This document shows, in pieces, positions 1 through 64,000 of a DNA stretch of 64,000 bases; positions within the stretch are counted from its first letter, which is position 1, and the number at the start of each line of letters is the position of its first letter. The notes beneath the pieces are model-generated. The model worked only from the letters and a program-made list of their open reading frames with translations. It was not told the DNA's origin and did no database searches. The stretch spans positions 620,001-684,000 of the forward strand of contig NZ_CP100404.1 in NCBI RefSeq assembly GCF_024218775.1. The letters are read 5' to 3'. Source of the stretch: Haloarcula marina (lineage in GTDB: Archaea > Halobacteriota > Halobacteria > Halobacteriales > Haloarculaceae). The translations under genes and the position numbers were made by a program.

Positions 1-119
1 CCATGTATATACCATACTAATATTTGGGTACGTTACTGTTTCGGCCGGTTTGTGGGTCTGTTCGCCACTGTCGGCACTCACGGGGACACTCTCGATAGAA
101 CCGTCCGACGGGGAGGTGT

Positions 120-440
<321 letters not shown>

Positions 441-467
441 TTAAACACTGTCGGGCGAAAGCGGGGC

Positions 468-2690
468 TTACCGGTCCGAGACGACGGTGTTGGCGATGTC
501 TACCGCTTCGTCGGCCGCCGCCTCGGTCACGTCCCCGCCGTAGCGGAGTCGCTCTCGCAGTGCCGCGACCCGGCGGACCGACTCGTCGGCGTCGACCGCG
601 TCGAGATACGCCCGCACCGTCTCGCCGCTCTCGCGGGGCCGATGCTCTTTCGAGAGGACGTACATCACGCGCTGGAACGCCCGTTCGACGTCCGTCTCCG
701 GATCCTCGCGGCGCTGATACCGGAGCCATACCTCCCGGGAGAGGCGCTGTGTCACGCCCGTCCGCCGCAGTCCGGCGGCCGTCCCGAGCACCGCGACGAG
801 CCCCAGCGCCGCCTCCTCGCGTGAGGGGAGGTCCGGGAGTTGCAGCCCGGTGTTCGCGCCCCCGGTCGGTCCGGAGGGACGGTCCCGCGAGAACGGCGTC
901 GGCGTCGTCCCGTTGGTCGTCGCGGGCGTCTCGGTCTGGTTGGTGTCGGTGCCGTTCGTCTCGGTCAGCGGCGGCGGCGTCGGCGTCTCCGTCTCGGTGA
1001 ACGAACTGTTCGCGCCCGTCTCGCTGGTGTCGACGAAGGCGTTCGGTTCGGCGCGCGCTTCCTCGACGCGGGCCTGTTCGGCGGCCTCGCGGGGACCGCT
1101 CGGCGTCGGGTCGAACTGTATCCAGCCGTGGCCCGGGAAGTACGCCTCGACCCACGCGTGGGAGTTCAGACCGCGGACGACCCAGCGGTTCTCCCCGACC
1201 CGTTCGCCCGGGGTGTAGCCGACGACGAAGCGGGCGGGGATGCCCTGCGTGCGAAGCATCACGACCATGGTCGTGGCGAAGTAGACGCAGTAGCCGCGGT
1301 TCATGGCGTGGAGGAACCGGTCGGCGACGTTGCGGTCGGGTCGGTCCACGTCGAGCGAGTACTCGCGGTTGTTCTGGAGCCACTGCTCGACGACCAGCGC
1401 CGTCTCGTAGGGGTTCTCGGCGTTCGCGGTCAGCGTCGCCGTCGTCTCGCCGACCCGGTCGGGCGTGCTGTCAGGCAGCGACAGGTATCGCTCGCTGACA
1501 CGGTCGGGGTAGTCGGTCCCGGCCTCCCGCAACTGTCGCGGCGTCGCCACCACCACCTCGCTGGTGACCTGATAGCTGTCGCCGGTGGCGAGGCCCGTTA
1601 CCGGTTGGAACCCCCCGTGAGAGGTCAGTTCGACGGCGGCGTCTCCGCTGTACCGCACCGGCCGCCACGCCGACGGGACGGTCGCGATGTCCGATTCGGC
1701 CTCGAAGGACTGCCGGAGCGTCCGACTGTCGCCGGGCGGGCCTTGGAGTCGGTTGCCGTCGTAAGGGTTGGCGTTGCCCGTTCGGACCCAGCCGTCGCCG
1801 GTGTAGCGGTCGTAGGCGGCGACTCGCCAGTACCGGGCATCGTCGCTCTCGACGGTGTAGCGAACCGTCGGCGTCAGCGAGATGTCGCCCTGCACGGTCA
1901 GCGCCTCGTCCGCTTCGATGAGGCTCCCCTCCATCGTCGTGCCCCCCTCGTCGGCGAACGAGAGGGATGTCCCCGCCACCGCTGGCAGGCGCGACAGTAT
2001 CGCTGGCACGACGATGATGGCCGCCAACTGCTCTAACACCGCGCGACGGCCGGAGTCGATGCCCTCGCTCGCCTCGCGCTGACGAGACGACTCGCCGGGG
2101 ATGTCCCGCGTCGTCGACGCCGCGCTTCCCACCGTATCCAGCGTTCCGAAGCCGATGGCGGCGAACGCGCCGACGACGCCGAGCAGGGTCGTCACCACCG
2201 TCGCGTCCGTCGTCAGGACGAAGAAGCCGAGCGCCGTCCCGGCGGCCAGCGCCGCCGTGACGTACCACCGCCGGAGCGCGAAGTACGTGGTGAGGAACAC
2301 CGGCGCGGGCGCGAAGGAGATGACCCACAGACGGACGTTGGCGATTTGGAGGAGTCGCCGCCCCGTGAGGAGCGCGGCCGTGTCCCGAAGCAACGCGCTG
2401 AAGGCGGGGTCCGTCGAGAGGTTCGTGATGTACCAGACGAGACCGGCCCCGAACAGGAGTGCCCCGACGGCGAGCGCCAGCACCGGGTGCAGGACGCGGG
2501 CCAGCACCGCCGCGGCGACCAGCGCACCGGCGGCCACCGCGAGGAACAGCGTCGGGTCGCCGACCACGTCGATGAGGTGGTACATCGTCCGGAGCGGCGC
2601 GCCGAGCGCCAGCGCCACCGCCAGCAGGGCCAGCAGTCGCGTCCCGCGCCACGGGACCGGTCCGCGAAGCCGCGAGGCGACGCCGCTCAC
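468..2690 (-). CDS. Membrane transglutaminase-like protein (DUF3488/DUF4129 architecture)
   Basis: The protein has 740 residues. The N-terminal 190 or so residues form several membrane helices (DUF3488-like). An extracytoplasmic part follows, with a transglutaminase-like core. The Cys-His-Asp triad is visible as C468 (RGYCVYF), H511 (NSHAWVEAYF) and D527 (QFDPTP). After this come a Ser/Thr/Pro-rich linker at about 545-620, another membrane helix near 625-645 and a charged cytoplasmic tail. It starts with GTG inside a 4-base GTGA overlap with the upstream DUF58 gene. The MoxR-DUF58-transglutaminase order is a widespread conserved operon, thought to act in assembly or processing at the cell surface. 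Its substrate is unknown. Confidence 0.9.
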   Translation of the reverse strand: MSGVASRLRGPVPWRGTRLLALLAVALALGAPLRTMYHLIDVVGDPTLFLAVAAGALVAAAVLARVLHPVLALAVGALLFGAGLVWYITNLSTDPAFSALLRDTAALLTGRRLLQIANVRLWVISFAPAPVFLTTYFALRRWYVTAALAAGTALGFFVLTTDATVVTTLLGVVGAFAAIGFGTLDTVGSAASTTRDIPGESSRQREASEGIDSGRRAVLEQLAAIIVVPAILSRLPAVAGTSLSFADEGGTTMEGSLIEADEALTVQGDISLTPTVRYTVESDDARYWRVAAYDRYTGDGWVRTGNANPYDGNRLQGPPGDSRTLRQSFEAESDIATVPSAWRPVRYSGDAAVELTSHGGFQPVTGLATGDSYQVTSEVVVATPRQLREAGTDYPDRVSERYLSLPDSTPDRVGETTATLTANAENPYETALVVEQWLQNNREYSLDVDRPDRNVADRFLHAMNRGYCVYFATTMVVMLRTQGIPARFVVGYTPGERVGENRWVVRGLNSHAWVEAYFPGHGWIQFDPTPSGPREAAEQARVEEARAEPNAFVDTSETGANSSFTETETPTPPPLTETNGTDTNQTETPATTNGTTPTPFSRDRPSGPTGGANTGLQLPDLPSREEAALGLVAVLGTAAGLRRTGVTQRLSREVWLRYQRREDPETDVERAFQRVMYVLSKEHRPRESGETVRAYLDAVDADESVRRVAALRERLRYGGDVTEAAADEAVDIANTVVSDR

Positions 2691-3661
2691 GTTACCGCCT
2701 CCCCGGTGAGCGGGTTGTCCCGACTCACGGTCACGTCCTCGAAGTCCCGGCGGCGGCCTTCGACGGTGACGGTGACGCCCGCTTCGTCGGCCCGTACCAG
2801 CACGTCGGCGTCTCCGGCCCGTCCCGTCTCGCCCGCCGGAGTGAGCGCGAGCGTCTCGAGCAGGCGGGTGCGGTGGGTGTCACCGTAGCCGGGCTCGACG
2901 GCCCCGCCGGGGGTGACCAGTTCGACCCCGAGACCGCTCTCCAAGGCCCCCATCGCTATCGTCGCGGCGGCCGCCGCCATCTCGTCGTCGTGGCCCTCGT
3001 CGGCCTCCGCGACGACGACGAGTCCGCGGTCGCTGCTCCGGTCGGCGAACTCCTTGACCAGCAGGTCGTCCCGCTTGGCGCTGGACTTCCAGTGGACGTC
3101 CCGCAGGGAGTCGCCGGGGACGTACTCGCGCAGGCGGTCGAACGCCTGTCGGTCCTCGGCGTCGGGAACGAGCGTCCGGACGAACGCATCCGGGCCGCCG
3201 AGTCGGTACACCGAGGGGTAGACGAGCACGTCGTCGGTCACGTCGAGCGTCGTGGTCGCGACGACGAGTCCCAGCGCGTCGGTCAGTCGCACGTCGACGG
3301 GGCCGAGTCGGTGCTCGCCGCGTCGCTCGTAGGTCACCTCGTAGCGCATCGTCACCGGGAGGGAGTGGCGGGCGCTCGCCTCGCCGCCGAGGCCGTCGCC
3401 GAGGGTGTCGGTCAGACGGGCGATACCGCTCCCGTCGACGTCGAGTTCGACGGTCCGGCGCTCGCCGGGGAACCCCCGTCGGGGAACGGTGCGTTCGACG
3501 GTCGGCGTCCCGGCGACGTACACCTGCCCGACCGCCGCGAGGAACGCGATGACGAGGGGGCCGATGACCGCGCCGAGCGCTTGCTGTCCGAAGCGGGCGG
3601 CGACTGCCGTGGCGACGGCGACGACCAGTAGGACGCCGACGCCGCGACGGGTGGGCCTCAT
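2687..3661 (-). CDS. DUF58 domain protein
   Basis: The protein has 324 residues. Two N-terminal hydrophobic helices lie at about residues 8-50. The DUF58 signature follows in the middle (FDRLREYVPGDS, then DVHWKSSAKRDDLLVKEF), and the C-terminal part resembles a von Willebrand A-type fold. It overlaps MoxR upstream (ATGA) and the transglutaminase gene downstream (GTGA), so the three genes are translationally coupled. DUF58 proteins are usual partners of MoxR AAA+ ATPases. The biochemical role is not established. The start was chosen from the ATGA overlap. Confidence 0.9.
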   Translation of the reverse strand: MRPTRRGVGVLLVVAVATAVAARFGQQALGAVIGPLVIAFLAAVGQVYVAGTPTVERTVPRRGFPGERRTVELDVDGSGIARLTDTLGDGLGGEASARHSLPVTMRYEVTYERRGEHRLGPVDVRLTDALGLVVATTTLDVTDDVLVYPSVYRLGGPDAFVRTLVPDAEDRQAFDRLREYVPGDSLRDVHWKSSAKRDDLLVKEFADRSSDRGLVVVAEADEGHDDEMAAAAATIAMGALESGLGVELVTPGGAVEPGYGDTHRTRLLETLALTPAGETGRAGDADVLVRADEAGVTVTVEGRRRDFEDVTVSRDNPLTGEAVT

Positions 3662-4617
3662 TCGACGTCGACTGCGTTCAGGGCCGCCGCGACGAGGTCG
3701 GTGGCGGTCTGCTCGCTGCTGTCGGTCCGAATCCGGTGTGGGAGCACCACCGGGGCCTCCCGTTGTACGTCGTCGGGGACGACGTAGTCACGCCCCTCCA
3801 ACGCCGCGCGGGCCTGCGCGGCGCGCAGTAGAGAGATACTCCCACGGGGACTGACCCCCAGTTGTGCGTTCTCGCGGGTGTAGCGAGCGAGGCGGGTCGC
3901 GTACGCCCGAATCGGTTCCTCGACCGTAATCTCGGCGACGGTGTCTCGGGCCGCGCGAAGTTCCTCCAGTGACGCCACGGGCGTCAGTTCCTCGATGGGG
4001 TGATGGCCGACAACGTCGGCGAGCATCGCCGTCTCCTCGTCTTCGTCGGGATACCCCAGGTGCAGTTTCATCATGAACCGGTCGAGTTCGGCCATCGGCA
4101 GGTCGTAGGCCTTGTTCTGCTCGACGGTGTTCTGCGTCGCGATGACGGTGAACGGTTGCGGGACGGCGTGGGTCGTCCCGTCGACGGACACCTGCCCCTC
4201 CTCCATCGCCTCCAAGAGCGCCGACTGGGTCTTCGGGGGCGCGCGATTTATCTCGTCGCCCAGCACGACGTTGCCGAAGATGGGGCCGCGGCGGAACTCG
4301 AAGTCCTGGGTCTTCTGGTTGTAGACGTTGACGCCGGTCACGTCCGTCGGCAGGAGGTCCGGCGTGAACTGCACGCGCTTGAACTCGCCGTCGAACGAGG
4401 CGGCGACGGCCCGGGCCAGCATCGTCTTGCCGACGCCCGGCACGTCTTCTAAGAGGATGTGACCCCGACCGAGCATCGCGGTGACGATGTGTTCGACTTC
4501 AGTGTGATGGCCGACGATGACCGTCTCGACGTTCTCGATTACCTGCGTCGCCACGCGCGTCGCGTCGCGCAGTGCACTGTCCGACTGTTGGCCGCGTGTT
4601 GTGTCCGTATCTGTCAT
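3658..4617 (-). CDS. MoxR-family AAA+ ATPase
   Basis: The protein has 319 residues from the ATG at 4617, which gives the usual MoxR length. The reading frame stays open further upstream, but that extension has no family similarity. The Walker A motif is DVPGVGKT (residues 58-65). The Walker B region is GDEINRAPPKTQSALLEAMEE, and a sensor motif ATQNTVEQNKAYDLPMAELDRF follows. MoxR ATPases act as chaperones or metal-cofactor insertases for VWA-type partners. Here the partner is the overlapping DUF58 gene. It is the first gene of the MoxR-DUF58-transglutaminase operon. Confidence 0.93.
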   Translation of the reverse strand: MTDTDTTRGQQSDSALRDATRVATQVIENVETVIVGHHTEVEHIVTAMLGRGHILLEDVPGVGKTMLARAVAASFDGEFKRVQFTPDLLPTDVTGVNVYNQKTQDFEFRRGPIFGNVVLGDEINRAPPKTQSALLEAMEEGQVSVDGTTHAVPQPFTVIATQNTVEQNKAYDLPMAELDRFMMKLHLGYPDEDEETAMLADVVGHHPIEELTPVASLEELRAARDTVAEITVEEPIRAYATRLARYTRENAQLGVSPRGSISLLRAAQARAALEGRDYVVPDDVQREAPVVLPHRIRTDSSEQTATDLVAAALNAVDVE

Positions 4618-4795
4618 GAGTAGCGGGGCCGCACGACGAACGCCCGAGCACGGGTCGATGTTCCCAGTCCCATCCTTCTCCCGCGGTCTCCCTGCGCCGT
4701 GGCGTTCGTCCACACCGTTCGCGGTTCCAGTTACGCCTTGTTCGGGACGAAAACACGTAACTCTGCTGGGTGCACACTTTCCACACACGACCGAG

Positions 4796-5107
4796 CTACG
4801 CTTGGTCCCACTCCTTGCAGTCCGGGCAGACGAGGTCGCCGTCCTGTCGCCACCGCCGCTCGACCGCTGTCCCGCACGCGCCGCAGGCCGCCCCGTCGGG
4901 CGACCACGCGTACGTGGTCGTCGCCGGTACGATACCGTCGGTCGTTTCGGTGTCGCCTGTCGGTTTCTCGTCAGTCGATGTCTCGTCGGCGGGTTGCTCG
5001 CCGGTCGCCGCTCCGGTTGCCGATTCAGCACCGTCGGCACGTCCCTCGCGCTCCGGGTCGTCGCCCTCCTCGCCGAGGAACCGGTCGAGAGAAGCGTCTT
5101 CGTCCAT
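4796..5107 (-). CDS. Small acidic protein with C-terminal zinc ribbon
   Basis: This 103-residue protein begins MDEDASLDRFLGEEGDD. It has a low-complexity acidic, Thr-rich middle and a C-terminal zinc-ribbon-like pair of CxxC motifs (CGACG and CPDC), ending KEWDQA. Similar short haloarchaeal proteins are annotated only as DUF7573-type or hypothetical. I chose the ATG at 5107 because the upstream in-frame extension is Arg/Ala/Pro-rich and looks non-coding. No function can be given beyond probable zinc binding. Confidence 0.75.
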   Translation of the reverse strand: MDEDASLDRFLGEEGDDPEREGRADGAESATGAATGEQPADETSTDEKPTGDTETTDGIVPATTTYAWSPDGAACGACGTAVERRWRQDGDLVCPDCKEWDQA

Positions 5108-5197
5108 GAGACTCTGTCCGGACGGGAGCGCCAAATACCTGTGTGACGCCGTGCCGCGAGCGGAAGCGCAAAGTGGGGGCACCGCTAACCCCAGCGT

Positions 5198-5419
5198 ATG
5201 CAAGGGTTACTCACGGAACTCGTTCAGAGCATCATCGACATGCCGGGCCGGTTCGTAGACGTCGCGCTGGCGGACCCGCTGTCGGCGGTTCTCATCCTCT
5301 TCGGCGCGCTGTTCGTCGGAGTCGCCTCGGCGGTGTTCGGCTACCTCTCGCTGGGCGCGTTCTTCTCGCTGTTCATTCGGCCGGGAAGCGGTCGGTCGCC
5401 GCCCCAAGAAGCCCAATAG
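5198..5419 (+). CDS. Small membrane protein, haloarchaeal hypothetical
   Basis: This 73-residue protein has one or two hydrophobic helices (LSAVLILFGALFVGVASAVF and GYLSLGAFFSLFI) and a short Gly/Ser/Pro tail. The amphipathic N-terminus MQGLLTELVQSIIDMPGRFV looks like real coding sequence. Its last 47 bases overlap the 3' end of the mer-like gene on the opposite strand. No family function is recognised. Confidence 0.7.
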   Translation: MQGLLTELVQSIIDMPGRFVDVALADPLSAVLILFGALFVGVASAVFGYLSLGAFFSLFIRPGSGRSPPQEAQ

Positions 5420-6350
5420 CCTCGGCGACATCCGGGCCGAGCGGCGACGCGAACACAACGCTGTCTGCGTATTCTCGCAGTTGTTCGACGCGCTCGGCCA
5501 CGTCTTCCGGCGTCCCAGCGATACAGAAGGCCTCCAGCATCGGCGCAGTCACGAGGTCGAACGCCCTCTCGAACTCCCCGGCGGAGATGGCGTCGCCGAT
5601 GTCACTCGCCGCGTCGCGGTCGATGCCGTGGCGGTCTAACACCGGCGGCGGCGACCCCGCGGTGACGAACGCAACCGGCGGGCGGGCGGCGGTCCGTGCT
5701 TCGTCGGCGTCCTCGGCGACGGAGACGCTGGCGTAGGCCGCGAGGTCGAACTTGCCCTCGGCCACTCTGTCGTCGGCCATGTCATCGACCTGTTCCCGTG
5801 CCCACGCGAGGTCCTTCGGGTGCGCGCCGTTGTACAGCGCGCCGTCGGCGTGCTTCGCCGCCATCCGCGTCATGTGCGGTCCCTGCGCGCCGACGTAGAC
5901 GGGAATCTCACCGGCGTCGTAGTTCAGGCCCGCGTCGTCCGCCCGGAAGGTCCCGTCGTGGTCGACGCGCTCGCCGTCCCAGAGTCGCTGGGCGACTTTG
6001 AACGTCTCCAGCACGCGACGAAGGGCGTTCTCGTGGTCGAACCCGAGGTTGCGGATGGTCGACTTATCGCCGGGGCCGACGCCGAAGAGGGCGCGGCCGT
6101 CGCTCATCTCCGAGAGGGTCGCCACCCGCGAGGCCAGCGTCACCGGATGGGTCTCGTAGGGGTTGGCGATGCCGGGCCCGAGTAACACGTCGTCGGTCCG
6201 TTCCGCCATGGACGCGAGCGCCATGAACTGGTCGCGGTTGTTGTAGTGGTGACTGGCGAAGACGGCGTCGAATCCGTTGGCTTCGGCTTCGACGGCGAAG
6301 TCGGCTAGCTGTGCGACGGGGTGCTCGGGGGTGAGTTCAATCGCGTACAT
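5373..6350 (-). CDS. mer: F420-dependent 5,10-methylenetetrahydromethanopterin reductase-like protein (Mer)
   Basis: This 325-residue protein belongs to the bacterial-luciferase-like F420-dependent oxidoreductases. It resembles the Mer branch most closely: MYAIELTPEHP at the N-terminus, FASHHYNNRDQ, LGPGIANPYETHPV and GVGPGDKSTIRNLGF. Haloarchaea are not methanogens, so the likely role is hydride transfer from F420H2 to a methylene-pterin or folate in C1 metabolism. That role is inferred from the family. It overlaps cofE upstream by 14 bases, which links it to F420 biosynthesis. The 3' end overlaps a convergent small membrane gene. Confidence 0.85.
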   Translation of the reverse strand: MYAIELTPEHPVAQLADFAVEAEANGFDAVFASHHYNNRDQFMALASMAERTDDVLLGPGIANPYETHPVTLASRVATLSEMSDGRALFGVGPGDKSTIRNLGFDHENALRRVLETFKVAQRLWDGERVDHDGTFRADDAGLNYDAGEIPVYVGAQGPHMTRMAAKHADGALYNGAHPKDLAWAREQVDDMADDRVAEGKFDLAAYASVSVAEDADEARTAARPPVAFVTAGSPPPVLDRHGIDRDAASDIGDAISAGEFERAFDLVTAPMLEAFCIAGTPEDVAERVEQLREYADSVVFASPLGPDVAEAIGLLGAATDRFPAE

Positions 6351-7110
6351 GTGACCACTCGCTGAGTGCGTCTCTGACCACGTCGGTTTCCGGGTCTCGG
6401 TACAGGTCGTCGCTCCCGGCGTGGTCGCCGAACTCGAAGCCGCGGACGACGGCCACCGGCGTCCCGCCGTCGCCCTCGCCGGTCACGAGGTTCGCGGCGG
6501 CGGCGAGTTCGTCCACGACGGCTTGGACCGTCGCGCCGAGTTCTCGACCCTCGCGGTCGCGTTCGCCGCGCCAGTCCCGGGCGGCCGGGACACCGGCCCA
6601 CCCGAGTGCGACGCCGCGCTGGCCGAGTCTGAACGGGCGGCCCGACGTGTCGGTGACGACGACGGCCACGTCCGCGCCGGTCCGTTCGCGGATGCCGGTG
6701 CGAATCCGTTCGGCGCAGTCGGCGGGGTCCTCGGGGAGCAAAAGGAGGTCAGCGTCGGGCACGTTCGAGCGGTCGATGCCCGCGTTGACCGTGATGTGGC
6801 CGAAGCGGGTGACCGCGAGGATGAACGGCGCTTCGACCAGAATCTCCTCGCTCTCCTCGACGACGGCCTGGGCGAACCGCGGGTCCTTCTCCTCGTCCGT
6901 GACCGCGCCGATGGTGTCGGCGATGCGCCGGGCCTGCTCGCCGGGCGCGTAGTCGTCGAGGTTCGCCTGCCGACCCGCGGCCTTCGAGACGATGGTGCTC
7001 GCCACGCAGACCACGTCGCCGTCCCGCAGGTCCGCCCGCTCCGCGACGAGTTCGGCCACGTCGTCACCGGGGCGGACCTCCGGCAACCCCTCGACTGCGA
7101 ACACTTCCAT
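6337..7110 (-). CDS. cofE: Coenzyme F420-0:L-glutamate ligase
   Basis: The protein has 257 residues. CofE adds the first glutamates to F420-0 using GTP. Family hallmarks are EGLPEVRPGDD near the N-terminus, DGDVVCVASTIVSKAAGR, RFGHITVNAGIDRSN and the VVVTDTSGRPFRLGQ motif. Length and motif order are those of archaeal CofE. It starts at ATG 7110 and overlaps the F420-dependent reductase downstream by 14 bases, so the cofactor maker and a cofactor user are co-transcribed. Confidence 0.93.
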   Translation of the reverse strand: MEVFAVEGLPEVRPGDDVAELVAERADLRDGDVVCVASTIVSKAAGRQANLDDYAPGEQARRIADTIGAVTDEEKDPRFAQAVVEESEEILVEAPFILAVTRFGHITVNAGIDRSNVPDADLLLLPEDPADCAERIRTGIRERTGADVAVVVTDTSGRPFRLGQRGVALGWAGVPAARDWRGERDREGRELGATVQAVVDELAAAANLVTGEGDGGTPVAVVRGFEFGDHAGSDDLYRDPETDVVRDALSEWSHVRD

Positions 7111-7287
7111 ACCCTCTCTGCGGGTTCCGCCGGAAAAAGGACGCCGTTAGTAGCAAGCGCGTCCGACGGTGGCAATCGATGCCGGTAGCGGACCGCGCGG
7201 TCCGGTCGGGGTCCGTGGCGGTTTTGCGCGCCGACCCCCGAACGCCGGTATGGACGCCCGTCTCGCGGCGTTCCTCCTCCTGCACGC

Positions 7288-7461
7288 GATGGGGTCGACG
7301 CGCTCGACGGGACGAACAACTTCGTCGCGGGCATCTCCACCTTCGGCGCGGCGGTCACCGCCGTCGACGACGAGGGGCCGCTCTCCGCCTTCGCGCCCAC
7401 GCAGGACGCGGCCGATGCCCTGTTCGAGACGGCCGCTACAGTTCGTGCAGACGCACGCTGA
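7288..7461 (+). pseudogene. Remnant of an inositol-monophosphatase-family gene
   Basis: Plus-strand frame 1 between cofE and the phosphodiesterase gene encodes VDALDGTNNFVAGISTFG, then AAVTAVDDEGPL, and stops at 7459-7461. This resembles the metal-binding DPLDGTNNF motif of inositol monophosphatase/SuhB proteins and the strand that follows it. Only about 58 codons remain, without start, upstream domain or C-terminus, so it is probably a gene fragment. The last part (SAFAPTQDAADAL) could instead suggest a fasciclin-like remnant. The 3' end overlaps the opposite-strand gene by 26 bases. Confidence 0.45.
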
Positions 7462-7924
7462 GGTCGCCGTCGCCGACGGTGGCGGTCATCATCGTCGCGC
7501 GGTCGGCCGGTGACGCTCCCGTGGCGCTCCCCGGATTCAGCAGGCGCACGCCGCCGTGGGTCGTGTCCAGCACCTCGTGGGTGTGCCCCGAGACGCCGAC
7601 GGCGTCCGGCCCCGCTTCCTCGCGGACGATGCCCCTGACCCGGTCCTCGTAGCCCCGATGTGACCCCGTGCCGTGCGTGACGACGAAGGTGACGCCGCCG
7701 AGTTCCACCGTCGCCACGTCCGGCAGGCCGATGCGCGGGTCCATGTTCCCGCCGACGGCGGTCAGTCGCGCCGCCATCGCCCGGACGTTCGACAGCGCCC
7801 CCTCGCTGTCGAAGTCCCCGGCGTGGATGACGTGGTCGGCGGCTTCGATGCGCTCGCGGAACGGCTCGGGAACCGCCGTCGCCCGCGAGGGGATGTGCGT
7901 GTCGCTGATGAGCGCGAGGTCCAT
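7436..7924 (-). CDS. Metallophosphoesterase, YfcE/MJ0936-type phosphodiesterase
   Basis: The protein has 162 residues. It carries the calcineurin-like phosphoesterase motifs in order: SDTH (D8, H10), HAGDFDS, VGGNMD, VTHGT and SGHTHE. It has the size of the single-domain MJ0936/YfcE family, which hydrolyses phosphodiesters with two metal ions. The physiological substrate is unknown. It starts at ATG 7924 and appears to be transcribed alone; the next gene upstream starts 351 bases away on the same strand. Confidence 0.88.
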   Translation of the reverse strand: MDLALISDTHIPSRATAVPEPFRERIEAADHVIHAGDFDSEGALSNVRAMAARLTAVGGNMDPRIGLPDVATVELGGVTFVVTHGTGSHRGYEDRVRGIVREEAGPDAVGVSGHTHEVLDTTHGGVRLLNPGSATGASPADRATMMTATVGDGDLSVRLHEL

Positions 7925-7963
7925 ACCGAAGATTCGGCCGCCGTCGTCAAAACGGTTAACTGG

Positions 7964-8275
7964 TCAGTCGGCGGTTTCGACCGCGGGAAACAGTTCTTCG
8001 AGTTCTTCTAAGCGCTCGACGAGGCCGTCGATACCCTCGTTGATTGTGGCGACGCGTGTCTCGATGTCGTCGGCCGGAATCGCCCCCTGCGGCGTCGGGT
8101 CGACGAGTTCGTCGTCCTCCAGCATGCGCAGGGAGTACCGGACTTTGTGCTCCGGAATGCCCGTCTCCTCCGAGAGGCGGACGATGCCAATCGGTCCCTG
8201 TTCGATGACGACTTCGAGAATCGCCAAGTCGCGGCTTTCCTTCTCGACCTGATTAGCTAGTCTCTCCAGACCCAT
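7964..8275 (-). CDS. Winged-helix DNA-binding protein, haloarchaeal
   Basis: This 103-residue protein begins MGLERLANQVEKESRDLAIL. It contains a winged helix at about residues 15-60 (IGIVRLSEETGIPEHKVRYSLRMLEDDELVDP). The C-terminal half is a predicted coiled coil (IETRVATINEGIDGLVERLEELEEL) that would allow dimerisation. It is probably a small transcription regulator; target and ligand are unknown. It lies 39 bases upstream of the phosphoesterase gene on the same strand and may be co-transcribed with it. Confidence 0.75.
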   Translation of the reverse strand: MGLERLANQVEKESRDLAILEVVIEQGPIGIVRLSEETGIPEHKVRYSLRMLEDDELVDPTPQGAIPADDIETRVATINEGIDGLVERLEELEELFPAVETAD

Positions 8276-8354
8276 GAGAATCTACGTATCCGTATTGTGT
8301 GACGGTACATAAACGCCGCCGTTGTGGGTCGGGACGCTCTTCGGCCGCCAGCGG

Positions 8355-9005
8355 CTACTCCTCGACCGGTTTGCGCCGCAGTTCGTCCAGTTGGTCGCGC
8401 AGACGCGACAGTTCGGTCTCTAACTCCTCGCGGCGGTCGATGAGCGTGCTCAACTCCTCGGTGTTGACCGAGTAGTCGTTCTCCAGCGCCACGTCCAGGG
8501 CGTCGGTGGTCGCCGCCGCGAGGTCCGTCGACACCCGGAGCACTTCGCTGGGCGTCCCGCGGGACTCGTACAGTTCTCGGTCGCCCGAGAGCGGGCTGTA
8601 CGTGACCATCGGCGACTCGACGGTGTGGTGGTAGGTCACCGTATAGCTCGTGTCGGTCACCGGGTTCCGGCGGTTCTCGGCCCGTTCGGTCCGGACGATG
8701 TTGAACGGGCCGGCGAGGGTGGGGTACGTCTCCGCGAGGGCCCGCAGACGGTCGGCCGCGGTCACGTCGAGTTGAGCCTCCACGTCGCCGAAGAACTGCC
8801 GGGAGTTCGTGAGGCTGAACGCGACGGTGTAGAACACCGACTCACTGTTGTCGGCGAGGTTCCGGACCCGCTCTCGCACCTCGTCGTGTCGCCCCTCGAT
8901 GGTCAGCTTCTCCAGTTCTTCGAGCAGCGCTCGCACGCCCTCCTCGCGTTCGAGGAACGCCTCGACGATGGCCCCCGGCATCTCCTCGCCATCCACGTCG
9001 TCCAT
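8355..9005 (-). CDS. Haloarchaeal hypothetical protein with C-terminal coiled coil
   Basis: The protein has 216 residues from ATG 9005 (MDDVDGEEMPGAIVEAFLE). The longer open frame upstream is Arg/His/Pro-rich and rejected. It contains an alpha-helical N-terminus, a central mixed region (SESVFYTVAFSLTNSRQFFG, TVTYHHTVESPMVTY) and a clear C-terminal coiled coil from about residue 185 (LIDRREELETELSRLRDQ). I do not recognise a family with known function. The acidic composition and codon use match neighbouring genes. Confidence 0.7.
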   Translation of the reverse strand: MDDVDGEEMPGAIVEAFLEREEGVRALLEELEKLTIEGRHDEVRERVRNLADNSESVFYTVAFSLTNSRQFFGDVEAQLDVTAADRLRALAETYPTLAGPFNIVRTERAENRRNPVTDTSYTVTYHHTVESPMVTYSPLSGDRELYESRGTPSEVLRVSTDLAAATTDALDVALENDYSVNTEELSTLIDRREELETELSRLRDQLDELRRKPVEE

Positions 9006-9571
9006 AGGGCACGTTCCGTGATGCCGCCTAAACAGTCTGTCGGCGGCGGACTCGGGAGTCAGCGGGGACAAAGCATATGCCGATGTGTGGTGACTGTCCG
9101 CACGTCCGCCTCTCGGGGCGGGCCTATGACAGGGAGAGGGGGCCACTCCCCCTCACGTGCCGCGCTTCTCGAGGGTCCCGTATGGTTATGTGTCCGCTAG
9201 CCGCGATATCGACGGCGAGAATTGGTGTTCCGCGGTCGCTACTCGGACGGCAATTCCAGAACGACAGACGCTCGCGACGGGAGTGAGCGCTCTACGGCGT
9301 GACCGCCGACGGACTGCGCCGTCGGCATTTGCATCCGGGCGAGACGCACTGCGTTCGTCTCGCGTGGTTCACATCCCTCTCGGCGTTTCGTTGCTCACAG
9401 GGCCGAGCACACGCGACGCTCGCTGGAGTTGTTCGCAGTAGAAGACGCCCGGAGCGGGATTTGAACCGGAAACAGACGTGCTCGCTCACGTCGTTCGCTG
9501 TACGCGACTGTCAGGGGTCAAATCCGCTCGATACGGATTTTCGACTCACGGATTCGTTCGTCGCAAAAGTA
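9006..9571. other. Non-coding stretch upstream of tRNA-Asp
   Basis: There is no credible gene in these 566 bases. The open frames are Arg/Ser-rich and run through tRNA-like sequence. The interval holds a partial copy of the tRNA-Asp 3' end (see 9445-9467). It resembles the decayed integration spots often found beside haloarchaeal tRNA genes. Confidence 0.6.
9445..9467 (-). repeat. Partial duplicate of the tRNA-Asp 3' end (att-like remnant)
   Basis: These 23 bases are identical to 9571-9593, which covers the T-arm and acceptor 3' side of tRNA-Asp. Similarity ends abruptly afterwards (gga against cgc). Such duplicated tRNA 3' ends are what tyrosine-recombinase integration into a tRNA leaves behind. 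Only about 100 bases now separate the copies and no integrase remains nearby, so this is most likely the scar of an old, deleted insertion. Confidence 0.6.
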
Positions 9572-9644
9572 CGCCCGGAGCGGGATTTGAACCCGCGTCA
9601 CGACCGTGACAGGGTCGTATGATGGGCCACTACACCATCCGGGC
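9572..9644 (-). tRNA. tRNA-Asp (GTC)
   Basis: The reverse complement folds as a 73-base tRNA. The acceptor GCCCGGA pairs with TCCGGGC. The anticodon arm ACGACC-CTGTCAC-GGTCGT gives anticodon GTC. The T arm is GCGGG-TTCAAAT-CCCGC. The discriminator base is G, as expected for aspartate tRNAs. No intron is visible and CCA is not encoded. Confidence 0.95.
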
Positions 9645-9843
9645 ACGCTGCCTTGCTGCACTTCATCGTATCTGGGTGGTAGTATTAAGACTTTCCAAAG
9701 GAAGGCGCTCTGGGATGTGTACCCGTGGCGGGACCCAAACTTCTATACTTCGTCTGCTCGAAAGGGTTGGTACGAGTGGCCATCCCACGGATTCCGTGTG
9801 CGGGTCGTGGGGTCGAGTAGCTACTGCCGTCAGAGTTGGTAAG

Positions 9844-9851
9844 TGTTATAT
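9844..9851 (+). promoter_or_regulatory. Candidate TATA box for the RNA polymerase operon
   Basis: The sequence TGTTATAT is AT-rich in a GC-rich setting and lies about 80 bases before the rpoH start. It would place transcription initiation near 9875 and give a leader of roughly 55 bases. The assignment rests only on resemblance to haloarchaeal TATA elements. Confidence 0.35.
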
Positions 9852-9929
9852 GCGTGCCGACAATAACGACCTGTAGTATCTCGTGACAGCCACCTTCTCC
9901 AGTAGCAGGCCCCACGCACGCACACACAC

Positions 9930-10157
9930 ATGGTAGATGTAAGTCAACACGACCTCGTCCCCGACCACAGCGTCGTCGACGAGGACGACCTCGAGGCAGT
10001 GCTCGACGAGTACGACATCAGGAAGACCGACCTCCCCAAAATCAAACGCGCCGACCCGGGACTTCCGGACGACGCGGAGGTCGGCGATGTCATCCGAATC
10101 GTTCGGGATTCGCGAACAACCGACGAAGCAGTCGTCTATCGACTGGTGGTCGAATAA
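9930..10157 (+). CDS. rpoH: DNA-directed RNA polymerase subunit H
   Basis: This 75-residue protein is the archaeal Rpo5/H subunit, equivalent to the C-terminal domain of eukaryotic Rpb5, and helps form the polymerase jaw. Family features are [14 protein letters not shown], the LPKIKRADP motif and the C-terminal [24 protein letters not shown]. It is the first gene of the polymerase operon. Its TAA shares one base with the rpoB2 ATG (TAATG), so the two genes are coupled. Confidence 0.97.
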
Positions 10158-11722
10158 TGGACACACAGGACCGACGCGCTATTTCGCGTGAGTACTTCGC
10201 AAAGGAACGGCTCGCAGAACACCACTTCCGCTCGTTCAACGCGTTCCTCGACCGAGGGATGCAACAGGTGGTCGACGAGAAAGAGACCATCGAGACGGAC
10301 ATCGGCGACAAAGAGGGTCAGGAGCCGGTGTGGGTGGAACTCGGCGACGTTCGCGTCGTCACGCCCCGAGTCCGAGAGGCCGACGGGAGCGAGGAACTGC
10401 TCTATCCGCAGGAGGCCCGACTGCGAAACATCACCTACTCCGCGCCGGTGTTCATGGAGATGGCTATCGTCCGCGGCGGCGAGGAGGAACCCGAGGAAGT
10501 CGTCGACCGCACCGAGACGAAGATCGGCCGGATGCCCATCATGGTCGGCTCGAACAAGTGTAACATCGCCGGGTTCTCCGACGAGGAGCTCATCGACATC
10601 GGCGAGGACCCCGCCGACCCCGGCGGCTACTTCTGTGTCAACGGCTCCGAGCGAGTCCTGATGACCAGCGAGGACCTCGCGCCGAACAAGATTCTCGCCG
10701 AGTACGACACGAAGTACGGCGACGAGGTGCAGGTCGCCAAGACGTTCTCCCAGCGCCGTGGCTACCGCGCGCTCGTTCTCTGTGAGCGGACCCGCGACGG
10801 CCTGCTGGAAGTCTCGTTCCCGTCCGTCTCCGGCAGTATCGACTTCGTGACGCTGGTGCGGGCACTCGGACTCGAGTCCGACGAGGAAATCGTCCACCGC
10901 GTCTCCGAGGACCCGGAAATCGTGAAGTTCATGCTGGAGAACCTGGAGGAGGCCGAGGTCCAGACGACCGAAGAGGCCATCGAGACGCTGGGCAAGCGCG
11001 TCGCCTCCGGGCAGGGCAAGAACTACCAGCTGAAACGCGCCAACTACGTCATCGACCGCTACCTCCTGCCGCACCTCCACGAGGAGGGCGTCGACGAGGA
11101 AGAGGTCCGCATCAACAAGGCCTACTACCTCTGCCGGATGGCCGAGGCGTGCTTCGAACTCGCCTTGGAGCGCCGCGAGTCCGACGACAAGGACCACTAC
11201 GCCAACAAGCGGCTGAAGGTCAGCGGCGACCTGATGACCGACCTGTTCCGGACGGCGCTGAACAAGCTCGCCCGGGACGTGAAGTACCAGCTGGAACGCG
11301 CGAACATGCGGAACCGCCAACTGTCTGTCTCCACGGTGGTCCGCTCCGACGTGCTGACCGAACGGCTCGAACACCCCATCGCGACGGGGAACTGGGTCGG
11401 CGGCCGGTCCGGGGTCTCCCAACTGGTCGACCGCACCGACTTCATGGGGGTTCTCTCTCACCTGCGCCGTCTGCGCTCGCCGCTCTCGCGCTCGCAACCG
11501 CACTTCGAGGCGCGGGACCTGCACGCGACCCAGTGGGGTCGCATCTGCCCCTCCGAGACGCCGGAGGGCCCGAACTGTGGGCTGGTGAAGAACTTCGCGC
11601 AGGCGATGGAGCTGTCACAGGACGTCGAGGACGCACAGGGACTGAAACAGGAACTCGCTGACATGGGGGTTCAGGGCATCCCCGGCATCGAGTCTATCGA
11701 ACAACAGCCCGCGGACGACTAA
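10157..11722 (+). CDS. rpoB2: DNA-directed RNA polymerase subunit B'' (N-terminal half of B)
   Basis: The protein has 521 residues and corresponds to the N-terminal half of the bacterial beta / eukaryotic Rpb2 subunit, including protrusion, lobe and fork. Visible motifs are [14 protein letters not shown], the fork motif near [25 protein letters not shown] and [19 protein letters not shown]. In haloarchaea, as in many methanogens, B is split into B'' and B'. The downstream rpoB1 follows after one base. Confidence 0.97.
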
Positions 11723-11723
11723 C

Positions 11724-13550
11724 ATGAGTCAGGGACGCGAAGCCAAAGTATACGTAAACGGCAGTTTGGTCGGGACACACCCCGACCCCGAACAGCTCGC
11801 AGAACAGGTCCGACAGGCCCGACGCCGAGGAGACGTTTCCCAGATGGTCAACGTCTCTGTGAAGGACCGCACGGACGAGGTCATCATCAACGCAGACGCG
11901 GGCCGCGCCCGCCGACCGCTGCTGGTCGTCGAGGACGGCGAACCGCTGATGACCGAGGAGGAAGTGGAGGAGATAAAGGACGGCGACGTTCAGTTCGAGG
12001 AACTCGTCGAGCGGGGCGTGGTCGAGTTCATCGACGCCGAAGAAGAGGAGGACATCCTCGTCGGCGTCGACGAGGACGAACTCACCGAGAACCACACGCA
12101 CCTCGAAGTCGACCCGCAACTGATGTTCGGTATCGGCGCGGGGATGATTCCGTACCCCGAACACAACGCCAGCCCGCGCATTACGATGGGGTCGGGGATG
12201 ATCAAGCAGTCGCTCGGCCTGCCGAGCGCGAACTACCGCATCCGCCCGGACACCCGTCAGCACCTGCTGCACTACCCGCAGCTCTCGATGGTCAAGACCC
12301 AGACCACGGAGCAAATCGGCTACGACGACCGACCCGCGGCGCAGAACTTCGTCGTCGCCGTGATGAGCTACGAGGGGTTCAACATCGAGGACGCACTCGT
12401 CATGAACAAAGGGTCCGTCGAGCGTGCGCTCGCCCGGTCGCACTTCTTCCGGACGTACGAGGGCGAGGAACGACGCTACCCCGGTGGGCAGGAGGACCGC
12501 TTCGAGATGCCCGACGACGAGGTGCGGGGCGCTCGCGGCGAGGAAGCGTACACCCACCTCGACGACGACGGCCTCGTCAACCCCGAGACGGACGTGGGCG
12601 AGAACGCCGTCCTGCTGGGGAAGACCAGCCCGCCCCGGTTCCTCGAAGAACCGGACGACATGGGCGGCCTCTCCCCGCAGAAGCGCCGCGAGACGAGCGT
12701 CACGATGCGCTCGGGCGAATCCGGCGTCGTCGACACCGTCACGCTGATGGAGGGCGAAGACGGCTCGAAGCTCTCGAAAGTGTCCGTGCGCGACGAGCGA
12801 ATCCCCGAACTCGGGGACAAGTTCGCGAGCCGTCACGGCCAGAAGGGCGTCGTCGGCCACATCGCACCGCAGGAGGACATGCCCTTCACCGAGGAGGGCG
12901 TCGTCCCCGACCTCGTCATCAACCCGCACGCGCTCCCCTCGCGCATGACCGTCGGCCACATTCTGGAGATGATCGGCGGGAAGGTCGGCGCGCTCGAAGG
13001 CCGCCGCGTCGACGGGACGGCCTTCACCGGCGAGGACGAGGAGGAACTCCGCGGTTCGCTCGAAGCCCACGGCTTCGACTCCAGCGGCAAGGAGACGATG
13101 TACTCCGGCGTCACCGGCGAGAAGATTGAAGCCGACATCTTCGTCGGCGACATCTTCTACCAGAAACTCTACCACATGGTCTCGAACAAACTGCACGCCC
13201 GTTCGCGCGGGCCGGTGCAGGTGCTCACCCGCCAGCCCACGGAGGGACGCGCCCGCGAGGGTGGTCTCCGTGTGGGTGAGATGGAACGGGACGTGCTCAT
13301 CGGCCACGGGGCGGCGATGGCCCTCAAGGAACGACTCTTAGACGAGTCTGACCGCGAGTGGATCAACGTCTGTGGCCAGTGTGGCATGACCGCCGTGGAG
13401 AACGTCGAGCAACGCCGCATCTACTGCCCGAACTGCGAGGAGGAGACGGACATCCACGAGGTGGAGATGTCCTACGCGTTCAAACTCCTGCTCGACGAGA
13501 TGAAGGCGCTCGGCATCGCTCCGCGAATCGAACTGGAGGACGCAGTCTAG
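11724..13550 (+). CDS. rpoB1: DNA-directed RNA polymerase subunit B' (C-terminal half of B)
   Basis: The protein has 608 residues and corresponds to the C-terminal half of Rpb2/beta. Key motifs are [35 protein letters not shown], the [12 protein letters not shown] motif and a zinc ribbon near the C-terminus (CGQCG ... CPNC) before the [18 protein letters not shown] clamp segment. It starts one base after rpoB2 ends and ends one base before rpoA1. Confidence 0.97.
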
Positions 13551-13551
13551 C

Positions 13552-16461
13552 ATGAGTTCCCAACAGACACCACAGGAAATCGGTCAGCTCAGTTTCGGGC
13601 TGATGGACCCCGAGGAGTACCGCGAGATGTCGGCCACGAAGGTCATCACGGCCGACACCTACGACGACGACGGCTTCCCCATCGACATGGGGCTGATGGA
13701 CCCCCGTCTCGGCGTCATCGACCCCGGACTGGAGTGTAAGACCTGCGGGAAACACAGCGGGTCGTGTAACGGCCACTTCGGCCACATCGAACTCGCTGCG
13801 CCGGTCATCCACGTCGGGTTCGCGAAGCTCATCCGACGGCTCCTGCGCGGGACCTGCCGAGACTGCTCGCGCCTCTGTCTCGACGAGATGGAACGCGAGG
13901 AGTTCCGCGACCGACTCCAGCGCTCCCGTGACCTCGGCCGCGACCTGAACGACGTGACGAAGGCCGCCATCCGACAGGCCCGCAAGAAGGACCGCTGTCC
14001 GTTCTGCGGCGAGAAGCAGTACGACATCAAACACGAGAAGCCGACGACCTACTACGAGGTCCAGCAGGTGCTCGCGGCGGACTACCCAGACCGCATCGCC
14101 GAGGCGATGGAGGAGTCCGACGAGCGCATCTCGCCGACGGACCTCGCCGAGGAGACGGGCATCGACAGCGGCCGCGTGCAGGAGATTCTCAGCGGCGAGT
14201 TCCGCCCGCGACAGGAGGACCGCCGCGCCCTGGAGAAGGCCCTCTCGGTGGACCTCACCGAGGAGGACATGAACAAACTGATGCCCTCGGACATCCGCGA
14301 CTGGTTCGAGGACATCCCGGACGAGGACATCGAAGTGCTGGGGATGAACCCCGAGCGCTCGCGGCCCGAGTGGATGATTCTGACCGTCCTTCCCGTGCCG
14401 CCGGTCACCGCTCGCCCCTCGATTACGCTGGACAACGGCCAGCGCTCCGAGGACGACCTGACCCACAAACTGGTCGACATCATCCGCATCAACCAGCGGT
14501 TCATGGAGAACCGCGAGGCCGGTGCGCCCCAACTCATCATCGAGGACCTCTGGGAACTCCTGCAGTACCACGTCACCACGTTCATGGACAACGAGATTTC
14601 GGGCACGCCGCCGGCGCGCCACCGCTCTGGCCGCCCGCTCAAGACGCTCTCCCAGCGCCTGAAGGGCAAGGAAGGGCGCTTCCGTGGTTCGCTGTCCGGG
14701 AAGCGCGTGAACTTCTCGGCACGGACCGTCATCTCGCCGGACCCGACCCTCTCGCTGAACGAAGTCGGCGTCCCCGAACGGGTCGCCCGCGAGATGACCC
14801 AGACGATGAACGTCAACGAGCGGAATCTGGAGAACGCTCGCCGCTACGTCGCCAACGGCCCCGAGGGCCACCCCGGCGCGAACTACGTCCGCCGACCGGA
14901 CGGCCGCCGCCTCAAGGTCACCGAGAAGAACTGCGAGGAACTAGCCGAGAAAGTCGAACCCGGGTGGGAAGTGTCCCGCCATCTGGTCGACGGCGACGTC
15001 ATCATCTTCAACCGACAGCCGTCGCTGCACCGGATGTCCATCATGGCCCACGAAGTGGTCGTGATGCCGTACAAGACGTTCCGCCTGAACACCGTCGTCT
15101 GCCCGCCGTACAACGCAGACTTCGACGGGGACGAGATGAACATGCACGCCCTCCAGAACGAGGAGGCCCGGGCCGAGGCCCGCGTCCTCATGCGCGTGCA
15201 GGAACAGATGCTCTCGCCGCGCTTCGGTGAGAACATCATCGGTGCGATTCAGGACCACATCAGCGGGACCTATCTGCTGACGCACACCAACCCGCAGTTC
15301 AACGAGACGCAGGCGCTGGACCTGCTTCGGGCGACCCGCATCGACGAACTGCCGGAAGCAGACGGCGTCGACGACGCGGGCGAGGAGTACTGGACCGGCC
15401 GCACGCTGTTCTCGGAACTCCTGCCGGACGACCTGAACCTGGAGTTCACGTCCTCCGCCGGTGACACGGTCGTTATCGAGGACGGCGAGATGACCAGCGG
15501 GACCATCGACGAGGACGCCGTCGGCGCGTTCGGCGGCGAAGTCGTCGACACCATCGCCAAGGACTACTCGAAGACCCGCGCACGCATCCTGGTCAACGAG
15601 GTGTCCGCGCTGGCGATGCGCTCCATCATGCACTTCGGGTTCTCCATCGGTATCGACGACGAGTCCATCCCGCGGGCGGCCGAGGAGCAGATCAACGACG
15701 CCATCGACAACGCCTACGACCGCGTCGAGGAACTCATCGAGACCTACGAGCGCGGCGACCTCGAATCCCTGCCGGGCCGGACCGTCGACGAGACGCTGGA
15801 GATGAAGATCATGCAGACGCTGGGCAAGGCGCGTGACTCCGCCGGTGACATCGCCGAAGACCACTTCGACGACGACAACCCGGCCGTCGTGATGGCCGAG
15901 TCCGGCGCGCGTGGGTCGATGCTGAACCTGACCCAGATGGCTGGCTGTGTCGGCCAGCAGGCAGTCCGGGGCGAGCGAATCAACCGCGGCTACGAGAACC
16001 GCACCCTCTCGCACTTCGAGGAGGGCGACCTCTCGGCGGACGCTCACGGGTTCGTGGAAGCCTCCTACCGAACGGGCCTCTCGCCCAAGGAGTTCTTCTT
16101 CCACGCGATGGGTGGCCGCGAGGGCCTCGTCGACACGGCAGTCCGGACCTCGAAGTCCGGGTACCTCCAGCGCCGTCTCATCAACGCCCTCTCCGAACTG
16201 GAGACCCAGTACGACGGGACGGTTCGGGACACCTCCGACACCATCGTCCAGTTCGAGTTCGGCGAGGACGGCACGTCGCCGGTCGACGTGTCCTCGAATC
16301 AGGACGAGGCGGCCGTCGACGTGGACCAAATCGCAGAGAGCGTCCTCAACGAGGAGTTCGAGAGCGAGAAACAGAAGGAGAGCTTCCTCGGACAGCGCAC
16401 CGAGCGGACCAACCTCTCGGAACACGCCGACGACTGGTGGATGGCCGAGGGTGATGACTAA
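13552..16461 (+). CDS. rpoA1: DNA-directed RNA polymerase subunit A' (catalytic)
   Basis: The protein has 969 residues and is the N-terminal part of Rpb1/beta'. The catalytic magnesium motif NADFDGD lies at residues 521-527 (D523, D525, D527). The N-terminal zinc site starts at C62 ([11 protein letters not shown], then HFGH), with further pairs CRDC and CPFC. Trigger-loop and bridge-helix residues follow ([43 protein letters not shown]). An extra segment around residues 165-265 contains a helix-turn-helix-like stretch ([20 protein letters not shown]), making the protein longer than many archaeal A' subunits. Confidence 0.97.
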
Positions 16462-16463
16462 CC

Positions 16464-17651
16464 ATGACGACAACTGACGTTTCCGCAGACATCGAAGCGG
16501 TCGTCGAGGACACGGACCTGCCCCGACGGCTGAAAGACGAGGTGTACAGCACTATCGACGCCCGCGACCTCGGCGTCGAGGACGCCGACCGCGTCGCGAA
16601 GGCCGTCGAGTCCCGCTACATGGACACGCGGGTCGACCCGCTGGACCCGGTCGGGACCGTCTCGGCCCAGTCCATCGGCGAACCGGGAACGCAGATGACG
16701 ATGAACACGTTCCACTACGCGGGGGTCGCAGAAATCGACGTGACGCAGGGCCTGCCGCGCCTCATCGAACTCGTGGACGCCCGGAAGACGCCGGACACGC
16801 CGATGATGACCGTCCATCTGGACGAGGAGTACGCCGACGACCGCGAGAAGGCTCACGAGGTCGTCTGGAAGATTGAGGCGACGCGCATCCTCGCGCTGGG
16901 CGACATCTCGACGAACGTCGCGGACATGCTCGTCCAGATCGACCTCAACGAGGATACCCTGCTCGAACGGTGGCCGACGGTGGGCGACACCGAGGCCATC
17001 GCTGAGGAGATAGCCGAGACCATCGAGTCGAAACTGGGCGTCGGGGCCCGGCAGGCCGGGACAGTCATCGAGTTCGGTCCCGAGGAACCGAGTTACCGCG
17101 ACCTCCTGCAACTGGTCGAGGAACTGCGCGACATCGTGTTCAAGGGCATCGAGGAGATCTCCCGCGTCGTCATCCGCAAGGAAGAACTGGAGGACGGCGA
17201 GGAGTTCGTCCTCTACACCGAAGGGTCGGACTTCGGCGAAGTGCTGGGCATCGAGGGCGTGGACGCCTCCCGGACGACGTGTAACAACATCCACGAAATC
17301 TACCGCAGCCTCGGCGTCGAAGCGGCCCGCGAGACGCTCATCAACGAGACGATGAACACCCTCGAAGAGCAGGGGCTGGACGACGTGAACGTCCGTCACC
17401 TGATGCTGGTCGCAGACATCATGACCAACGAGGGGACCATCGAGTCCATCGGCCGCCACGGCATCTCCGGGTCGAAAGACTCCGTGCTCGCCCGCGCGGC
17501 GTTCGAGGTGACGGTCAACCACCTGCTCGACGCCGCCATCCACGGCGAAGTCGACGAACTCGACGGCGTCACGGAGAACGTCATCGTCGGCAAGCCCATC
17601 AAACTCGGAACGGGGGACGTGGACCTCCGGATGGGCGCCAGTCAGGACTGA
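16464..17651 (+). CDS. rpoA2: DNA-directed RNA polymerase subunit A''
   Basis: The protein has 395 residues and is the C-terminal part of Rpb1/beta' (jaw and cleft). Typical motifs are [41 protein letters not shown] and the C-terminal [18 protein letters not shown]. It begins two bases after rpoA1 and is followed three bases later by nusA. No intein is present. Confidence 0.97.
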
Positions 17652-17654
17652 GAC

Positions 17655-18080
17655 ATGCGGGTCGAAATCTCGGACGAAGCGCGCCAACTGGTCGCCCTCT
17701 TCGAGGACGAGGCAGAGGTCACCGTCCGGGATTGCGTCGTCGACGAGACTCACGACCAAGTCGTCTATCTCGTCAAGCGGGGCGAGATGGCCGAGGCCAT
17801 CGGCCCCGGCGGACAGACCGTCGGCGTCGTCGAGGAGCAACTCGGCCGGGACGTGAAACTCGTCGAGGACGCGGAGACGGCGGAGAACTTCGTCGCGAAC
17901 GCGCTGGCCCCCGCGGCGGTGTACAACGTCACCGTCTCGGAGAACGGCGATACCGTCGCCTACGTCGAGGTGGCACAGGAAGACCGCGGCGCGGCAATCG
18001 GTCGCGAGGGGCGCAACATCGACGCCGCTCGCCAACTGGCGAAACGGCACTTCGAAATCGACGGCATCGAACTGACCTGA
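17655..18080 (+). CDS. nusA: NusA-like transcription factor (KH domain)
   Basis: This 141-residue protein is the short archaeal NusA, made of two KH domains only, without the S1 and N-terminal domains of bacterial NusA. KH motifs are GEMAEAIGPGGQTVGVVEEQLG and GAAIGREGRNIDAARQLAKRHF. It binds RNA and is thought to act in transcription elongation or termination. As the last gene of the polymerase operon it ends about 25 bases from the convergent transducer gene. Confidence 0.93.
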   Translation: MRVEISDEARQLVALFEDEAEVTVRDCVVDETHDQVVYLVKRGEMAEAIGPGGQTVGVVEEQLGRDVKLVEDAETAENFVANALAPAAVYNVTVSENGDTVAYVEVAQEDRGAAIGREGRNIDAARQLAKRHFEIDGIELT

Positions 18081-18104
18081 GCCGTCCCAAATTCCTTTTC
18101 GCGC

Positions 18105-20519
18105 TCAGTCGTCTTGCTCCGGCAGCGGCGCGTCGCCCACGTCGGGGTCGTACACGTCCGTGTCGCCGTCGAACGATTGGCCGGTCTGCACGTCGAACTG
18201 CGTGAGCAGTTCGCGCAGGTTCGTCGCCTGTCCGGACAGCGACTCGATGCTCGTGGTCACCTCGTTGATGGTGGCGGTCTGTTGCTCGGCGGCGGCGGCG
18301 ACGCTCTCGGCTTGGCTGGCGGTCTCCTCGCTGATAGAGCCGACTTCGTCGACCATCGCGACCGTCTCCTCGGTGGCGCTGGCCTGTTCGTCGGTCGCGT
18401 CGTTGATGGACTGGATGCCGTCGTTGACGGCGTCGACGCGGTCGACGATGTGCTCTAAGGACTCGATGGCGTCGTCGACGGTGTCGATACCGTCGGTGAC
18501 GCTGTCGCCCATCTGCTGGATGTCGGTCACCGCTTCGTCCGTCGAATCCTGCACATCGGTGATGACCGCCGACACCTCGTCGGTGGCGTCGCTGGTCTCC
18601 GCGGCCAGCGACTTGATCTCGTCGGCGACGACGGCGAAGCCCTCACCGGCCTCGCCAGCGCGCGCGGCCTCGATGGAGGCGTTCAAGGCGAGCATGTTGG
18701 TCTGCTCGGCGATGTCGTCGATGAGGTCGACCACCTCGCCGATGTGGGCCATCTCCTCGTCGAGCGCCTCGACGCGGTCGATGGTCTCGTCGGCCCGTTC
18801 CTCGATGTCGCTCATCACGGACATGGCCTCGCTGGCCCGTTCGCTGCCCGTCTCGCCGATGCGCGCGGCCTCGTCTGCGGTCCCGGCCACTTGGTCGGCT
18901 TGCGCGGCCACTTCCTCGATGGTCGCCGAGAGGTTCGACATCTCGTCGGCGGCCTGCTGGAGGTTCTCGTGCTGGCGGTCCGCGCCAGAGGCGATTTCTT
19001 GCACCGACGTGCTGACCTCCTCGCTGGCGCTCCGAACTTCGGTGGCGCTCGCGGTAATCTGGTCGGCGGAGCCGTCGACGTCGGCGGCGAACTCGCGGAT
19101 GTGGACGACGGTCTGGCCGAGTTGAGCGAGCATGTCGTTGAACGCCTGTGCGATTTCTCGCATCGCGTCGGTGTCCGTGCCGGTGTCGAGACGCTGACTG
19201 AGGTCGCCGTCGGCGGCCTCGCGCATCACCGCCGAGAACTCTTCGGCCTCTCGTTCCAGCGAGTCGGCCAGCTGTTCGGCCTCGCGCTGGGCGGCCTCGG
19301 CGTCGGCCTTCGCGTCCTCGATTTCGGTGATGAACCGTTCGAGCTCGGTCTGCATGGCCGAGAGGGATTCGCCGAGGCGGCCCGGCACGTCCTCGTCCAA
19401 GACGGGGTCGTCGAACTCCTGTTGGGCGAGGGCGTCCGCTTGGTCGGCGACGGTTCCCAGATACGACTGGATGTCGGTGAACGCGCGCTCGACCTGCCCG
19501 ATTTCGTCGAGGCGGTCGCTCGACTCGGCGCCGTCGTCGAGACGCCCGTCTGCGAGCGCTTCGGCCCGCTCCGTGACCCGCGTCAGCGACCGGCGGATGT
19601 CTCGGCCGACGAACGCACCGAAGGCGACGACGCCGACGAGCGCAAGTCCGATGAGCGCGAACAGGTCCCGCTGGACCCGGTTGCGGAGTGCGTAGGCGTT
19701 CGCCGTCGGGGCCTCCTTCACGACGGCCCAGTTGGTCCCCGCGACGGGGGCGTAGCTGAGGAGTTGCCCGTCGGCTTCGACGATGCCGCCGGTTCCGTTC
19801 GCCGTCTCGGCGATGGCGGCGGACTTCGTCTCGCCATCGTAGCGCTTGAAGATGCGCGACTCGTTGTCCGCGAAGACGATTTCGTTGCGTCCGCTGGCGG
19901 ACTCGACGACGACGGTCTCGCTCCCCTCGATGGAGTGGCTGAACTGTTCGGAGCGTTGGCTGACGTTGTAGAAGATGACCGTGTGGTAGTTGCTCTCCGG
20001 GACCGTGCTCGCGAAGGCGATGTAGAAGTGGTCGTCGTGTCGGAACACGCGGGACCGAGCCACGTCGTCGGCGTTCTCGAAGACGAGCATCCCACGGAGC
20101 CACGCGACACCGAAGTCGCCCAGCGTCTGGTTACGGTAGCTGTCGACGGTGCTCCGCTCGATGTGATTGGTCGACGCCGAAACGTAGTTGATGGCGTGCA
20201 CCGACCCGTTGAGGCGACGCTGTGCGTACGAGAAGGTCCCCTGCGCGCGCGTCGCCGTCGCGCCCGCGACGTAGTAGTGATTCGAGAGCAGTCGGGTCGT
20301 CCGCGTCTGCCGTTCCAGCCAGTCGGACATCGACTGGGCCTCCTGTTCGGTGGTCGTGGCGAGTTCGCTGTTCCGCTGTTCTGTGAGTTCCGTCGCAATC
20401 GCGCTTTGTGCTACCAGTCCCGCGCTCGTGACCACGACGGCGATGACGGCCACGGCGAGCGCGAACTTCCGAAGGTAGCTCCGACGGATGGCGTCTGGAA
20501 GGAGTGAGTCGCTGTTCAT
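18105..20519 (-). CDS. Halobacterial methyl-accepting transducer with extracellular sensor domain
   Basis: The protein has 804 residues. Membrane helix 1 spans about 18-41. An extracellular Cache-like sensor of about 240 residues follows, then membrane helix 2 at about 286-305, a HAMP domain (306-360) and a second HAMP-like segment near 400-470. A long coiled-coil signalling domain ends the protein and carries the hairpin tip [20 protein letters not shown], where CheA/CheW bind. Glu/Gln-rich heptads flank the tip as likely methylation sites. The ligand is unknown. It converges with nusA and diverges from rps12. Confidence 0.92.
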
Positions 20520-20696
20520 GCTGAATCCTCGGCCAGCGGGCTCTCGCCCCCCGGCGCCGTTGCCATCACTTTTTCAACCCCTGTTGTAAACCCTACTCCC
20601 CGGTTATCACGAGCAATTATCGGGGCGGGACCGAATGTGACCGTCTCACGTGGGGGAGACCGCCACACGCGGGCGGTACGGCGCCGAGAAAAGAGG

Positions 20697-20706
20697 AGTC
20701 TTAAGT
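20697..20706 (+). promoter_or_regulatory. Candidate TATA box for rps12
   Basis: An AT-rich CTTAAGTA element lies about 27-35 bases before the rps12 ATG at 20733. That spacing would give a leaderless or nearly leaderless transcript, which is common in haloarchaea. It is assigned by position and composition only. Confidence 0.4.
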
Positions 20707-20732
20707 ACCTCGGCAGGATAAGCACGCGTACT

Positions 20733-21161
20733 ATGGCAAACGGCAAATACGCCGCGCGCAAGCTCAAGAAGGACCGCCAGAAGCACCGGTGGTCCGACTC
20801 TGACTACGCGCGCCGCGAACGCGGGCTGGGCAAGAAGTCCGACCCGCTGGAGGGCGCGCCGCAGGGTCGAGGTATCGTCTTAGAGAAGGTGGGCATCGAA
20901 GCAAAGCAGCCCAACTCCGCGATTCGAAAGTGCGTTCGCGTCCAACTCATCAAGAACGGCAAACAGGTCACCGCGTTCTGTCCCGGTGACGGCGCTATCT
21001 CTTTCATCGACGAACACGACGAGGTCACCATCGCCGGTATCGGTGGTGCGAAGGGTCGCGCGATGGGCGACCTCTCCGGTGTCAACTACAAAGTGGAGAA
21101 GGTCAACGGCGTCTCCATGATCGAACTGGTCCGCGGCAACGCCGAAAAACCGGTCCGATAA
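20733..21161 (+). CDS. rps12: Ribosomal protein uS12
   Basis: This 142-residue protein is the archaeal/eukaryotic form of S12, part of the 30S decoding centre. Diagnostic motifs are [36 protein letters not shown] and [16 protein letters not shown]. The frame is open further upstream, but ATG 20733 ([15 protein letters not shown]) gives the family N-terminus and lies at the right distance from a TATA-like element. rps7 follows after two bases. Confidence 0.97.
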
Positions 21162-21163
21162 TC

Positions 21164-21781
21164 ATGAGTGCAGAAGACGAAACCCCTGAACCCGACGCCC
21201 CCGCCGGCACAGACGACGAGACGGCCCGCGCCGAACTGTTCGGCAAGTGGTCCGTGACCGACATCGAGTACACCGACCCGTCGACGGAACGGTACATCAC
21301 GGTCACCCCCATCGCGCACACGATGGGCCGCCACGCCGACAAGCAGTTCAAGAAGTCCGAAATCAGCGTCGTCGAGCGTCTCATCAACCGCCTGATGCAG
21401 ACCGACGAGAACACGGGCAAGAAGCAACTGGCGACGTCCATCGTGCAGGACGCCTTCGACATCGTCCACGAGCGCACCGAGGAGAACCCGGTGCAGGTCC
21501 TCGTCAGCGCCGTCGAGAACAGCGCGCCCCGCGAGGAGACGGTCCGCCTGAAGTACGGTGGCATCTCCGTCCCGAAGGCCGTCGACGTCGCACCCCAGCG
21601 CCGCGTCGACCAAGCGCTGAAGTACATCGCTGAAGGTGTCTACGGCAGCACGTACAAGACGACCACCAGCGCCGAGGAGGCGCTCGCCCAGCAGCTCATC
21701 GGTGCCGCCAACGACGACGTCCAGACGTACTCCGTCAACCAGAAAGAAGAGAAAGAGCGCGTCGCGGCCGCCGCTCGCTAA
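21164..21781 (+). CDS. rps7: Ribosomal protein uS7
   Basis: This 205-residue protein is the archaeal S7, which nucleates folding of the 16S rRNA 3' domain. The acidic N-terminal extension (EDETPEPDAPAGTDDETARA) is typical of halophiles. Conserved parts include RLINRLMQTDENTGKKQLA, VENSAPREETVRLKYGGI and VAPQRRVDQALKYI. In many archaea rps12-rps7 are followed by aEF-2. Here a glucosidase, a biotin transporter and a hypothetical gene lie in between. Confidence 0.97.
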   Translation: MSAEDETPEPDAPAGTDDETARAELFGKWSVTDIEYTDPSTERYITVTPIAHTMGRHADKQFKKSEISVVERLINRLMQTDENTGKKQLATSIVQDAFDIVHERTEENPVQVLVSAVENSAPREETVRLKYGGISVPKAVDVAPQRRVDQALKYIAEGVYGSTYKTTTSAEEALAQQLIGAANDDVQTYSVNQKEEKERVAAAAR

Positions 21782-21814
21782 TCTGCGGGACTACGTTTTC
21801 GATTTTCTCCACGG

Positions 21815-23554
21815 TCAGTAGCGGTAGATGGCGGCTTCGTAGGGTCGGAACTCGCTTCCGACCGGTGCCGTCGGCGGGTCGTCGTAGTTCGCGAGCGCGA
21901 CGCGTGCGTCTCCAACTCCGAGGCCGTCGGGGTCGAACGTCGCTCGCTCGCCCGACCAGTTGAGGACGACGAGCGCCCGCTCGTCGTCGAGGGTGCGTGT
22001 GTACGCGAACAGTTGCTCGTCGTCGGGCACGTGCAGGTCGTAGTCGCCGTACACGAGTACGGGAGACTCGTGGCGCAGTTCGATCGCTCGTCGGTAGTAG
22101 TGCCAGATGGAGTCCTCGTCCGCGCGGGCCGCCGCAACGTTGACCTCGCGGTAGGTGTCGGTGACCGGGAACCACGGGTCGCCGTCGGTGAACCCGGCGT
22201 TCGCCGAGTCGTCCCACTGCATCGGCGTGCGGGACTGGTCGCGCGTGGTGTAGTTCACGAACGCTCTGAGGTCCTCGTAGGAGTCGGCGGCGCCCGACTC
22301 GATGATGTCCTCCACCGCGCCGACGGTCATCGGGTCGTCCAACTCGTCGAGCGTCTCGAAGTCGGTGTTGGTCATGCCGATTTCGTCGCCCTGATACACG
22401 TAGGGCGTCCCGCGGGTCGTCAGGAGAAACGTCGCCAGCAGTTTCGCGCTCGCCTCTCGGGAGGCCTCGTCGTCGCCGAACCGCGAGACGATACGGGGTT
22501 GGTCGTGGTTGCCGAGGTACGTCGCCGTCCACACGTCGTCGGCCCGTTGCCAGCGACTCAGAACGCGTTTGAACTCCGGGAGCGACCACTCGCCCCAGCC
22601 CTCGGGGTCCCAGCGACCGCCCGGTCCCGCGTCGATGTCCATGTGCTCGAACTGGATGAGGCTGTGGAGGCCGTCGCCGTCCTCGCCGAGGTAGTCGGCG
22701 GCCATCTCGACGGTGGTCCCGGACATCTCGGCGACGGTCGTCACGTCGTAGTTCGCGAAGGTCCGCTCGTACAACTCCCGGAGGTACTCGTGGATGCGCG
22801 GACCGTACGTGAACTGCGCCAGGCCGACTGGTGCGTCGTTCGGGTCGCCGTCGGGGAGGCCATCGGCCTTCGAGAGGCACTGAATCGCGTCGAGGCGGAA
22901 CCCGTCGATGCCCTTCTCCAGCCACCACGTCACCATCTCGGCGACGGCGTCGCGCACGTCGGGGTTCCGCCAGTTCAGGTCCGGTTGTTTCTCGTGGAAC
23001 GAGTGGAGGTACCACTGGCCGCGCTCCTCGTCGTAGGACCACGCCGACCCGCCCATGTACGACCCCCAGTTGTTCGGTGGGGCTTCTCCGGGGGGCCCCT
23101 CGTTCGTGGCGTCGTCGGCCGCGTCGACGGGTCGCCCGTCGCGCCAGTAGTAGTAGTCTTCGTACTGCTCGTCGCCCCGACGGGAGCGGCGGAACCACTC
23201 GTGTTCGTCGGAGGTGTGGTTGACGACGAGGTCCATGATGAGGCGCATGTCTCGGTCGTGGAGCGCCGAGAGCAGGGCTTCCCAGTCGGCCATCGTCCCG
23301 AACTCGTCGGCGATGGCGCGGTAGTCGCGGATGTCGTAGCCGTTGTCCGCCATCGGCGAGTCGTACACCGGACAGAGCCAGACGATGTCGACGCCGAGTG
23401 CGTCGAGGTAGCCGACCCGCTCGGTGACGCCCGGAATGTCGCCGAGGCCGTCGCCGTCGCTGTCGTTGAAGCTCCGGGGATACACCTGATAGACGACCGC
23501 CTCCTTCCACCAGCGACGGTCGAGGCGGTCGTCTGCCGTGTCGTCAGGACCCAT
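21815..23554 (-). CDS. GH13 alpha-glucosidase / oligo-1,6-glucosidase
   Basis: This 579-residue protein is a complete GH13 enzyme: an (alpha/beta)8 barrel plus a C-terminal beta domain. The N-terminal motif WWKEAVVYQVYPRSF and the calcium-site-like DSDGDGLGD are typical of the oligo-1,6-glucosidase/trehalulose group. The catalytic residues visible are D222 (DGFRLDA), E276 (AEMSG) and D351 (LGNHDQ). There is no signal peptide, so it probably acts in the cytoplasm on imported maltose- or isomaltose-type sugars. ATG 23554 was chosen because the longer version lacks family similarity. It diverges from bioY. Confidence 0.92.
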   Translation of the reverse strand: MGPDDTADDRLDRRWWKEAVVYQVYPRSFNDSDGDGLGDIPGVTERVGYLDALGVDIVWLCPVYDSPMADNGYDIRDYRAIADEFGTMADWEALLSALHDRDMRLIMDLVVNHTSDEHEWFRRSRRGDEQYEDYYYWRDGRPVDAADDATNEGPPGEAPPNNWGSYMGGSAWSYDEERGQWYLHSFHEKQPDLNWRNPDVRDAVAEMVTWWLEKGIDGFRLDAIQCLSKADGLPDGDPNDAPVGLAQFTYGPRIHEYLRELYERTFANYDVTTVAEMSGTTVEMAADYLGEDGDGLHSLIQFEHMDIDAGPGGRWDPEGWGEWSLPEFKRVLSRWQRADDVWTATYLGNHDQPRIVSRFGDDEASREASAKLLATFLLTTRGTPYVYQGDEIGMTNTDFETLDELDDPMTVGAVEDIIESGAADSYEDLRAFVNYTTRDQSRTPMQWDDSANAGFTDGDPWFPVTDTYREVNVAAARADEDSIWHYYRRAIELRHESPVLVYGDYDLHVPDDEQLFAYTRTLDDERALVVLNWSGERATFDPDGLGVGDARVALANYDDPPTAPVGSEFRPYEAAIYRY

Positions 23555-23602
23555 GCCGTCACTTCTACGTCCGGTCACGTAGTGGTTTCCGCCCACGCTG
23601 TG

Positions 23603-23624
23603 AACCGTCGGCTATATTCCGGTT
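23603..23624. promoter_or_regulatory. Inverted repeat around a TATA-like element before bioY
   Basis: AACCG at 23603-23607 and CGGTT at 23620-23624 form an inverted repeat that brackets the TATA-like GCTATATTC, 20-40 bases before the bioY start. It may be an operator through which a biotin-responsive regulator blocks the promoter. The call rests on symmetry and position only. Confidence 0.35.
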
Positions 23625-23642
23625 GACGTGGGAGGTAGGGAC

Positions 23643-24227
23643 ATGTCACAGCAACACAGCACCGTCGAACTCGTCGGCGACGAGACGGTCAAGCAGTTCA
23701 CGATGGCCGTCCTCCTCGCGGCGCTGACGGCGGCGCTCTCGCAGGTGTCGATACCGCTCCCCGGAACGCTCCCGCCGTTCTCGCTCCAGCCGTTCGGGAT
23801 GTTCTTCGCCGGACTGTTGCTCGGGCCGGTGTGGGGCGGACTGGCGCTCGGGTTGTTCCTGCTCGTCGGCATCGCTGGCCTCCCGGTGTTCTCCAACGGG
23901 AACGCGGGACTCGGGTACGTGCTCGTCGGACAGGGGACCGGCGGCTTCCTCGTCGGCTTCCTCGTCGGCGCTATCGTCGCCGGTGCTATCGTCCACCGCG
24001 GCGTCGAACCGCGCGACCTCTCGTCGGTGTCGGTCCCCGTGCAGGTCGCGGGCCTGTTCGCCGCCGTCGTCGTCGTCTACGCCATCGGCGTCCCGTGGCT
24101 GAGCGCCGTGACCGGTCTCCCGCTTCCCCGCGCCGCCGTCGTGATGGCTCCCTACGTTCCGCTGGACCTCCTGAAACTCGGCATCGCGGTCGCCATCGTC
24201 GAGGGTGGCTACCTCGCGCGGCGATGA
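23643..24227 (+). CDS. bioY: Biotin ECF transporter S component BioY
   Basis: The protein has 194 residues with about six membrane helices. BioY motifs include VSIPLPGTLPPFSLQPFGMF and LGYVLVGQGTGGFLVGFL. It is the substrate-binding membrane subunit for biotin uptake. The ATG at 23643 was chosen (MSQQHSTVELVGDETVKQ). Its TGA overlaps the ATG of the ATPase gene (ATGA), so the three transporter genes form one operon. It is transcribed away from the glucosidase gene. Confidence 0.93.
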   Translation: MSQQHSTVELVGDETVKQFTMAVLLAALTAALSQVSIPLPGTLPPFSLQPFGMFFAGLLLGPVWGGLALGLFLLVGIAGLPVFSNGNAGLGYVLVGQGTGGFLVGFLVGAIVAGAIVHRGVEPRDLSSVSVPVQVAGLFAAVVVVYAIGVPWLSAVTGLPLPRAAVVMAPYVPLDLLKLGIAVAIVEGGYLARR

Positions 24228-24928
24228 TAACAGCCCGGAACGTCACGTTCCGATACGACGAGCGGACCGTCTTGGACGGCCTCTCGCTGTCGATTCCCGA
24301 CGGCGAGTTCTGCCTGCTGGTCGGGCCGAACGGGAGCGGCAAGACCACGCTGGTCCGGCACTTCAACGCCCTGCTGACGCCGGAGTCGGGAACCGTCACG
24401 GTCGACGGGACCGACGTGACCGAACGGCCGGTGGTCGCCCGGACGAGCGTCGGGATGGTGTTCCAACAGCCCCGCGACCAGTTCGTCGCGTCGACGGTCG
24501 GCGCGGATGTGGCCTTCGGCCCGGAGAATCTCGGGCTCTCCCACGAGGAAATCGACCGACGAGTCGAAGCGGCGCTGTCGGCCGTGGACCTCGCGGGGCG
24601 GGGCGACGAGCGACTGGACGAACTCTCCGGCGGCGAACAGGCGCGGGCGGCAATCGCCGGTGCGTTGGCGATGGACCCGGACTACCTCGTCCTCGATGAA
24701 CCGCTCGCGGGACTGGACTGGCCCGCCCGCGAGACGGTGCTCGCTCACCTCGGGGACCTCCACGAGCAGGGAACCGCCCTCGTCGTCGTCACGCACGACC
24801 TGCGGGACCTCCACGAGCGAGCGGAGCGCATCGTCGGCCTCGACGACGGGCAAGTAGTCCTCGACGACGACCCGACGACGGCGCTCGACCGCGTCGCGGA
24901 CCTCGGTGTCCGGGACCCGCGATGCTGA
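24224..24928 (+). CDS. bioM: ECF transporter ATPase (BioM/EcfA type)
   Basis: The protein has 234 residues. ABC ATPase motifs are Walker A GPNGSGKT, the Q-loop FQQPRDQFVA, the signature LSGGEQARAAIAGA, Walker B YLVLDEPLAGLD and the switch histidine VVTHD. The modified GEQAR signature is common in CbiO/BioM-type ATPases. Only one ATPase gene is present, so a homodimer probably drives the transporter. It overlaps both neighbours (bioY by 4 bases, the T component by 7). Confidence 0.9.
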   Translation: MITARNVTFRYDERTVLDGLSLSIPDGEFCLLVGPNGSGKTTLVRHFNALLTPESGTVTVDGTDVTERPVVARTSVGMVFQQPRDQFVASTVGADVAFGPENLGLSHEEIDRRVEAALSAVDLAGRGDERLDELSGGEQARAAIAGALAMDPDYLVLDEPLAGLDWPARETVLAHLGDLHEQGTALVVVTHDLRDLHERAERIVGLDDGQVVLDDDPTTALDRVADLGVRDPRC

Positions 24929-25635
24929 GCTATCGGCCGGGCGAGACGGTCGGCCACCGCCTCGACCCGCGGTCGAAACTGCTGGTGCAGTTCGGCCTCG
25001 CTATCGCCGTGGTCGCGTACCCGACGGTTTCGGGGCTGGCGGGGGCGACGCTCGTGGGTCTATTCGCGCTCGCTTCCGCGCGGCTATCGCCGCTCGCGGT
25101 ACTCCGCTCGTACCGCACCGTCTTCCTCGTCCTCGCGTTCGCGCCGCTGCTCGCTGGTCTGGCGCTCGGGCCGCCGTGGTTTCGGGTCGACCCCGCGTTG
25201 CGCTCGCTCCGTCTCGTCGCCCGGGTCGTGCCCGTGCTGTTCGTCAGCGCCGCGTATCTGACGACGACGCCGGTCCGGGAGACGCGGGCGGCCGTCCAGC
25301 GCCTCGTGCCGGGCAAAGCCGGGCAGTTGCTCGGCGTCGGGATGGCGCTGGTCGTCCGCCTGTTTCCGGTCGTCCTCGGCGACGTGCGGGAGGTCCGGGA
25401 CGCGATTCGGGCCCGCGGCGGCGACCGGCGGCGGCCGTGGACGCGCGCCCGAGTGCTCACGGTGCAGTCACTCGCCCGGACGCTGGACCGTTCGGACGGC
25501 CTCGCCGTCGCGCTCCGGGCACGCTGTTTCGCGTGGAACCCGACGCTTCCGCGACTCGCGTTCGGGCGACTCGACTACCCTGTGCTGGCGCTCGGCGTCG
25601 CCCTGACGCTGTCGCCGGTGTTGACGCTCGTCTAG
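24922..25635 (+). CDS. bioN: ECF transporter T component (BioN/EcfT type)
   Basis: This 237-residue membrane protein has the CbiQ/EcfT fold. The N-terminus LSYRPGETVGHRLDPRSKLL is characteristic. Two coupling-helix motifs with Ala-Arg pairs lie near residues 157-160 (RARGGD) and 200-205 (LRARCF). It connects BioY to the ATPase dimer. Its stop overlaps the 3' end of the convergent DUF5781-like gene by four bases. Confidence 0.9.
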   Translation: MLSYRPGETVGHRLDPRSKLLVQFGLAIAVVAYPTVSGLAGATLVGLFALASARLSPLAVLRSYRTVFLVLAFAPLLAGLALGPPWFRVDPALRSLRLVARVVPVLFVSAAYLTTTPVRETRAAVQRLVPGKAGQLLGVGMALVVRLFPVVLGDVREVRDAIRARGGDRRRPWTRARVLTVQSLARTLDRSDGLAVALRARCFAWNPTLPRLAFGRLDYPVLALGVALTLSPVLTLV

Positions 25636-26432
25636 TCGGCGGCGGCACCGCCGTTGGCCGTCGCGTACGCTCGGGTCACGTCGACCAGCGCCTTCCGGAA
25701 CTCCGACTCGTCGGGGTCCGGCGAGAGTGACGCGAAGTGCCGTTTAAACTCCGCCAAGTTCACGTCTGTCGCGTCGTGCGCGGCCGCGTGTGCGAGGTCG
25801 TAGAGTCGGTGGTCGTCCTCCACGAGGTCGTGGCGCTCACACAGCGCCAGCGCGAACGCGGCGTTGACCGCCGTAATCTCGGGGTCCGAGGCGGCGGTCA
25901 GTCTGGTCGCGGGTTCGAGGGGCCACTCGTGACGCGGCGGCGCGGCGTCGACGCGTTCCCACGCCGGGGGGTCGGCCGGGCGGTCGGCGACGGCGGCCGC
26001 GAGGCTGGACTCCAAGAGGCCGACGAGTTTGTCGCCGGGGGCCATCGCCATCCACACGTCGTCGGCGTAGACGTCCTTCATGTGGTTCGCTATCTGGTAG
26101 CAGTGAATGAGCTTTCGCCGCTCGACGGAACGTCCGGGGAGCGCGAGGTAGATGGCTTCCTCGGTCGATTGCGTGTGCGAGGGGTGGCCCTGCTCGTAGT
26201 GGTGCATGTGCGCGAACTCGTGGAGGGCGAGTTCGCGGGCCACCGCGCTGGTGGCCGCCTGTCGCGAGATAGTGAGGCGATGGCCGTGGTCGTCGTGGCT
26301 GACGCGCGTCCGTTCGTCCGGGTCTTCCTTGATCCGCACCGTCACCGGGCGTTCGAGGTCGTACTCCGTCGAGAAGAGGTTGCGAGCGCCGAGAAACGGT
26401 TCGGCCGGACCGCCCTGTACGTGCACATCCAT
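25632..26432 (-). CDS. HExxH-containing haloarchaeal protein (DUF5781-like)
   Basis: This 266-residue protein has a zinc-protease-like helix, LALHEFAHMHHYE, with H71, E72 and H75 of an HExxH motif and a possible third ligand nearby (TQSTEEAIYLAL). There is no signal peptide or membrane helix. Proteins of this kind are common in haloarchaea and are annotated as DUF5781 or hypothetical. Metallopeptidase activity is plausible from the motif but not shown. It lies between the biotin transporter and aEF-2, transcribed against the transporter. Confidence 0.75.
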   Translation of the reverse strand: MDVHVQGGPAEPFLGARNLFSTEYDLERPVTVRIKEDPDERTRVSHDDHGHRLTISRQAATSAVARELALHEFAHMHHYEQGHPSHTQSTEEAIYLALPGRSVERRKLIHCYQIANHMKDVYADDVWMAMAPGDKLVGLLESSLAAAVADRPADPPAWERVDAAPPRHEWPLEPATRLTAASDPEITAVNAAFALALCERHDLVEDDHRLYDLAHAAAHDATDVNLAEFKRHFASLSPDPDESEFRKALVDVTRAYATANGGAAAD

Positions 26433-26665
26433 GTGTGTTGTTCACACGGTGCTCCGCCGTATGGTTCTTGCGGGCGTTCGATTCGGTAGCACCCGCATAA
26501 CTGTGGGTCACCGGGTTGTCCCGGCCGTCTTCGGCGGCGTCCCGCCGACGCCGACGAGCAACAGCGGATTCGACAGCCGTCGCTCCCGTCGTGGTTCGCG
26601 TGTCTCTGACACGCTCACGAGGAAACACTATCCTTTTGACCCTCCTGTTGATACGCTTCTGTATA

Positions 26666-28852
26666 ATGGGCCGACGCAAGAAAATCGTGCAAGAATGTGA
26701 GACACTGATGGACGACCCGGAGCACATCCGGAACATCGCCATCGCCGCTCACGTCGACCACGGCAAGACGACGCTCACCGACAACCTGCTCGCTGGCGCG
26801 GGCATGATTTCCGACGACACGGCCGGGCAGCAGCTGGCCATGGACACGGAAGAGGACGAACAGGAACGCGGTATCACCATCGACGCCGCGAACGTCTCGA
26901 TGACCCACGAGTACGAGGACCGGAACCACCTCATCAACCTCATCGACACCCCGGGCCACGTCGACTTCGGTGGCGACGTGACCCGCGCGATGCGCGCCGT
27001 CGACGGTGCGCTCGTGGTCGTCGACGCCGTCGAAGGGGCCATGCCCCAGACGGAGACGGTGCTCCGACAGGCGCTCCGCGAGGGCGTCAAGCCGACGCTG
27101 TTCATCAACAAAGTCGACCGCCTCATCTCCGAACTCCAAGAGGGTCCCGAGGAGATGCAACAGCGCCTCCTCGCCGTCATCCAGGACGTCAACGAACTCA
27201 TCCGCGGGATGACAGAGGAGATGGACGACGTCGAGGACTGGACCGTCTCCGTCGAGGAAGGTACCGTCGGCTTTGGGTCCGCCCTGTACAAGTGGGGCGT
27301 CTCGATGCCGTCGATGCAGCGCACCGGGATGGACTTCGGCGAAATCATGGAACTGGAGCGCGCCGACAAGCGCCAGGAACTCCACGAGCGCACGCCGCTT
27401 TCGGACGTCGTGCTCGACATGGTCTGTGAGCACTTCCCGAACCCCGTCGACGCCCAGCCCCGTCGTATCCCGCGCATCTGGCGCGGCGACGCCGAGTCCG
27501 AACTCGCAGAGAGCATGCGTCTGGTCGACGAGGACGGCGAAGTCGTCCTGATGGTCACCGACATCGGCGTCGACCCCCACGCGGGCGAAATCGCCGCTGG
27601 CCGCGTCTTCTCCGGCACGCTGGAGAAGGGGCAGAACCTCTACGTCTCCGGGACCGCGGGCACGAACCGCATCCAGAGCGTCGGCATCTACATGGGTGGC
27701 GAGCGCGAGGAAGTCGAACGCGTTCCCGCCGGAAACATCGCCGCCGTCACCGGCCTCAAGGACGCCATCGCCGGTTCCACCGTCTCTTCCGTCGAGATGA
27801 CGCCGTTCGAGTCCATCGAGCACATCTCGGAGCCGGTCATCACGAAGTCCGTCGAGGCACAGAACATGGACGACCTGCCGAAACTCATCCAGACGCTCCA
27901 GCAGGTCGCGAAGGAAGACCCGACGATTCAGGTCGAAATCAACGAGGACACCGGCGAACACCTCATCTCCGGACAGGGTGAACTCCACCTCGAAGTCATC
28001 GGCCAGCGTATCGAGCGCAACCAGGGCATCCCCATCAACACCGGTGAGCCTATCGTCGTCTACCGAGAGGCTCCCCAGAGCGCGTCCCGCGAGGTCGAAG
28101 GCCGCTCGCCGAACAACCACAACCGGTTCTACATCACCATCGAACCGCTGCCGGAGGATGTCGTCGAGACCATCAAACTCGGCGAAGCGTCGATGGATAT
28201 GCCCGAACTGGAGCGCCGCGAAGCGCTCCAGGAAGCGGGTCTCGATAAGGAAACCTCCCAGGAAGTCGAGCACATCCACGGGACGAACATCCTCATCGAC
28301 GACACGAAGGGTATCCAGCACCTGAACGAGACGATGGAACTCGTCATCGAGGGCCTCGAAGAGGCGCTCGACGACGGTCCGCTGGCCGCCGAACCGGTCC
28401 AGGGGTCGCTCATCCGTCTCCACGACGCCCGCCTCCACGAGGACGCTATCCACCGCGGTCCGGCGCAGGTCATCCCCGCGGTGCGCGAGGCCGTTCACAA
28501 CGCTCTCATCGACGCGGACATCAAACTGCTGGAGCCGATTCAGCAGGTCCGCATCGACGTGCCTAACGACCACATGGGCGCCGCGTCCGGCGAGATCCAG
28601 GGCCGCCGTGGCCGCGTCGACGACATGTACCAGGAAGGGGACCTGATGGTCGTCGAGGGCGTCGCGCCCGTCGACGAGATGATCGGGTTCTCCTCCGACA
28701 TCCGCTCGGCCACCGAGGGCCGCGCCTCCTGGAACACCGAAAACGCTGGCTTCCAGGTCATGGCCGACAACCTCCAGCCGGAGAAAATCACCGAGATTCG
28801 CGAGCGCAAGGGCATGAAGACGGAACTGCCCGCCGCTATCGACTACTTCTAA
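26666..28852 (+). CDS. aef2: Translation elongation factor aEF-2
   Basis: This 728-residue GTPase drives ribosomal translocation. G-domain motifs are [33 protein letters not shown] and NKVDRL. The target histidine for diphthamide is H596, in [12 protein letters not shown]. The start at ATG 26666 ([20 protein letters not shown]) gives the family N-terminus; the frame is open for 150 bases more, but that part has no similarity. The upstream region is AT-richer and probably holds the promoter. Confidence 0.97.
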
Positions 28853-28943
28853 GCGTCTCGCCCGCTGTCGGCGGTTTCTCCGTCTTCTCCTCTCTCTGTG
28901 GCCCAGTTCGAATAGCGGTCGCCGTCGCGAACCGCCTAGCGAA

Positions 28944-29222
28944 TCAGACCATCTGCTGTTCGGTTATCTGTGTCCAGACGCGGTCCCCGACTTCGGTGGG
29001 GCCGTAGACGCGCCCCTTCCGGCGCTGTTCGGAGACGAGCAACTCCACGAGGTCGTGTTCCCGGAGTTCCTGTAGCGCGCGGGAGATGTGCGCGATAGCG
29101 ATGTCGGTGTCGGCGGCGATTTTCGAGGGCGTCGCTGGTCCCGTCGCGAGTCGGCGCAGCGTCGCGATTCTGTACTCGGAGCTGATGACGTAGCTGACGT
29201 CGTCCCACATGATTTGAGCCAT
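28944..29222 (-). CDS. ArsR-like winged-helix regulator
   Basis: This 92-residue protein begins MAQIMWDDVSYVISSEYRIATL. It contains a winged helix: TPSKIAADTDIAIAHISRAL as helix-turn-helix and RKGRVYGPTEVGDRVW as wing. It is a typical haloarchaeal one-domain regulator whose effector cannot be told from sequence. It is oriented away from the small membrane gene at 29524. About 300 bases between them hold their promoters and no other gene. Confidence 0.8.
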   Translation of the reverse strand: MAQIMWDDVSYVISSEYRIATLRRLATGPATPSKIAADTDIAIAHISRALQELREHDLVELLVSEQRRKGRVYGPTEVGDRVWTQITEQQMV

Positions 29223-29523
29223 TGGTCGTTGTTGGTGGACGTCGTGACGGTAGCCACCGTCGGTGTGTCCTACTCGAACACTGGCCCCCCACGGTGATAC
29301 CTACTCAGGACATAATCCGTGATTAAGTGGGTGCTAAACTCGCTATTTCGGCCGTTTCGAGCGAATCGACTGCGCCGCCGCTGTCGTGTCGCTCGTCACA
29401 CCGCGACTGTCACACGTCTGCATACGCTGTGTGACGCGGGGCTGTTTCGACCGGACAGCCCCCCGACGGCCGCGACTGCCGGGCATCCACACGTTTAGGC
29501 CGGTCGGCGGGGAAGCGGTGGGT

Positions 29524-29745
29524 ATGAGCAACCGACTCCACCAACTCGTCGACTTACTCGTGGCGGCGCTCATCGCCGGGTCCTCGACATACCTGTGGGG
29601 CCTCGTCGCCCCGCCCGCCGTCGCGCTCTGGATTGCGACGCTGTTCGCGGCTATCTACTACTTCTCGCGGAACCCGTGGGGGTCGCCGCGCGGCGAGCAG
29701 TTCAACGACGTGATAGACGACATCTACGACCGGTATCTCCCCTGA
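29524..29745 (+). CDS. Small membrane protein, haloarchaeal hypothetical
   Basis: The protein has 73 residues and two membrane helices (about residues 7-24 and 30-46), then a conserved-looking charged tail (FSRNPWGSPRGEQFNDVIDD). ATG 29524 was chosen because the upstream extension has poor codon use. No function is recognised. It lies on the same strand as the ACT/homoserine dehydrogenase operon but has its own spacing. Confidence 0.7.
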   Translation: MSNRLHQLVDLLVAALIAGSSTYLWGLVAPPAVALWIATLFAAIYYFSRNPWGSPRGEQFNDVIDDIYDRYLP

Positions 29746-29768
29746 CCGGCCCGACCAAACGGACGGTT

Positions 29769-29775
29769 TCTTATA
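29769..29775 (+). promoter_or_regulatory. Candidate TATA box of the ACT-homoserine dehydrogenase operon
   Basis: TCTTATAC lies 25-31 bases before the ATG of a 12-codon leader ORF at 29800. Haloarchaeal transcripts usually start 22-27 bases after the TATA centre, so the message would begin at or just before that ATG, making the leader ORF effectively leaderless. Confidence 0.45.
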
Positions 29776-29799
29776 CGTGCCCCTGCTGAGTGACCCACA

Positions 29800-29838
29800 A
29801 TGAGCGGTACTACTCAACAGGAGGTGAGCGGGCGATGA
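29800..29838 (+). CDS. Possible 12-codon leader peptide before the ACT gene
   Basis: A short frame, MSGTTQQEVSGR then stop, begins where the transcript probably starts. Its TGA overlaps the ATG of the ACT-domain gene (ATGA). The Shine-Dalgarno-like AGGAGGTGA for the ACT gene lies inside this frame. Two adjacent Thr codons (ACT ACT) are present. It could couple or gate translation of the operon, which leads toward threonine and methionine. It may also be chance; no experiment is implied. Confidence 0.4.
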   Translation: MSGTTQQEVSGR

Positions 29839-30368
29839 GCGACTCGACCGAAGAGGTGCGGTCCTACACACTGCGACTGGAGCTGGTCGACGAACCGGGC
29901 GAGTTGCTCCGCGCGCTCGAACCCATCTCGAACAACGGGGGGAACCTCCTCTCTATCTTCCACGAGCGAGGGAACGTCACCCCTCGCGGGCACATCCCCG
30001 TGGAAGTGGACTTAGAGGCGACGCCTGAGCGCTTCGAGGGCATCGTCGACGCCGTCCGCGAGGCCGGTATCAACGTCATCCAGGCCGGGGCCGAACGCTA
30101 CAGCGAGACGCTGACGGTCGTGCTCTCGGGCCACCTCATCAACACGGACCTCTCGGATACGCTCTCGCGCGTGCAGGGGACGACGAACGCGACGGTGACC
30201 GACCTCTCGCTGTCGGCCCCCGAAGGCACCGAGGACGCCTCCAGCGCCCGCATCCGACTGGCGACGGAACAGGGTGCGGCCGAGGACGTGATGGCGACCG
30301 TTCGGGAGGTCGCCGCGGAGAAGGACTTACGCGTCATCGAACCCCTCGCGGCGGGAGGTGACCTATGA
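29835..30368 (+). CDS. ACT-domain amino-acid-binding regulatory protein
   Basis: This 177-residue protein has an N-terminal ACT domain (SYTLRLELVDEPGELLRALEP, then NGGNLLSIFHERG) and a second ACT-like half (SETLTVVLSGHLINTDLSDT). ACT domains bind amino acids and often control biosynthetic enzymes. Its gene overlaps the homoserine dehydrogenase gene by four bases, so it is probably the detached regulatory subunit of that enzyme, sensing threonine or another end product. That link is inferred from context. Confidence 0.85.
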   Translation: MSDSTEEVRSYTLRLELVDEPGELLRALEPISNNGGNLLSIFHERGNVTPRGHIPVEVDLEATPERFEGIVDAVREAGINVIQAGAERYSETLTVVLSGHLINTDLSDTLSRVQGTTNATVTDLSLSAPEGTEDASSARIRLATEQGAAEDVMATVREVAAEKDLRVIEPLAAGGDL

Positions 30369-31318
30369 GACTCGCCGTCCTCGGGGCCGGTGCGGTCGGT
30401 TCCTCGGTCGTCGAACTCGCCGCAGACTACGGCCACACTGTCACCGCCTACGCCGACTCCCAGAGCGCGGCCGTCGACGCCGACGGACTGGACGCCGAGG
30501 CGGTCCTCGACCGGAAGGCGACCGACGGCATCGTCGGCGACGACGGCCCCGCGGATGCGCTCGACGCCGCGTACGACGTGCTCGTCGAGGCGACGCCGAC
30601 GACGCTCGGCGACGCCCAACCCGGGTTCGGCCACGTCGAGGCGGCCCTCGAACGCGACCGGCACGTCGTCCTCGCCAACAAAGGGCCGGTCGCCGAGCGG
30701 TACGCGGACGTGCGCGCCCTCGAACGCGAGAGCGCGGGGGCGGTCCTGTTCGAGGCCACTGTCGGCGGCGCGATGCCGGTGCTCTCGACCATCGACGACT
30801 TCGACCCCGAGCACATCAACGCGGTTCGCGGCGTTCTCAACGGCACGGCGAACTTCATCCTCTCGCGGATGGGCGCCGAGGGTCTCGGATACGAACACGT
30901 CCTCGCCGAAGCCCAAGACCTCGGCGTCGCCGAGGCCGACCCGACGTTCGACGTGGACGGCACCGACGCCGCCCTCAAGGGCGTCATCGTCGCGAACGTC
31001 CTCGCCGGTGACGACGAGGAGTACACCCTCGAAGACGCCGAAGTCGAGGGAATTCAGGACATCGAGGGGAGCGCGCTGGAACTGGCCGCCGAGGACGGCC
31101 GCACCGTCCGTCTCATCGCCGAAGTGGCCGGCGGGTCGATTCGCGTCGGTCCGCGACTCGTCCCCGAGAACGCGCCGCTCGCCCCCACCGGGACTCGCAA
31201 CATCGTCCAACTGGAGACCGAACACGCCGGACGGCTCAACATCTCCGGACGCGGTGCGGGCGGTCCCGAAACCGCGAGCGCCGTCCTCGCAGACGTCGGT
31301 CGACTGCCGGAACTGTAA
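30365..31318 (+). CDS. hom: Homoserine dehydrogenase
   Basis: This 317-residue protein has an N-terminal Rossmann fold (VLGAGAVGSSVVEL) and a C-terminal catalytic domain with VLANKGPVAERY, FEATVGGAMPVL and VLNGTANFILSRM. It reduces aspartate semialdehyde to homoserine, the branch leading to threonine and methionine. It lacks the C-terminal ACT domain found in many homologues, which fits with the separate ACT gene that overlaps it upstream. The spacer to aEF-1alpha is 150 bases. Confidence 0.92.
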   Translation: MRLAVLGAGAVGSSVVELAADYGHTVTAYADSQSAAVDADGLDAEAVLDRKATDGIVGDDGPADALDAAYDVLVEATPTTLGDAQPGFGHVEAALERDRHVVLANKGPVAERYADVRALERESAGAVLFEATVGGAMPVLSTIDDFDPEHINAVRGVLNGTANFILSRMGAEGLGYEHVLAEAQDLGVAEADPTFDVDGTDAALKGVIVANVLAGDDEEYTLEDAEVEGIQDIEGSALELAAEDGRTVRLIAEVAGGSIRVGPRLVPENAPLAPTGTRNIVQLETEHAGRLNISGRGAGGPETASAVLADVGRLPEL

Positions 31319-31410
31319 GCCGTCGCCTACTTCTCTCGACCGTCCCGCGTGACACTCCCTCCCAAATCGCCAGACAGCGGCCGTCTCTCGAAGGAACGGT
31401 TTCGAAATCG

Positions 31411-31417
31411 TTTTATG
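31411..31417 (+). promoter_or_regulatory. Candidate TATA box for the aEF-1alpha gene
   Basis: TTTTATG follows a purine-rich CGAAATCG that fits a BRE position and lies 52-58 bases before the aEF-1alpha start. The expected leader would be about 30 bases. The identification is by similarity to haloarchaeal core promoters. Confidence 0.45.
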
Positions 31418-31468
31418 AACCACCGGCCAAAGACTCCGATATAGCGCCCCTGCGCGTGAGAAATAACA

Positions 31469-32734
31469 ATGAGCGACGAACAACACCAGAACCTGGCCAT
31501 CATCGGCCACGTTGACCACGGGAAGAGCACGCTCGTCGGCCGACTCCTCTACGAGACAGGATCGGTACCGGAGCACGTCATCGAACAGCACAAAGAAGAG
31601 GCCGAGGAGAAGGGCAAGGGCGGCTTCGAATTCGCCTACGTCATGGACAACCTCGCCGAAGAGCGCGAACGCGGTGTCACTATCGACATCGCCCACCAGG
31701 AGTTCAGCACCGACACCTACGACTTCACCATCGTCGACTGTCCTGGTCACCGCGACTTCGTGAAGAACATGATTACCGGCGCGAGCCAGGCCGACAACGC
31801 CGTCCTCGTCGTCGCCGCTGACGACGGTGTTCAGCCGCAGACGCAGGAACACGTCTTCCTGGCCCGTACGCTGGGCATCGGCGAACTCATCGTCGCCGTC
31901 AACAAGATGGACCTCGTCGACTACAGCGAGTCCGACTACAAGCAGACCGTCGAGGAAGTCAAGGAACTGCTGAACCAGGTCCGCTTCAACACCGACGACG
32001 CCGAGTTCATCCCGATCTCGGCCTTCGAGGGCGACAACATCGCCGAAGCCTCCGACAACACGGGTTGGTACGACGGCGAAATCCTCCTCGAAGCGCTCAA
32101 CAACCTTCCGGCCCCGGAGCCGCCGACGGACGCGCCGCTCCGACTGCCGATTCAGGACGTGTACACCATCTCCGGCATCGGGACGGTCCCGGTCGGCCGT
32201 GTCGAGACGGGTATCCTCAAGACCGGCGACAACGTCAGCTTCCAGCCGTCTGACGTCGCTGGCGAGGTCAAGACCGTCGAGATGCACCACGAAGAGGTTC
32301 CGCAGGCCGAACCCGGTGACAACGTCGGGTTCAACGTCCGCGGCGTCGGCAAGGACGACATCCGCCGCGGTGACGTCTGTGGTCCCGCCGAGGACCCGCC
32401 GTCGGTCGCCGAGACGTTCCAGGCCCAGATCGTCGTGATGCAGCACCCCTCCGTCATCACGGAAGGGTACACGCCGGTCTTCCACGCGCACACCGCGCAG
32501 GTCGCCTGTACCGTCGAGTCCATCGACAAGAAGATCGACCCGTCCTCCGGCGAGGTCGCCGAGGAGAACCCGGACTTCATCCAGAACGGCGACGCCGCAG
32601 TCGTCACGGTCCGACCCCAGAAGCCGCTCAGCATCGAGCCGTCCTCCGAGATTCCGGAGCTCGGTTCGTTCGCTATCCGCGACATGGGTCAGACCATCGC
32701 CGCTGGCAAGGTCCTCAGCGTCAACGAGCGATAA
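31469..32734 (+). CDS. tuf: Translation elongation factor aEF-1alpha
   Basis: This 421-residue GTPase delivers aminoacyl-tRNA to the ribosome. Motifs are [35 protein letters not shown] and NKMDLVD, followed by the two beta-barrel domains ending [17 protein letters not shown]. It is a complete archaeal-type protein. rps10 follows three bases later and is co-transcribed. Confidence 0.97.
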
Positions 32735-32737
32735 CAC

Positions 32738-33049
32738 ATGTCCCAGCAGGCACGCGTTCGGCTCGCGGGCACAAGCCCCGAGGACCTCGACGACATCTGC
32801 GCCGACGTGCGGGAGATAGCGGAGAAGACGGGCGTCGAACTCTCCGGCCCCGTCCCGCTCCCGACGAAGACGCTGGAAGTCCCCACCCGCAAGTCCCCCG
32901 ACGGTGAGGGGACCGCGACGTGGGAACACTGGGAGATGCGGGTCCACAAGCGGCTCATCGACATCGATGCGGACGAACGGGCGCTGCGCCAACTGATGCG
33001 CATCCAGGTGCCCAACGACGTCTCCATCGAAATCGTCCTCGAAGACTGA
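32738..33049 (+). CDS. rps10: Ribosomal protein uS10
   Basis: This 103-residue protein is the archaeal S10 of the 30S head. Motifs are [38 protein letters not shown] and [20 protein letters not shown]. The aEF-1alpha-rps10 pair is conserved in archaea. The tRNA-Ala gene lies about 190 bases downstream on the same strand. Confidence 0.97.
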
Positions 33050-33237
33050 GTGAGGCACCCGCCTCACGAAGGCCGAAAGACGCACGTCTTTCGGACCTGA
33101 ATCGAGGCCGCGTCGACACCGTTACCCGCCCCGAATCGCACGCCGGGACACACCCACACCACGTTCCGTGTGAATCGCTATCGAAGTACGCCCTCACGCG
33201 CAGGGTTTTTACGACCCCGCGTTTGAGAGGGAGATGC

Positions 33238-33309
33238 GGGCTCGTAGATCAGTGGCAGATCGCTTCCTTCGCAAGGAAGAGGCCCCGGGTTCAAATCCCG
33301 GCGAGTCCA
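33238..33309 (+). tRNA. tRNA-Ala (CGC), integration target
   Basis: This is a 72-base cloverleaf. The acceptor GGGCTCG pairs with CGAGTCC through one G-T wobble. The anticodon arm CTTCC-TTCGCAA-GGAAG gives anticodon CGC. The T arm is CCGGG-TTCAAAT-CCCGG and the discriminator is A. The 3' half is duplicated at 48647-48682, showing that a mobile element integrated here and left the gene whole on the left side. Confidence 0.95.
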
Positions 33310-33310
33310 T
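33275..33310 (+). repeat. attL, 36-bp direct repeat in tRNA-Ala
   Basis: This repeat covers the 3' side of the anticodon stem, the T arm and the acceptor end of tRNA-Ala plus one base. It is identical over all 36 bases to 48647-48682. Sequence differs immediately on both sides, which sets the repeat limits. Confidence 0.93.
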
Positions 33311-33648
33311 GTACTTCCGTCTTTGAATCTCAATAGCCCCTTGCGGGGTATCCCGTTGCTTTCCTGCGATTGTGGATTTTCACCATTGGATTGAAACCCT
33401 CGATTTTCGCCGTTTGAGAGAATCGAGAGTTCAACCCGTTTCGTCATCATGGCTTTGAGTGGTGCGATTACACAATATAATACATGTCGAATTAGCAATA
33501 ATCTGGTGGTGTTTCGTCATAGCCGGAATGAGTGAAAGACGTGTACCCTATAAACGGGATATTTTAGGCCGCCATTCCTGTTAGCAGATGCTCGTGTCGC
33601 TAACTAAGAAAAGCACTTGACCCCAGCGTCTCCATATCTATCTCAATC
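33311..33648. other. Left end of the element, no gene seen
   Basis: These 338 bases turn from GC-rich to AT-rich and contain no convincing gene. The one longer open frame reads antisense through the tRNA and is spurious. The interval contains one copy of a 15-bp motif (33577-33591) that recurs inverted near the other end, and may hold integrase-binding sites. Confidence 0.6.
33577..33591 (+). repeat. 15-bp motif CCTGTTAGCAGATGC, left-end copy
   Basis: The exact motif also occurs at 42887-42901 in the same orientation and at 48541-48555 inverted. The outer two copies therefore face each other as inverted repeats 267 and 91 bases inside attL and attR. Possible roles are integrase arm sites or a regulator operator. 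Confidence 0.6.
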
Positions 33649-34074
33649 ATGGAGATTGGTTTGGTAAGCTGTACGAAGAGCAAACTAGAGCAGGCCGCCA
33701 AACCCGCCGAACTCTACACTGAGTCAGCGTTCTTCAGGAAGGCCCGAGAATACGTCGAAGCGAATCACGGCGCATGGTACATCCTCTCCGCAAAACATCA
33801 TCTGCTCCACCCTGACGGACCAACTATCGAGCCGTACGAAGAGACATTGAACGGGGCATCGGTGAGCCGGAAGCGAGAGTGGTCGCAAACAATCTACGAA
33901 CAGCTACAGAGAGAGGGTTTGCTCGTGGAGGACAACAGACTGGTGCTCCATGCTGGACGTGACTATACCGAGAAACTTCTTCCACTGCTCACAGATACCG
34001 GGGTAGGTATCGAGACGCCTACTGACGGCCTGCGCTACGGGGAGACACTCGCCTGGTACAATGAACGGATTTAG
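33649..34074 (+). CDS. DUF6884-like / YaaA-related protein
   Basis: This 141-residue protein begins MEIGLVSCTKSKLEQAAKPA and has the motifs LYTESAFFRKAREYVE, WYILSAKHHLLHPDG and IEPYEETLNGASV. These are the conserved blocks of a widespread small family (DUF6884) with remote likeness to YaaA. The conserved Cys/Lys at the N-terminus and the AKH block suggest a catalytic or nucleotide/DNA-binding role, but no function is established. It is the first gene inside the element and meets a convergent gene with a four-base stop overlap. Confidence 0.75.
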   Translation: MEIGLVSCTKSKLEQAAKPAELYTESAFFRKAREYVEANHGAWYILSAKHHLLHPDGPTIEPYEETLNGASVSRKREWSQTIYEQLQREGLLVEDNRLVLHAGRDYTEKLLPLLTDTGVGIETPTDGLRYGETLAWYNERI

Positions 34075-34784
34075 TCGAGTGCCGGAGTGGCGTCGATGTA
34101 TCCAGCAAGGGTGTCCAAAAACTCAGGTCGATAGTTCTCAGAGACATGATTGATATTCCATAGCCCCGACTCTCGAATATCCGATACTGGACTGTGGTGA
34201 CCGAGCCACTCCTCGTCCCTGGGGTCGATTAATTCGCTACCGACATTGCTCACCAATGCAATCGAATTTCGCTCAATGTAGGCACGGTCACTCTCTGGGC
34301 CGGGTTCATCATCGACCTTCACCCATAGAAACGGAAGGTCACGCAGGTATTCGCTGACGCGCTGTTCCATTTCCAGTTCTTCTAATCGTAATTCACGCGC
34401 GGCGCTTGACCCGACACCCCATTCAGGATACTCCTCGTGCTGTCCGTCCCGTTCTATCAGTGCTTCTCCGACACGTTTCCTGAATACTGACCCCCGATGA
34501 TTGCCTCCATCTTCGTAGGTTCCACGCTTGGCACCTCGATGCGTTCGCAACCGGTTCCAGAGTGAGGTTCCACTCCCTGTCGAAACGGCGTGGGTCCCTA
34601 TTCGCGTTAGCTGTAGCTGGTTAGTTGACTCCCTGGTTTCGCTCGGGTGGAAGAAAAAGTAGATTCCTCGGTCCGGCCAGTCCATCCGACCATGGCAGTT
34701 CTTGAGCTTCCGCTTCCCGCCGACTGTCTTCTCTAACTCATCCAGTAAAGAATAGAATCTATCGAGGTCTTGGCGTCGAGTCAT
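34071..34784 (-). CDS. Protein with GIY-YIG-like nuclease features
   Basis: This 237-residue protein runs from ATG 34784 (MTRRQDLDRFYSLLDELEK). The segment DWPDRGIYFFFHPSETRES, then LTRIGTHAVSTGSGTSLWNR and LRTHRG, resembles the GIY...YIG core and the following Arg-containing helix of GIY-YIG nucleases. A lone Glu in ALIERDGQHEEY could complete the site. It has no added DNA-binding domain that I recognise. It converges with the DUF6884-like gene, the stops sharing four bases. A nuclease role, perhaps in defence, is inferred. Confidence 0.65.
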   Translation of the reverse strand: MTRRQDLDRFYSLLDELEKTVGGKRKLKNCHGRMDWPDRGIYFFFHPSETRESTNQLQLTRIGTHAVSTGSGTSLWNRLRTHRGAKRGTYEDGGNHRGSVFRKRVGEALIERDGQHEEYPEWGVGSSAARELRLEELEMEQRVSEYLRDLPFLWVKVDDEPGPESDRAYIERNSIALVSNVGSELIDPRDEEWLGHHSPVSDIRESGLWNINHVSENYRPEFLDTLAGYIDATPALD

Positions 34785-34985
34785 TGAGTTAGTGGGCACG
34801 ACACATCGATGGGAATTAGTGTTTATCCTCGCACAATCTCTTTCAGCCAGAATGAGTTGCGGGACTCCTACGTACTGTAGGTGGTACGTGGTAGCTCCAG
34901 AACGTACTGACCGAGTTCCAACTCTTCTGTTAGCAGTGAGCGCGTGTCATGTCTCTATTACTCTTTGGGTGTACCGGCTATTTAG

Positions 34986-35360
34986 TTAGGAAAAATCGTC
35001 AAGCGTGTATTGTGTTCGCTCTTTTTCTAATCGGTCACGTAGCTCTGTAAAGTGGTGCTCACAGAGAACCCGCTCGTCAGGTACGTGCCGTATATCGACA
35101 GAAGTTCTTGAGCCAAACTTATTGAATCGTTCTGCTCGCGTAGAACCATATTGGGCTAAGTTTCCACAGTAGGCGCATCCAGATGGGCTAGAATTAGCCA
35201 CTAAATCATTGAAACAGTCTATGCACGCTCTCAGGTACCGGTCGTCAGAGGTATCTTGTTCTGGCAAAGCAGAGATTGTATAGTGTGATTCAGTCTTATC
35301 ACAAAATGCACAAAATTGCCAGGGCCGAGCTTCCAAAACATGGTTAGTTGTAATCGTCAT
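34986..35360 (-). CDS. Small zinc-finger protein (four Cys/His pairs)
   Basis: This 124-residue protein has paired ligands at C17/C20 (CAFC), C46/C49 (CIDC), C62/C65 (CAYC) and C100/H102-H103 (CEHH), probably two interleaved zinc sites. The layout resembles HNH-adjacent or treble-clef zinc proteins, but no catalytic HNH residues are clear. It overlaps the upstream membrane protein gene by 17 bases on the same strand, so the two are likely made together. The family is not recognised. Confidence 0.65.
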   Translation of the reverse strand: MTITTNHVLEARPWQFCAFCDKTESHYTISALPEQDTSDDRYLRACIDCFNDLVANSSPSGCAYCGNLAQYGSTRAERFNKFGSRTSVDIRHVPDERVLCEHHFTELRDRLEKERTQYTLDDFS

Positions 35361-36333
35361 CTATGGTTCGATTGGGTCCTGAACTTGGCCCTATTTTGAG
35401 AGTATCTGTCCTTTCATCGTGGGCTATTTCACCTAATTCATTAAGTCGCTCAATTTTCCGCCGTAGGTCATGCTCTCTAATGCCGGTTAATCCTTGAAGC
35501 TCTTCGACATCTAAGGGACCGAACTCCCTAATATATCTAAGAATCAATTCAGTTTGAGTTGCTCTAACTTGCCAATTAACCTCTTTCTTTTCTTTCTCAG
35601 TATATCGAGATATCTTCCGAATATCTTTTCTCATTTTTCCAATCTCGTTCGAAATTTCTTCTAATGGTTCTGTCTCCCAAAGCTCATTAGCTTCAGAGCG
35701 TTTTGAGAGGATTGAAAAGTCCACAATGCCCTCAAATGTTCGAGTTTCCTTCTGTGGGTTCGTACAGGAAATAGTATACGAGATTTTCCCATCGGAGCCT
35801 TTGTCCTGTAGGTATTCATCAATCTCTTCCGTGTTCAAAAGCCAGTTATCGTTGTCATCTACAAGAATTGGAAAACCGAATGACTCTCCGGGCACCAACG
35901 TCGGAATTTCCCATGTCCGTGATTGACCGGCGATTTCCCAGTTAGCTTCAACTTCATAAGCTGGTGCTGAACCGGTATTCCGTATCCGAAACTGGGCTGA
36001 GACGATATGGAGTGTTGCCACTTCCCCACTCAGAAGCGGCTCATGCTGTTGCTCTAATAACTCCTGCTGGTTTTCCTGAACGCGCTTTTGTTGCCAGTAC
36101 AGTATCACCAGCGCATACGTAAGGAAAATCGAGATAAATGCCCCAGAGAGTTGTCCAAACTCAGTAGAATCGAGTGGGAACTGTATATTCAGGTAATTTA
36201 TCTCATTTACGTATTCCAACATAGCGAAGATACCTAAGGCAATTAATGGAACAGACGCTAAAATAGGAATTATTCTCTCCCGAATTGCGAGCAATATATT
36301 GCGGAGTCTATTCACGTCTGACAAAATCTTCAC
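35344..36333 (-). CDS. Membrane protein with extramembrane beta domain and C-terminal winged helix
   Basis: This 329-residue protein has membrane helices at about 20-41 and 62-80 and then a coiled stretch (QQKRVQENQQELLEQQ). A beta-rich domain follows (about 95-210, with FRIRNTGSAPAYEVEANW, a CARDB-like pattern), then a linker and a winged helix at about 260-315 (FGPLDVEELQGLTGIREHDL). A membrane-anchored protein with a DNA-binding-type domain facing the cytoplasm is unusual. It is AT-rich compared with chromosomal genes. It overlaps the downstream zinc-finger gene by 17 bases. Function unknown. Confidence 0.7.
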   Translation of the reverse strand: MKILSDVNRLRNILLAIRERIIPILASVPLIALGIFAMLEYVNEINYLNIQFPLDSTEFGQLSGAFISIFLTYALVILYWQQKRVQENQQELLEQQHEPLLSGEVATLHIVSAQFRIRNTGSAPAYEVEANWEIAGQSRTWEIPTLVPGESFGFPILVDDNDNWLLNTEEIDEYLQDKGSDGKISYTISCTNPQKETRTFEGIVDFSILSKRSEANELWETEPLEEISNEIGKMRKDIRKISRYTEKEKKEVNWQVRATQTELILRYIREFGPLDVEELQGLTGIREHDLRRKIERLNELGEIAHDERTDTLKIGPSSGPNRTIDDDYN

Positions 36334-36417
36334 CGGTCACTTAATATTTTAGTCTGAGATGTTTACCCTCCTCATGGCCGTGATAGGACGAAGGCCTCAT
36401 CCGGTCAGTCCCATCCC

Positions 36418-36702
36418 CTACAGTGTGGCCGGACGGCTCCTGTCTCTGACGGTCACACCCACGAGCTTGTGTGCGAAGAATACCCCCAGTAGAATGGCCT
36501 CGTCGGCTCCGTCTGTTCCAGGGTTCACCTCGTCGGGACAACAGTCGAGGCACCACGTTCGCCGGGGTGTCCAACCACCCTCGTCGTACCACGTCACGTA
36601 TATACCAGCCTTGTCGCCATGCTGGATGCGGCGGTTGCATCGGTCACAGATATGACCCGTACTGACTCCTGAGAGTGCCGCCTCAGGGTCAGGACGGCTC
36701 AT
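36418..36702 (-). CDS. Small zinc-binding hypothetical protein
   Basis: This 94-residue protein begins MSRPDPEAALSGVSTGHICD. It contains CDRC and CLDCC pairs that look like a zinc site, with a GIYVTWYDEGGWTPRRTWC segment between them. It is the last gene of a five-gene overlapping operon. Its ATG overlaps the TGA of the broken gene upstream (ATGA). No function is recognised. Confidence 0.65.
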   Translation of the reverse strand: MSRPDPEAALSGVSTGHICDRCNRRIQHGDKAGIYVTWYDEGGWTPRRTWCLDCCPDEVNPGTDGADEAILLGVFFAHKLVGVTVRDRSRPATL

Positions 36703-36875
36703 TCGTCTCCCTCCAGCGCGTCCATCGTACGCTCGATGTTCTCCTCGCTAAAACCTCGATGAGACGTTCCGCCCGCTCTTTACGTCCCGTAAATCGTCCC
36801 AGCGGACGGATGGCAGGGTAGTAGAACGTCCGGAGGGGCCAACACCACAGTCCAGTAGGCGAACCGTTCAAGCAT
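36699..36875 (-). pseudogene. Small hydrophobic-plus-charged protein gene with two apparent frameshifts
   Basis: Three frames join into one sensible protein of about 59 residues: MLERFAYWTVVLAP, then LRTFYYPAIRPLGRFTGRK and ERAERLIEV, then SEENIERTMDALEGDE. Each junction falls in a homopolymer (CCCC near 36834, TTTT near 36750 in gene sense), where one extra base would restore the frame. The reconstructed start lies inside the SWIM gene end and the restored stop overlaps the next ATG. Either the gene is decaying or these are sequencing errors. Confidence 0.55.
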
Positions 36876-37266
36876 CACTCGACACCTCCCCTAACCGGTC
36901 CAGGGTATCACGGAGTTTGTCGGCGGTTTCCCTGAGTTCCAGGGCATGCTGTTCGAGGTCAGCGGCGTTCGCGTCGAGGTCGTCAGCCGTCTCTGCGAGT
37001 CGGGTTTTGAGCCCGTCGGTATCGACTTGACCGACCTCGATGCGGACCCGTCGAATGTGCTTGCAACCCTGCTCACCCAGTTGCTCGCTTCGATGCTCGA
37101 AGTCCGGGCACGTACAGGCAGGTTCTCGGAGGTCCACCGTGTACTCGGACCCTGACTCCGTGGTGACCGAGAACAGCGACCGGGCTTCCTCGATAATCGT
37201 TATATGCTCAGTAGCCGCTCGGATGGTTCGGGGTTCGACCTCGGGCTGAACCGATTCTGAGGACAT
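36868..37266 (-). CDS. SWIM zinc-finger protein
   Basis: This 132-residue protein has the SWIM pattern CxC...CxH with C51, C53, C68 and H70 (CTCPDFEHRS, EQGCKHIRR). Upstream is a beta-hairpin region typical of SWIM modules (SLFSVTTESGSEYTVDLREP). The C-terminal third is a long coiled coil (LKTRLAETADDLDANAADLE). SWIM fingers bind DNA or proteins. Its stop and start overlap the neighbours, placing it in the middle of a five-gene operon. Similar proteins are frequent in haloarchaeal mobile elements. Confidence 0.8.
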   Translation of the reverse strand: MSSESVQPEVEPRTIRAATEHITIIEEARSLFSVTTESGSEYTVDLREPACTCPDFEHRSEQLGEQGCKHIRRVRIEVGQVDTDGLKTRLAETADDLDANAADLEQHALELRETADKLRDTLDRLGEVSSDA

Positions 37267-37748
37267 CAGGCCTCACCCCCGTAACCGAGTTCGTATCCGT
37301 CGTGACGCACGACCACCTGCCCAACCTCGGGGTAGGGGTCGATGTCCACGACCTCAGTATCCTCGGGGAAGGCTCGCTCGGCCCCTATCACGGCGTCCAG
37401 CATAGCCTCGAACATTGACTCGTCGCCCCCTGCTTCCAGCCGGTCGATATCGTCTCGGTCCAGGCGTTGTCCGCAGGGAAGTTCGACGTAGGTCAGTTCG
37501 AACCGGTAGTGGCGCTCGGCCTCACACTCGGCACCGGTTTCGTAGTAGGTTTCGTCGCGTCGGTGGTCGGTATAGGAGTTGACGACCTCGGCCCAGTGGC
37601 ACTGTTCGTGAAAGATAGCGGCCATGTCTTCGAGGACTGGCGACAGCCCTTGGACCGGAACCCACTCGTGTTCGTGGTCCGGGATGCCGCCCCCGTAGTG
37701 ACGGTCGATGTCCGAGGCGGTGACGCCCGGTGGCAGATTCCCACTCAT
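37266..37748 (-). CDS. Hypothetical protein of element operon
   Basis: This 160-residue acidic protein runs from ATG 37748 (MSGNLPPGVTASDIDRHYGG). It contains FHEQCHWAEVVNSYTDHRRDE and a C-terminal EVGQVVVRHDGYELGYG. His and Cys residues in the first half could bind metal, but no known motif is clear. The start was chosen because it gives a four-base overlap with the upstream gene. Its stop meets the SWIM gene start with one shared base. Function unknown. Confidence 0.65.
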   Translation of the reverse strand: MSGNLPPGVTASDIDRHYGGGIPDHEHEWVPVQGLSPVLEDMAAIFHEQCHWAEVVNSYTDHRRDETYYETGAECEAERHYRFELTYVELPCGQRLDRDDIDRLEAGGDESMFEAMLDAVIGAERAFPEDTEVVDIDPYPEVGQVVVRHDGYELGYGGEA

Positions 37749-38005
37749 CGCTGACCCTCGCACTCGATGGTTTCCCAGCGGTGGGGTGGCAGAGTCGTCT
37801 CCGTGGCACAGTTCTCGCAGGCGTAGAAGGTGTACCACTGGTTGACTCCCTGCCGTCGCTCCTCGGGAGTAAGCGGGCCTTCCCAACCTTCGCACTTGGC
37901 GAGGTCGTGACCGTTGACCTGCGCCAGGTGTCGTTCGAGAATCGTGTCTTTGTCGCCCTGTGCGATTGACCGTGAAACCTTAGTCTTGCCAGTGGATGAA
38001 CTCAT
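37745..38005 (-). CDS. Small zinc-binding hypothetical protein, first gene of the SWIM operon
   Basis: The protein has 86 residues from ATG 38005 (MSSSTGKTKVSRSIAQGDKD); an upstream ATG at 38023 is also possible. It contains a Cys pair YACENC and an N-terminal basic helical part. It is probably the promoter-proximal gene of the operon 38005-36418. The 65-bp repeat at 38088-38152 lies just upstream and may hold its promoter. Function unknown. Confidence 0.6.
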   Translation of the reverse strand: MSSSTGKTKVSRSIAQGDKDTILERHLAQVNGHDLAKCEGWEGPLTPEERRQGVNQWYTFYACENCATETTLPPHRWETIECEGQR

Positions 38006-38087
38006 ACGTGGTTCGCTCTCCATTGGGAACCACAGTTGCCCGGTGTCCTCGCACCGGGTTCCTCTGACCGTGACTGACCAGAGCGGG

Positions 38088-38152
38088 TTATTCTGTGGTC
38101 CCTATTAGAACATAAAACATGTTAGATAATAAGACATTCTATGTCGGCATCG
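38088..38152. repeat. 65-bp imperfect direct repeat, copy A (flanks defence cassette)
   Basis: It aligns without gaps to 42790-42854 with nine mismatches. Both copies are AT-rich around TTAGAACATAAAAC and end in CTATGTCGGCATCG. Copy A lies just outside the McrC stop codon and upstream of the SWIM operon. Because the four cassette genes lie exactly between the copies, they are candidate recombination boundaries. A promoter function for the minus-strand gene to its left is also possible. Confidence 0.75.
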
Positions 38153-38171
38153 GGGAATCAAATAACAGGCC

Positions 38172-39497
38172 TTACAGCAAAAATGAGTTAGATAGGTTAG
38201 AAAATTCGTCATTAAATTCGATACCGGCTGAATGAATATCGCTTGAAAGAGGGAATACGATATCCCGTATTCGAACTGGTCCAACCCACATATTCACCCG
38301 GTTTTCGAAAGAGTAAGGGTGAATAATGAGTGCCTCGTTCAGACCTTGAGAAATAGCATAGGCAGCCAATTGTTGCAAGGTCTCAGGAGATGGACCACTC
38401 GGAATCTTATATTTTGCATCCATCACGCAAATTGGTTCATTTCTTTTGAACAGCAGAAAGTCAATCTCAAACCGCTTCTTGAAGTCATCATCAATCTGGA
38501 CGTTGACCTTGGACTCCACCTGGAATTCTGGAAGAAATTCTTCATCTAACCATTTCGAGATATACTCCTCGTAGAGTGTTGGCATGTGGACCGTGTAAGG
38601 TCTCGTGATTCGTTCACCAGCTTGAATTGTAGGTCCGAGTGCCTTCAGAAAAAAGTAGCAGAGACCGTGGATTTTCTCGTAAATCTGATTCTGGCGGTTG
38701 TATACTTTCCTCAGACAATCCTGGGGTGAATAGGGTTCGAGAGAAACATGATTTTCCAAAATCTTGTACGCTCGCCGGATATTATGCCGAATCTCAGGGG
38801 AGAACTGATGGCTTTCAAGAATCTTATGTAGCGTCCACAGAATTAGTTGGTTGTTTTCCGTATCTGTGGTCAGCTCTCGGGTTTTCATATGAAGCTGTGG
38901 GTTCCACGCCTCTCGGCTGCTTTTGGAGAAGTCGATACTCCCTCGGATGAAAGAAGACTGGACCTCCTGAGTCTCATACGATTTGTCTAACCCACGATTG
39001 CCAAGGGTGGAGACCTCGCTTGCTAATATTTCTGCCAAACGTTCGTAAACACCTTCGACCGATTCTACACGGTCAAATTGTTCATAGAATTCAAAGGATT
39101 CGAGACCTCCAACATATGACTCGACTGATAGAATGTTATCAAACGGTACCTTTGGTCTTAGTTCAATTGACCACCCACCAGAGAGGACCGCACTCCCTGC
39201 GTATCCCTCATTTGTAAGCACCCAGATATTATCTGTATTTTCGGCTGGAAAGGTAACACCTACCAGACTCCCGTATGCACTCAAGAGTTCTCGGACATTT
39301 TCGTTAGTTAAACCTGGAAGGTCATATTTGTTTCCGGATTGCGGGATGGGCGTCTGGATGTTCTCAGGAAGAAGAATTCGTTGCCGGTCGAAGCCCTCAG
39401 TTATCTCCTCTCTATGCTCTTCCCAGTAGTCCAGAAAGGCGTCGTAGTCTTCCTCCAAGTCGCTATAGAAAGATTCGAGTTTCGATTCTGTCATCAC
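38172..39497 (-). CDS. mcrC: McrC-like restriction endonuclease subunit
   Basis: This 441-residue protein has the McrC layout: an N-terminal domain that contacts McrB and a C-terminal PD-(D/E)xK nuclease. Nuclease residues visible are D346 (FEIDFLLF), D360 and K362 (VMDAKYK), with the following Q-rich helix LQQLAAYA. In McrBC complexes it cuts DNA when driven by McrB NTP hydrolysis. Its gene overlaps mcrB by four bases (ATGA). It is lower in GC than chromosomal genes. A methyltransferase gene close by suggests that this version may act on unmodified rather than modified DNA. Confidence 0.88.
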   Translation of the reverse strand: MMTESKLESFYSDLEEDYDAFLDYWEEHREEITEGFDRQRILLPENIQTPIPQSGNKYDLPGLTNENVRELLSAYGSLVGVTFPAENTDNIWVLTNEGYAGSAVLSGGWSIELRPKVPFDNILSVESYVGGLESFEFYEQFDRVESVEGVYERLAEILASEVSTLGNRGLDKSYETQEVQSSFIRGSIDFSKSSREAWNPQLHMKTRELTTDTENNQLILWTLHKILESHQFSPEIRHNIRRAYKILENHVSLEPYSPQDCLRKVYNRQNQIYEKIHGLCYFFLKALGPTIQAGERITRPYTVHMPTLYEEYISKWLDEEFLPEFQVESKVNVQIDDDFKKRFEIDFLLFKRNEPICVMDAKYKIPSGPSPETLQQLAAYAISQGLNEALIIHPYSFENRVNMWVGPVRIRDIVFPLSSDIHSAGIEFNDEFSNLSNSFLL

Positions 39498-40420
39498 GAT
39501 ATGTCAATGTCATCCTGAACCTTCTCCCACTCATACTGCTTCGCCTGCTCGATATCCTCGACGAAGTATTCTTTTAGATATGGCATCACCTCTGTCTCCC
39601 AGATATCGGGTAGTGTCTCGTCCAAATCATCACGGAGGAAGTATGTGATACCCAAATATTGATCCTGATTTCCAATCGCTTTTTGATTGATTTCTTTTAA
39701 AACATCAATAAGGCCACTCACGTCGATTCCAGTGCTTTCATGGTATATTTCGAGAGTCTCATACTTCGGCAGAATCTCGAACATCGCAAACCGTCTCCGG
39801 AGGGCATAATCAACGAGTGCAATTGAGCGGTCGGCAGTATTCATTGTGCCGATTATGTAGACGTTTTCGGGAATGCTGAATTCAATAGAGTCTCCATCAG
39901 GCGTCTGATACGGGAGGTCCACCTTTCGAAGGCCCCTGTCTTCGAGCGCATAGAGGAGTTCCCCGAATACAGCAGCCGTTTCCGCTCTGTTGATTTCATC
40001 AATAAATAGAACGAAGTTCTCAGTACTTTCTTGACCAGCTTTTTCACAGAAATTTACGAAATGTCCAGATTGTGGAGGATACTTCAGGACTCCCGCCCCC
40101 GTGTCATATTTCGGTCTTATACCCTGAATAAACTCTTCATAGGAATAGGACGGATGAAATTGGATTTCCTTCACCCTATCTGGATGACCAGCCAAATTTA
40201 ATGCAATCTGTCTGGCGATGTACGTCTTCCCTGTGCCCGGTGGGCCGTAGAATATCGATTGGCCTTTTCGTTCAGTCGACCGCCGCCAGAGACGAATTTT
40301 GTCTTCTTCGAATCCAATTTCGTCATTAATGTTTTCGATGCTGGGTACCTGCCGGATGCCTAATTGGTAGACATCGAGATTCCGCGGATGGTATCTCGGT
40401 CCACTTGATGAGCCACTCAT
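39494..40420 (-). CDS. mcrB: McrB-like AAA+ NTPase
   Basis: This 308-residue protein is almost only the AAA+ motor: Walker A GPPGTGKT at 59-66, Walker B FIDEINRAE at 139-147, and the McrB-specific motif MNTADRSIALVDYALRRRF at 193-211. Typical McrB proteins carry an additional N-terminal DNA-recognition domain. Here only about 35 residues precede the motor, so target recognition must come from another protein, perhaps the gene overlapping it upstream. It has four-base overlaps on both sides. Confidence 0.88.
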   Translation of the reverse strand: MSGSSSGPRYHPRNLDVYQLGIRQVPSIENINDEIGFEEDKIRLWRRSTERKGQSIFYGPPGTGKTYIARQIALNLAGHPDRVKEIQFHPSYSYEEFIQGIRPKYDTGAGVLKYPPQSGHFVNFCEKAGQESTENFVLFIDEINRAETAAVFGELLYALEDRGLRKVDLPYQTPDGDSIEFSIPENVYIIGTMNTADRSIALVDYALRRRFAMFEILPKYETLEIYHESTGIDVSGLIDVLKEINQKAIGNQDQYLGITYFLRDDLDETLPDIWETEVMPYLKEYFVEDIEQAKQYEWEKVQDDIDIS

Positions 40421-41139
40421 GAGATTACCTCGTATGGATGTTCATCTAACTGGTGGTTTTCGGTATCAAACAGGGTCTCGAATTCTGAATGCTCAGACCC
40501 ATCTTCTTGCTTTGGGAAACAGAAAACTGACCGAAATGTGGCTACCACCGTATCTCTATCCGGCTCCTCTTCGCGGTCGATAACGAAATTTCGGAGAAGA
40601 TAACCAGCCAGTGGATAGAACGCGAACTTATCGCCCTTGTTGAATTCTTCTACCGCGTTCGAAGCGTGGTCCTCCTCTAAAATGTAGTCATAAGGACTTG
40701 ACGGTTGGTCTGGAGCTACAGCCACAAAGGGACCACTCGTAGAGGGCATTGTTCCGCTCGTGGTAGAGTGGGCGAGTCGTCCAGCTACATGGTCTCCTGT
40801 CCACATATTCCGGCTTTGGACTGCCCAGGGGCGATAGTACTCATCGCCCTCCTCATTCCCGGGAACATTAATGAATTGGTTGAAAAGTTCTAAGAGTTCA
40901 TTCTCAGTTGGCCCAACTGTAGGATAATCGTCAGGGATACAGTAGGACTCGCAACATCCTGCCTCTTCGTATGTCAGTTTTCGATAGATGAGATAAGGGA
41001 GAAGAAACGTGTTATATGACTCACTCTCTAAGATACCCACACATTCTCGAACTACCTCTTCCTTTATCCCGTAAGTCCGAACTTCTGCCTCTTCCACACC
41101 ACCGTCCGTTAACTCATCATCTCCCTCACTCGAGGACAT
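40417..41139 (-). CDS. Unknown first gene of the McrBC operon, possible recognition subunit
   Basis: This 240-residue acidic protein begins MSSSEGDDELTDGGVEEAEV. It has a helical part with a Cys-rich turn (EEAGCCESYCIPDDYP) and then VQSRNMWTGDHVAGRLAHST, FVAVAPDQPSSPYDYI and a C-terminal segment with FYPLAGYLLRNFVID. I do not recognise a family. Its ATGA overlap with mcrB, and the lack of a recognition domain in that McrB, make a specificity or regulatory role plausible. A TATA-like element lies 33-38 bases upstream of its start. Confidence 0.7.
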   Translation of the reverse strand: MSSSEGDDELTDGGVEEAEVRTYGIKEEVVRECVGILESESYNTFLLPYLIYRKLTYEEAGCCESYCIPDDYPTVGPTENELLELFNQFINVPGNEEGDEYYRPWAVQSRNMWTGDHVAGRLAHSTTSGTMPSTSGPFVAVAPDQPSSPYDYILEEDHASNAVEEFNKGDKFAFYPLAGYLLRNFVIDREEEPDRDTVVATFRSVFCFPKQEDGSEHSEFETLFDTENHQLDEHPYEVIS

Positions 41140-41171
41140 GGGAATATGGTTATCCAGACACAGAAAATATG

Positions 41172-41178
41172 GATAAAT
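41172..41178 (-). promoter_or_regulatory. Candidate TATA box of the McrBC operon
   Basis: In gene sense this reads ATTTATC. It lies about 36 bases before the start at 41139, which would give a very short 5' leader. The 86-base gap to the methyltransferase stop suggests that the nuclease genes have their own promoter in addition to any read-through. Confidence 0.45.
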
Positions 41179-41225
41179 CTTGCTATGAGAAGTCCTGGTA
41201 GTGAGTCAACTGAAAACTGAATCCC

Positions 41226-42617
41226 TTATTCAGTGAAATCTTCTAATTTCTGGTCTTCGAACGATGTGTAGGTGTCCCAGTCCTCGTCAGTTTGCGAATC
41301 GAGACGGTTTTCGATTATCTTCTTATACTCCTCGGAGATTTCAGAACCGACCCATGGTCGATTCGTTTTTGTAGCAGCCACAGCAGTCGTCCCTGACCCT
41401 AAGAATGGGTCATAGACAAGGTCCGATGACTTTGCCTCTGTACTTAACATGATACACCTGCCAGGCAGTTCCACTGGGAAGGGAGCTGCGTGTTGGTATT
41501 CCCCCTTTGCCGGTGGCATCTCCCAGATTGGTCGAGTGTCCGGTTCGTCAGTGATTTCTCCGTTATTCACCTCAGATGTCTCTTCGCTTTCTTGCGATTC
41601 GAAGTCCCAAACGGTACGGAGATTCTCGTTCTCGAATTGAGAGCGGGCACCCAGTCGTTTGTCTCGGAAGTCACGCCATCGGGATTCGTTGAATTTGTAC
41701 CGCTTCGATTTCGAAATTAGAAGAATAACCTCGTGGCCGACAGTGGGACGGTCTCCAACTGTCTCGGGTACAACATTCTGCTTCCGCCAGACTATTACTG
41801 AGCGAACATAGAATCCACATCTCTGAAGACCTTTGCCGATTTGATAGGGAATGAGCGTTAGGTCCTTATCCTTCAGATATTCATGTCCTGCGGAGTGACG
41901 TTTGGCATTCAGGTCTGCCCAGGTCCTCTCCTCGTTCGTCGCCATCGCTGTCATCCGTTCCAGAGAAGTCTCACGAATCTCTGTCCGGGTGTTATAGACA
42001 TCCCCAACATTCCACCAGATTGTCCCGGTTTCCTTCAGAATAGGACGCATCCGAAGTAGGAACTCAAGCGTGTGTCGAATGTACTCTTCTGGGGTTGACT
42101 CCCCTCCAAATGCGATGTCAGTACCGTCTGACCACGAGACGTTGAATGCTTCAGAATATACCCGCATTCCCCAGTACGGGGGAGATGTAATTACAGTTTG
42201 CACACTCTCTTCAGGAAACATTTCAATATGGTCCACGGCTGACCCTTGATGGACCTTATTCGGGCCAAATTTGTTCTCGTCCCATCGGTTTCCATTCGGG
42301 TTCTCCAAGTAATCAATCAGGTCAGTAAGACCAGCTAAGCCATCGTCAGTGGTAAAGTGACTGTCGCAGAGAACCGCAGGCTGGGGCCTCATCCGCGCAT
42401 AAACCTCCGCTAATTGCTGTAGAGAGATGGTGGATGCTGCCGTTTCATCCAGACCTTCCCGAATCACCTTCTTCAGATGTGCCCTTCGCATCCCGACCAA
42501 ATTCGCGGCAATTTCTGAGTCGACACTCCGGTCCGGGAGGTCACTGATAATTTCTTCCCTACTGGCAGGAATTGGAGAGTGTGGTTTTATTTCCCGTTGA
42601 ATTTCGTCGTCAGTCAT
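41226..42617 (-). CDS. DNA methyltransferase, SPPY-type (probably N4-cytosine)
   Basis: This 463-residue protein has motif IV TSPPYWG at 144-150 early and motif I YDPFLGSGTTAV at 402-413 late, the beta-class order. SPPYW is most common in N4-cytosine enzymes, but N6-adenine cannot be excluded. An N-terminal region of about 110 residues includes a helix-turn-helix-like stretch (IAANLVGMRRAHLKKVI). A long insert (residues 220-370) probably recognises DNA. A strong Shine-Dalgarno AAGGAGGT precedes the ATG by 11 bases. It likely protects host DNA from the adjacent McrBC-like nuclease. Confidence 0.88.
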   Translation of the reverse strand: MTDDEIQREIKPHSPIPASREEIISDLPDRSVDSEIAANLVGMRRAHLKKVIREGLDETAASTISLQQLAEVYARMRPQPAVLCDSHFTTDDGLAGLTDLIDYLENPNGNRWDENKFGPNKVHQGSAVDHIEMFPEESVQTVITSPPYWGMRVYSEAFNVSWSDGTDIAFGGESTPEEYIRHTLEFLLRMRPILKETGTIWWNVGDVYNTRTEIRETSLERMTAMATNEERTWADLNAKRHSAGHEYLKDKDLTLIPYQIGKGLQRCGFYVRSVIVWRKQNVVPETVGDRPTVGHEVILLISKSKRYKFNESRWRDFRDKRLGARSQFENENLRTVWDFESQESEETSEVNNGEITDEPDTRPIWEMPPAKGEYQHAAPFPVELPGRCIMLSTEAKSSDLVYDPFLGSGTTAVAATKTNRPWVGSEISEEYKKIIENRLDSQTDEDWDTYTSFEDQKLEDFTE

Positions 42618-42789
42618 TATTAGATGTTACCTCCTTTTTCGGGGTCGGGATAGAATCACTTTTGGTTGCGCTTCTTTGCTCCGGCAGTCTTTCCAGTCCT
42701 CGGATGGTATTGTCCATCGTTCTCTAACCTCCAGAGAACACAAGTCGGTGCCTAATCACCGGCCTCTAACAGTATCTGGGTAGAGGCAT

Positions 42790-42854
42790 TTATTCTGTGC
42801 CCTCTATTAGAACATAAAACGTGTTGGATAATAAAAACATCTATGTCGGCATCG
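42790..42854. repeat. 65-bp imperfect direct repeat, copy B (flanks defence cassette)
   Basis: It matches 38088-38152 over 65 bases with nine mismatches and no gaps. It lies upstream of the methyltransferase gene, 173 bases from its start. With copy A it encloses exactly McrC, McrB, the unknown gene and the methyltransferase. Confidence 0.75.
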
Positions 42855-42886
42855 ATTGGAATCTGGCGCCCCTCCTTACCGACCTG

Positions 42887-42901
42887 CCTGTTAGCAGATG
42901 C
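42887..42901 (+). repeat. 15-bp motif CCTGTTAGCAGATGC, internal copy
   Basis: It is identical to 33577-33591 and to the reverse complement of 48541-48555. With the right-end copy the match extends to 17 bases (adding GC). It lies 32 bases from the 65-bp repeat. Confidence 0.6.
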
Positions 42902-43162
42902 GCTCTCCCCCAATATATCAGACACTTCCACCAATCGGAGTTCAAAGCAATAAAAAAATTCAACCCCGGGTACCCCACCCCCTAACCCCTATAGTGACAA
43001 CTATTTGTCTGTTTTGAAAAAGGTGGGAGTATGAAGGGGTAGTTACCCTAACGCTCGTTACGGGGGTAGGTGGGTGTCCCCCGCACCCCCGAATCTGTTT
43101 AATGCTTCATAGGGGGGTGCCCCCAGTCACTCGAGACTGTTTAACGCTTTGTTTGGATGCTA

Positions 43163-44677
43163 CTACGTCTCGAACGGCCACGGAACCGTCCCGGACTCGA
43201 AGACGCCACGGAAAGATTTCTGTGCCAGCTTGATGACTGCCTTCTCACCGCCTTGGACCGGTTCGCTACTATAGCTTGCAATCCCCAGTCGTCCCATCTC
43301 TTTCATCTGGTCGAGTGCGGTTGGTGGCGACACATCCAATCGGTCGGTCACATCGTTTTTATCGTAGGGACCACTGTGAGTAGGGTCGCATAGCATCTTT
43401 ACGAGTGGGCGTCGATATTGGGGCATCGAACTGAATACGACTCGGGCACACAGTTCCAGGTCTCCGTCGTTCAGGGAGTCGAGCCCATACATGATACCCC
43501 TCGACTGAGCCATGCGAGTGAGCATGGCAGTCGCTCGGAGTGGGCCTTCGGACGTATCGGTCCCGCTCTTGCCGCCGTCGCTACCGTAGTCGATAGCGCG
43601 TGCGTGGCCAAGGATTTCAGCCAGCACCACCATCGCTTCATGCTGGTCGTCGGTCAGCTCAGGAACATCTTCAATTTCTCCGTCGTATTCATGCCAGATG
43701 GTTCGCCACCACTCGGTAACGACCCGGGTCATCTCTTCCCGTTTTTGCTTGTAGTCCTCGCGTTTCATCTTCTCCACGTATGTCGCCCGGTTGTCGATTT
43801 TGGGCATCTCGTGAAACAGAAATCGTGACCCGACGTGGGCCATCTCGTTCCAAGCCTGCTTCCCGGGCGGGGTCGTACAACCGATGAGTCCGAACCGGTA
43901 TTCACCAGGATAGTCGGCCTCGTACCCGTGGGTTCCCTGGGCACCGGTACTCCGAATCAATCCGTCGCCGTCAGCAACCCGTGCCAGAAACGCCATGTAC
44001 TCATCTACGTTATCCCCCCGGAACCACGTCCCCATCTCGGGCGTGACAATAATCCGTTGTTTGATGCGGGGCAGAAGGTCGAACTCTCCTTTCTCTCCAT
44101 CGGCATTGTGGCTGACGAACGCTTTCGGTGTGATGTCGTCGTGAGTGCTGGTGTGGTCGATGTCGCCAAAGAAGCCGGCTACGGTGGACTTCCGGGTTGA
44201 AGCATTGCCGATTGCAATCACCATCGGGCAGTCGGTTACGTCAGCCATCATCATCCGGATGGGAACGGTGGCAAATGCTTCGGCCAGCCTGAGAACGTAC
44301 CCGTCGTAGAGGTCACGGATACGCTCGGCTACTACCTCCCACCTGTATTCGGTGTCAGGCTCGGGTGGCGCGTCGGGAGTCGTCTCTTCTGGTCCGTCGT
44401 CTTCTGATTCGGCAAGCCTCTCAACCTCATTGTTTACCATCCCTTGGTACTCGTTTGCGTTGACGCTGTAATCAGACAAGTCAGAGGCAAACCGAACCCA
44501 CTCTGATGACCGCTCTTGCTTTTCGAGGGCGGCCCATCTGATGACTTCGCTGTCGAACAAGGCGTCCTCGCCCTTTTGTTCGACCAACTCAGTGACCGTC
44601 GGGTAGTTGAGTTCCTCAGCCAACTGGTCTGCTTTGACAACGCTCTCGTCATCAGTGGAGTCATCATCAACAGCCAT
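43163..44677 (-). CDS. P-loop ATPase, putative replication or partition protein
   Basis: The protein has 504 residues from the ATG at 44677, chosen for the GAGGTG six bases ahead. A variant P-loop, GNASTRKST, lies at about 157-165, after a helical N-terminus and an acidic linker. Later come a region with IIVTPEMGTWFRGDNVDEYM and VSHNADGEKGEF, and LIGCTTPPGKQAWNEM, which resembles the sensor part of helicase-like ATPases. A winged helix ends the protein (YDKNDVTDRLDVSPPTALDQ). Size and place suggest the element's replication initiator or helicase; no exact family is claimed. Confidence 0.6.
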   Translation of the reverse strand: MAVDDDSTDDESVVKADQLAEELNYPTVTELVEQKGEDALFDSEVIRWAALEKQERSSEWVRFASDLSDYSVNANEYQGMVNNEVERLAESEDDGPEETTPDAPPEPDTEYRWEVVAERIRDLYDGYVLRLAEAFATVPIRMMMADVTDCPMVIAIGNASTRKSTVAGFFGDIDHTSTHDDITPKAFVSHNADGEKGEFDLLPRIKQRIIVTPEMGTWFRGDNVDEYMAFLARVADGDGLIRSTGAQGTHGYEADYPGEYRFGLIGCTTPPGKQAWNEMAHVGSRFLFHEMPKIDNRATYVEKMKREDYKQKREEMTRVVTEWWRTIWHEYDGEIEDVPELTDDQHEAMVVLAEILGHARAIDYGSDGGKSGTDTSEGPLRATAMLTRMAQSRGIMYGLDSLNDGDLELCARVVFSSMPQYRRPLVKMLCDPTHSGPYDKNDVTDRLDVSPPTALDQMKEMGRLGIASYSSEPVQGGEKAVIKLAQKSFRGVFESGTVPWPFET

Positions 44678-44804
44678 TATCATCACCTCTATTGCTACAT
44701 CTACCTGCGGCTCTTTTCTGGTCGATACGCTGGTCTACTCGGTCGTCAACAGGAGCGACACAGTCTCCGCAACGCTCATACGGATGTGGTACTAATTGTG
44801 ACAT
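44667..44804 (-). CDS. Possible 45-residue protein with CxxC motif
   Basis: A short frame runs from ATG 44804 (MSQLVPHPYERCGDCVAPVD) to a stop that overlaps the ATPase start. It contains CGDC and a later pair of cysteines, and a basic middle. The overlap with the downstream start and the absence of other genes in this gap favour a real gene, but its small size keeps confidence low. Confidence 0.4.
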   Translation of the reverse strand: MSQLVPHPYERCGDCVAPVDDRVDQRIDQKRAAGRCSNRGDDNGC

Positions 44805-44914
44805 ACGGGAGCTATCAGAGCTTCCGGCAACGAAGGCGACCAGACGACTACCGGACTAATCAGTTGGTACCTGGGTGGTCCGGTGTGTCGGCCTTCCTTC
44901 CGCCAAGAAGCCAG

Positions 44915-45055
44915 TTAGTGAGACACCTCCTCGGGTTCGTACTGGTGGACCATCTTCTTCAGCAAGTCGTCGTAGGACTCGCCCGCCCGCTTTTGTTTAC
45001 GCACCAACTCGTGGGTGCGCTTGGAAACGGGGATGGTCGTATGGTTTGATGCCAT
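44915..45055 (-). CDS. 46-residue ribbon-helix-helix-like antitoxin-type protein
   Basis: The protein reads MASNHTTIPVSKRTHELVRK and continues with KRAGESYDDLLKKMVHQYEP. This is the pattern of short haloarchaeal VapB/DUF7557-like proteins: a beta strand TTIPVS, then a helix and the SYDDLL turn. Such proteins bind DNA and often neutralise a PIN-domain toxin, but no toxin gene is adjacent here. It could instead be a plasmid copy or partition regulator. Confidence 0.7.
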   Translation of the reverse strand: MASNHTTIPVSKRTHELVRKQKRAGESYDDLLKKMVHQYEPEEVSH

Positions 45056-45246
45056 TACAACTATCAATACGATAGCTGGCCCTTATATGAGTTTTCGTCC
45101 TGACAATCTACTGAAGTGCAACGCGATTCCTATTAATAGTTTCTATGAGGTTGATTTCTACCAATCACTAATCCGGGTTTCAACCATTCCTCAACTGCCT
45201 GCTGGAGTATAATCGCATGACATGAGTCGGTCTATCTTGGCGAAAC
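45056..45246. other. AT-rich intergenic sequence
   Basis: Nothing convincing is encoded here. It is AT-rich and lies between the minus-strand small regulator and a plus-strand short frame, so it likely holds divergent promoters. Confidence 0.5.
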
Positions 45247-45465
45247 ATGTCTGTGGAACGAGTCAGTTTACCTAAGGTTAGCGACAAAGACTTTGTTTAT
45301 ATACTACACAGCAACCAGCAGGTAGGTTCGGCTACTGTATCTTTCGGCTCAGGGGCTGGGTTGGAGTCGGGAGATGCCGGCAACGGCGATTGGACTATAT
45401 CTACGGATGAGAGTGCCAGAAATCACCGTTTTGAGGTGTTCTGTCCATCCTCAGAGGCCGCCTGA
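45247..45465 (+). CDS. Possible small hypothetical protein
   Basis: This 72-residue frame starts MSVERVSLPKVSDKDFVYIL and continues with a Gly/Ser-rich segment (VSFGSGAGLESGDAGNGDW). Residue use looks protein-like, and it is the only plus-strand candidate in this gap. No family is recognised. The following 240 bases to 45708 hold no further convincing gene. Confidence 0.4.
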   Translation: MSVERVSLPKVSDKDFVYILHSNQQVGSATVSFGSGAGLESGDAGNGDWTISTDESARNHRFEVFCPSSEAA

Positions 45466-45708
45466 GTAGAGCAGGAGACTCACGACGGGCGAACCAGCGC
45501 ACCTCCCAACAGGCACGACGGCCTACGGCACTCCAGTATCACTCCAATGCTCGTCTGTAGGGAGAGGATGGATGGGGTAGAGCCGCGTTCGGCTCTGACA
45601 GAGAGATACATTGCTCACCTCCAAGTCGGGTTGGCACTGAGAATTAATGGGACCCGTAGATGCCGTCGTCCAGAATCGCCTTAGGAGGGGCGTCTAATGG
45701 GGTTAGTC

Positions 45709-46560
45709 CTAACCAGCGTCATTCAAGCGGGTCTGCTCGGGGTCGCCGTCGCCTTTCCACGGGTCGTCACGGTCGGTCGAGGTCAGGGCGTGTTCGATTT
45801 CGGCTTCGCTGAACTCATACGGTCCGTCCATCGCATCGTTGTCTTCTACATCTCGCCAGGGGTAACCAGCTTCGTTGTTCCGCATCAACCGCTCTTTATA
45901 GGTTCTTTCTATTGGAGTCATCTCTGAGGTCCGGGAGGACTCAACCCAGAAATGAGCGAGGTCCCGCCCGTATTTTGCCTTCCCCCTTCTCGTGTGTAAG
46001 TCGAGAATCTGGTAGCTCTTGTCGCCCCACTCGTCGTGGTTCACGGGAAAATCGTGTTCTGGCTCTTCATCGTTGTTGATGGCCTCCAGTCGCTCTGGTG
46101 CAATCCCCTCCCAATATTCGGCCATGTGAAGCACCTCATGTGACGAAGGGGCCTCGGCCATTATCCGAGCCGCCTTCATGGCCGCCCCACACCCCATCCG
46201 AGAATCCATCTCGAACTTGTTCTTCGCCAGCTGTTCGAGATTGTAGATGGCCGCCGGGACGTGGGCCGAATCGTATCCGAGCATCAGGTCTTCAACGAGT
46301 GTGGTTTTAGCGCGACTCCAGTAGACCGAACCGAACCCCGAGCGGCACAACTCCCAAGCACAGAACATGCTTACCTCCACGTCTGACCTACGCACTCCCT
46401 TCTGGAAGGCACTCATCACCTCATAGCGATTGAACCCCCCGCACGTTTCGAACCACGCTTTATCAGTCCCATCGTCCTTTGTTTTGCTGTTCTCATCATC
46501 GTCGTCCTCAATCACTTCTCCGTCTAGCGTTTGCTGGTTAGCGTTTCCACTATCCGTCAT
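45709..46560 (-). CDS. Protein resembling the C-terminal helical domain of RarA/clamp-loader ATPases
   Basis: The protein has 283 residues. After an acidic, low-complexity N-terminus, residues 40-150 (RYEVMSAFQKGVRRSDVEVS, WELCRSGFGSVYWSRAK, MLGYDSAHVPAAIYNLEQLA) follow the pattern of the helical C-terminal region of RarA/MgsA-type proteins: SALxKxIRxSD, then a helix pair and a LA..AP segment. No P-loop or AAA+ motor is present. It may be a detached scaffold that works with a host clamp loader. The resemblance is by eye and moderate. Confidence 0.55.
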   Translation of the reverse strand: MTDSGNANQQTLDGEVIEDDDDENSKTKDDGTDKAWFETCGGFNRYEVMSAFQKGVRRSDVEVSMFCAWELCRSGFGSVYWSRAKTTLVEDLMLGYDSAHVPAAIYNLEQLAKNKFEMDSRMGCGAAMKAARIMAEAPSSHEVLHMAEYWEGIAPERLEAINNDEEPEHDFPVNHDEWGDKSYQILDLHTRRGKAKYGRDLAHFWVESSRTSEMTPIERTYKERLMRNNEAGYPWRDVEDNDAMDGPYEFSEAEIEHALTSTDRDDPWKGDGDPEQTRLNDAG

Positions 46561-46636
46561 ATCATATCACAATAGTAACTACTGCTCGAATTGGGTTAGA
46601 TTCTTCGGAAATCGCACAACAGCGACGGGATGGAAC

Positions 46637-46882
46637 TTAGATTTCACCGAGCGCCTCAAGGAGCTTCTCGCCGTTTTCGGTCAGTCTGTAGGTCTTGCGC
46701 TGGAGGCCCTCGGTTTCCTCCTCATGCACCTTAATCAGTCCGGCTTCCCGGAGTTCCTTGAGATGCTGGTAAACGTGTCCCTTGGAGATGTCATCAATAT
46801 CATCATACAATTGGTAGCCGTGAGCAGGTTCATCATGGAGATAGAGCATGATGTCCAGTACCTTCTCGTTGATAATGGCCAT
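46637..46882 (-). CDS. PadR-family transcription regulator
   Basis: The protein has 81 residues from ATG 46882 (MAIINEKVLDIMLYLHDEPA). The winged helix has the PadR pattern HGYQLYDDIDDISKGHVYQH, then LKELREAGLIKVHEEE and RKTYRLTENGEKLLEAL. It lacks the long C-terminal helix of full-size PadR proteins, as is usual for short archaeal versions. It diverges from the zinc-ribbon membrane protein gene at 46995, and the 112-base gap is AT-rich with likely promoters. It may control element genes. Confidence 0.85.
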   Translation of the reverse strand: MAIINEKVLDIMLYLHDEPAHGYQLYDDIDDISKGHVYQHLKELREAGLIKVHEEETEGLQRKTYRLTENGEKLLEALGEI

Positions 46883-46994
46883 CGCCCAGATTTTCGGCAC
46901 CGGGTGTTAACAGCAAGATAAACGTGTAAAAATCCGGTTTCTATAACTAACCGGTTGGAAAAGACAATATATCTTCGCTACTACATCCAAAACC

Positions 46995-47495
46995 ATGGCC
47001 GAGAACTCCGATGAAGTCGATTCAAAGAACGGGAAGTGGAAACCTTGTCCCGAGTGCGGGAGCCAGAATGTAAAAAAGGACAAATGGAAGATTGGACTTG
47101 TTGCTGATGTTGTCTGCCAGGAGTGTGGGAATACAGAGAACGCGAAGAAGATGCACGCAGGTAGGGGAAGGTCAGAACCAAAGAACACAGAGAAGCCTAC
47201 AGAGTCATCCGACTCTGGTCCCAATAGAACTCCCCAAGAGAAGCTCTTTCAGAATCTTGGAATGTTTCTGATAGTGGGTGGGATTTTGGTGAGTCTGACC
47301 CTTGTAGGAGCCATTATCGGGATACCTATGATAATCATTGGAATGGTTATAACCGTCAAAGGTGGCTCTGGTAGCGGTGAGAATCCGTTTGAGTGCCAGG
47401 AGTGTGGCGAGAAAGTGGATTACAATGCGGACCAGTGTCCGGAGTGTGAAGCAGAGCTTGGAGGTCCACTCGAAAAATTTCGAGCAAACACGTAG
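46995..47495 (+). CDS. Membrane protein with zinc ribbons at both ends
   Basis: This 166-residue protein has a first zinc ribbon with C18, C21, C41 and C44 (CPECG ... CQECG) and a hydrophilic linker. Two closely spaced membrane helices follow at about 88-121 (MFLIVGGILVSLTLVGAIIG, then MIIIGMVITV), and a second ribbon has C134, C137, C148 and C151. Both ribbons would lie on the same side of the membrane. The gene is AT-rich. Function unknown. Confidence 0.75.
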   Translation: MAENSDEVDSKNGKWKPCPECGSQNVKKDKWKIGLVADVVCQECGNTENAKKMHAGRGRSEPKNTEKPTESSDSGPNRTPQEKLFQNLGMFLIVGGILVSLTLVGAIIGIPMIIIGMVITVKGGSGSGENPFECQECGEKVDYNADQCPECEAELGGPLEKFRANT

Positions 47496-47505
47496 AGAAT
47501 CGATT

Positions 47506-48519
47506 CTAAATTCCGTTCAGATAGTTCTCGCGCTGTCGTCGCCTCTCCTCTTTAGTCCGTCCGTCGTAGTGCTTTTCCAACACCTCTCGGCTCACGTCCA
47601 TCCGGTCTGACGCGATATCTTTGGGTACGTCAGCCATCCGGTGAGCAGTGATTGACCCTCGACGGACAGCGTGGGGAGCAACAGAGTCGGGACACTTGCT
47701 GGCCCCGTGGTAGGTAGCCGCCTCACATGCGACGGGGTCCCGGTCGTGGGGACACTCCTTCCCGATTGCACAGGGTCGCGTGAGCGTGTAGACCTGTGAC
47801 TGTATCGTGGTATAGTGGGGCCGACCACTACCGGTTCCGAGAAGTGGCATCCGGCCCTCGTCGTCAGGCGCTTTTGGATGCTCCGAATCGATGTAGTCCT
47901 GTATCACCGTACAGAGGTCGTCGCTGATGTTCACCTGTCGCTCGCCACGCTCTCGATTCTTGAGCTTCGTCGTCGGTCTGTTCACCAAGTCGAGATACCC
48001 ATCTTCGGGGTAGAAATCGTCAACATCCAGTGCCCGAGCCGCCCCGGTTCGCATCCCGGTTTCCCACAGCAGATAGAAGCTGACGTGACGGAGTGATGCG
48101 TACTCAAACTTATCGGCGTACTCAAGCACGGCTTCTGCTTCGTCTCTCAGGATGATTTGGTCAGAGACGTAGTCCTCTTCGGATACTTCGGGCATCGAGA
48201 CTCGTTCATGGACTCCCCGTGGGGCTACTTCGAGACGCTCGCAGAACTGGAGGAACTGACGAAGGGTTCCCAAGTGATAGTTCAAGGTTACTGGCGCTAC
48301 ATCCTCGGCTCGCCACTGCTTGAACTGGTGGAGATGTTTACCACTCACATCGTTCATATCATTAAGTCCGTTCACTTCGCTCCATTCCAAGAACCGCTGA
48401 AGCCTGCTTTTGTGGTTCTGGTGGGACGATTCTGCCAAGTCGTGCTTGCGGTCGGCAAGGTATGCATCGACCGCGTTTTCTGGTGTCATTGATTCCATTT
48501 TTGCTCCGTGTAATCGCAT
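47506..48519 (-). CDS. int: Tyrosine recombinase / integrase
   Basis: This 337-residue protein begins at ATG 48519 (MRLHGAKMESMTPENAVDAY). The frame upstream reads through attR and is rejected. An N-terminal SAM-like core-binding domain spans about 12-95. Catalytic residues seen are R157 (ETGMRTGAARAL), the H283-x-x-R286 pair (PHAVRRGSI) and Y318 (EKHYDGRT). A cysteine-rich insert (C250, C256, C265, C276) is common in haloarchaeal integrases. It lies next to attR and is transcribed into the element, so it is most likely the enzyme that inserted it into tRNA-Ala. Confidence 0.92.
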   Translation of the reverse strand: MRLHGAKMESMTPENAVDAYLADRKHDLAESSHQNHKSRLQRFLEWSEVNGLNDMNDVSGKHLHQFKQWRAEDVAPVTLNYHLGTLRQFLQFCERLEVAPRGVHERVSMPEVSEEDYVSDQIILRDEAEAVLEYADKFEYASLRHVSFYLLWETGMRTGAARALDVDDFYPEDGYLDLVNRPTTKLKNRERGERQVNISDDLCTVIQDYIDSEHPKAPDDEGRMPLLGTGSGRPHYTTIQSQVYTLTRPCAIGKECPHDRDPVACEAATYHGASKCPDSVAPHAVRRGSITAHRMADVPKDIASDRMDVSREVLEKHYDGRTKEERRRQRENYLNGI

Positions 48520-48540
48520 CAATCGAGCCAGAACCGACGC

Positions 48541-48555
48541 GCATCTGCTAACAGG
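48541..48555 (-). repeat. 15-bp motif, right-end inverted copy
   Basis: It is the exact reverse complement of 33577-33591. It lies 22 bases upstream of the integrase start and 91 bases inside attR, so it could be an integrase arm site, an operator for int, or both. Confidence 0.6.
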
Positions 48556-48646
48556 TAGGTGACTGAGCGAAGCGAGGGAGCCTGAGTGGACGAAGCCGGG
48601 TGGCCCGGTGTCAGATTCCCAGCCGAACGCCGTTGGCGTGAGGCTT

Positions 48647-48682
48647 GGAAGAGGCCCCGGGTTCAAATCCCGGCGAGTCCAT
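48647..48682 (+). repeat. attR, 36-bp direct repeat of tRNA-Ala 3' half
   Basis: It is identical to 33275-33310. Only the tRNA 3' half is present here, with unrelated sequence upstream, so this is the displaced copy and not a functional tRNA. Confidence 0.93.
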
Positions 48683-48823
48683 CTCTGGTTGTATCCTCGT
48701 CATAACCCTTCCACCGCCGTTTTCCGAGGGTCGTGATGAACTCGGGTAGAACTACTCACGATGTGTGACGAATCCGGTTTAAACTGACCACCATAGACTG
48801 CTGTACTAGCCCGTCATGCGAAC

Positions 48824-49134
48824 GTGTTTGCGAGAGCGGGCAGAGAAACCGATATCGCCGAGCACGCGTCGCGGCGGTTCGTCAACGAACTGCTGGGCGA
48901 ACCGCACATCACTGGTCGACGTATCAGTGTCCGTCAGGTGTACGCGCTCGTCGAAGAACGAGATGTCGATTCTGAACCAGTCGCCGACCGGTGCGACCTT
49001 GACGTGGTTGATGGCTATCACGCCCTCGGAGACTACCCCGCAATCCACGAAAGATAAACATCGAAGCGGAGCGAGAATTCGCTATCGAGTCGTTCCGCGA
49101 GTCGATTGCCCGCCCCGAGGATAGCGAATCCGAC
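48824..49134 (+). pseudogene. Decayed DUF433-type antitoxin gene
   Basis: A GTG-started frame encodes HASRRFVNELLGEPHITGRR, then ISVRQVYALVEERDVDSE and VDGYHALGDYPAIHE, the DUF433 winged-helix pattern. It stops at 49055, but in the next frame IEAEREFAIESFRESIARPE continues as the expected C-terminal helix. This indicates a one-base frameshift. Such antitoxins pair with DUF5615 PIN-like toxins, whose remnant follows directly. Confidence 0.6.
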
Positions 49135-49156
49135 ACGGTCCACGATGTCTTCGTGG

Positions 49157-49309
49157 GTATTTCTCTTGGCCGAAAACACCGACCCGAGAGTAGCGCTGTA
49201 TCTCGAAAAGGAAGAACTGGATGCAGTTTTCGTTTGGCACACGCTTCGCCAGGGTGTAGAGGGCGAAGATGCGTCCTTCCCTACATCACTGGCAAATAGC
49301 TACTGCTGA
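49157..49309 (+). pseudogene. Remnant of a DUF5615 PIN-like toxin gene
   Basis: The segment VFLLAENTDPRVALYLEKEE, then LDAVFVWHTLRQGVEGED, matches the N-terminal pattern of DUF5615 proteins (LLDEN-DPRV-YLEKEGHD). The first acidic residue of the usual DEN motif is replaced by Ala and the protein ends after about 50 residues. With the broken antitoxin it looks like an inactivated toxin-antitoxin pair just outside attR. Confidence 0.5.
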
Positions 49310-49558
49310 GAAAAATTCGAGTACGCTTTAAATGGCCAAACTCAGATATGTATTTCACTATTTGGCACCATTATCGGGGATTTGTAAATCATCGAGTGCT
49401 AAATTCCGGTTATTGGGATTTAAAGTCTCAATACAGTCCTGATATTTGTCCTCTAGATGTACAAAACACCGAAACTATGGATACTGTGGATGGATGGCGG
49501 CCTCGACGGTCCGACGAAACGGGGAACATATACACCCTCCCCTGAGGTATGGTACAGT
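49310..49558. other. AT-rich spacer before the DUF1028 gene
   Basis: No gene is recognised in these 249 bases, which are markedly AT-rich compared with the chromosome and probably include the DUF1028 promoter. The in-frame extension upstream of 49559 has little coding character. Confidence 0.5.
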
Positions 49559-50248
49559 ATGCGACACACACCCGGGACCTTCTCCATAGCCGCACGCGAC
49601 CCAGCGACCGATACGTTCGGAGCGGCAGTGACGACGGGGACCGTCGCCGTCGGCGCGACGTGTCCGTACGTGAGTAGCAACGGCGCGGCGTTGACACAGG
49701 CGTTTACGAAGACAGAGCACGGGCGCGACGCGATCGAGCGCGCAGATGCCGGCGACCGAATCGACGACGCGTTCGAGGCACTGCTTGCAGCAGACGAACA
49801 CGCCGACTTCAGGCAGGTCCACGGCGTCGGCTCGGACAGCGAGTTCGCCTTCACCGGCGAGCACTGCAGCGAGTGGGCCGGCCACCGCATCGGCGAACAG
49901 TATACCGTCGCCGGCAACATCCTCGCGGGTCCCGAAACCATCGACGCCGTCGAAGCGGCGTACCTCGACGGGGACGGCGACATGGCAACCCGTCTCGTCT
50001 CGGCGCTCGAGGGCGGCGTGGCTGCCGGTGGCGACGACCGCGGCGAGATGAGCGCGGCAATTCTGGTGCACGCACCCGAGCCAGAGTTCTACCACAATCT
50101 CCGGGTCGATCTCTCCGAGACGCCCGTCGCGGACCTCCGGACGCTCCTCGAAGCGGCCCGGGAGGCGAAAGCCCGCGTCAAAGCCGAGACCGACAAACTG
50201 TTCGAGCACTACCCCGAGCAACTCCTCGACTTCGGCGTGAAGTACTGA
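49559..50248 (+). CDS. DUF1028 family protein (Ntn-hydrolase-like)
   Basis: The protein has 229 residues from ATG 49559 (MRHTPGTFSIAARDPATDTF). Family motifs are FGAAVTTGTVAVGATCPYVS, then GAALTQAFTKTEHGRDAIE and YTVAGNILAGPETIDAV. DUF1028 has an Ntn-hydrolase-like fold and commonly occurs beside amidases and peptide ABC transporters. Here it converges with a Dpp-type transporter in a catabolic cluster. A hydrolytic role on an amide or cyclic compound is inferred. Confidence 0.88.
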   Translation: MRHTPGTFSIAARDPATDTFGAAVTTGTVAVGATCPYVSSNGAALTQAFTKTEHGRDAIERADAGDRIDDAFEALLAADEHADFRQVHGVGSDSEFAFTGEHCSEWAGHRIGEQYTVAGNILAGPETIDAVEAAYLDGDGDMATRLVSALEGGVAAGGDDRGEMSAAILVHAPEPEFYHNLRVDLSETPVADLRTLLEAAREAKARVKAETDKLFEHYPEQLLDFGVKY

Positions 50249-50286
50249 GACCGTTGGAGACAGTGTGGGTCCGGTGGTGAGTGCGT

Positions 50287-52425
50287 TCAGTCTGATTCCG
50301 TCGGACCCGGTTCCCGGTGTTGCGGAGCGATGAACGAGTCGTGCTCGCTCATCTCTTCTTTCGAGAGGTGACACGAGATACGGTGGTCCGAGCCGTTGAC
50401 TGCCTCCAGTGTCGGGATTTCTTGCTCACAGACGTCGCCGATCTTCTTCGGGCAGCGGGTCTGGAACGGACAGCCGGACGGAGGGTCGATGGGGCTCGGG
50501 ACGCTCCCTTCGAGGAGTATCCGGTCGGTCTTCCGGTCCGGGTTCGCGTGCGGGACCGCAGAGAGCAGGCTTTCGGTGTAGGGGTGGAACGGCGCCGAGA
50601 AGACGTCACCGATGCGGCCGAATTCGGCGATCTTCCCGAGGTACATCACGGCCACGCGGTCGCAGATGTGCCGGACGACGCCGATGTTGTGGGAGATGAA
50701 TAGATACGAGATGTTCTCTTCGGTCTGAATCTCGTTGAGGAGGTTGAGAATCTGGGCCTGCACGCTCACGTCGAGCGCGGACACCGGCTCGTCGCACACG
50801 ATAAGCTTCGGCTCGACGGCCAGCGCGTGGGCGATAGCGACGCGCTGTTGCTGGCCGCCCGAAAACTCGTGGGGATACTTCTCCGCGGCATCGCCGGAGA
50901 GTCCAACCCGTTCGAGGAGGTCTCTGACCCGCTCGCGCTTCTCTTCGCCGGTCGCGATGTCGTGGCGCTCCATCGCGCGGCCGATGATTCGCCCGACGGG
51001 CTTTCTCGGATTCAGCGAACTGTGGGGGTCCTGGAAGATAATCTGCATCTCACGGCGCAGACTCCGTATCTCCCGAGATCCGAGCTCGGTGATCGGCTCG
51101 CCTTCGAAGTACACCGCACCTTCGGTCGGCTCGAGCAGTCGCAACACAGTCCGAGCGACGGTGGATTTCCCGCAGCCGGACTCGCCGACGAGACCGACGG
51201 TCTCGCCGGGATAGATGTCGAAGCTGACGCCGTCGACGGCCTTGACGTATCGGCGTTCGAGCGTCGGGAGCCCGCCGCCGTCTCGGACGAGGCGGATGTT
51301 GCCGAGGACGCCCTCGCCGGCGCTGAAGTGCTTTTTCAGGTTCTGGACCTCGAACAGTGGGTCGCCCGACCGGTCGATGTCGCTCCGGCCGTGACCGGTC
51401 GCCGCGGCCGTACTCTCGGACAGGTCGAGGTCGTCAGCATGGATACACGCGGCGCGCGAGGACCCCTCGCCGACCGCTTCCAGCGACGGGTCGTTCCCTG
51501 TCCGACACGCGTCGGTCGCGTGTGGACACCGAGGGGCGAAGTTACAGCCGGTCGGCAGGTCCGTGAGGTCTGGCATCGAACCGGCGAGCGTCGGGAGGTC
51601 GTCGTATTCGGTCTCGACCTCTGGAATCGAGTCGATGAGTGCGCGCGTGTAGGGATGTCGGGGCCGGTCGAACAGGTCCCCGAGCGCTGCCGTCTCGACG
51701 AGGTTCCCGGCGTACATCACGCCGACGTCGTCACAGGTCTGTGCGACGACGCCGAGATTGTGCGTAATCATCAGGACAGCCGTATTCTCGCGCTCCTGTA
51801 GCTCGTTGAGCAGGTCGAGAATCTTCGCCTGCGTCGTCACGTCGAGCGCGGTCGTGGGCTCGTCCGCGATGATGAGGTCAGGTTCGCAGGAGAATCCGAT
51901 GGCCACGAGGACTCGTTGTCGCATCCCGCCGGAGAACTCGTGGGGATAGTCGTCGATGCGCTCGCTCGCATCCGGAATGCCGACGTCGTCCATCGACTCG
52001 ATGGCGATGCGACGGGCTTCGGACTTCGAGACGTCCTGATGGCGTCGAACAGTCTCGACGATCTGCTCGCCGACGGTCATCACGGGGTTCAGTGCGGACA
52101 TCGGGTCCTGGGGAATCATCGCGATACGGTTCCCGCGGACGTCGCGCATCTCCCGTTCGGTCTTCTTCAGTAGGTCCTCGCCGTCGAAGACGACCTCGCC
52201 GCCGGTTATCTCACCGGGCGAGTCGATGAGACGCATGATCGAGCGCGCCGTGACGGACTTCCCTGCGCCGGACTCGCCGACGATGCCGAGTGTCTCGCCG
52301 CGTTCAAGCGAGAACGACACGTCGTTGCTGGCGACGACCGAGCCGGATTCGGTCCGGAACTCGGTGCGGAGGTCTCGCACGTCGAGGAGCGGCGCGTCGC
52401 CGTTCGCCCCCGATTCAGCGCTCAT
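50287..52425 (-). CDS. Fused Dpp/Opp ABC transporter ATPases (DppD-DppF)
   Basis: This 712-residue protein contains two ABC ATPase domains. The first (about 8-330) has Walker A GESGAGKS, signature FSGGMRQR and a C-terminal oligopeptide-transporter motif CNFAPRCPHATDAC. The second (about 350-690) has GESGCGKS, FSGGQQQR and CPFQTRCPKKIGDVC. The Cys-rich tails may hold an iron-sulfur cluster as in DppD/DppF relatives. The two subunits, usually separate, are fused here. It overlaps the permease gene upstream by four bases. It powers uptake of small peptides or related compounds. Confidence 0.93.
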   Translation of the reverse strand: MSAESGANGDAPLLDVRDLRTEFRTESGSVVASNDVSFSLERGETLGIVGESGAGKSVTARSIMRLIDSPGEITGGEVVFDGEDLLKKTEREMRDVRGNRIAMIPQDPMSALNPVMTVGEQIVETVRRHQDVSKSEARRIAIESMDDVGIPDASERIDDYPHEFSGGMRQRVLVAIGFSCEPDLIIADEPTTALDVTTQAKILDLLNELQERENTAVLMITHNLGVVAQTCDDVGVMYAGNLVETAALGDLFDRPRHPYTRALIDSIPEVETEYDDLPTLAGSMPDLTDLPTGCNFAPRCPHATDACRTGNDPSLEAVGEGSSRAACIHADDLDLSESTAAATGHGRSDIDRSGDPLFEVQNLKKHFSAGEGVLGNIRLVRDGGGLPTLERRYVKAVDGVSFDIYPGETVGLVGESGCGKSTVARTVLRLLEPTEGAVYFEGEPITELGSREIRSLRREMQIIFQDPHSSLNPRKPVGRIIGRAMERHDIATGEEKRERVRDLLERVGLSGDAAEKYPHEFSGGQQQRVAIAHALAVEPKLIVCDEPVSALDVSVQAQILNLLNEIQTEENISYLFISHNIGVVRHICDRVAVMYLGKIAEFGRIGDVFSAPFHPYTESLLSAVPHANPDRKTDRILLEGSVPSPIDPPSGCPFQTRCPKKIGDVCEQEIPTLEAVNGSDHRISCHLSKEEMSEHDSFIAPQHREPGPTESD

Positions 52426-53330
52426 TCTATCGCCTCCACTTTGGGGTCGAGGACGTCGCGGAGGCCGTCACCGAGCATGTTGAACCCGACGACGGCGATG
52501 CCGATGGCCAGCGCGGGAAAGAGCAACATCCACGGTGCGGTCTGCATGAACCCGCGGCCGGTGTCTATCATCAGCCCCCACGACGGACGGGGCGGTTGCG
52601 CGCCCAGTCCGAGGAACGAGAGGCTCGCCTCCGCGAGAATCGCGAAGGAGACGTTCAGCGACCCCTGGACCAGTATCGGAGCCATGCAGTTCGGGAACAC
52701 CTCGCTGAAGACGATGCGGGTATCGCTCTCGCCGCGAGCGACGGCTGATTCGACGTACGCCTCGTTGCGTTCGGACAGCGCGGCGCTCCGCGAGACGCGG
52801 GCGATATACGGCGTGTAGACGAACGCGAGTGCGATGATGACGTTTCGTAGCTCCGGACCCAGCACGACGAGTAGCGTCAGCGCGAGAAGCACCGGGGGGA
52901 ACGCCATCGCAGCGTCCATCACGCGCATCAGTATCTCGTCGATCAATCCGCCAGCGTACCCAGCGACGACGCCGGTGATGGCGCCGAGGGCAAGCGCGGC
53001 CGAGATGGATCCGAGGCCGACGTACAGCGAGATGCGACTCCCCAGGACGACGCGGCTGAAGATGTCGCGACCTAGGTCGTCGGTCCCAAACGGATGGTCG
53101 ACCGACGGCCCCTGTGTCCGCTCCTGGATGTTCGTCTCGTTCATCCCGTACGGTGCGATGAACGGTGCGAAGGCCGCGACCAGGAACAGCGCCAGGACGA
53201 TCGACAGCCCGATCATCGCTTTCGTGTTGCGCCGGAACTGTCTGGCGAACGCGCGGACGCGCTCTATCTGTGAATCCGACGGCGTGAAGCGGTCGATGAC
53301 GGACCGCTCGGTCGGTTGCTCAGTCGCCAT
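52422..53330 (-). CDS. Dpp/Opp-type ABC transporter permease (DppC)
   Basis: The protein has 302 residues and about six membrane helices. The DppC N-terminal region (FARQFRRNTKAMIGLSIVLA) and the permease EAA-like loop SYVES...RGESDTRIVFSEVFPN are present, as is PFGTDDLGRDIFSRVVLGSR, typical of DppC. The partner is the DppB gene upstream, whose stop touches this start. The next gene encodes the ATPases. Confidence 0.92.
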   Translation of the reverse strand: MATEQPTERSVIDRFTPSDSQIERVRAFARQFRRNTKAMIGLSIVLALFLVAAFAPFIAPYGMNETNIQERTQGPSVDHPFGTDDLGRDIFSRVVLGSRISLYVGLGSISAALALGAITGVVAGYAGGLIDEILMRVMDAAMAFPPVLLALTLLVVLGPELRNVIIALAFVYTPYIARVSRSAALSERNEAYVESAVARGESDTRIVFSEVFPNCMAPILVQGSLNVSFAILAEASLSFLGLGAQPPRPSWGLMIDTGRGFMQTAPWMLLFPALAIGIAVVGFNMLGDGLRDVLDPKVEAIE

Positions 53331-54283
53331 CAGTTGTCACCTCCGTACCGGATGCGCGGATCGAAGTAGGCGTACAGCAGGTCCGCCGCGAAGTTCGACA
53401 GCATGTATATCATCGCGACGACGATGATACACCCTTGGATGAGCGGGATGTCGCGGCTCTGGATGGCGGTGAGCGTCAATCGCCCGATACCCGGCCAGAG
53501 GAACACTTCCTCGAGCACGACGACGCCGCCGAAGGCGTAGCTGAACTGGAACGCGATGACGGTGATGACGGGGATGACCGCGTTACGGAGCGCGTGCCTG
53601 AGCACGACGACTCGCTGGCTCATTCCCTTGGCCCGTGCGAGGTTGATGTACTCCTCGCTGAGGACCTCGAGCATCGACGAACGCGTCATCCGCATGATAT
53701 ACGCGGTGAGCGCGAAGCCCATCGCACTGGCGGGCAACACGAGCCGCTGCAGCGCTGCGACCGGGTCCTCTCCGAGCGGGACGTAGCCACTCGTCGGGAA
53801 CAGGTTCAACCACACCGCGAACACCAGGATGAACACGAGCCCCCACAGGAATATGGGCAGCGAGATGCCGACAAAGGCGAACATCGAGGCGGCCACGTCC
53901 GGGGTCTCGTTCTGGTTGACAGCGGCGTAGACGCCCAGTGGAATCGAGAGCGCGACCGCGACGAGCGTCGCACTGACCGCGAGCAGGAGCGACCGCGGCA
54001 GTCGTTCCGCGATGAGTCCCGCGACGGGGTCACCGAACCGAAGCGACTCACCCATGTCGCCCTGCAGGAGGCCGAGGACCCAGTCGATGTACTGGACGTA
54101 CAGCGGTCGGTTGAGGCCCAACTGTGCTTCGAGCGCCTGAATCGACTCAGCGTTCGCGTTCGGACCGAGGATGACGAGCGCGACGTTTCCCGGGAGGATG
54201 TTGGTGACTGCAAACGCGATGAGCGTCACTAGGAACAGCGTCACCGTCATGAACCCGATGCGCCGAAGTACGTAGTTGTACAT
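53330..54283 (-). CDS. Dpp/Opp-type ABC transporter permease (DppB)
   Basis: The protein has 317 residues. Typical DppB features are the N-terminal helix YVLRRIGFMTVTLFLVTL, LGLNRPLYVQYIDWV, GDMGESLRFGDPV and the loop YINLARAKGMSQRVVVLRHA that contacts the ATPase. The C-terminus has FEEVFLWPGIGRLTLTA-like sequence. It follows the binding-protein gene after 15 bases and shares one base with DppC. Confidence 0.92.
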   Translation of the reverse strand: MYNYVLRRIGFMTVTLFLVTLIAFAVTNILPGNVALVILGPNANAESIQALEAQLGLNRPLYVQYIDWVLGLLQGDMGESLRFGDPVAGLIAERLPRSLLLAVSATLVAVALSIPLGVYAAVNQNETPDVAASMFAFVGISLPIFLWGLVFILVFAVWLNLFPTSGYVPLGEDPVAALQRLVLPASAMGFALTAYIMRMTRSSMLEVLSEEYINLARAKGMSQRVVVLRHALRNAVIPVITVIAFQFSYAFGGVVVLEEVFLWPGIGRLTLTAIQSRDIPLIQGCIIVVAMIYMLSNFAADLLYAYFDPRIRYGGDN

Positions 54284-54298
54284 CGATATGGTGTTGCG

Positions 54299-55963
54299 TT
54301 AGCGGTCGAGCCAGTTGTCGGCGAACTGGAGTGTCGAGCCGTCCGGTGCGCCGATGTCGCCCTTGTACTGCGAGGCGGCCCCGTAGAGACTGGGCTGCCA
54401 CCACAGCATGAGGTGGCCGGCACGTTCTTCGTGGAGAATCTCGGTCGCCTGGTGGTAGAGGTCGGCGCGTGCGTCGTCGTCGTAGATAGTTCGGGCCTCC
54501 TCGACCAGTGAGTTGTACTCCTCGTTGACCCAGTTGGTGAAGAAGAAGGCGCCGTCGGGGTGCAGGAACTTGTAGAACGACACGTCGGGGTACCACAGCG
54601 CGAGGTAAGAGCTGGTCGTCGCCTGGAAGTTCCGGTCGCTGTACACGTCCGAGAGCCACGTGTTCCACGTTATCTGCTGGATGTCGAGGTCGATGCCCGC
54701 CTCGGCCGCGTTGTTCGCGATGACCTCCGCCGCCTGCACCTGCGTCGGATACGACTGCGGAATCTTGAACGTCGCCGAGAAGCCGTCTGACATCCCCGCG
54801 GCGTCTAAGTGCTCCTGGACGCGGTCCAGGTTCCGCTCTCGCGGTTCGATGTCTGGGTTCACCCACGGGCTGCCGGGCGCGGCCGGAGATGCCGTCGTCT
54901 GACCGGTGCCGTACAGTGCGGCTTCGGTGACTTCCTCTTTGTCGATGGCGAAGTCCAGCGCGAGTCGGGCGTCTTTGTTGTCGAACGGCTCTACGTCGCA
55001 GTTCATCCCCAGATAGACCAGTGACTTGGGGAACTGCTGTTCGAGGCGGACGCCGGAGGCCTGTTCGACCCGTGAGACGTCCCGTGGTGCGATGCCGTTG
55101 ATGAAGTCGTACTCGTTCGAGAGGAACGACTGCAGGCGGACGCTGGGGTCGGGGACCTCTTGTTTGACGATGGTGTCGATGAACGGTCCGTCTTCTTCGG
55201 ACGCGCCCCAGTAGTCCTCGTTGCGGATCATCGTGAACGATGTCTCGATCTCTCTGCTCTCGAATTTGTAGGGGCCCGTGCCGATCGGTTCCTCGACCAT
55301 CTCCTTTTCGGCGTTTTCTGCGGGCATCACCGACAGCTCCGCCGTCGCCATCTTCGCGAGGAACGGTGCAAAGGGCTGCGTGAGCTGGATCTCGAAGGTG
55401 TAATCGTCTGGCGCTCGGAGCTCATCGACGAAGTCGAAAAAGCCCGTCGCGAGGAAGTCCCCGTTCTGGACGCGTTCGTAGCTCGCGAGAACGTCTGCGG
55501 ACGTCATCTCCTTCCCGTTGTGGAACGTGACGTCCTCGCGCAACTCGAAGGTCAGGAGGGTATTGTCGTCGGACTGCTCGAAGGACGTCGCGAGGTGGGG
55601 CTCGATGGAGTAGTCGTCCTGCAGTGCGACGACCTCTTCGTAGATGTTCTCGAGGACTCGCTTCGACGCCGCTGAGGTGTCGATGTGCGGGTCCAGTCCC
55701 TGCACCGGCACCGCGCCGCCCCACTGAAGCGTTCCGCCCATCTTGGAACCGCCGCTCGCTTCGGTCGCGTCATTGCCACCGCTTCCGCCGTCGCCGCCGT
55801 CACTGTCACCCGAACCGCCATCGCCGCCACCGGAACAGCCAGCAATTGCTACGGCTCCCGTCGACAGCGCTGCACTGAGGAACGTCCGTCGCCCAACCCG
55901 GTTCTGGATTCGCCGGGTTCTACTGTGTGGATTCGGTTCTACCTCTTCGGTATCGTCTCGCAT
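54299..55963 (-). CDS. Dpp/Opp-type substrate-binding lipoprotein (SBP family 5)
   Basis: The protein has 554 residues. The N-terminus carries a Tat signal (R25-R26 in GRRTFLSAALS) and a lipobox ending at C43 (AIAGC), so it is exported folded and lipid-anchored. A Gly/Ser/Asp-rich tether follows, then the SBP_bac_5 fold (GGTLQWGGAVPVQGLDPHID, VTFHNGKEMTSADVLASYER, EEPIGTGPYKFES). It is the first gene of the transporter operon. A TATA-like element 22-34 bases upstream suggests a leaderless transcript. The ligand cannot be read from sequence; the neighbouring amidohydrolase suggests peptides, ureides or carbamoyl compounds. Confidence 0.93.
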   Translation of the reverse strand: MRDDTEEVEPNPHSRTRRIQNRVGRRTFLSAALSTGAVAIAGCSGGGDGGSGDSDGGDGGSGGNDATEASGGSKMGGTLQWGGAVPVQGLDPHIDTSAASKRVLENIYEEVVALQDDYSIEPHLATSFEQSDDNTLLTFELREDVTFHNGKEMTSADVLASYERVQNGDFLATGFFDFVDELRAPDDYTFEIQLTQPFAPFLAKMATAELSVMPAENAEKEMVEEPIGTGPYKFESREIETSFTMIRNEDYWGASEEDGPFIDTIVKQEVPDPSVRLQSFLSNEYDFINGIAPRDVSRVEQASGVRLEQQFPKSLVYLGMNCDVEPFDNKDARLALDFAIDKEEVTEAALYGTGQTTASPAAPGSPWVNPDIEPRERNLDRVQEHLDAAGMSDGFSATFKIPQSYPTQVQAAEVIANNAAEAGIDLDIQQITWNTWLSDVYSDRNFQATTSSYLALWYPDVSFYKFLHPDGAFFFTNWVNEEYNSLVEEARTIYDDDARADLYHQATEILHEERAGHLMLWWQPSLYGAASQYKGDIGAPDGSTLQFADNWLDR

Positions 55964-55985
55964 GTCTCAGACCGAGGAAATGCCT

Positions 55986-55997
55986 AAGTATAAGTAT
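55986..55997 (-). promoter_or_regulatory. Candidate TATA box of the ABC transporter operon
   Basis: In gene sense this reads ATACTTATACTT, centred about 28 bases before the binding-protein start. That is the spacing of a leaderless haloarchaeal promoter. Confidence 0.5.
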
Positions 55998-56052
55998 TTG
56001 GGTGAGGGCAGTACCAATACGAATCCGAATCCCACTTCAAATTTCCCCAAAG

Positions 56053-56060
56053 ATTATATA
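56053..56060 (+). promoter_or_regulatory. Candidate TATA box of the amidohydrolase gene
   Basis: ATTATATA is centred about 34 bases before the ATG at 56091. With the divergent transporter promoter it shares a 127-base AT-rich region, an obvious place for joint control by the downstream IclR protein. Confidence 0.5.
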
Positions 56061-56090
56061 CACGAAAATTCGAATCGGTAGCTACGCCTC

Positions 56091-57338
56091 ATGGAGATCA
56101 ACCAACACCGACTGCGCAGTGATCTCGAATCGAACGCGGAATTCGGGGCCGTTCCCACGGACCAGGGCCACGGCCGGACAGTCCTCACCGGGACCGAGGC
56201 GGACAGACGAGCGCGAGAGTTTCTCTGTGAACGACTCCGCGACGCCGACCTCACGACCACGATAGACGAGGTGGGGAATATCGTCGGCCGGTGGACGCCC
56301 GACAGCGCCGACCCGGACGCCCCCGCCGTTGCGACGGGGAGCCACCTAGATTCTGTCCCGGAAGGCGGCATCTTCGACGGTCCCTTGGGCGTCTACGCGG
56401 GGCTCGAGAGTGTCCGCGCGATGCAGGACGCTGGCATCGAACCCGCTCGGCCGGTCGAGGTCGTCTGCTTCACCGAAGAGGAAGGGCAGCGCTTCGGCGG
56501 CGGACTCATCGGCTCGGCGGTCGCGGCTGGTGATATGAGCGTCGACGAGGCGCTGGCTATCGAAGACGCGGACGGAATCCCTCTCGGCGACGCCCTCGTG
56601 GATATTGGCTACTGCGGCGACGGTCGGGTCGACGCCAGCGCGTGGGACGCCTGGATCGAACTCCACATCGAGCAGGCCGAGCGACTGGAGAATGAGAACG
56701 CAACTGCGGGCGTCGTCACGAGCATCGTCGGTCTCGTTCGGTGTCACGTCGAGTTCACTGGTGAGACGGACCACGCTGGCGCGACGCTGATGGAAGAACG
56801 CGCCGACGCGCTGGCGGCGGCCAGTGAGTTCGTCCTCGACGTGGAAGCGGCGGCAACTGAGCGCCAGACCGTCTCCGAAGCGGCCGTCGCGACGGTCGGG
56901 AAACTCGACGTCTCTCCGAACGCTCCGAACGTGATTCCCGGGCAGGTCACGCTCACTGTGGACGTCCGTGACGTCGCGTACGACTCTATCGAGCATATCA
57001 TCGACGAAGCCGACGGGAGTCTCCGGGAAATCGAAACGGAGCGGCCCGTCGGGACGGCGATGGAACGCCCCTGGGACCGGTCCCCAGTCGAGATGAGCAA
57101 GCGCTGTCGCGATGCGCTTCACGCCGCCGGCCAGGACGCCGGTCTCGAGACCCTCGACCTACACTCCGGGGCCGGTCACGATACGATGCACATCGCGGGG
57201 GTAACCGATGCCGCACTCCTCTTTGCCCCCTCTCGAGGCGGAATCTCGCACAACCCCCTCGAGTGGACCGACTGGGAGGACTGTGCCGACGCGACACGGG
57301 TACTCGCCGGTGCACTCGCCGAACTCACACAGTCGTAA
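56091..57338 (+). CDS. M20-family Zn hydrolase, hydantoinase/carbamoylase (allantoate amidohydrolase) type
   Basis: This 415-residue protein belongs to the AllC/beta-ureidopropionase/L-carbamoylase branch of M20. Metal-site motifs are GSHLDSVPEGGIFDGPLG, FTEEEGQRFGGG, LHIEQAERLE and SGAGHDTMHIA. It hydrolyses N-carbamoyl or ureido groups, or amides, releasing ammonia and carbon dioxide in the best-known cases. The exact substrate is not determined. It diverges from the ABC transporter operon and is followed by an IclR regulator, so import and breakdown of one compound class is likely. Confidence 0.9.
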   Translation: MEINQHRLRSDLESNAEFGAVPTDQGHGRTVLTGTEADRRAREFLCERLRDADLTTTIDEVGNIVGRWTPDSADPDAPAVATGSHLDSVPEGGIFDGPLGVYAGLESVRAMQDAGIEPARPVEVVCFTEEEGQRFGGGLIGSAVAAGDMSVDEALAIEDADGIPLGDALVDIGYCGDGRVDASAWDAWIELHIEQAERLENENATAGVVTSIVGLVRCHVEFTGETDHAGATLMEERADALAAASEFVLDVEAAATERQTVSEAAVATVGKLDVSPNAPNVIPGQVTLTVDVRDVAYDSIEHIIDEADGSLREIETERPVGTAMERPWDRSPVEMSKRCRDALHAAGQDAGLETLDLHSGAGHDTMHIAGVTDAALLFAPSRGGISHNPLEWTDWEDCADATRVLAGALAELTQS

Positions 57339-57613
57339 CACTCCGTCCACGCTTCGTTCTCGCCGGGCACTTTGTTCGCCTACTCTATGGGCCGTCCCCT
57401 GCGTCCGATTCCTCGGTGAGCGTGTTCCATCAAATGTGAACATAGACTGTTACTGTCGGTAGCGGGCGTCTGTACTCGACAGGTGCTTTTTTCCAGGCGA
57501 TACGTGTGTTGCCGTTTTCTATTTCCCGGGAAATAACGCTTGAGAGTGCCAATACCGATAGAAACAGTTTGTGAAATACAAACATCTATGTCGACGTAGG
57601 TTCGAGGTTCACC
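57339..57613. promoter_or_regulatory. Intergenic control region of the IclR gene
   Basis: This interval contains two palindromes. One is ATTTCCCGGGAAAT at 57521-57534, a perfect 14-base palindrome. The other is GTTTGTGAAATACAAAC at 57567-57583, with six-base arms around GAAAT, 31 bases before the IclR start. The second is a good candidate for an autoregulatory operator. Confidence 0.5.
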
Positions 57614-58429
57614 ATGACGACCAGACCGACGGACGGTTCGCCGCGGACCCTCAAAACGGTCTCGCGCGCGTTCGACATCGTTCGCGCGCTCGAGGAACTA
57701 GACGGCGCTGGCGTCACCGAATTGACCGAGCACCTCGGTCTCTCGAAAAGCGTCGTCTACAACTACCTCAGTACGCTCCGCGAAGAAAAGTTCGTGGTCA
57801 AGCGAGGCGACACGTACGAACTCTCGCTGCAGTTCCTGCTCGTTGGCGAGTACGTACGCTATCAGAACGTCCTCTACCAGATCGGCAAGCCCGCACTCGA
57901 CGACCTCGCGGAGAAGACCGGGGAGTTCGCGCACCTCTCGGCCGAAGAGCATGGCCTCGGCGTCAACCTCTACAAGGTAAGCGGGGAGAAAGCCGTCGGG
58001 AGCGAGTACCAGGTGAGCAAGCTCCAGCGCGCCGATTACATGCACTACTCCGCGACGGGGAAGGCGATACTCGCACACCTACCGCGGGAGCGGGTCGAGT
58101 GGATCGTCGACACGTACGGACTCCCGTCGAAGACCGAGGCGACGATAACGGACAAGGAATCCCTGTTCGACGAACTGGACACGATACGTGAACGCGGGTA
58201 CTCGTTCAACGAGGAGGAGGAGATCACCGGATTGCAAGCGATCGGCGCACCTGTACAGAATCAACACGGTAGAGTGCTCGGCTCGATAAGCGTCTCGGGT
58301 CCGGTCCGGCGGATACAACAGTCCGGCTATCACGAACAGCTTATCGACGACGTGGTCAACACCGCAAATATCATCGAAGTGAACATCAATATGGAGGAGA
58401 CCGACAACGAATTCCCGAAGTTCAGCTAA
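57614..58429 (+). CDS. IclR-family transcription regulator
   Basis: The protein has 271 residues. The N-terminal winged helix is KTVSRAFDIVRALEELDGAG, then VTELTEHLGLSKSVVYNYLS. The C-terminal effector domain has LAEKTGEFAHLSAEEHGLGV, YMHYSATGKAILAHLP and EEITGLQAIGAPVQNQHGRV. It probably senses a metabolite of the adjacent transporter-amidohydrolase pathway and controls the divergent promoters. It follows the hydrolase on the same strand, with its own promoter region in between. Confidence 0.92.
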   Translation: MTTRPTDGSPRTLKTVSRAFDIVRALEELDGAGVTELTEHLGLSKSVVYNYLSTLREEKFVVKRGDTYELSLQFLLVGEYVRYQNVLYQIGKPALDDLAEKTGEFAHLSAEEHGLGVNLYKVSGEKAVGSEYQVSKLQRADYMHYSATGKAILAHLPRERVEWIVDTYGLPSKTEATITDKESLFDELDTIRERGYSFNEEEEITGLQAIGAPVQNQHGRVLGSISVSGPVRRIQQSGYHEQLIDDVVNTANIIEVNINMEETDNEFPKFS

Positions 58430-59061
58430 TCGACCAAAGCGGGCTGTCATGACGTTAGAATAACGACTGTACATTTGATATTCCAACCGGCAACTTATCC
58501 GGGACCAGCCACGTTGCACTGCGACGGTGGAGGCCCGAGCAGGCTGTGGTTGGCGGCCCCTGAATCTCAGCTCTCTCTTTCTGGGCGCGATTCGAGAGAA
58601 TCGAGTACAAAATAGCACAATCGAGGTCTATTTTGTTCCTAAGTACGTAGAAAAGCCTTGTCACACACCATATATGGGGTTGTATATGGGATGGTGTGTC
58701 TAATATGGACTTTAGGGAATTATATGTGGGATTTCATTAGTAACTTTCTGCTTCTGTGGGTAAAACCACGATAATTGCATGTGTCTTGGGGTATGATTTC
58801 GGAAGGCCAATCACGTAGCCTCTCTAAATTCCCCTTCTCGGGCCGGTTGGCGAGATGTGTCCTGTATCCAACACCGTTTCAGAACCCAATCAGCCATTTC
58901 GATTTTCTACGTGTAATCGGCGGCTATCTTTCGCTTTCAGCCGTCGTCGAAATCGACCGAGAACGGCGGGAATAACGCTATCTTTCACGATGCGTTCCAC
59001 AGCACGTTCGCTCGCGTCACGCCGTCGATACCGAAGTCGACGGGAACCCCCCCACGCTGGA
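58430..59061. other. Non-coding spacer after the IclR gene
   Basis: No convincing gene lies in these 632 bases. The middle part is AT-rich and contains a 9-base inverted repeat, ACACACCAT (58663-58671) with ATGGTGTGT (58691-58699), around AT-rich repeats of TATATGG. The last 100 bases are GC-rich again and end in the convergent regulator gene. Confidence 0.5.
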
Positions 59062-59406
59062 CTATTTGGTGCTGTGTGCCGCCACTTCGGCCTCCTGGAC
59101 CCAATCGACGGTCGTGGATTTCGGTTCGTACTCGAGGAGGTCGAGGTCGTCCAACAGCGGCAGGTGCAGGTGATGGAGCGTGAGAGCGACCTGTTCGCTG
59201 TCACTGTCGCCAGTCTCCCGAACCGCTACCTGCCGAGACAGTTCCTGAAGGTCGATGGGACAGTCCATCCCGTGGAGGATGTCGATGGTCGTCCGTCGTC
59301 GTTCGGAAGTGAGGACTCGGTGCCGTTCACTCTCCGTGAGGTGTGACGGCAGCGCTTTCGACGGGACTGATTCGCCTTCGCCATAATATTCGGTGGTGTC
59401 TGTCAT
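59062..59406 (-). CDS. DUF7344-type winged-helix protein
   Basis: This 114-residue protein contains LTESERHRVLTSERRRTTID, then LQELSRQVAVRETGDSDSEQ and ALTLHHLHLPLLDDLDLLEY. This is the domain now called DUF7344, common in haloarchaea and similar to winged-helix regulators. It lies between the catabolic island and the multi-PAS protein, divergent from the latter. The target is unknown. Confidence 0.8.
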   Translation of the reverse strand: MTDTTEYYGEGESVPSKALPSHLTESERHRVLTSERRRTTIDILHGMDCPIDLQELSRQVAVRETGDSDSEQVALTLHHLHLPLLDDLDLLEYEPKSTTVDWVQEAEVAAHSTK

Positions 59407-59645
59407 AATTGGGGGCTACAGCAGTCGTTTCGACTGTCTCGGGCGAGTATTCGACCCCGTAACATCTAAGCGCTACCTAAATCTGTTTAGGTAGCAGAAA
59501 GGCGATTTTGTCGGCGGGGCTTCCTCCTGAATTCACGACACCTTGACCGCTAAAGTGTTCGGGAACCCGTGGAGGGCGGGCGCCAAACGTGGATTGGCAC
59601 TCCGTCGACGGAGGGTTCATGTAGCACGGGGACTACTCGTGTACA

Positions 59646-62600
59646 ATGTCCGACGCATCGCTCACAGCGGCGCTCCGAGAGACGCTCTCGCTCTTCGAGG
59701 AATCCGGGATGCCGCAGACGACCACCGAGGTCGCAACGAAACTGGACCTCGGTCGACGGAGCACCTACGAGCGTTTGGACCGACTCGTCGACCGCGACCG
59801 ACTCGAGACGAAGGCGGTCGGTGCGAACGGTCGCGTCTGGTGGCGGCCACCGATATCGACGGGTCCTGCCTCGGTGCTGGACCGGCCGCTCGCCGCGGAC
59901 TCGCTCGTCGGGCACGTCCTCGACGACGCCGAGGTGGGCGTGTTCGTCCTCGATGCAGACTTCGAAGTCGCGTGGATAAACGAGGCGACGACACGCTACT
60001 TCGGCCTCGAACGAGCGGCAGTCCTCGGTCGGGACAAGCGCACACTCGTCGAAGAGCACCTCGCGTCGCGCGTCGAGGACGGACCGTTCCCCGAGGCCGT
60101 CCTCGAGGCGTACGACGACAACACGTACATCGAGGGGTTCGAGTGCCGCGTGACCGCGGGGCCTGGCCGCGACGAACGATGGCTCGAACATCGGAGCAGC
60201 CCCATCGAGGAGGGTGTGTACGAAGGTGGTCGCGTGGAGGTGTACTACGACATCACCGACCGGAAGCGAACGGAGGAGTCACTCCGGGAGAACGTAGAAC
60301 AGTTCGAATCGCTCGTCAACGCAGTCGAGGAGTACGCCATCTTCCAAGTCGATACGGACGGGTCCGTCCAAACGTGGAACGCTGGGGCGGCCGAAATCAA
60401 AGGATACGACGCCGAGGAGATTCTCGGCGAACACTTCTCGACGTTCTACACCGAAGCGGACCGGGACGCGAACCGTCCGGGGCGCAACCTCGACGCCGCG
60501 GCCGAAGCGGGCGTACTCGAAGAGGAGGGGTGGCGGGTTCGCGCCGACGGGTCCCGTTTCTGGGCGCACGTCACGATTACGCCGATTCGAGACGACAGGG
60601 GCGAACTCCAAGGATACGCGAAGGTCACGCGCGACATGACGACTCGACGCGAGAACGAACGGGCGCGCCAGCGGGAACACGCACTGCTCGAGCGGGTACA
60701 GGAGGTCAGCCCGATCGGAATCGGCATCTTCGACGAAGACGGCGCGTTACAACGGTCCAACGAGCGGTTCGGCGACTTGCTCGGGCGAGACGAGGAGTCG
60801 CTGGAGTACCAACTCGGCGACCAGCGTGTGCTGGACGCCGATGGCGACGTGGTACCTCCGTCCGAGCGGCCAGCCCAGAAAGCCCTCTCGACGGGTGAGT
60901 CGGTCTTCGACCAGCGACTGTACGTCGAGTGTTCCGACGGTCGCGACCGTTGGATATCGGTGAACGCGAAACCGCTGGGCGGGGAGCGGGGCGGCGTCGT
61001 CGCCACGATGACCGACGTGACGAGACTGAAAGAGCAGTCAGACCGTCTCGAGCGCCAGCGGGACGACCTGGAGAGCGAACTCGAATCGGTGCTGGACCGG
61101 GTCGACGACGGGTTCTTCGCGCTCACGGAGGACCTCCGACTCACGTACGTCAACGACCGGGCGAGCGACTTCCTGGGTCGCCCGGCGAGCCAACTCGTCG
61201 ACGAACACCTCTTCGACGTCCTCGAACTCGGGGAGGACGCGGTATCGGCCTTCGAGACGGCCCGCGAGACGCAGACGGCCACCTCTGTGGAGGCGTTCCA
61301 CGACCCGACCGAACGCTGGCTCGAACTGTTCATCTACCCGGACGATGATGGGTTGTCGGTGTACTTCCGTGACGTCACCGAACGGCGACGACGGGAGCGG
61401 GAACTGGAGCGGTACGAACAACTCGTGGAGACGGTCTGGGACGGCGTCTACGCGCTGGACGAGGACGGCCGACTGGTGCTCGTCAACGAGGCGTTCTGTG
61501 ACCTCGTCGGGTACGAGCGGTCGTCGCTGCTGGGCAACCGGCCCGAACAGGTCGTGGGTGAATCGGTCACCGACCTCGTCTCGTGTACGGTCGACGAGAG
61601 ACAGACGGAGAGCGCCCTCGAGACAGTGGTCGAGACTGCCGACGGCGACAGCGTCCCGGTCGAGGCCCGCTTCGGTCCCTTCGAGTACGACCATGGGCGA
61701 CTCGGTCGCTGTGGCGTCGCTCGCGACGTGACCGAGCGAAAGCGCTTCGAGGAGACGCTGGTCGCACTGTACGAGTTCTCGAAGCGGTTGTTCGACGCTG
61801 AGTCGGTGACCGACGTCGACGAACTGGTCGTCGAGGGCGTCGCGGAGGTGCTCGACTTACCCGGCGTCGCGGTGTATCGGTACGACGCGACGGCCGACGA
61901 ACTGTCCCCGGTCGCTAGCTCGGTGGCCGACGGGTTCATGCGCGGGGGTCGACTGCCGCCGGTCGCGCCCGACGACAGCAGTCTCACGGGCCACGCCTAC
62001 GACAGTCGCGAGGTCCACGCCTTCGACGACATCACCACCTCGCCGTACCTCCAGGCGACGGAGACGGCGATGCGCAGCGGGGTCTTCGTCCCCGTCGGCG
62101 ACCACGGCGTTCTCGTCGCGGGGGCCCCGGAGGTAGCGGCTATCGACGACGACACCCGACAGCTCCTCGAGTTGCTCGGCACGAACGCGGCGACGGCGTA
62201 CGACCGCGTCGAACGTGAGGCCCGACTCCGTGAGCACGAACGGCGACTGGAACGCCAGCGGGAATCACTCGCCGCGCTCAACAACCTCCACGACACCGTC
62301 CGCGGTATCACCGATGCGGTCATCTCTCAATCCACTCGTGCGGAGATAGAGCAGACGGTCTGTTCCCGACTGGTCGAGTCGGATACCTTCGAGTTCGCGT
62401 GGGTCGGCGACGTCGACCCGGCGTCACAGACGCTGAACGTCCGCGCCGAGTCGGGCGTCGAGGGATACCTCGACGAGGTCACTGTCTCGACGGACCCGGA
62501 CGAGCCGACCGGTCGGGGTCCGGCGGGAACGGCCCTCCGGACTGGTGAGATGCAGGTCACGCAAGACGTACTCAACGACCCCGACTTCGAGCCATGGGCC

Positions 62601-63467
62601 GACGCGGCCGACCGCTTCGGCTACCGCTCGGTGGCGGCCATCCCGCTGACGAACGACGGCTCTATGTACGGGATGCTGGGGCTCTACGCGAGCAGACCGA
62701 ACACGTTCGACGACACGGTTCGAACGGTCGTCGGGCAACTCGGCGAAATCGTCGGCCACGCCATCGCCGCGACCGAACGGAAGCGGGCGCTGACCAGCGA
62801 CGAAGTCGTCGAACTCACGTTCCAAATCCGAGACGTGTTCGACGCGGTCGACGTCGACGCCTCCCCGACCGGAACGATACGCATCGAACACGCGATACCG
62901 ACCGGAGGCGACGAGTTTCTCGTCTTCGGACAGGCCGACGCCGAGGCCGTGGAGACGCTCGAAGCCCTCGTGGCGGGACTGTCACACTGGACCGACCTCA
63001 CCATTCGAGCGGAGGCCGAGGGGGTGGTGCGCTACGAACTCACGCTGGTGGAGCCCCCAGTCCTGTCGAACGTCGCGTCACGGGGCGGGTACGTCGACGC
63101 CGCCCGCATCGAAGCAGGGGACTACCAGATGGTGATTCACTTACCGCCGGGCGCGAACGTCCGGGAGGTCACCGACGTCGTCCAGGCGGCGTATCCGGCG
63201 GCGGACCTCCTGAAGAGCCAGCAGGTGACGCGGGAGGAGGACACCGCCCAACGGGTTCAGAGCGCGCTGACGGACGACCTCACGGACCGACAGCGGACGA
63301 CGCTCGAAGCGGCGTTCCACTCGGGGTTCTTCGAGTGGCCCCGAGACGCCTCCGGGGAGGATGTCGCCGACTCCCTCGGCGTCAGCGCCCCGACCTTCCA
63401 CCAACACCTCCGGAAGGCTCAGCGAAAGGTTCTGGCCGCACTTCTGCGGTCGTCGCTGACCGAGTGA
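59646..63467 (+). CDS. Multi-PAS/GAF bacterio-opsin-activator-like regulator
   Basis: The protein has 1273 residues. An N-terminal winged helix (about 15-70, MPQTTTEVATKLDLGRRSTY) precedes about five PAS domains (roughly 80-210, 215-340, 350-460, 480-590 and 595-710), several ending in the DITDRK/DVTERK box. Two GAF domains follow (about 715-860 and 880-1040), then the BAT domain (1050-1195) and a C-terminal HTH_10 motif (LTDRQRTTLEAAFHSGFFEW). It has no histidine-kinase domain and no membrane helix. It is likely a cytoplasmic redox/light/ligand-sensing transcription regulator. Having DNA-binding domains at both ends is noteworthy. Confidence 0.92.
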   Translation: MSDASLTAALRETLSLFEESGMPQTTTEVATKLDLGRRSTYERLDRLVDRDRLETKAVGANGRVWWRPPISTGPASVLDRPLAADSLVGHVLDDAEVGVFVLDADFEVAWINEATTRYFGLERAAVLGRDKRTLVEEHLASRVEDGPFPEAVLEAYDDNTYIEGFECRVTAGPGRDERWLEHRSSPIEEGVYEGGRVEVYYDITDRKRTEESLRENVEQFESLVNAVEEYAIFQVDTDGSVQTWNAGAAEIKGYDAEEILGEHFSTFYTEADRDANRPGRNLDAAAEAGVLEEEGWRVRADGSRFWAHVTITPIRDDRGELQGYAKVTRDMTTRRENERARQREHALLERVQEVSPIGIGIFDEDGALQRSNERFGDLLGRDEESLEYQLGDQRVLDADGDVVPPSERPAQKALSTGESVFDQRLYVECSDGRDRWISVNAKPLGGERGGVVATMTDVTRLKEQSDRLERQRDDLESELESVLDRVDDGFFALTEDLRLTYVNDRASDFLGRPASQLVDEHLFDVLELGEDAVSAFETARETQTATSVEAFHDPTERWLELFIYPDDDGLSVYFRDVTERRRRERELERYEQLVETVWDGVYALDEDGRLVLVNEAFCDLVGYERSSLLGNRPEQVVGESVTDLVSCTVDERQTESALETVVETADGDSVPVEARFGPFEYDHGRLGRCGVARDVTERKRFEETLVALYEFSKRLFDAESVTDVDELVVEGVAEVLDLPGVAVYRYDATADELSPVASSVADGFMRGGRLPPVAPDDSSLTGHAYDSREVHAFDDITTSPYLQATETAMRSGVFVPVGDHGVLVAGAPEVAAIDDDTRQLLELLGTNAATAYDRVEREARLREHERRLERQRESLAALNNLHDTVRGITDAVISQSTRAEIEQTVCSRLVESDTFEFAWVGDVDPASQTLNVRAESGVEGYLDEVTVSTDPDEPTGRGPAGTALRTGEMQVTQDVLNDPDFEPWADAADRFGYRSVAAIPLTNDGSMYGMLGLYASRPNTFDDTVRTVVGQLGEIVGHAIAATERKRALTSDEVVELTFQIRDVFDAVDVDASPTGTIRIEHAIPTGGDEFLVFGQADAEAVETLEALVAGLSHWTDLTIRAEAEGVVRYELTLVEPPVLSNVASRGGYVDAARIEAGDYQMVIHLPPGANVREVTDVVQAAYPAADLLKSQQVTREEDTAQRVQSALTDDLTDRQRTTLEAAFHSGFFEWPRDASGEDVADSLGVSAPTFHQHLRKAQRKVLAALLRSSLTE

Positions 63468-63750
63468 CCGGGGGCGCGACTGCGGTTCCGGTAGTCGTCT
63501 GTTACCGGCAGTAACCGCTTCCTCCGCCCCGTCGGCCCGTTTCAGTCGGCAGATTCCGTCCGAGACGGGTCGTCTGACCCTCGGCGTTCTGGTCCGATTG
63601 CACGATGAGGCCACATAGTGTGGTTCTAGCGCGAGATAATCGGACGCAATACAAAGTACGTTCTACCCCCTGATTCGCTCGGCTGATGGCCAGCAGACAT
63701 AACTGCCGCGACAGGTCCGTGGCAACGCGAGTGAATCCGGCCCCGAGACG
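63468..63750. other. Intergenic region before the last gene
   Basis: No gene is recognised in these 283 bases. AT-richer sequence near 63630-63665 probably includes the promoter of the secreted protein gene. Confidence 0.5.
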
Positions 63751-64000
63751 ATGAATCGGTCGCTCGCGCTCGCGTTGGCGGCCCTCCTGCTCTGCTCTCC
63801 GGTTGCGGCCGGGAGCGACGGGTTCGTTTCGCACGCGCGCGAGCAGCGGTGGGACACTTCGGCGTCCCTCACGTCCGGCGGGACGCCGGGGTTCGAACTG
63901 GAAGACGTCGACACGGACCTGCAGGTCGGCGAGGACGGCACCCTCTCGCTGGACATCGAGAATTACAATCTGGGCAACCTCACGGACGCGACGGTGGTCC
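63751..64000 (+). CDS. Secreted surface-type protein, 5' part only
   Basis: The window ends inside this gene; 83 residues are visible. The N-terminus MNRSLALALAALLLCSPVAA is a clear Sec signal peptide with cleavage expected after the Ala-Ala-Gly region. The mature start includes GTPGFELEDVDTDLQVGEDG and LSLDIENYNLGNLTDATVV, a beta-rich pattern like COG1361 S-layer-related or CARDB-like domains. Such proteins often accompany RND-type exporters in haloarchaea, but the neighbour is out of view. Confidence 0.65.
   Translation, partial: MNRSLALALAALLLCSPVAAGSDGFVSHAREQRWDTSASLTSGGTPGFELEDVDTDLQVGEDGTLSLDIENYNLGNLTDATVV

What the first reader, a model, noticed from the sequence alone, without database searches (positions are those of the whole stretch)
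38172..42617. McrBC-like restriction module with a separate unknown subunit and a paired SPPY-type methyltransferase
Three genes overlapping by ATGA (unknown, McrB motor, McrC nuclease) sit downstream of a beta-class methyltransferase. Ordinary McrBC cuts methylated DNA and has no methyltransferase. A methyltransferase partner is known for McrBC-like systems such as LlaI/LlaJI, which cut unmodified DNA. Here the McrB lacks its usual N-terminal recognition domain, so the target reader is probably the unknown 240-residue protein. This may be a distinct three-plus-one subunit architecture.
Basis: partly seen in the sequence, partly recalled or inferred. Interest (0 to 1): 0.75.

Follow-up and report, generated by a model that had tools for sequence, protein, structure and literature searches.

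The report
Mobile LlaI-like methyltransferase–McrBC restriction cassette
A salt-loving archaeon carries, on a mobile element, a four-gene DNA-defence cassette (a DNA-marking enzyme, an unknown connector protein, a motor and a cutter) whose layout resembles the bacterial LlaI system, but whose connector protein is a rare haloarchaeal family that elsewhere partners quite different defence machinery, suggesting an interchangeable adaptor.

Summary
In detail: MTase (42617-41226), a 240-aa unknown (U), a compact McrB lacking an N-terminal reader domain, and McrC lie co-directionally on the minus strand, with U-McrB-McrC overlapping. The cassette is cargo of a 15.4-kb integrative element bounded by a 36-bp exact tRNA-Ala direct repeat. 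The 'three-plus-one' layout is not new: LlaI (MTase, 252 aa, 337-aa compact McrB, McrC) and BsuMI are published precedents, and McrB-methyltransferase association is a known clade. What is new is U. It is a rare haloarchaeal family (11 of 392 genomes) with no Pfam, PADLOC or PDB match, always near a beta-class MTase. It sits next to compact McrBC in only two genomes; in the others it accompanies PbeA-PbeC-PbeD-type or other modules. The gene directly after U always carries the N-terminal peptide R-x-L-x4-L-[GDN]-[IL], in the deaminase-like proteins and in both compact McrBs, and almost nowhere else. Best reading: a LlaI-like restriction-modification system that cuts unmodified DNA, with U as the specificity/adaptor subunit that docks exchangeable effectors through this peptide. 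Activity, target site and docking are inferred, not shown.

The parts
41226..42617 (-). Beta-class (permuted) DNA methyltransferase, 463 aa, SPPYW motif IV (N4-cytosine more likely than N6-adenine by motif, inference)
   Evidence: Pfam N6_N4_Mtase 1.8e-46; motifs; PDB relatives CcrM and an N4-cytosine MTase
40417..41139 (-). U240: unknown third subunit, divergent member of a rare haloarchaeal ~200-aa family
   Evidence: no family hit; profile finds relatives in 11 of 392 haloarchaeal genomes; alignment
39494..40420 (-). Compact McrB AAA+ GTPase, 308 aa, no N-terminal reader domain
   Evidence: AAA_5, NCBIfam McrB 1.9e-48, E. coli McrB PDB 6hz4 1.4e-48
40355..40384 (-). Putative docking peptide RNLDVYQLGI (McrB residues 13-22), shared with all genes directly downstream of U
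   Evidence: pattern R.L....L[GDN][IL] scan; alignment to G244 McrB; profile test on G244 McrB
38172..39497 (-). McrC nuclease subunit, PD-(D/E)xK motif intact
   Evidence: PF10117 1.2e-27; 6hz4 McrC 3.7e-4; EID...DAK
42763..42854 (-). 92-bp direct repeat copy upstream of the MTase (leader/promoter-like)
   Evidence: the repeat finder D1, 78% identity
38061..38152 (-). 92-bp direct repeat copy just downstream of McrC and upstream of the next ORF
   Evidence: the repeat finder D1
33275..33310 (+). Left attachment repeat: 3' end of tRNA-Ala(CGC) 33238-33309
   Evidence: 36-bp exact repeat; ARAGORN
48647..48682 (+). Right attachment repeat of the 15.4-kb integrative element
   Evidence: 36-bp exact repeat of the tRNA-Ala 3' end
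47506..48666 (-). Tyrosine integrase of the element
   Evidence: Pfam phage integrase domains; PHROG integrase 1.6e-26

Best explanation
This is a mobile restriction-modification cassette of LlaI-like layout. The methyltransferase marks host DNA at its target sites. McrB (a GTPase ring) and McrC (the nuclease) form the restriction motor and cutter, which act on DNA lacking the mark. Because this McrB has no DNA-reading domain, U240 takes that place as a separate specificity/adaptor subunit: it senses the target or its methylation state, or contacts the methyltransferase, and recruits McrB through the N-terminal peptide RNLDVYQLGI. Shown: gene content, intact motifs, compact McrB, mobile context, conservation of U near MTases, and the shared peptide. 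Inferred: restriction of unmodified rather than methylated DNA, U as specificity/adaptor subunit, and physical docking through the peptide.
For: Intact catalytic motifs in MTase, McrB and McrC and family matches. McrB matches in 62 of 392 haloarchaeal genomes; only the two compact ones are linked to U. G244 has the same order MTase-U-McrB-McrC; its U is split by an insertion sequence with GTTCAGTC on both sides and near-identical terminal inverted repeats, and the contig-end sequence is repeated on other contigs, so the two contigs can be taken as adjacent. Every U locus examined has a beta-class MTase nearby. The gene directly after U carries R-x-L-x4-L-[GDN]-[IL] near its N-terminus in all of them, including both compact McrBs; in 956 distinct ORFs only one unrelated ORF has it in the first 50 residues. 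A profile built only from the deaminase-like proteins picks G244 McrB residues 14-31 as best match outside that family (E=0.0056; next 0.83). MTase-paired McrBC that cuts unmodified DNA is established for LlaJI, and LlaI and BsuMI have three restriction ORFs with compact McrB (PMC1459862; LlaI-like locus).
Against: No activity data. The window U and MTase are both divergent (about 23% to the rest of their sets), and the window MTase lacks the conserved C-terminal Cys-rich insert of the other U-linked MTases, so the MTase here may have been replaced or be an independent neighbour with its own promoter. The peptide profile does not score the window McrB significantly; it is supported there only by the exact pattern and the alignment with G244 McrB. 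U has no recognisable DNA-binding fold. The second U-McrBC locus has a disrupted U.
Confidence: 0.6

Rival explanations
1. Type IV-like: U-McrB-McrC is a modification-dependent restriction enzyme that cuts methylated foreign DNA (U being the methyl reader), and the methyltransferase is an unrelated neighbour or serves another purpose on the element.
For: Ordinary McrBC is modification-dependent; the MTase is separated from U by 86 bp and is not of the subfamily found with the other U genes.
Against: Every U locus has an adjacent or nearby beta-class MTase, including the second McrBC one; a methylation-dependent cutter next to an active MTase would be self-toxic unless its target differs.
Confidence: 0.14
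2. U is an inhibitor or regulator (immunity-like component) that restrains McrBC, for example until infection or loss of methylation, rather than a specificity subunit.
For: Co-translation just upstream of the effector, a rapidly diverging sequence, and a short effector peptide that could be a binding site for an inhibitor.
Against: The compact McrB would then have no reader at all; U is shared across mechanistically different modules near MTases, which suits a common coupling step better, though it does not exclude inhibition.
Confidence: 0.15
3. U acts with the methyltransferase (a modification cofactor) and is not part of the restriction enzyme.
For: U follows an MTase directly in most loci, and MTase and U diverge together in the window.
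Against: U overlaps McrB, not the MTase, in the window. In L013 and in the Pbe half of G244 the MTase is not upstream of U, while the downstream effector always is; the peptide is in the effector, not in the MTase.
Confidence: 0.11

Closest known systems
LlaI (Lactococcus pTR2030) and BsuMI (Bacillus subtilis) three-ORF restriction cassettes
   Same: MTase plus unknown ORF, compact McrB (337/343 aa) and McrC-like nuclease; McrB homologous (window McrB vs the 337-aa protein 30%, E 7e-19); LlaI-like locus shows a 252-aa ORF before McrB
   Different: The 252-aa LlaI protein shows no similarity to U (hhalign probability 1.5%); window MTase is a single beta-class SPPYW enzyme; archaeal
LlaJI
   Same: McrB/McrC-like restriction of unmodified DNA with cognate MTases (PMC1459862)
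   Different: LlaJI.R1 (585 aa) carries its own N-terminal domain (B3-type DNA-binding domain reported for this family, PMC12707154) and has two 5mC MTases; in the window no reader is fused
E. coli McrBC (Type IV)
   Same: Motor and nuclease homologous, NxxD motif
   Different: Window McrB has no DUF3578/ADAM domain; there is an adjacent MTase and a third gene
PbeABCD / CxC ABC-ATPase systems (PMC6459918, PMC10853773)
   Same: Their haloarchaeal MTase-linked versions carry the same U family; modification-based self/non-self discrimination
   Different: No PbeA, PbeC or PbeD in the window; McrBC takes the restriction role
Methyltransferase-associated McrB clades in the CoCoNuT census (PMC11090510)
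   Same: McrB-like GTPase with adjacent DNA MTase is reported as a prevalent association
   Different: That paper leaves the MTase-linked branch for a later publication; the passages read do not describe U

Membership tests
McrBC-type restriction (superfamily) | McrB AAA+ GTPase with Walker A/B and NxxD signature | tested here: met
   GPPGTGKT, DEINR, MNTADR; PDB McrB 1.4e-48
McrBC-type restriction (superfamily) | McrC partner with PD-(D/E)xK nuclease | tested here: met
   PF10117 1.2e-27; EID...DAK
Type IV McrBC (modification-dependent) | modified-base reader domain on McrB and no cognate MTase | tested here: not met
   McrB is 308 aa with Walker A at residue 59; MTase adjacent
LlaI/BsuMI-type McrBC-linked R-M | MTase plus three restriction ORFs with a compact McrB | tested here: met
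   Window layout against the LlaI-like locus and PMC1459862
LlaI/BsuMI-type McrBC-linked R-M | third restriction ORF homologous to the LlaI one | tested here: not met
   hhalign probability 1.5%; HMM 1.5 bits; the BsuMI counterpart was not at hand
LlaI/BsuMI-type McrBC-linked R-M | restricts unmodified DNA, protected by the MTase | not testable with these tools
   needs restriction assay and methylome
PbeABCD (CxC ABC-ATPase system) | PbeA HKD-helicase, PbeC ABC ATPase, PbeD DndE-like | tested here: not met
   The eight window proteins scanned give no Pbe hit; PbeC/PbeD occur in other U loci
MTaX1 (PF20296) | match of U to the MTaX1 profile | tested here: not met
   no match at E<=10 in seven U-bearing genomes; no hit in Pfam scan of nine U proteins

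The most novel reading that the evidence does not exclude
U is a shared hub protein of haloarchaeal modification-based defence: it couples a methyltransferase's self/non-self mark to interchangeable effectors (PbeA/C/D with zinc-site deaminase-like proteins, some carrying a GyrA-type DNA-wrapping propeller, or McrBC), which plug into it through a common ten-residue N-terminal peptide. The window shows the McrBC version on a mobile element, and G244 carries both versions around one methyltransferase.
Probability: 0.42. Interest if true: 0.72.

Novelty: new variant of a known kind. Interest (0 to 1): 0.52.

Why it matters
McrBC motors are usually aimed by a fused reader domain. Here aiming appears to be outsourced to a separate protein that is also found with unrelated defence machinery, with a short peptide as the plug. 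If true, it explains how archaeal restriction modules exchange motors and effectors while keeping one self/non-self sensor. It gives a simple handle (ten residues) to test modular rewiring, and identifies U as an unrecognised component of MTase-linked Pbe loci. If only the conservative reading holds, it is still an archaeal counterpart of LlaI on a defined mobile element.

Tried and rejected
U as Pfam MTaX1: rejected. U as a split-off McrB N-terminal domain: the U profile finds nothing in 902 ORFs around fused McrBs, including the cyanobacterial ones closest to the window motor. U as homologue of the LlaI 252-aa protein: rejected. U fold by AlphaFold2 plus Foldseek: confident model for the L013 relative (pLDDT 85.5, pTM 0.86) but no PDB or viral match with E<=0.001; the window U model is poor (67). 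U or the window MTase in viral contigs, and window U in plasmids: nothing. Close relative of the window MTase in 195 haloarchaeal genomes: none at E<=1e-30; best plasmid relative is in Rhodococcus fascians (33.5%) with no McrBC annotated within about 8 kb upstream. Empty site of the cassette in 32 congeneric genomes: none.

Full report
WHAT IS THERE. Four genes lie on the minus strand at the stated coordinates: a 463-aa methyltransferase, a 240-aa unknown (U), a 308-aa McrB and a 441-aa McrC. U, McrB and McrC overlap (ATGA, then GTGA or TGATG); the MTase is 86 bp upstream of U. Family matches are unambiguous for MTase, McrB and McrC and absent for U. Catalytic motifs are intact in all three enzymes. 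McrB starts its Walker A at residue 59, so there is no room for a reader domain; the McrB is of the common NxxD type. The genome has one McrC.

MOBILE CONTEXT. A 36-bp exact repeat of the tRNA-Ala 3' end occurs at 33275-33310 and 48647-48682 (tRNA), with a tyrosine integrase next to the right copy. This defines a 15.4-kb integrative element. G+C falls from about 0.64 outside to 0.45-0.49 over the cassette. The cassette itself is bracketed by a 92-bp direct repeat of 78% identity, one copy upstream of the MTase and one upstream of the next ORF. Read on the minus strand these look like duplicated leaders, suggesting the cassette was inserted as a unit; no empty site was found in 32 congeneric genomes.

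COMPACT McrB IS RARE AND GOES WITH U. McrB matches occur in 62 of 392 haloarchaeal genomes, but only two lie in short frames: the window and G244. Both are preceded by U. The two McrBs are 49% identical over nearly their whole length. In G244 the order is again MTase-U-McrB-McrC, split over two contigs. The U halves end at sequences resembling a transposon end: GTTCAGTC GCCTGTGTTTAATC on one side and GATTAAACATAGGC GTTCAGTC on the other, i.e. an 8-bp target duplication and near-identical terminal inverted repeats (read directly). The contig-end sequence recurs at the ends of other contigs of that genome. So an insertion sequence interrupts that U, and the contig adjacency is inferred from it.

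U ELSEWHERE. A profile of U finds relatives in 11 of 392 haloarchaeal genomes, 5 of 146 in the family, and in named species Haloarcula amylovorans, Halorubrum salsamenti, Halobiforma nitratireducens and Halovivax asiaticus. None were found in IMG/VR. Most loci read PbeA-like, PbeC, PbeD-like, MTase, U, deaminase-like protein (PbeC 5e-207 and a weak PbeD match of 0.014 for the L013 locus in PADLOC). Two (G039, G123) have other upstream genes before MTase-U-deaminase-like. In three loci the deaminase-like protein is extended by a DNA gyrase A-type C-terminal propeller. Krishnan/Aravind and Xiong et al. had noted MTases beside such ABC-ATPase (Pbe) systems (PMC10853773, PMC6459918); the passages read do not describe U by sequence. 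G244 carries both kinds: PbeA-PbeC-PbeD-U-deaminase/propeller and then MTase-U'-McrB-McrC.

THE SHARED PEPTIDE. The protein encoded directly after U begins with a short motif whatever its fold. A profile built from six deaminase-like N-termini, without any McrB, finds the G244 compact McrB at residues 14-31 as the best match outside that family (E 0.0056; next 0.83, among 2586 ORFs). The simple pattern R-x-L-x4-L-[GDN]-[IL], defined by those proteins, occurs in the first 50 residues of 19 of 956 distinct ORFs; 18 of these (several are partial or overlapping fetches of the same genes) are the genes directly downstream of U, including the window McrB (RNLDVYQLGI, residues 13-22), and one is unrelated. 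In L011 and L012 the motif lies further in only because the automatically chosen ORF start is too early. From the stray occurrences, the chance for one protein is of the order of 3e-4. The window McrB alone is not significant with the profile, so there it rests on the pattern and on its alignment with G244. The natural reading is a docking peptide for U. No interaction was tested.

HOW IT LIKELY WORKS. The MTase protects host sites. McrB/McrC translocate and cut DNA that lacks the mark. U reads the site or the methylation state, or contacts the MTase, and recruits McrB by the peptide. MTase and U are the fastest-diverging pair between the two McrBC loci (about 23-25%) while McrB is 48-49% and McrC about 35%, which fits a specificity role for U. 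However, the window MTase is not of the same subfamily as the other U-linked MTases (it lacks their Cys-rich insert), so re-pairing has probably occurred. The alternatives (type IV reader, inhibitor, MTase cofactor) are not excluded.

COMPARISON. The layout MTase plus unknown plus compact McrB plus McrC is the LlaI/BsuMI layout: PMC1459862 states that LlaIB and BsuMIB are 337 and 343 aa and encoded in three-ORF cassettes, and a Lactococcus plasmid shows 252 aa - 337 aa McrB - 464 aa. That this plasmid locus is LlaI is my inference from the 337-aa length and the neighbouring degraded methylase genes. U and the 252-aa protein have no detectable similarity. McrB-MTase association is described as prevalent in the CoCoNuT census (PMC11090510).

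LIMITS. No expression, methylome or restriction data. U has no fold match even for a confident model. Only two U-McrBC loci are known here, one with a broken U.

Noticed in passing
window 34071-34799 (-): Second candidate defence gene on the same element: strong match to PADLOC PDC-M57B (2e-78).
   Followed up: no
L010:10077-12140, L013:6983-9082, L015:2072-4051: Proteins joining a zinc-site deaminase-like domain (H-x-x-E instead of the usual H/C-x-E, CxxC kept) to a gyrase A C-terminal DNA-wrapping propeller, directly after U in Pbe-type loci. Stand-alone deaminase-like versions in L011, L014, L059-L062.
   Followed up: partly
L015:1-75 and L009:14072-14161 (G244): Insertion sequence with 8-bp target duplication GTTCAGTC interrupts the U gene of the second MTase-U-McrB-McrC locus; its end sequence recurs on other contigs.
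   Followed up: partly
L014:11217-13364 and L062:5417-7474: U loci without Pbe genes: a ~700-aa protein (ATPase of the Hsp90/histidine kinase type by eye only) and a 247-aa protein precede MTase-U-deaminase-like.
   Followed up: no
window 38061-38152 and 42763-42854: 92-bp leader-like direct repeat bracketing the cassette; may be the seam of cargo exchange on this element.
   Followed up: partly
alignment A6 (MTases of the other U loci): Conserved Cys-rich insert plus an 'AIQAVGISDAGKAKEFQ' segment between the N-terminal part and DPFxGSGTT, absent from the window MTase.
   Followed up: no
L078 (Calothrix plasmid) and L079 (Leptolyngbya plasmid): Closest fused McrB motors outside haloarchaea (46-48% identity) carry different N-terminal domains, suggesting the window motor came from ordinary fused McrBs.
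   Followed up: partly

Follow-up and report, generated by a model that had tools for sequence, protein, structure and literature searches.

What does a gene do that lies between a DNA methyltransferase (MTase) and a McrB motor lacking its N-terminal head, and whose product resembles no recognized family? The question is raised by gene X of Haloarcula marina, which is encoded in a 64,000-nucleotide stretch of contig NZ_CP100404.1 (positions 620,001 to 684,000), the whole of which is hereafter called the window. We propose, with a probability of roughly 0.6, that X recognizes the target and acts as adaptor in an MTase-linked McrBC restriction system whose effectors are interchangeable.

The cassette and the sequence of X

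The four genes of the cassette all lie on the minus strand, in the order MTase-X-McrB-McrC. The first (41226..42617) specifies a 463-residue MTase of the N4-cytosine or N6-adenine type with a TSPPYW motif (PF01555, 1.8e-46; PADLOC MTase_II, 8.4e-61). It is situated 86 bp upstream of X on the same strand; hence the overlap with McrB is not the sole clear context of X, as the first-pass annotation of this DNA had it. X itself (40417..41139) is, as stated there, an ORF that overlaps the McrB gene: it opens with an ATG, encodes 240 residues and shares 4 bp, ATGA, between its stop and the McrB start (40417..40420). A further 4-bp overlap joins the McrB and McrC ORFs. The 308-residue McrB (39494..40420) is an AAA+ GTPase with a P-loop at residue 59 and an NTAD signature, matched by AAA_5 (1.6e-19) from residue 56, and McrC (38172..39497) is its 441-residue nuclease partner (PF10117, 1.2e-27), in which a D...DAK nuclease motif is discernible by eye. 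The NCBIfam models for McrB (NF008457) and McrC give 1.9e-48 and 1.9e-22, both far under the full-length cut-offs. About 5 kb from the cassette lies a tyrosine-integrase-like gene (47506-48666, minus strand; PF02899, 6.9e-6; PF00589, 3.2e-5), which suggests a mobile element in this region, and the opposite flank of the cassette encodes a DUF6884 protein on the plus strand (33649-34074; PF21818, 2.7e-40).

The first-pass annotation had assigned X to no recognized family, and our searches bear this out: the window copy has no match in Pfam (E ≤ 1), PADLOC (E ≤ 0.1), NCBIfam (E ≤ 1) or the PDB sequences (E ≤ 5), and for the family profile the best PDB chain stood at E 0.063. Across the 13 members of the family alignment A2, Pfam returned marginal matches only (RteC in five of them, best 0.023; two other families in one member each). 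A comparison with known McrB heads, which had also been suggested, revealed at the sequence level no likeness to DUF3578, EVE or any other annotated head, and Pfam likewise yielded no B3-type match. The Cys-rich GCCESYC turn that had been singled out (residues 61-67; 40939..40959, minus strand) occurs in the window copy alone and is missing from the other rows of alignments A2 and A6; it is thus not a family feature, and a zinc site at this unconserved turn was rejected. The count of invariant Asp, Glu, His or Lys residues across eight X rows is zero, which fits a binding protein. AlphaFold2 models were unusable both for the window X alone (mean pLDDT 33.8) and for an alignment of the window X with its homologs from the IMG/VR loci L106 and L108 described below (mean pLDDT 36.1).

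Within the order, the X profile matched 11 of 392 genomes; within the class, a single-sequence search matched eight of 391. Searching the phylum gave four of 294 genomes, namely three haloarchaea and one spurious match. Two candidates were dropped: G472 (E 0.005, phylum search), where the match sits in an unrelated long ORF, and G372 (E 0.009, single-sequence search), which the profile did not recover. X was further found in two haloarchaeal plasmid records and, by way of their MTases, in two IMG/VR contigs. Phage records contained no X, a further scan of genome contigs gave nothing new, and neither did viral contigs searched with X queries, the X of L106 retrieving only itself. Judged from these homologs, X is a conserved gene.

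X and the missing head of McrB

The McrB of the window had been described as headless, and its domain layout agrees: the AAA_5 match and the P-loop both begin within the first 60 residues, and a McrB this short is rare among haloarchaea. The order yielded 59 McrB matches, in 55 of 382 genomes. Just two are as short as this, those of the window (open frame of 315 aa) and of genome G220 (328 aa), and both adjoin X; the other 57 frames measure at least 519 aa. The suggested tie between X and the missing head gains from two loci that we obtained by searching IMG/VR with the MTase alignment of two further classes of X loci (types B and C, see below), which returned 223 relatives, of which 80 loci were kept. 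In L108, a 506-aa McrB starts with a domain homologous to X (residues 3-183), with E 8.6e-13 among the 5245 ORFs of these loci, the next unrelated ORF standing at E 1.2; here the MTase is encoded on the strand opposite to the X-McrB fusion. In L106, a separate X (E 9e-37) is found in the gene order of the window, MTase-X-headless McrB-McrC. Since both loci were picked by their MTase and not by X, they constitute independent support for X as a McrB head. It counts against this that X occurs in only two of the five IMG/VR loci whose MTase is at least 47% identical, and in two of all 80. On balance, the sequence evidence gives good support to the idea of X as a detached McrB head, for in L108 the equivalent domain is the McrB N-terminus, and X accordingly looks like a head that has been split off.

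A tree of 14 motor domains, in which four of the 11 inner branches are marked as well supported, pairs the window motor with that of G220 (95/89), beside McrBs of cyanobacteria that have a head; the motors of L106 and L108 also pair (97/94), in a group with headed alphaproteobacterial McrBs (100/99). The head of a single-chain Calothrix McrB gave no match to X (hhalign probability 0.5%). MTase-McrB-McrC operons with a McrB head of about 230 aa also occur on plasmids of Roseibium, Sphingobium and Mesorhizobium (L185, L186 and L187), and the head from L185 has no match in Pfam. An alignment of such alphaproteobacterial heads (A7) gave a weak N-terminal match to X over 56 columns (hhalign probability 5.7%). 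Its local score is 25.1, whereas 150 column shuffles reached 23.1 at most and reversal gave 21.3; the global alignment is not significant, and we regard this resemblance as a lead and not as a result.

Effectors of the X loci and a shared N-terminal peptide

We read 14 distinct X loci, counting once each the pairs L029/L033 (same X) and L030/L034 (same plasmid); the contigs of L014 and G220 are cut off by contig ends. Type A (n=4) combines X with McrB and McrC, and comprises the window, the second X of G220, L106 and the fused L108. Type B (n=8; L011, L012, L013, L014, L015, L029/L033, L031 and L032) carries PbeA/PbeC-like genes, which profiles identified in L011 (1.5e-223 and 2.1e-229) and which were assigned by eye from the ORFs in the other loci, with only the PbeC end visible in L014. 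The type B loci encode an additional protein of about 150 residues, whose position fits PbeD/DndE and which has no Pfam or PADLOC match in L011; phosphorothioation genes were not recognized by eye among the ORFs around X in these loci. Type C (n=2; L034 and L035) has a 685-aa GHKL-like ATPase, whose HATPase_c_3 match of 0.0074 is under the curated cut-off, and a 247-aa protein. These two precede MTase-X (L034 5417-8283; L035 11409-14365), and neither is represented in PADLOC.

An MTase gene is present in all 14 loci. X overlaps or almost touches the MTase stop in several of them (L011, L013), and in L015 and the first system of G220 the MTase lies past the next gene. The type B and C MTases are 47-61% identical to one another and 21-27% identical to that of the window. 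Over eight loci, the similarity of X correlates with that of the MTase (Mantel r 0.925, 10/5000 permutations; r 0.73, as a bare coefficient, without the window). The window, an outlier, contributes most to this result, which shared ancestry alone could yield.

The halves of the second X of G220 stand at two contig ends (L010 13682-14161 on contig C64 and L012 1-300 on contig C44). Each end has a 9-bp direct repeat, CGTTCAGTC, as well as the 9-mer GATTAAACA in inverted orientation, a pattern that an insertion element would leave; such an element appears to interrupt the gene, and from the 9-bp repeat we infer that the contigs join. Ahead of this X is an MTase of type B/C, which shares 57% identity with its L011 counterpart; behind it comes McrBC, with a 4-bp overlap between X and McrB, and the McrB motors of G220 and the window are 53% identical. 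Its N-terminal half is identical to the type C X of L034 at 38 of 71 positions and to the window X at seven of 33; for the C-terminal half the figures are 52 of 125 with L015 and 33 of 118 with the window. Hence, the sequence of X appears to follow the class of the MTase and not the effector, since this copy resembles the type B/C versions despite its McrBC neighbor; here too, shared ancestry alone may be the cause.

That X should be a subunit of the MTase, either as activator or as target-recognition partner outside the restriction arm, is a reading to which the ubiquitous MTase, its near contact with X and their parallel divergence lend themselves. We nevertheless consider it unlikely, because the X of L108 is fused to a McrB motor and the MTase there is encoded on the opposite strand, and because X overlaps McrB in the window and in G220, with the MTase separate.

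In types B and C, the gene after X begins with a motif resembling R[ST]..[KR]VR.L....LGIP. With a 13-column matrix trained on six type B/C copies only, the VR.L....LGIP peptide is also clear on the McrBs of L106 (21.9 bits) and G220 (22.5 bits); at 21.9 bits the background is zero of 450 haloarchaeal ORFs and, in 1069 ORFs of the IMG/VR loci, that of L106 itself only. The window McrB has a weak copy near its N-terminus, HPRNLDVYQLGIR (40352..40390, minus strand), in a position equivalent to those in G220, L106 and L108; its 9.5 bits are reached by 13 of 450 ORFs, so that it is in the right place and not significant alone. The same is true of the linker between X and the motor in L108, whose 10.1 bits seven of 450 ORFs reach. 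A 17-column matrix that includes G220 leaves the window copy equalled by 10 of 450 ORFs and by 125 of 10000 shuffles. When a peptide HMM was run on 44 genomes, 11 of them with X and 33 lacking it, 11 matches scored below 1e-8, each of them adjoining X, and nothing better than 0.01 turned up away from it. Because these positives were themselves used in training or nearly duplicate sequences that were, the search is informative on specificity alone, and it missed the window McrB copy at E ≤ 1.

In types B and C the proteins after X match cytidine deaminases of the PDB (best 6.2e-12). The zinc ligands, a His and two Cys, are kept in all seven rows (L011, L012, L013, L015, L029, L034 and L035). 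At the position that we take to correspond to the catalytic Glu of the HAE motif, all seven have Leu or Ile, and the next residue is an invariant Glu; these pseudo-deaminases would thus have lost catalysis. The protein of L011 is further fused to DNA_gyraseA_C propeller repeats (PF03989, 1.9e-56), as, by eye, are those of L012 and L015. Because the peptide also occurs on these motor-less proteins, its role probably goes beyond the motor, and we infer that it docks on X. In the McrBs of E. coli and Thermococcus, guanine-recognizing pieces are located in the head linker or where helix 1 begins (PMC7680126); a linker role of this kind therefore competes with docking in McrB, but not in the pseudo-deaminases. 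Tentatively, X and VR.L....LGIP might then form a plug and socket, in which one MTase-paired reader is connected to at least three unrelated effectors (McrBC, PbeA/PbeC and the GHKL ATPase) by a docking peptide borne either by the effector itself or by a zinc-binding pseudo-cytidine-deaminase go-between.

Proposed mechanism and relation to known systems

In the mechanism that we envisage for the window, the MTase would mark the target sites of the host, and X would recognize the same sites when unmarked, a role that presumes both DNA reading and a preference for unmethylated DNA. By way of the peptide at the McrB N-terminus, which it probably binds, X would load the headless ring; McrB would then move along the DNA and McrC would cut. 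In the related operons, X would pass its signal to the peptide-bearing pseudo-deaminases of the PbeA/PbeC or GHKL-ATPase systems. In restriction enzymes, the site-reading part is normally built into the cutter, or else cutter and methylase have it in common within one fixed complex. If our proposal is correct, a separate reader that follows the methylase would explain how effectors are swapped without loss of the self/non-self code, and the loading of the McrB ring would become directly testable.

The head of E. coli McrB reads methylcytosine (PMC11090510), and X could likewise read modified DNA as type IV McrBC heads do, with the MTase merely co-traveling or marking DNA for another purpose; X having no known fold, this is conceivable, yet decidedly unlikely, inasmuch as a co-encoded MTase that produced the target would be self-destructive, X diverges along with its MTase, and it matches neither DUF3578 nor EVE. 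We rate as very improbable a role as an assembly factor or inhibitor that reads no DNA and keeps the McrB ring switched off pending a signal: X does accompany three effector types, as a general switch might, but in L108 it replaces the head, which in the characterized McrBs is the DNA-recognition part, and a headless McrB without X as reader would leave the cassette devoid of a specificity part unless the MTase supplied one. That X is an enzyme with DNA or nucleotides as its substrate, a reading for which again the want of a known fold leaves room, is scarcely credible given the absence of invariant Asp, Glu, His or Lys and of any family match.

The proposed MTase-linked McrBC system has a precedent in LlaJI, in which McrBC-like R1 and R2 proteins operate with MTases to restrict unmethylated DNA (PMC1459862, PMC12707154). 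Like LlaJI, the window encodes a McrB-like motor and a McrC-like nuclease with an MTase in one cassette; unlike it, the head is separate and there is a single PF01555 MTase, whereas LlaJI has a B3 head within R1 and two MTases. A head fused to the motor, as in LlaJI, is thus not seen in the window, and the fused form exists in L108. In layout and length, the 308-aa McrB with X as a third restriction ORF is reminiscent of LlaI and BsuMI, which have short McrBs (337 and 343 aa) in three-ORF restriction cassettes (PMC1459862). Type IV McrBC systems of the E. coli kind differ from the window in that both its McrB and X lack DUF3578 and an MTase gene lies upstream.

A census of McrB GTPases reports NxxD versions linked to DNA methyltransferases and defers these branches to another publication (PMC11090510); the window McrB is also MTase-linked, and the accessible part of the census does not mention a split head. 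We recognized no description of X in the literature searched, and one may exist given that deferral. We also considered MTaX1 (PF20296), a domain said to accompany the methylases of CxC systems and of several R-M systems and proposed to discriminate modified DNA (PMC10853773). X was rejected as a version of it, as PF20296 is unmatched by all 13 members of A2 (E ≤ 10) and by the X of L106 and L108 (E ≤ 1); in a survey, PF20296 was found in none of 60 relatives and in one of 294 genomes of the phylum, below the cut-off.

The type B relatives, and not the window, resemble PbeABCD, a CxC ABC-ATPase/DndE kind of system, in their PbeA and PbeC genes. They differ from it by the addition of X and a pseudo-deaminase, and the window has no PbeA/PbeC genes. 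In the work of Xiong et al., 155 of 320 solitary pbeAC had MTase genes nearby (PMC6459918), and if our proposal holds, X suggests a reader for these MTase-linked PbeAC operons noted in 2019. GHKL ATPases, the effector class of type C, are likewise known in restriction-modification operons (PMC2292703).
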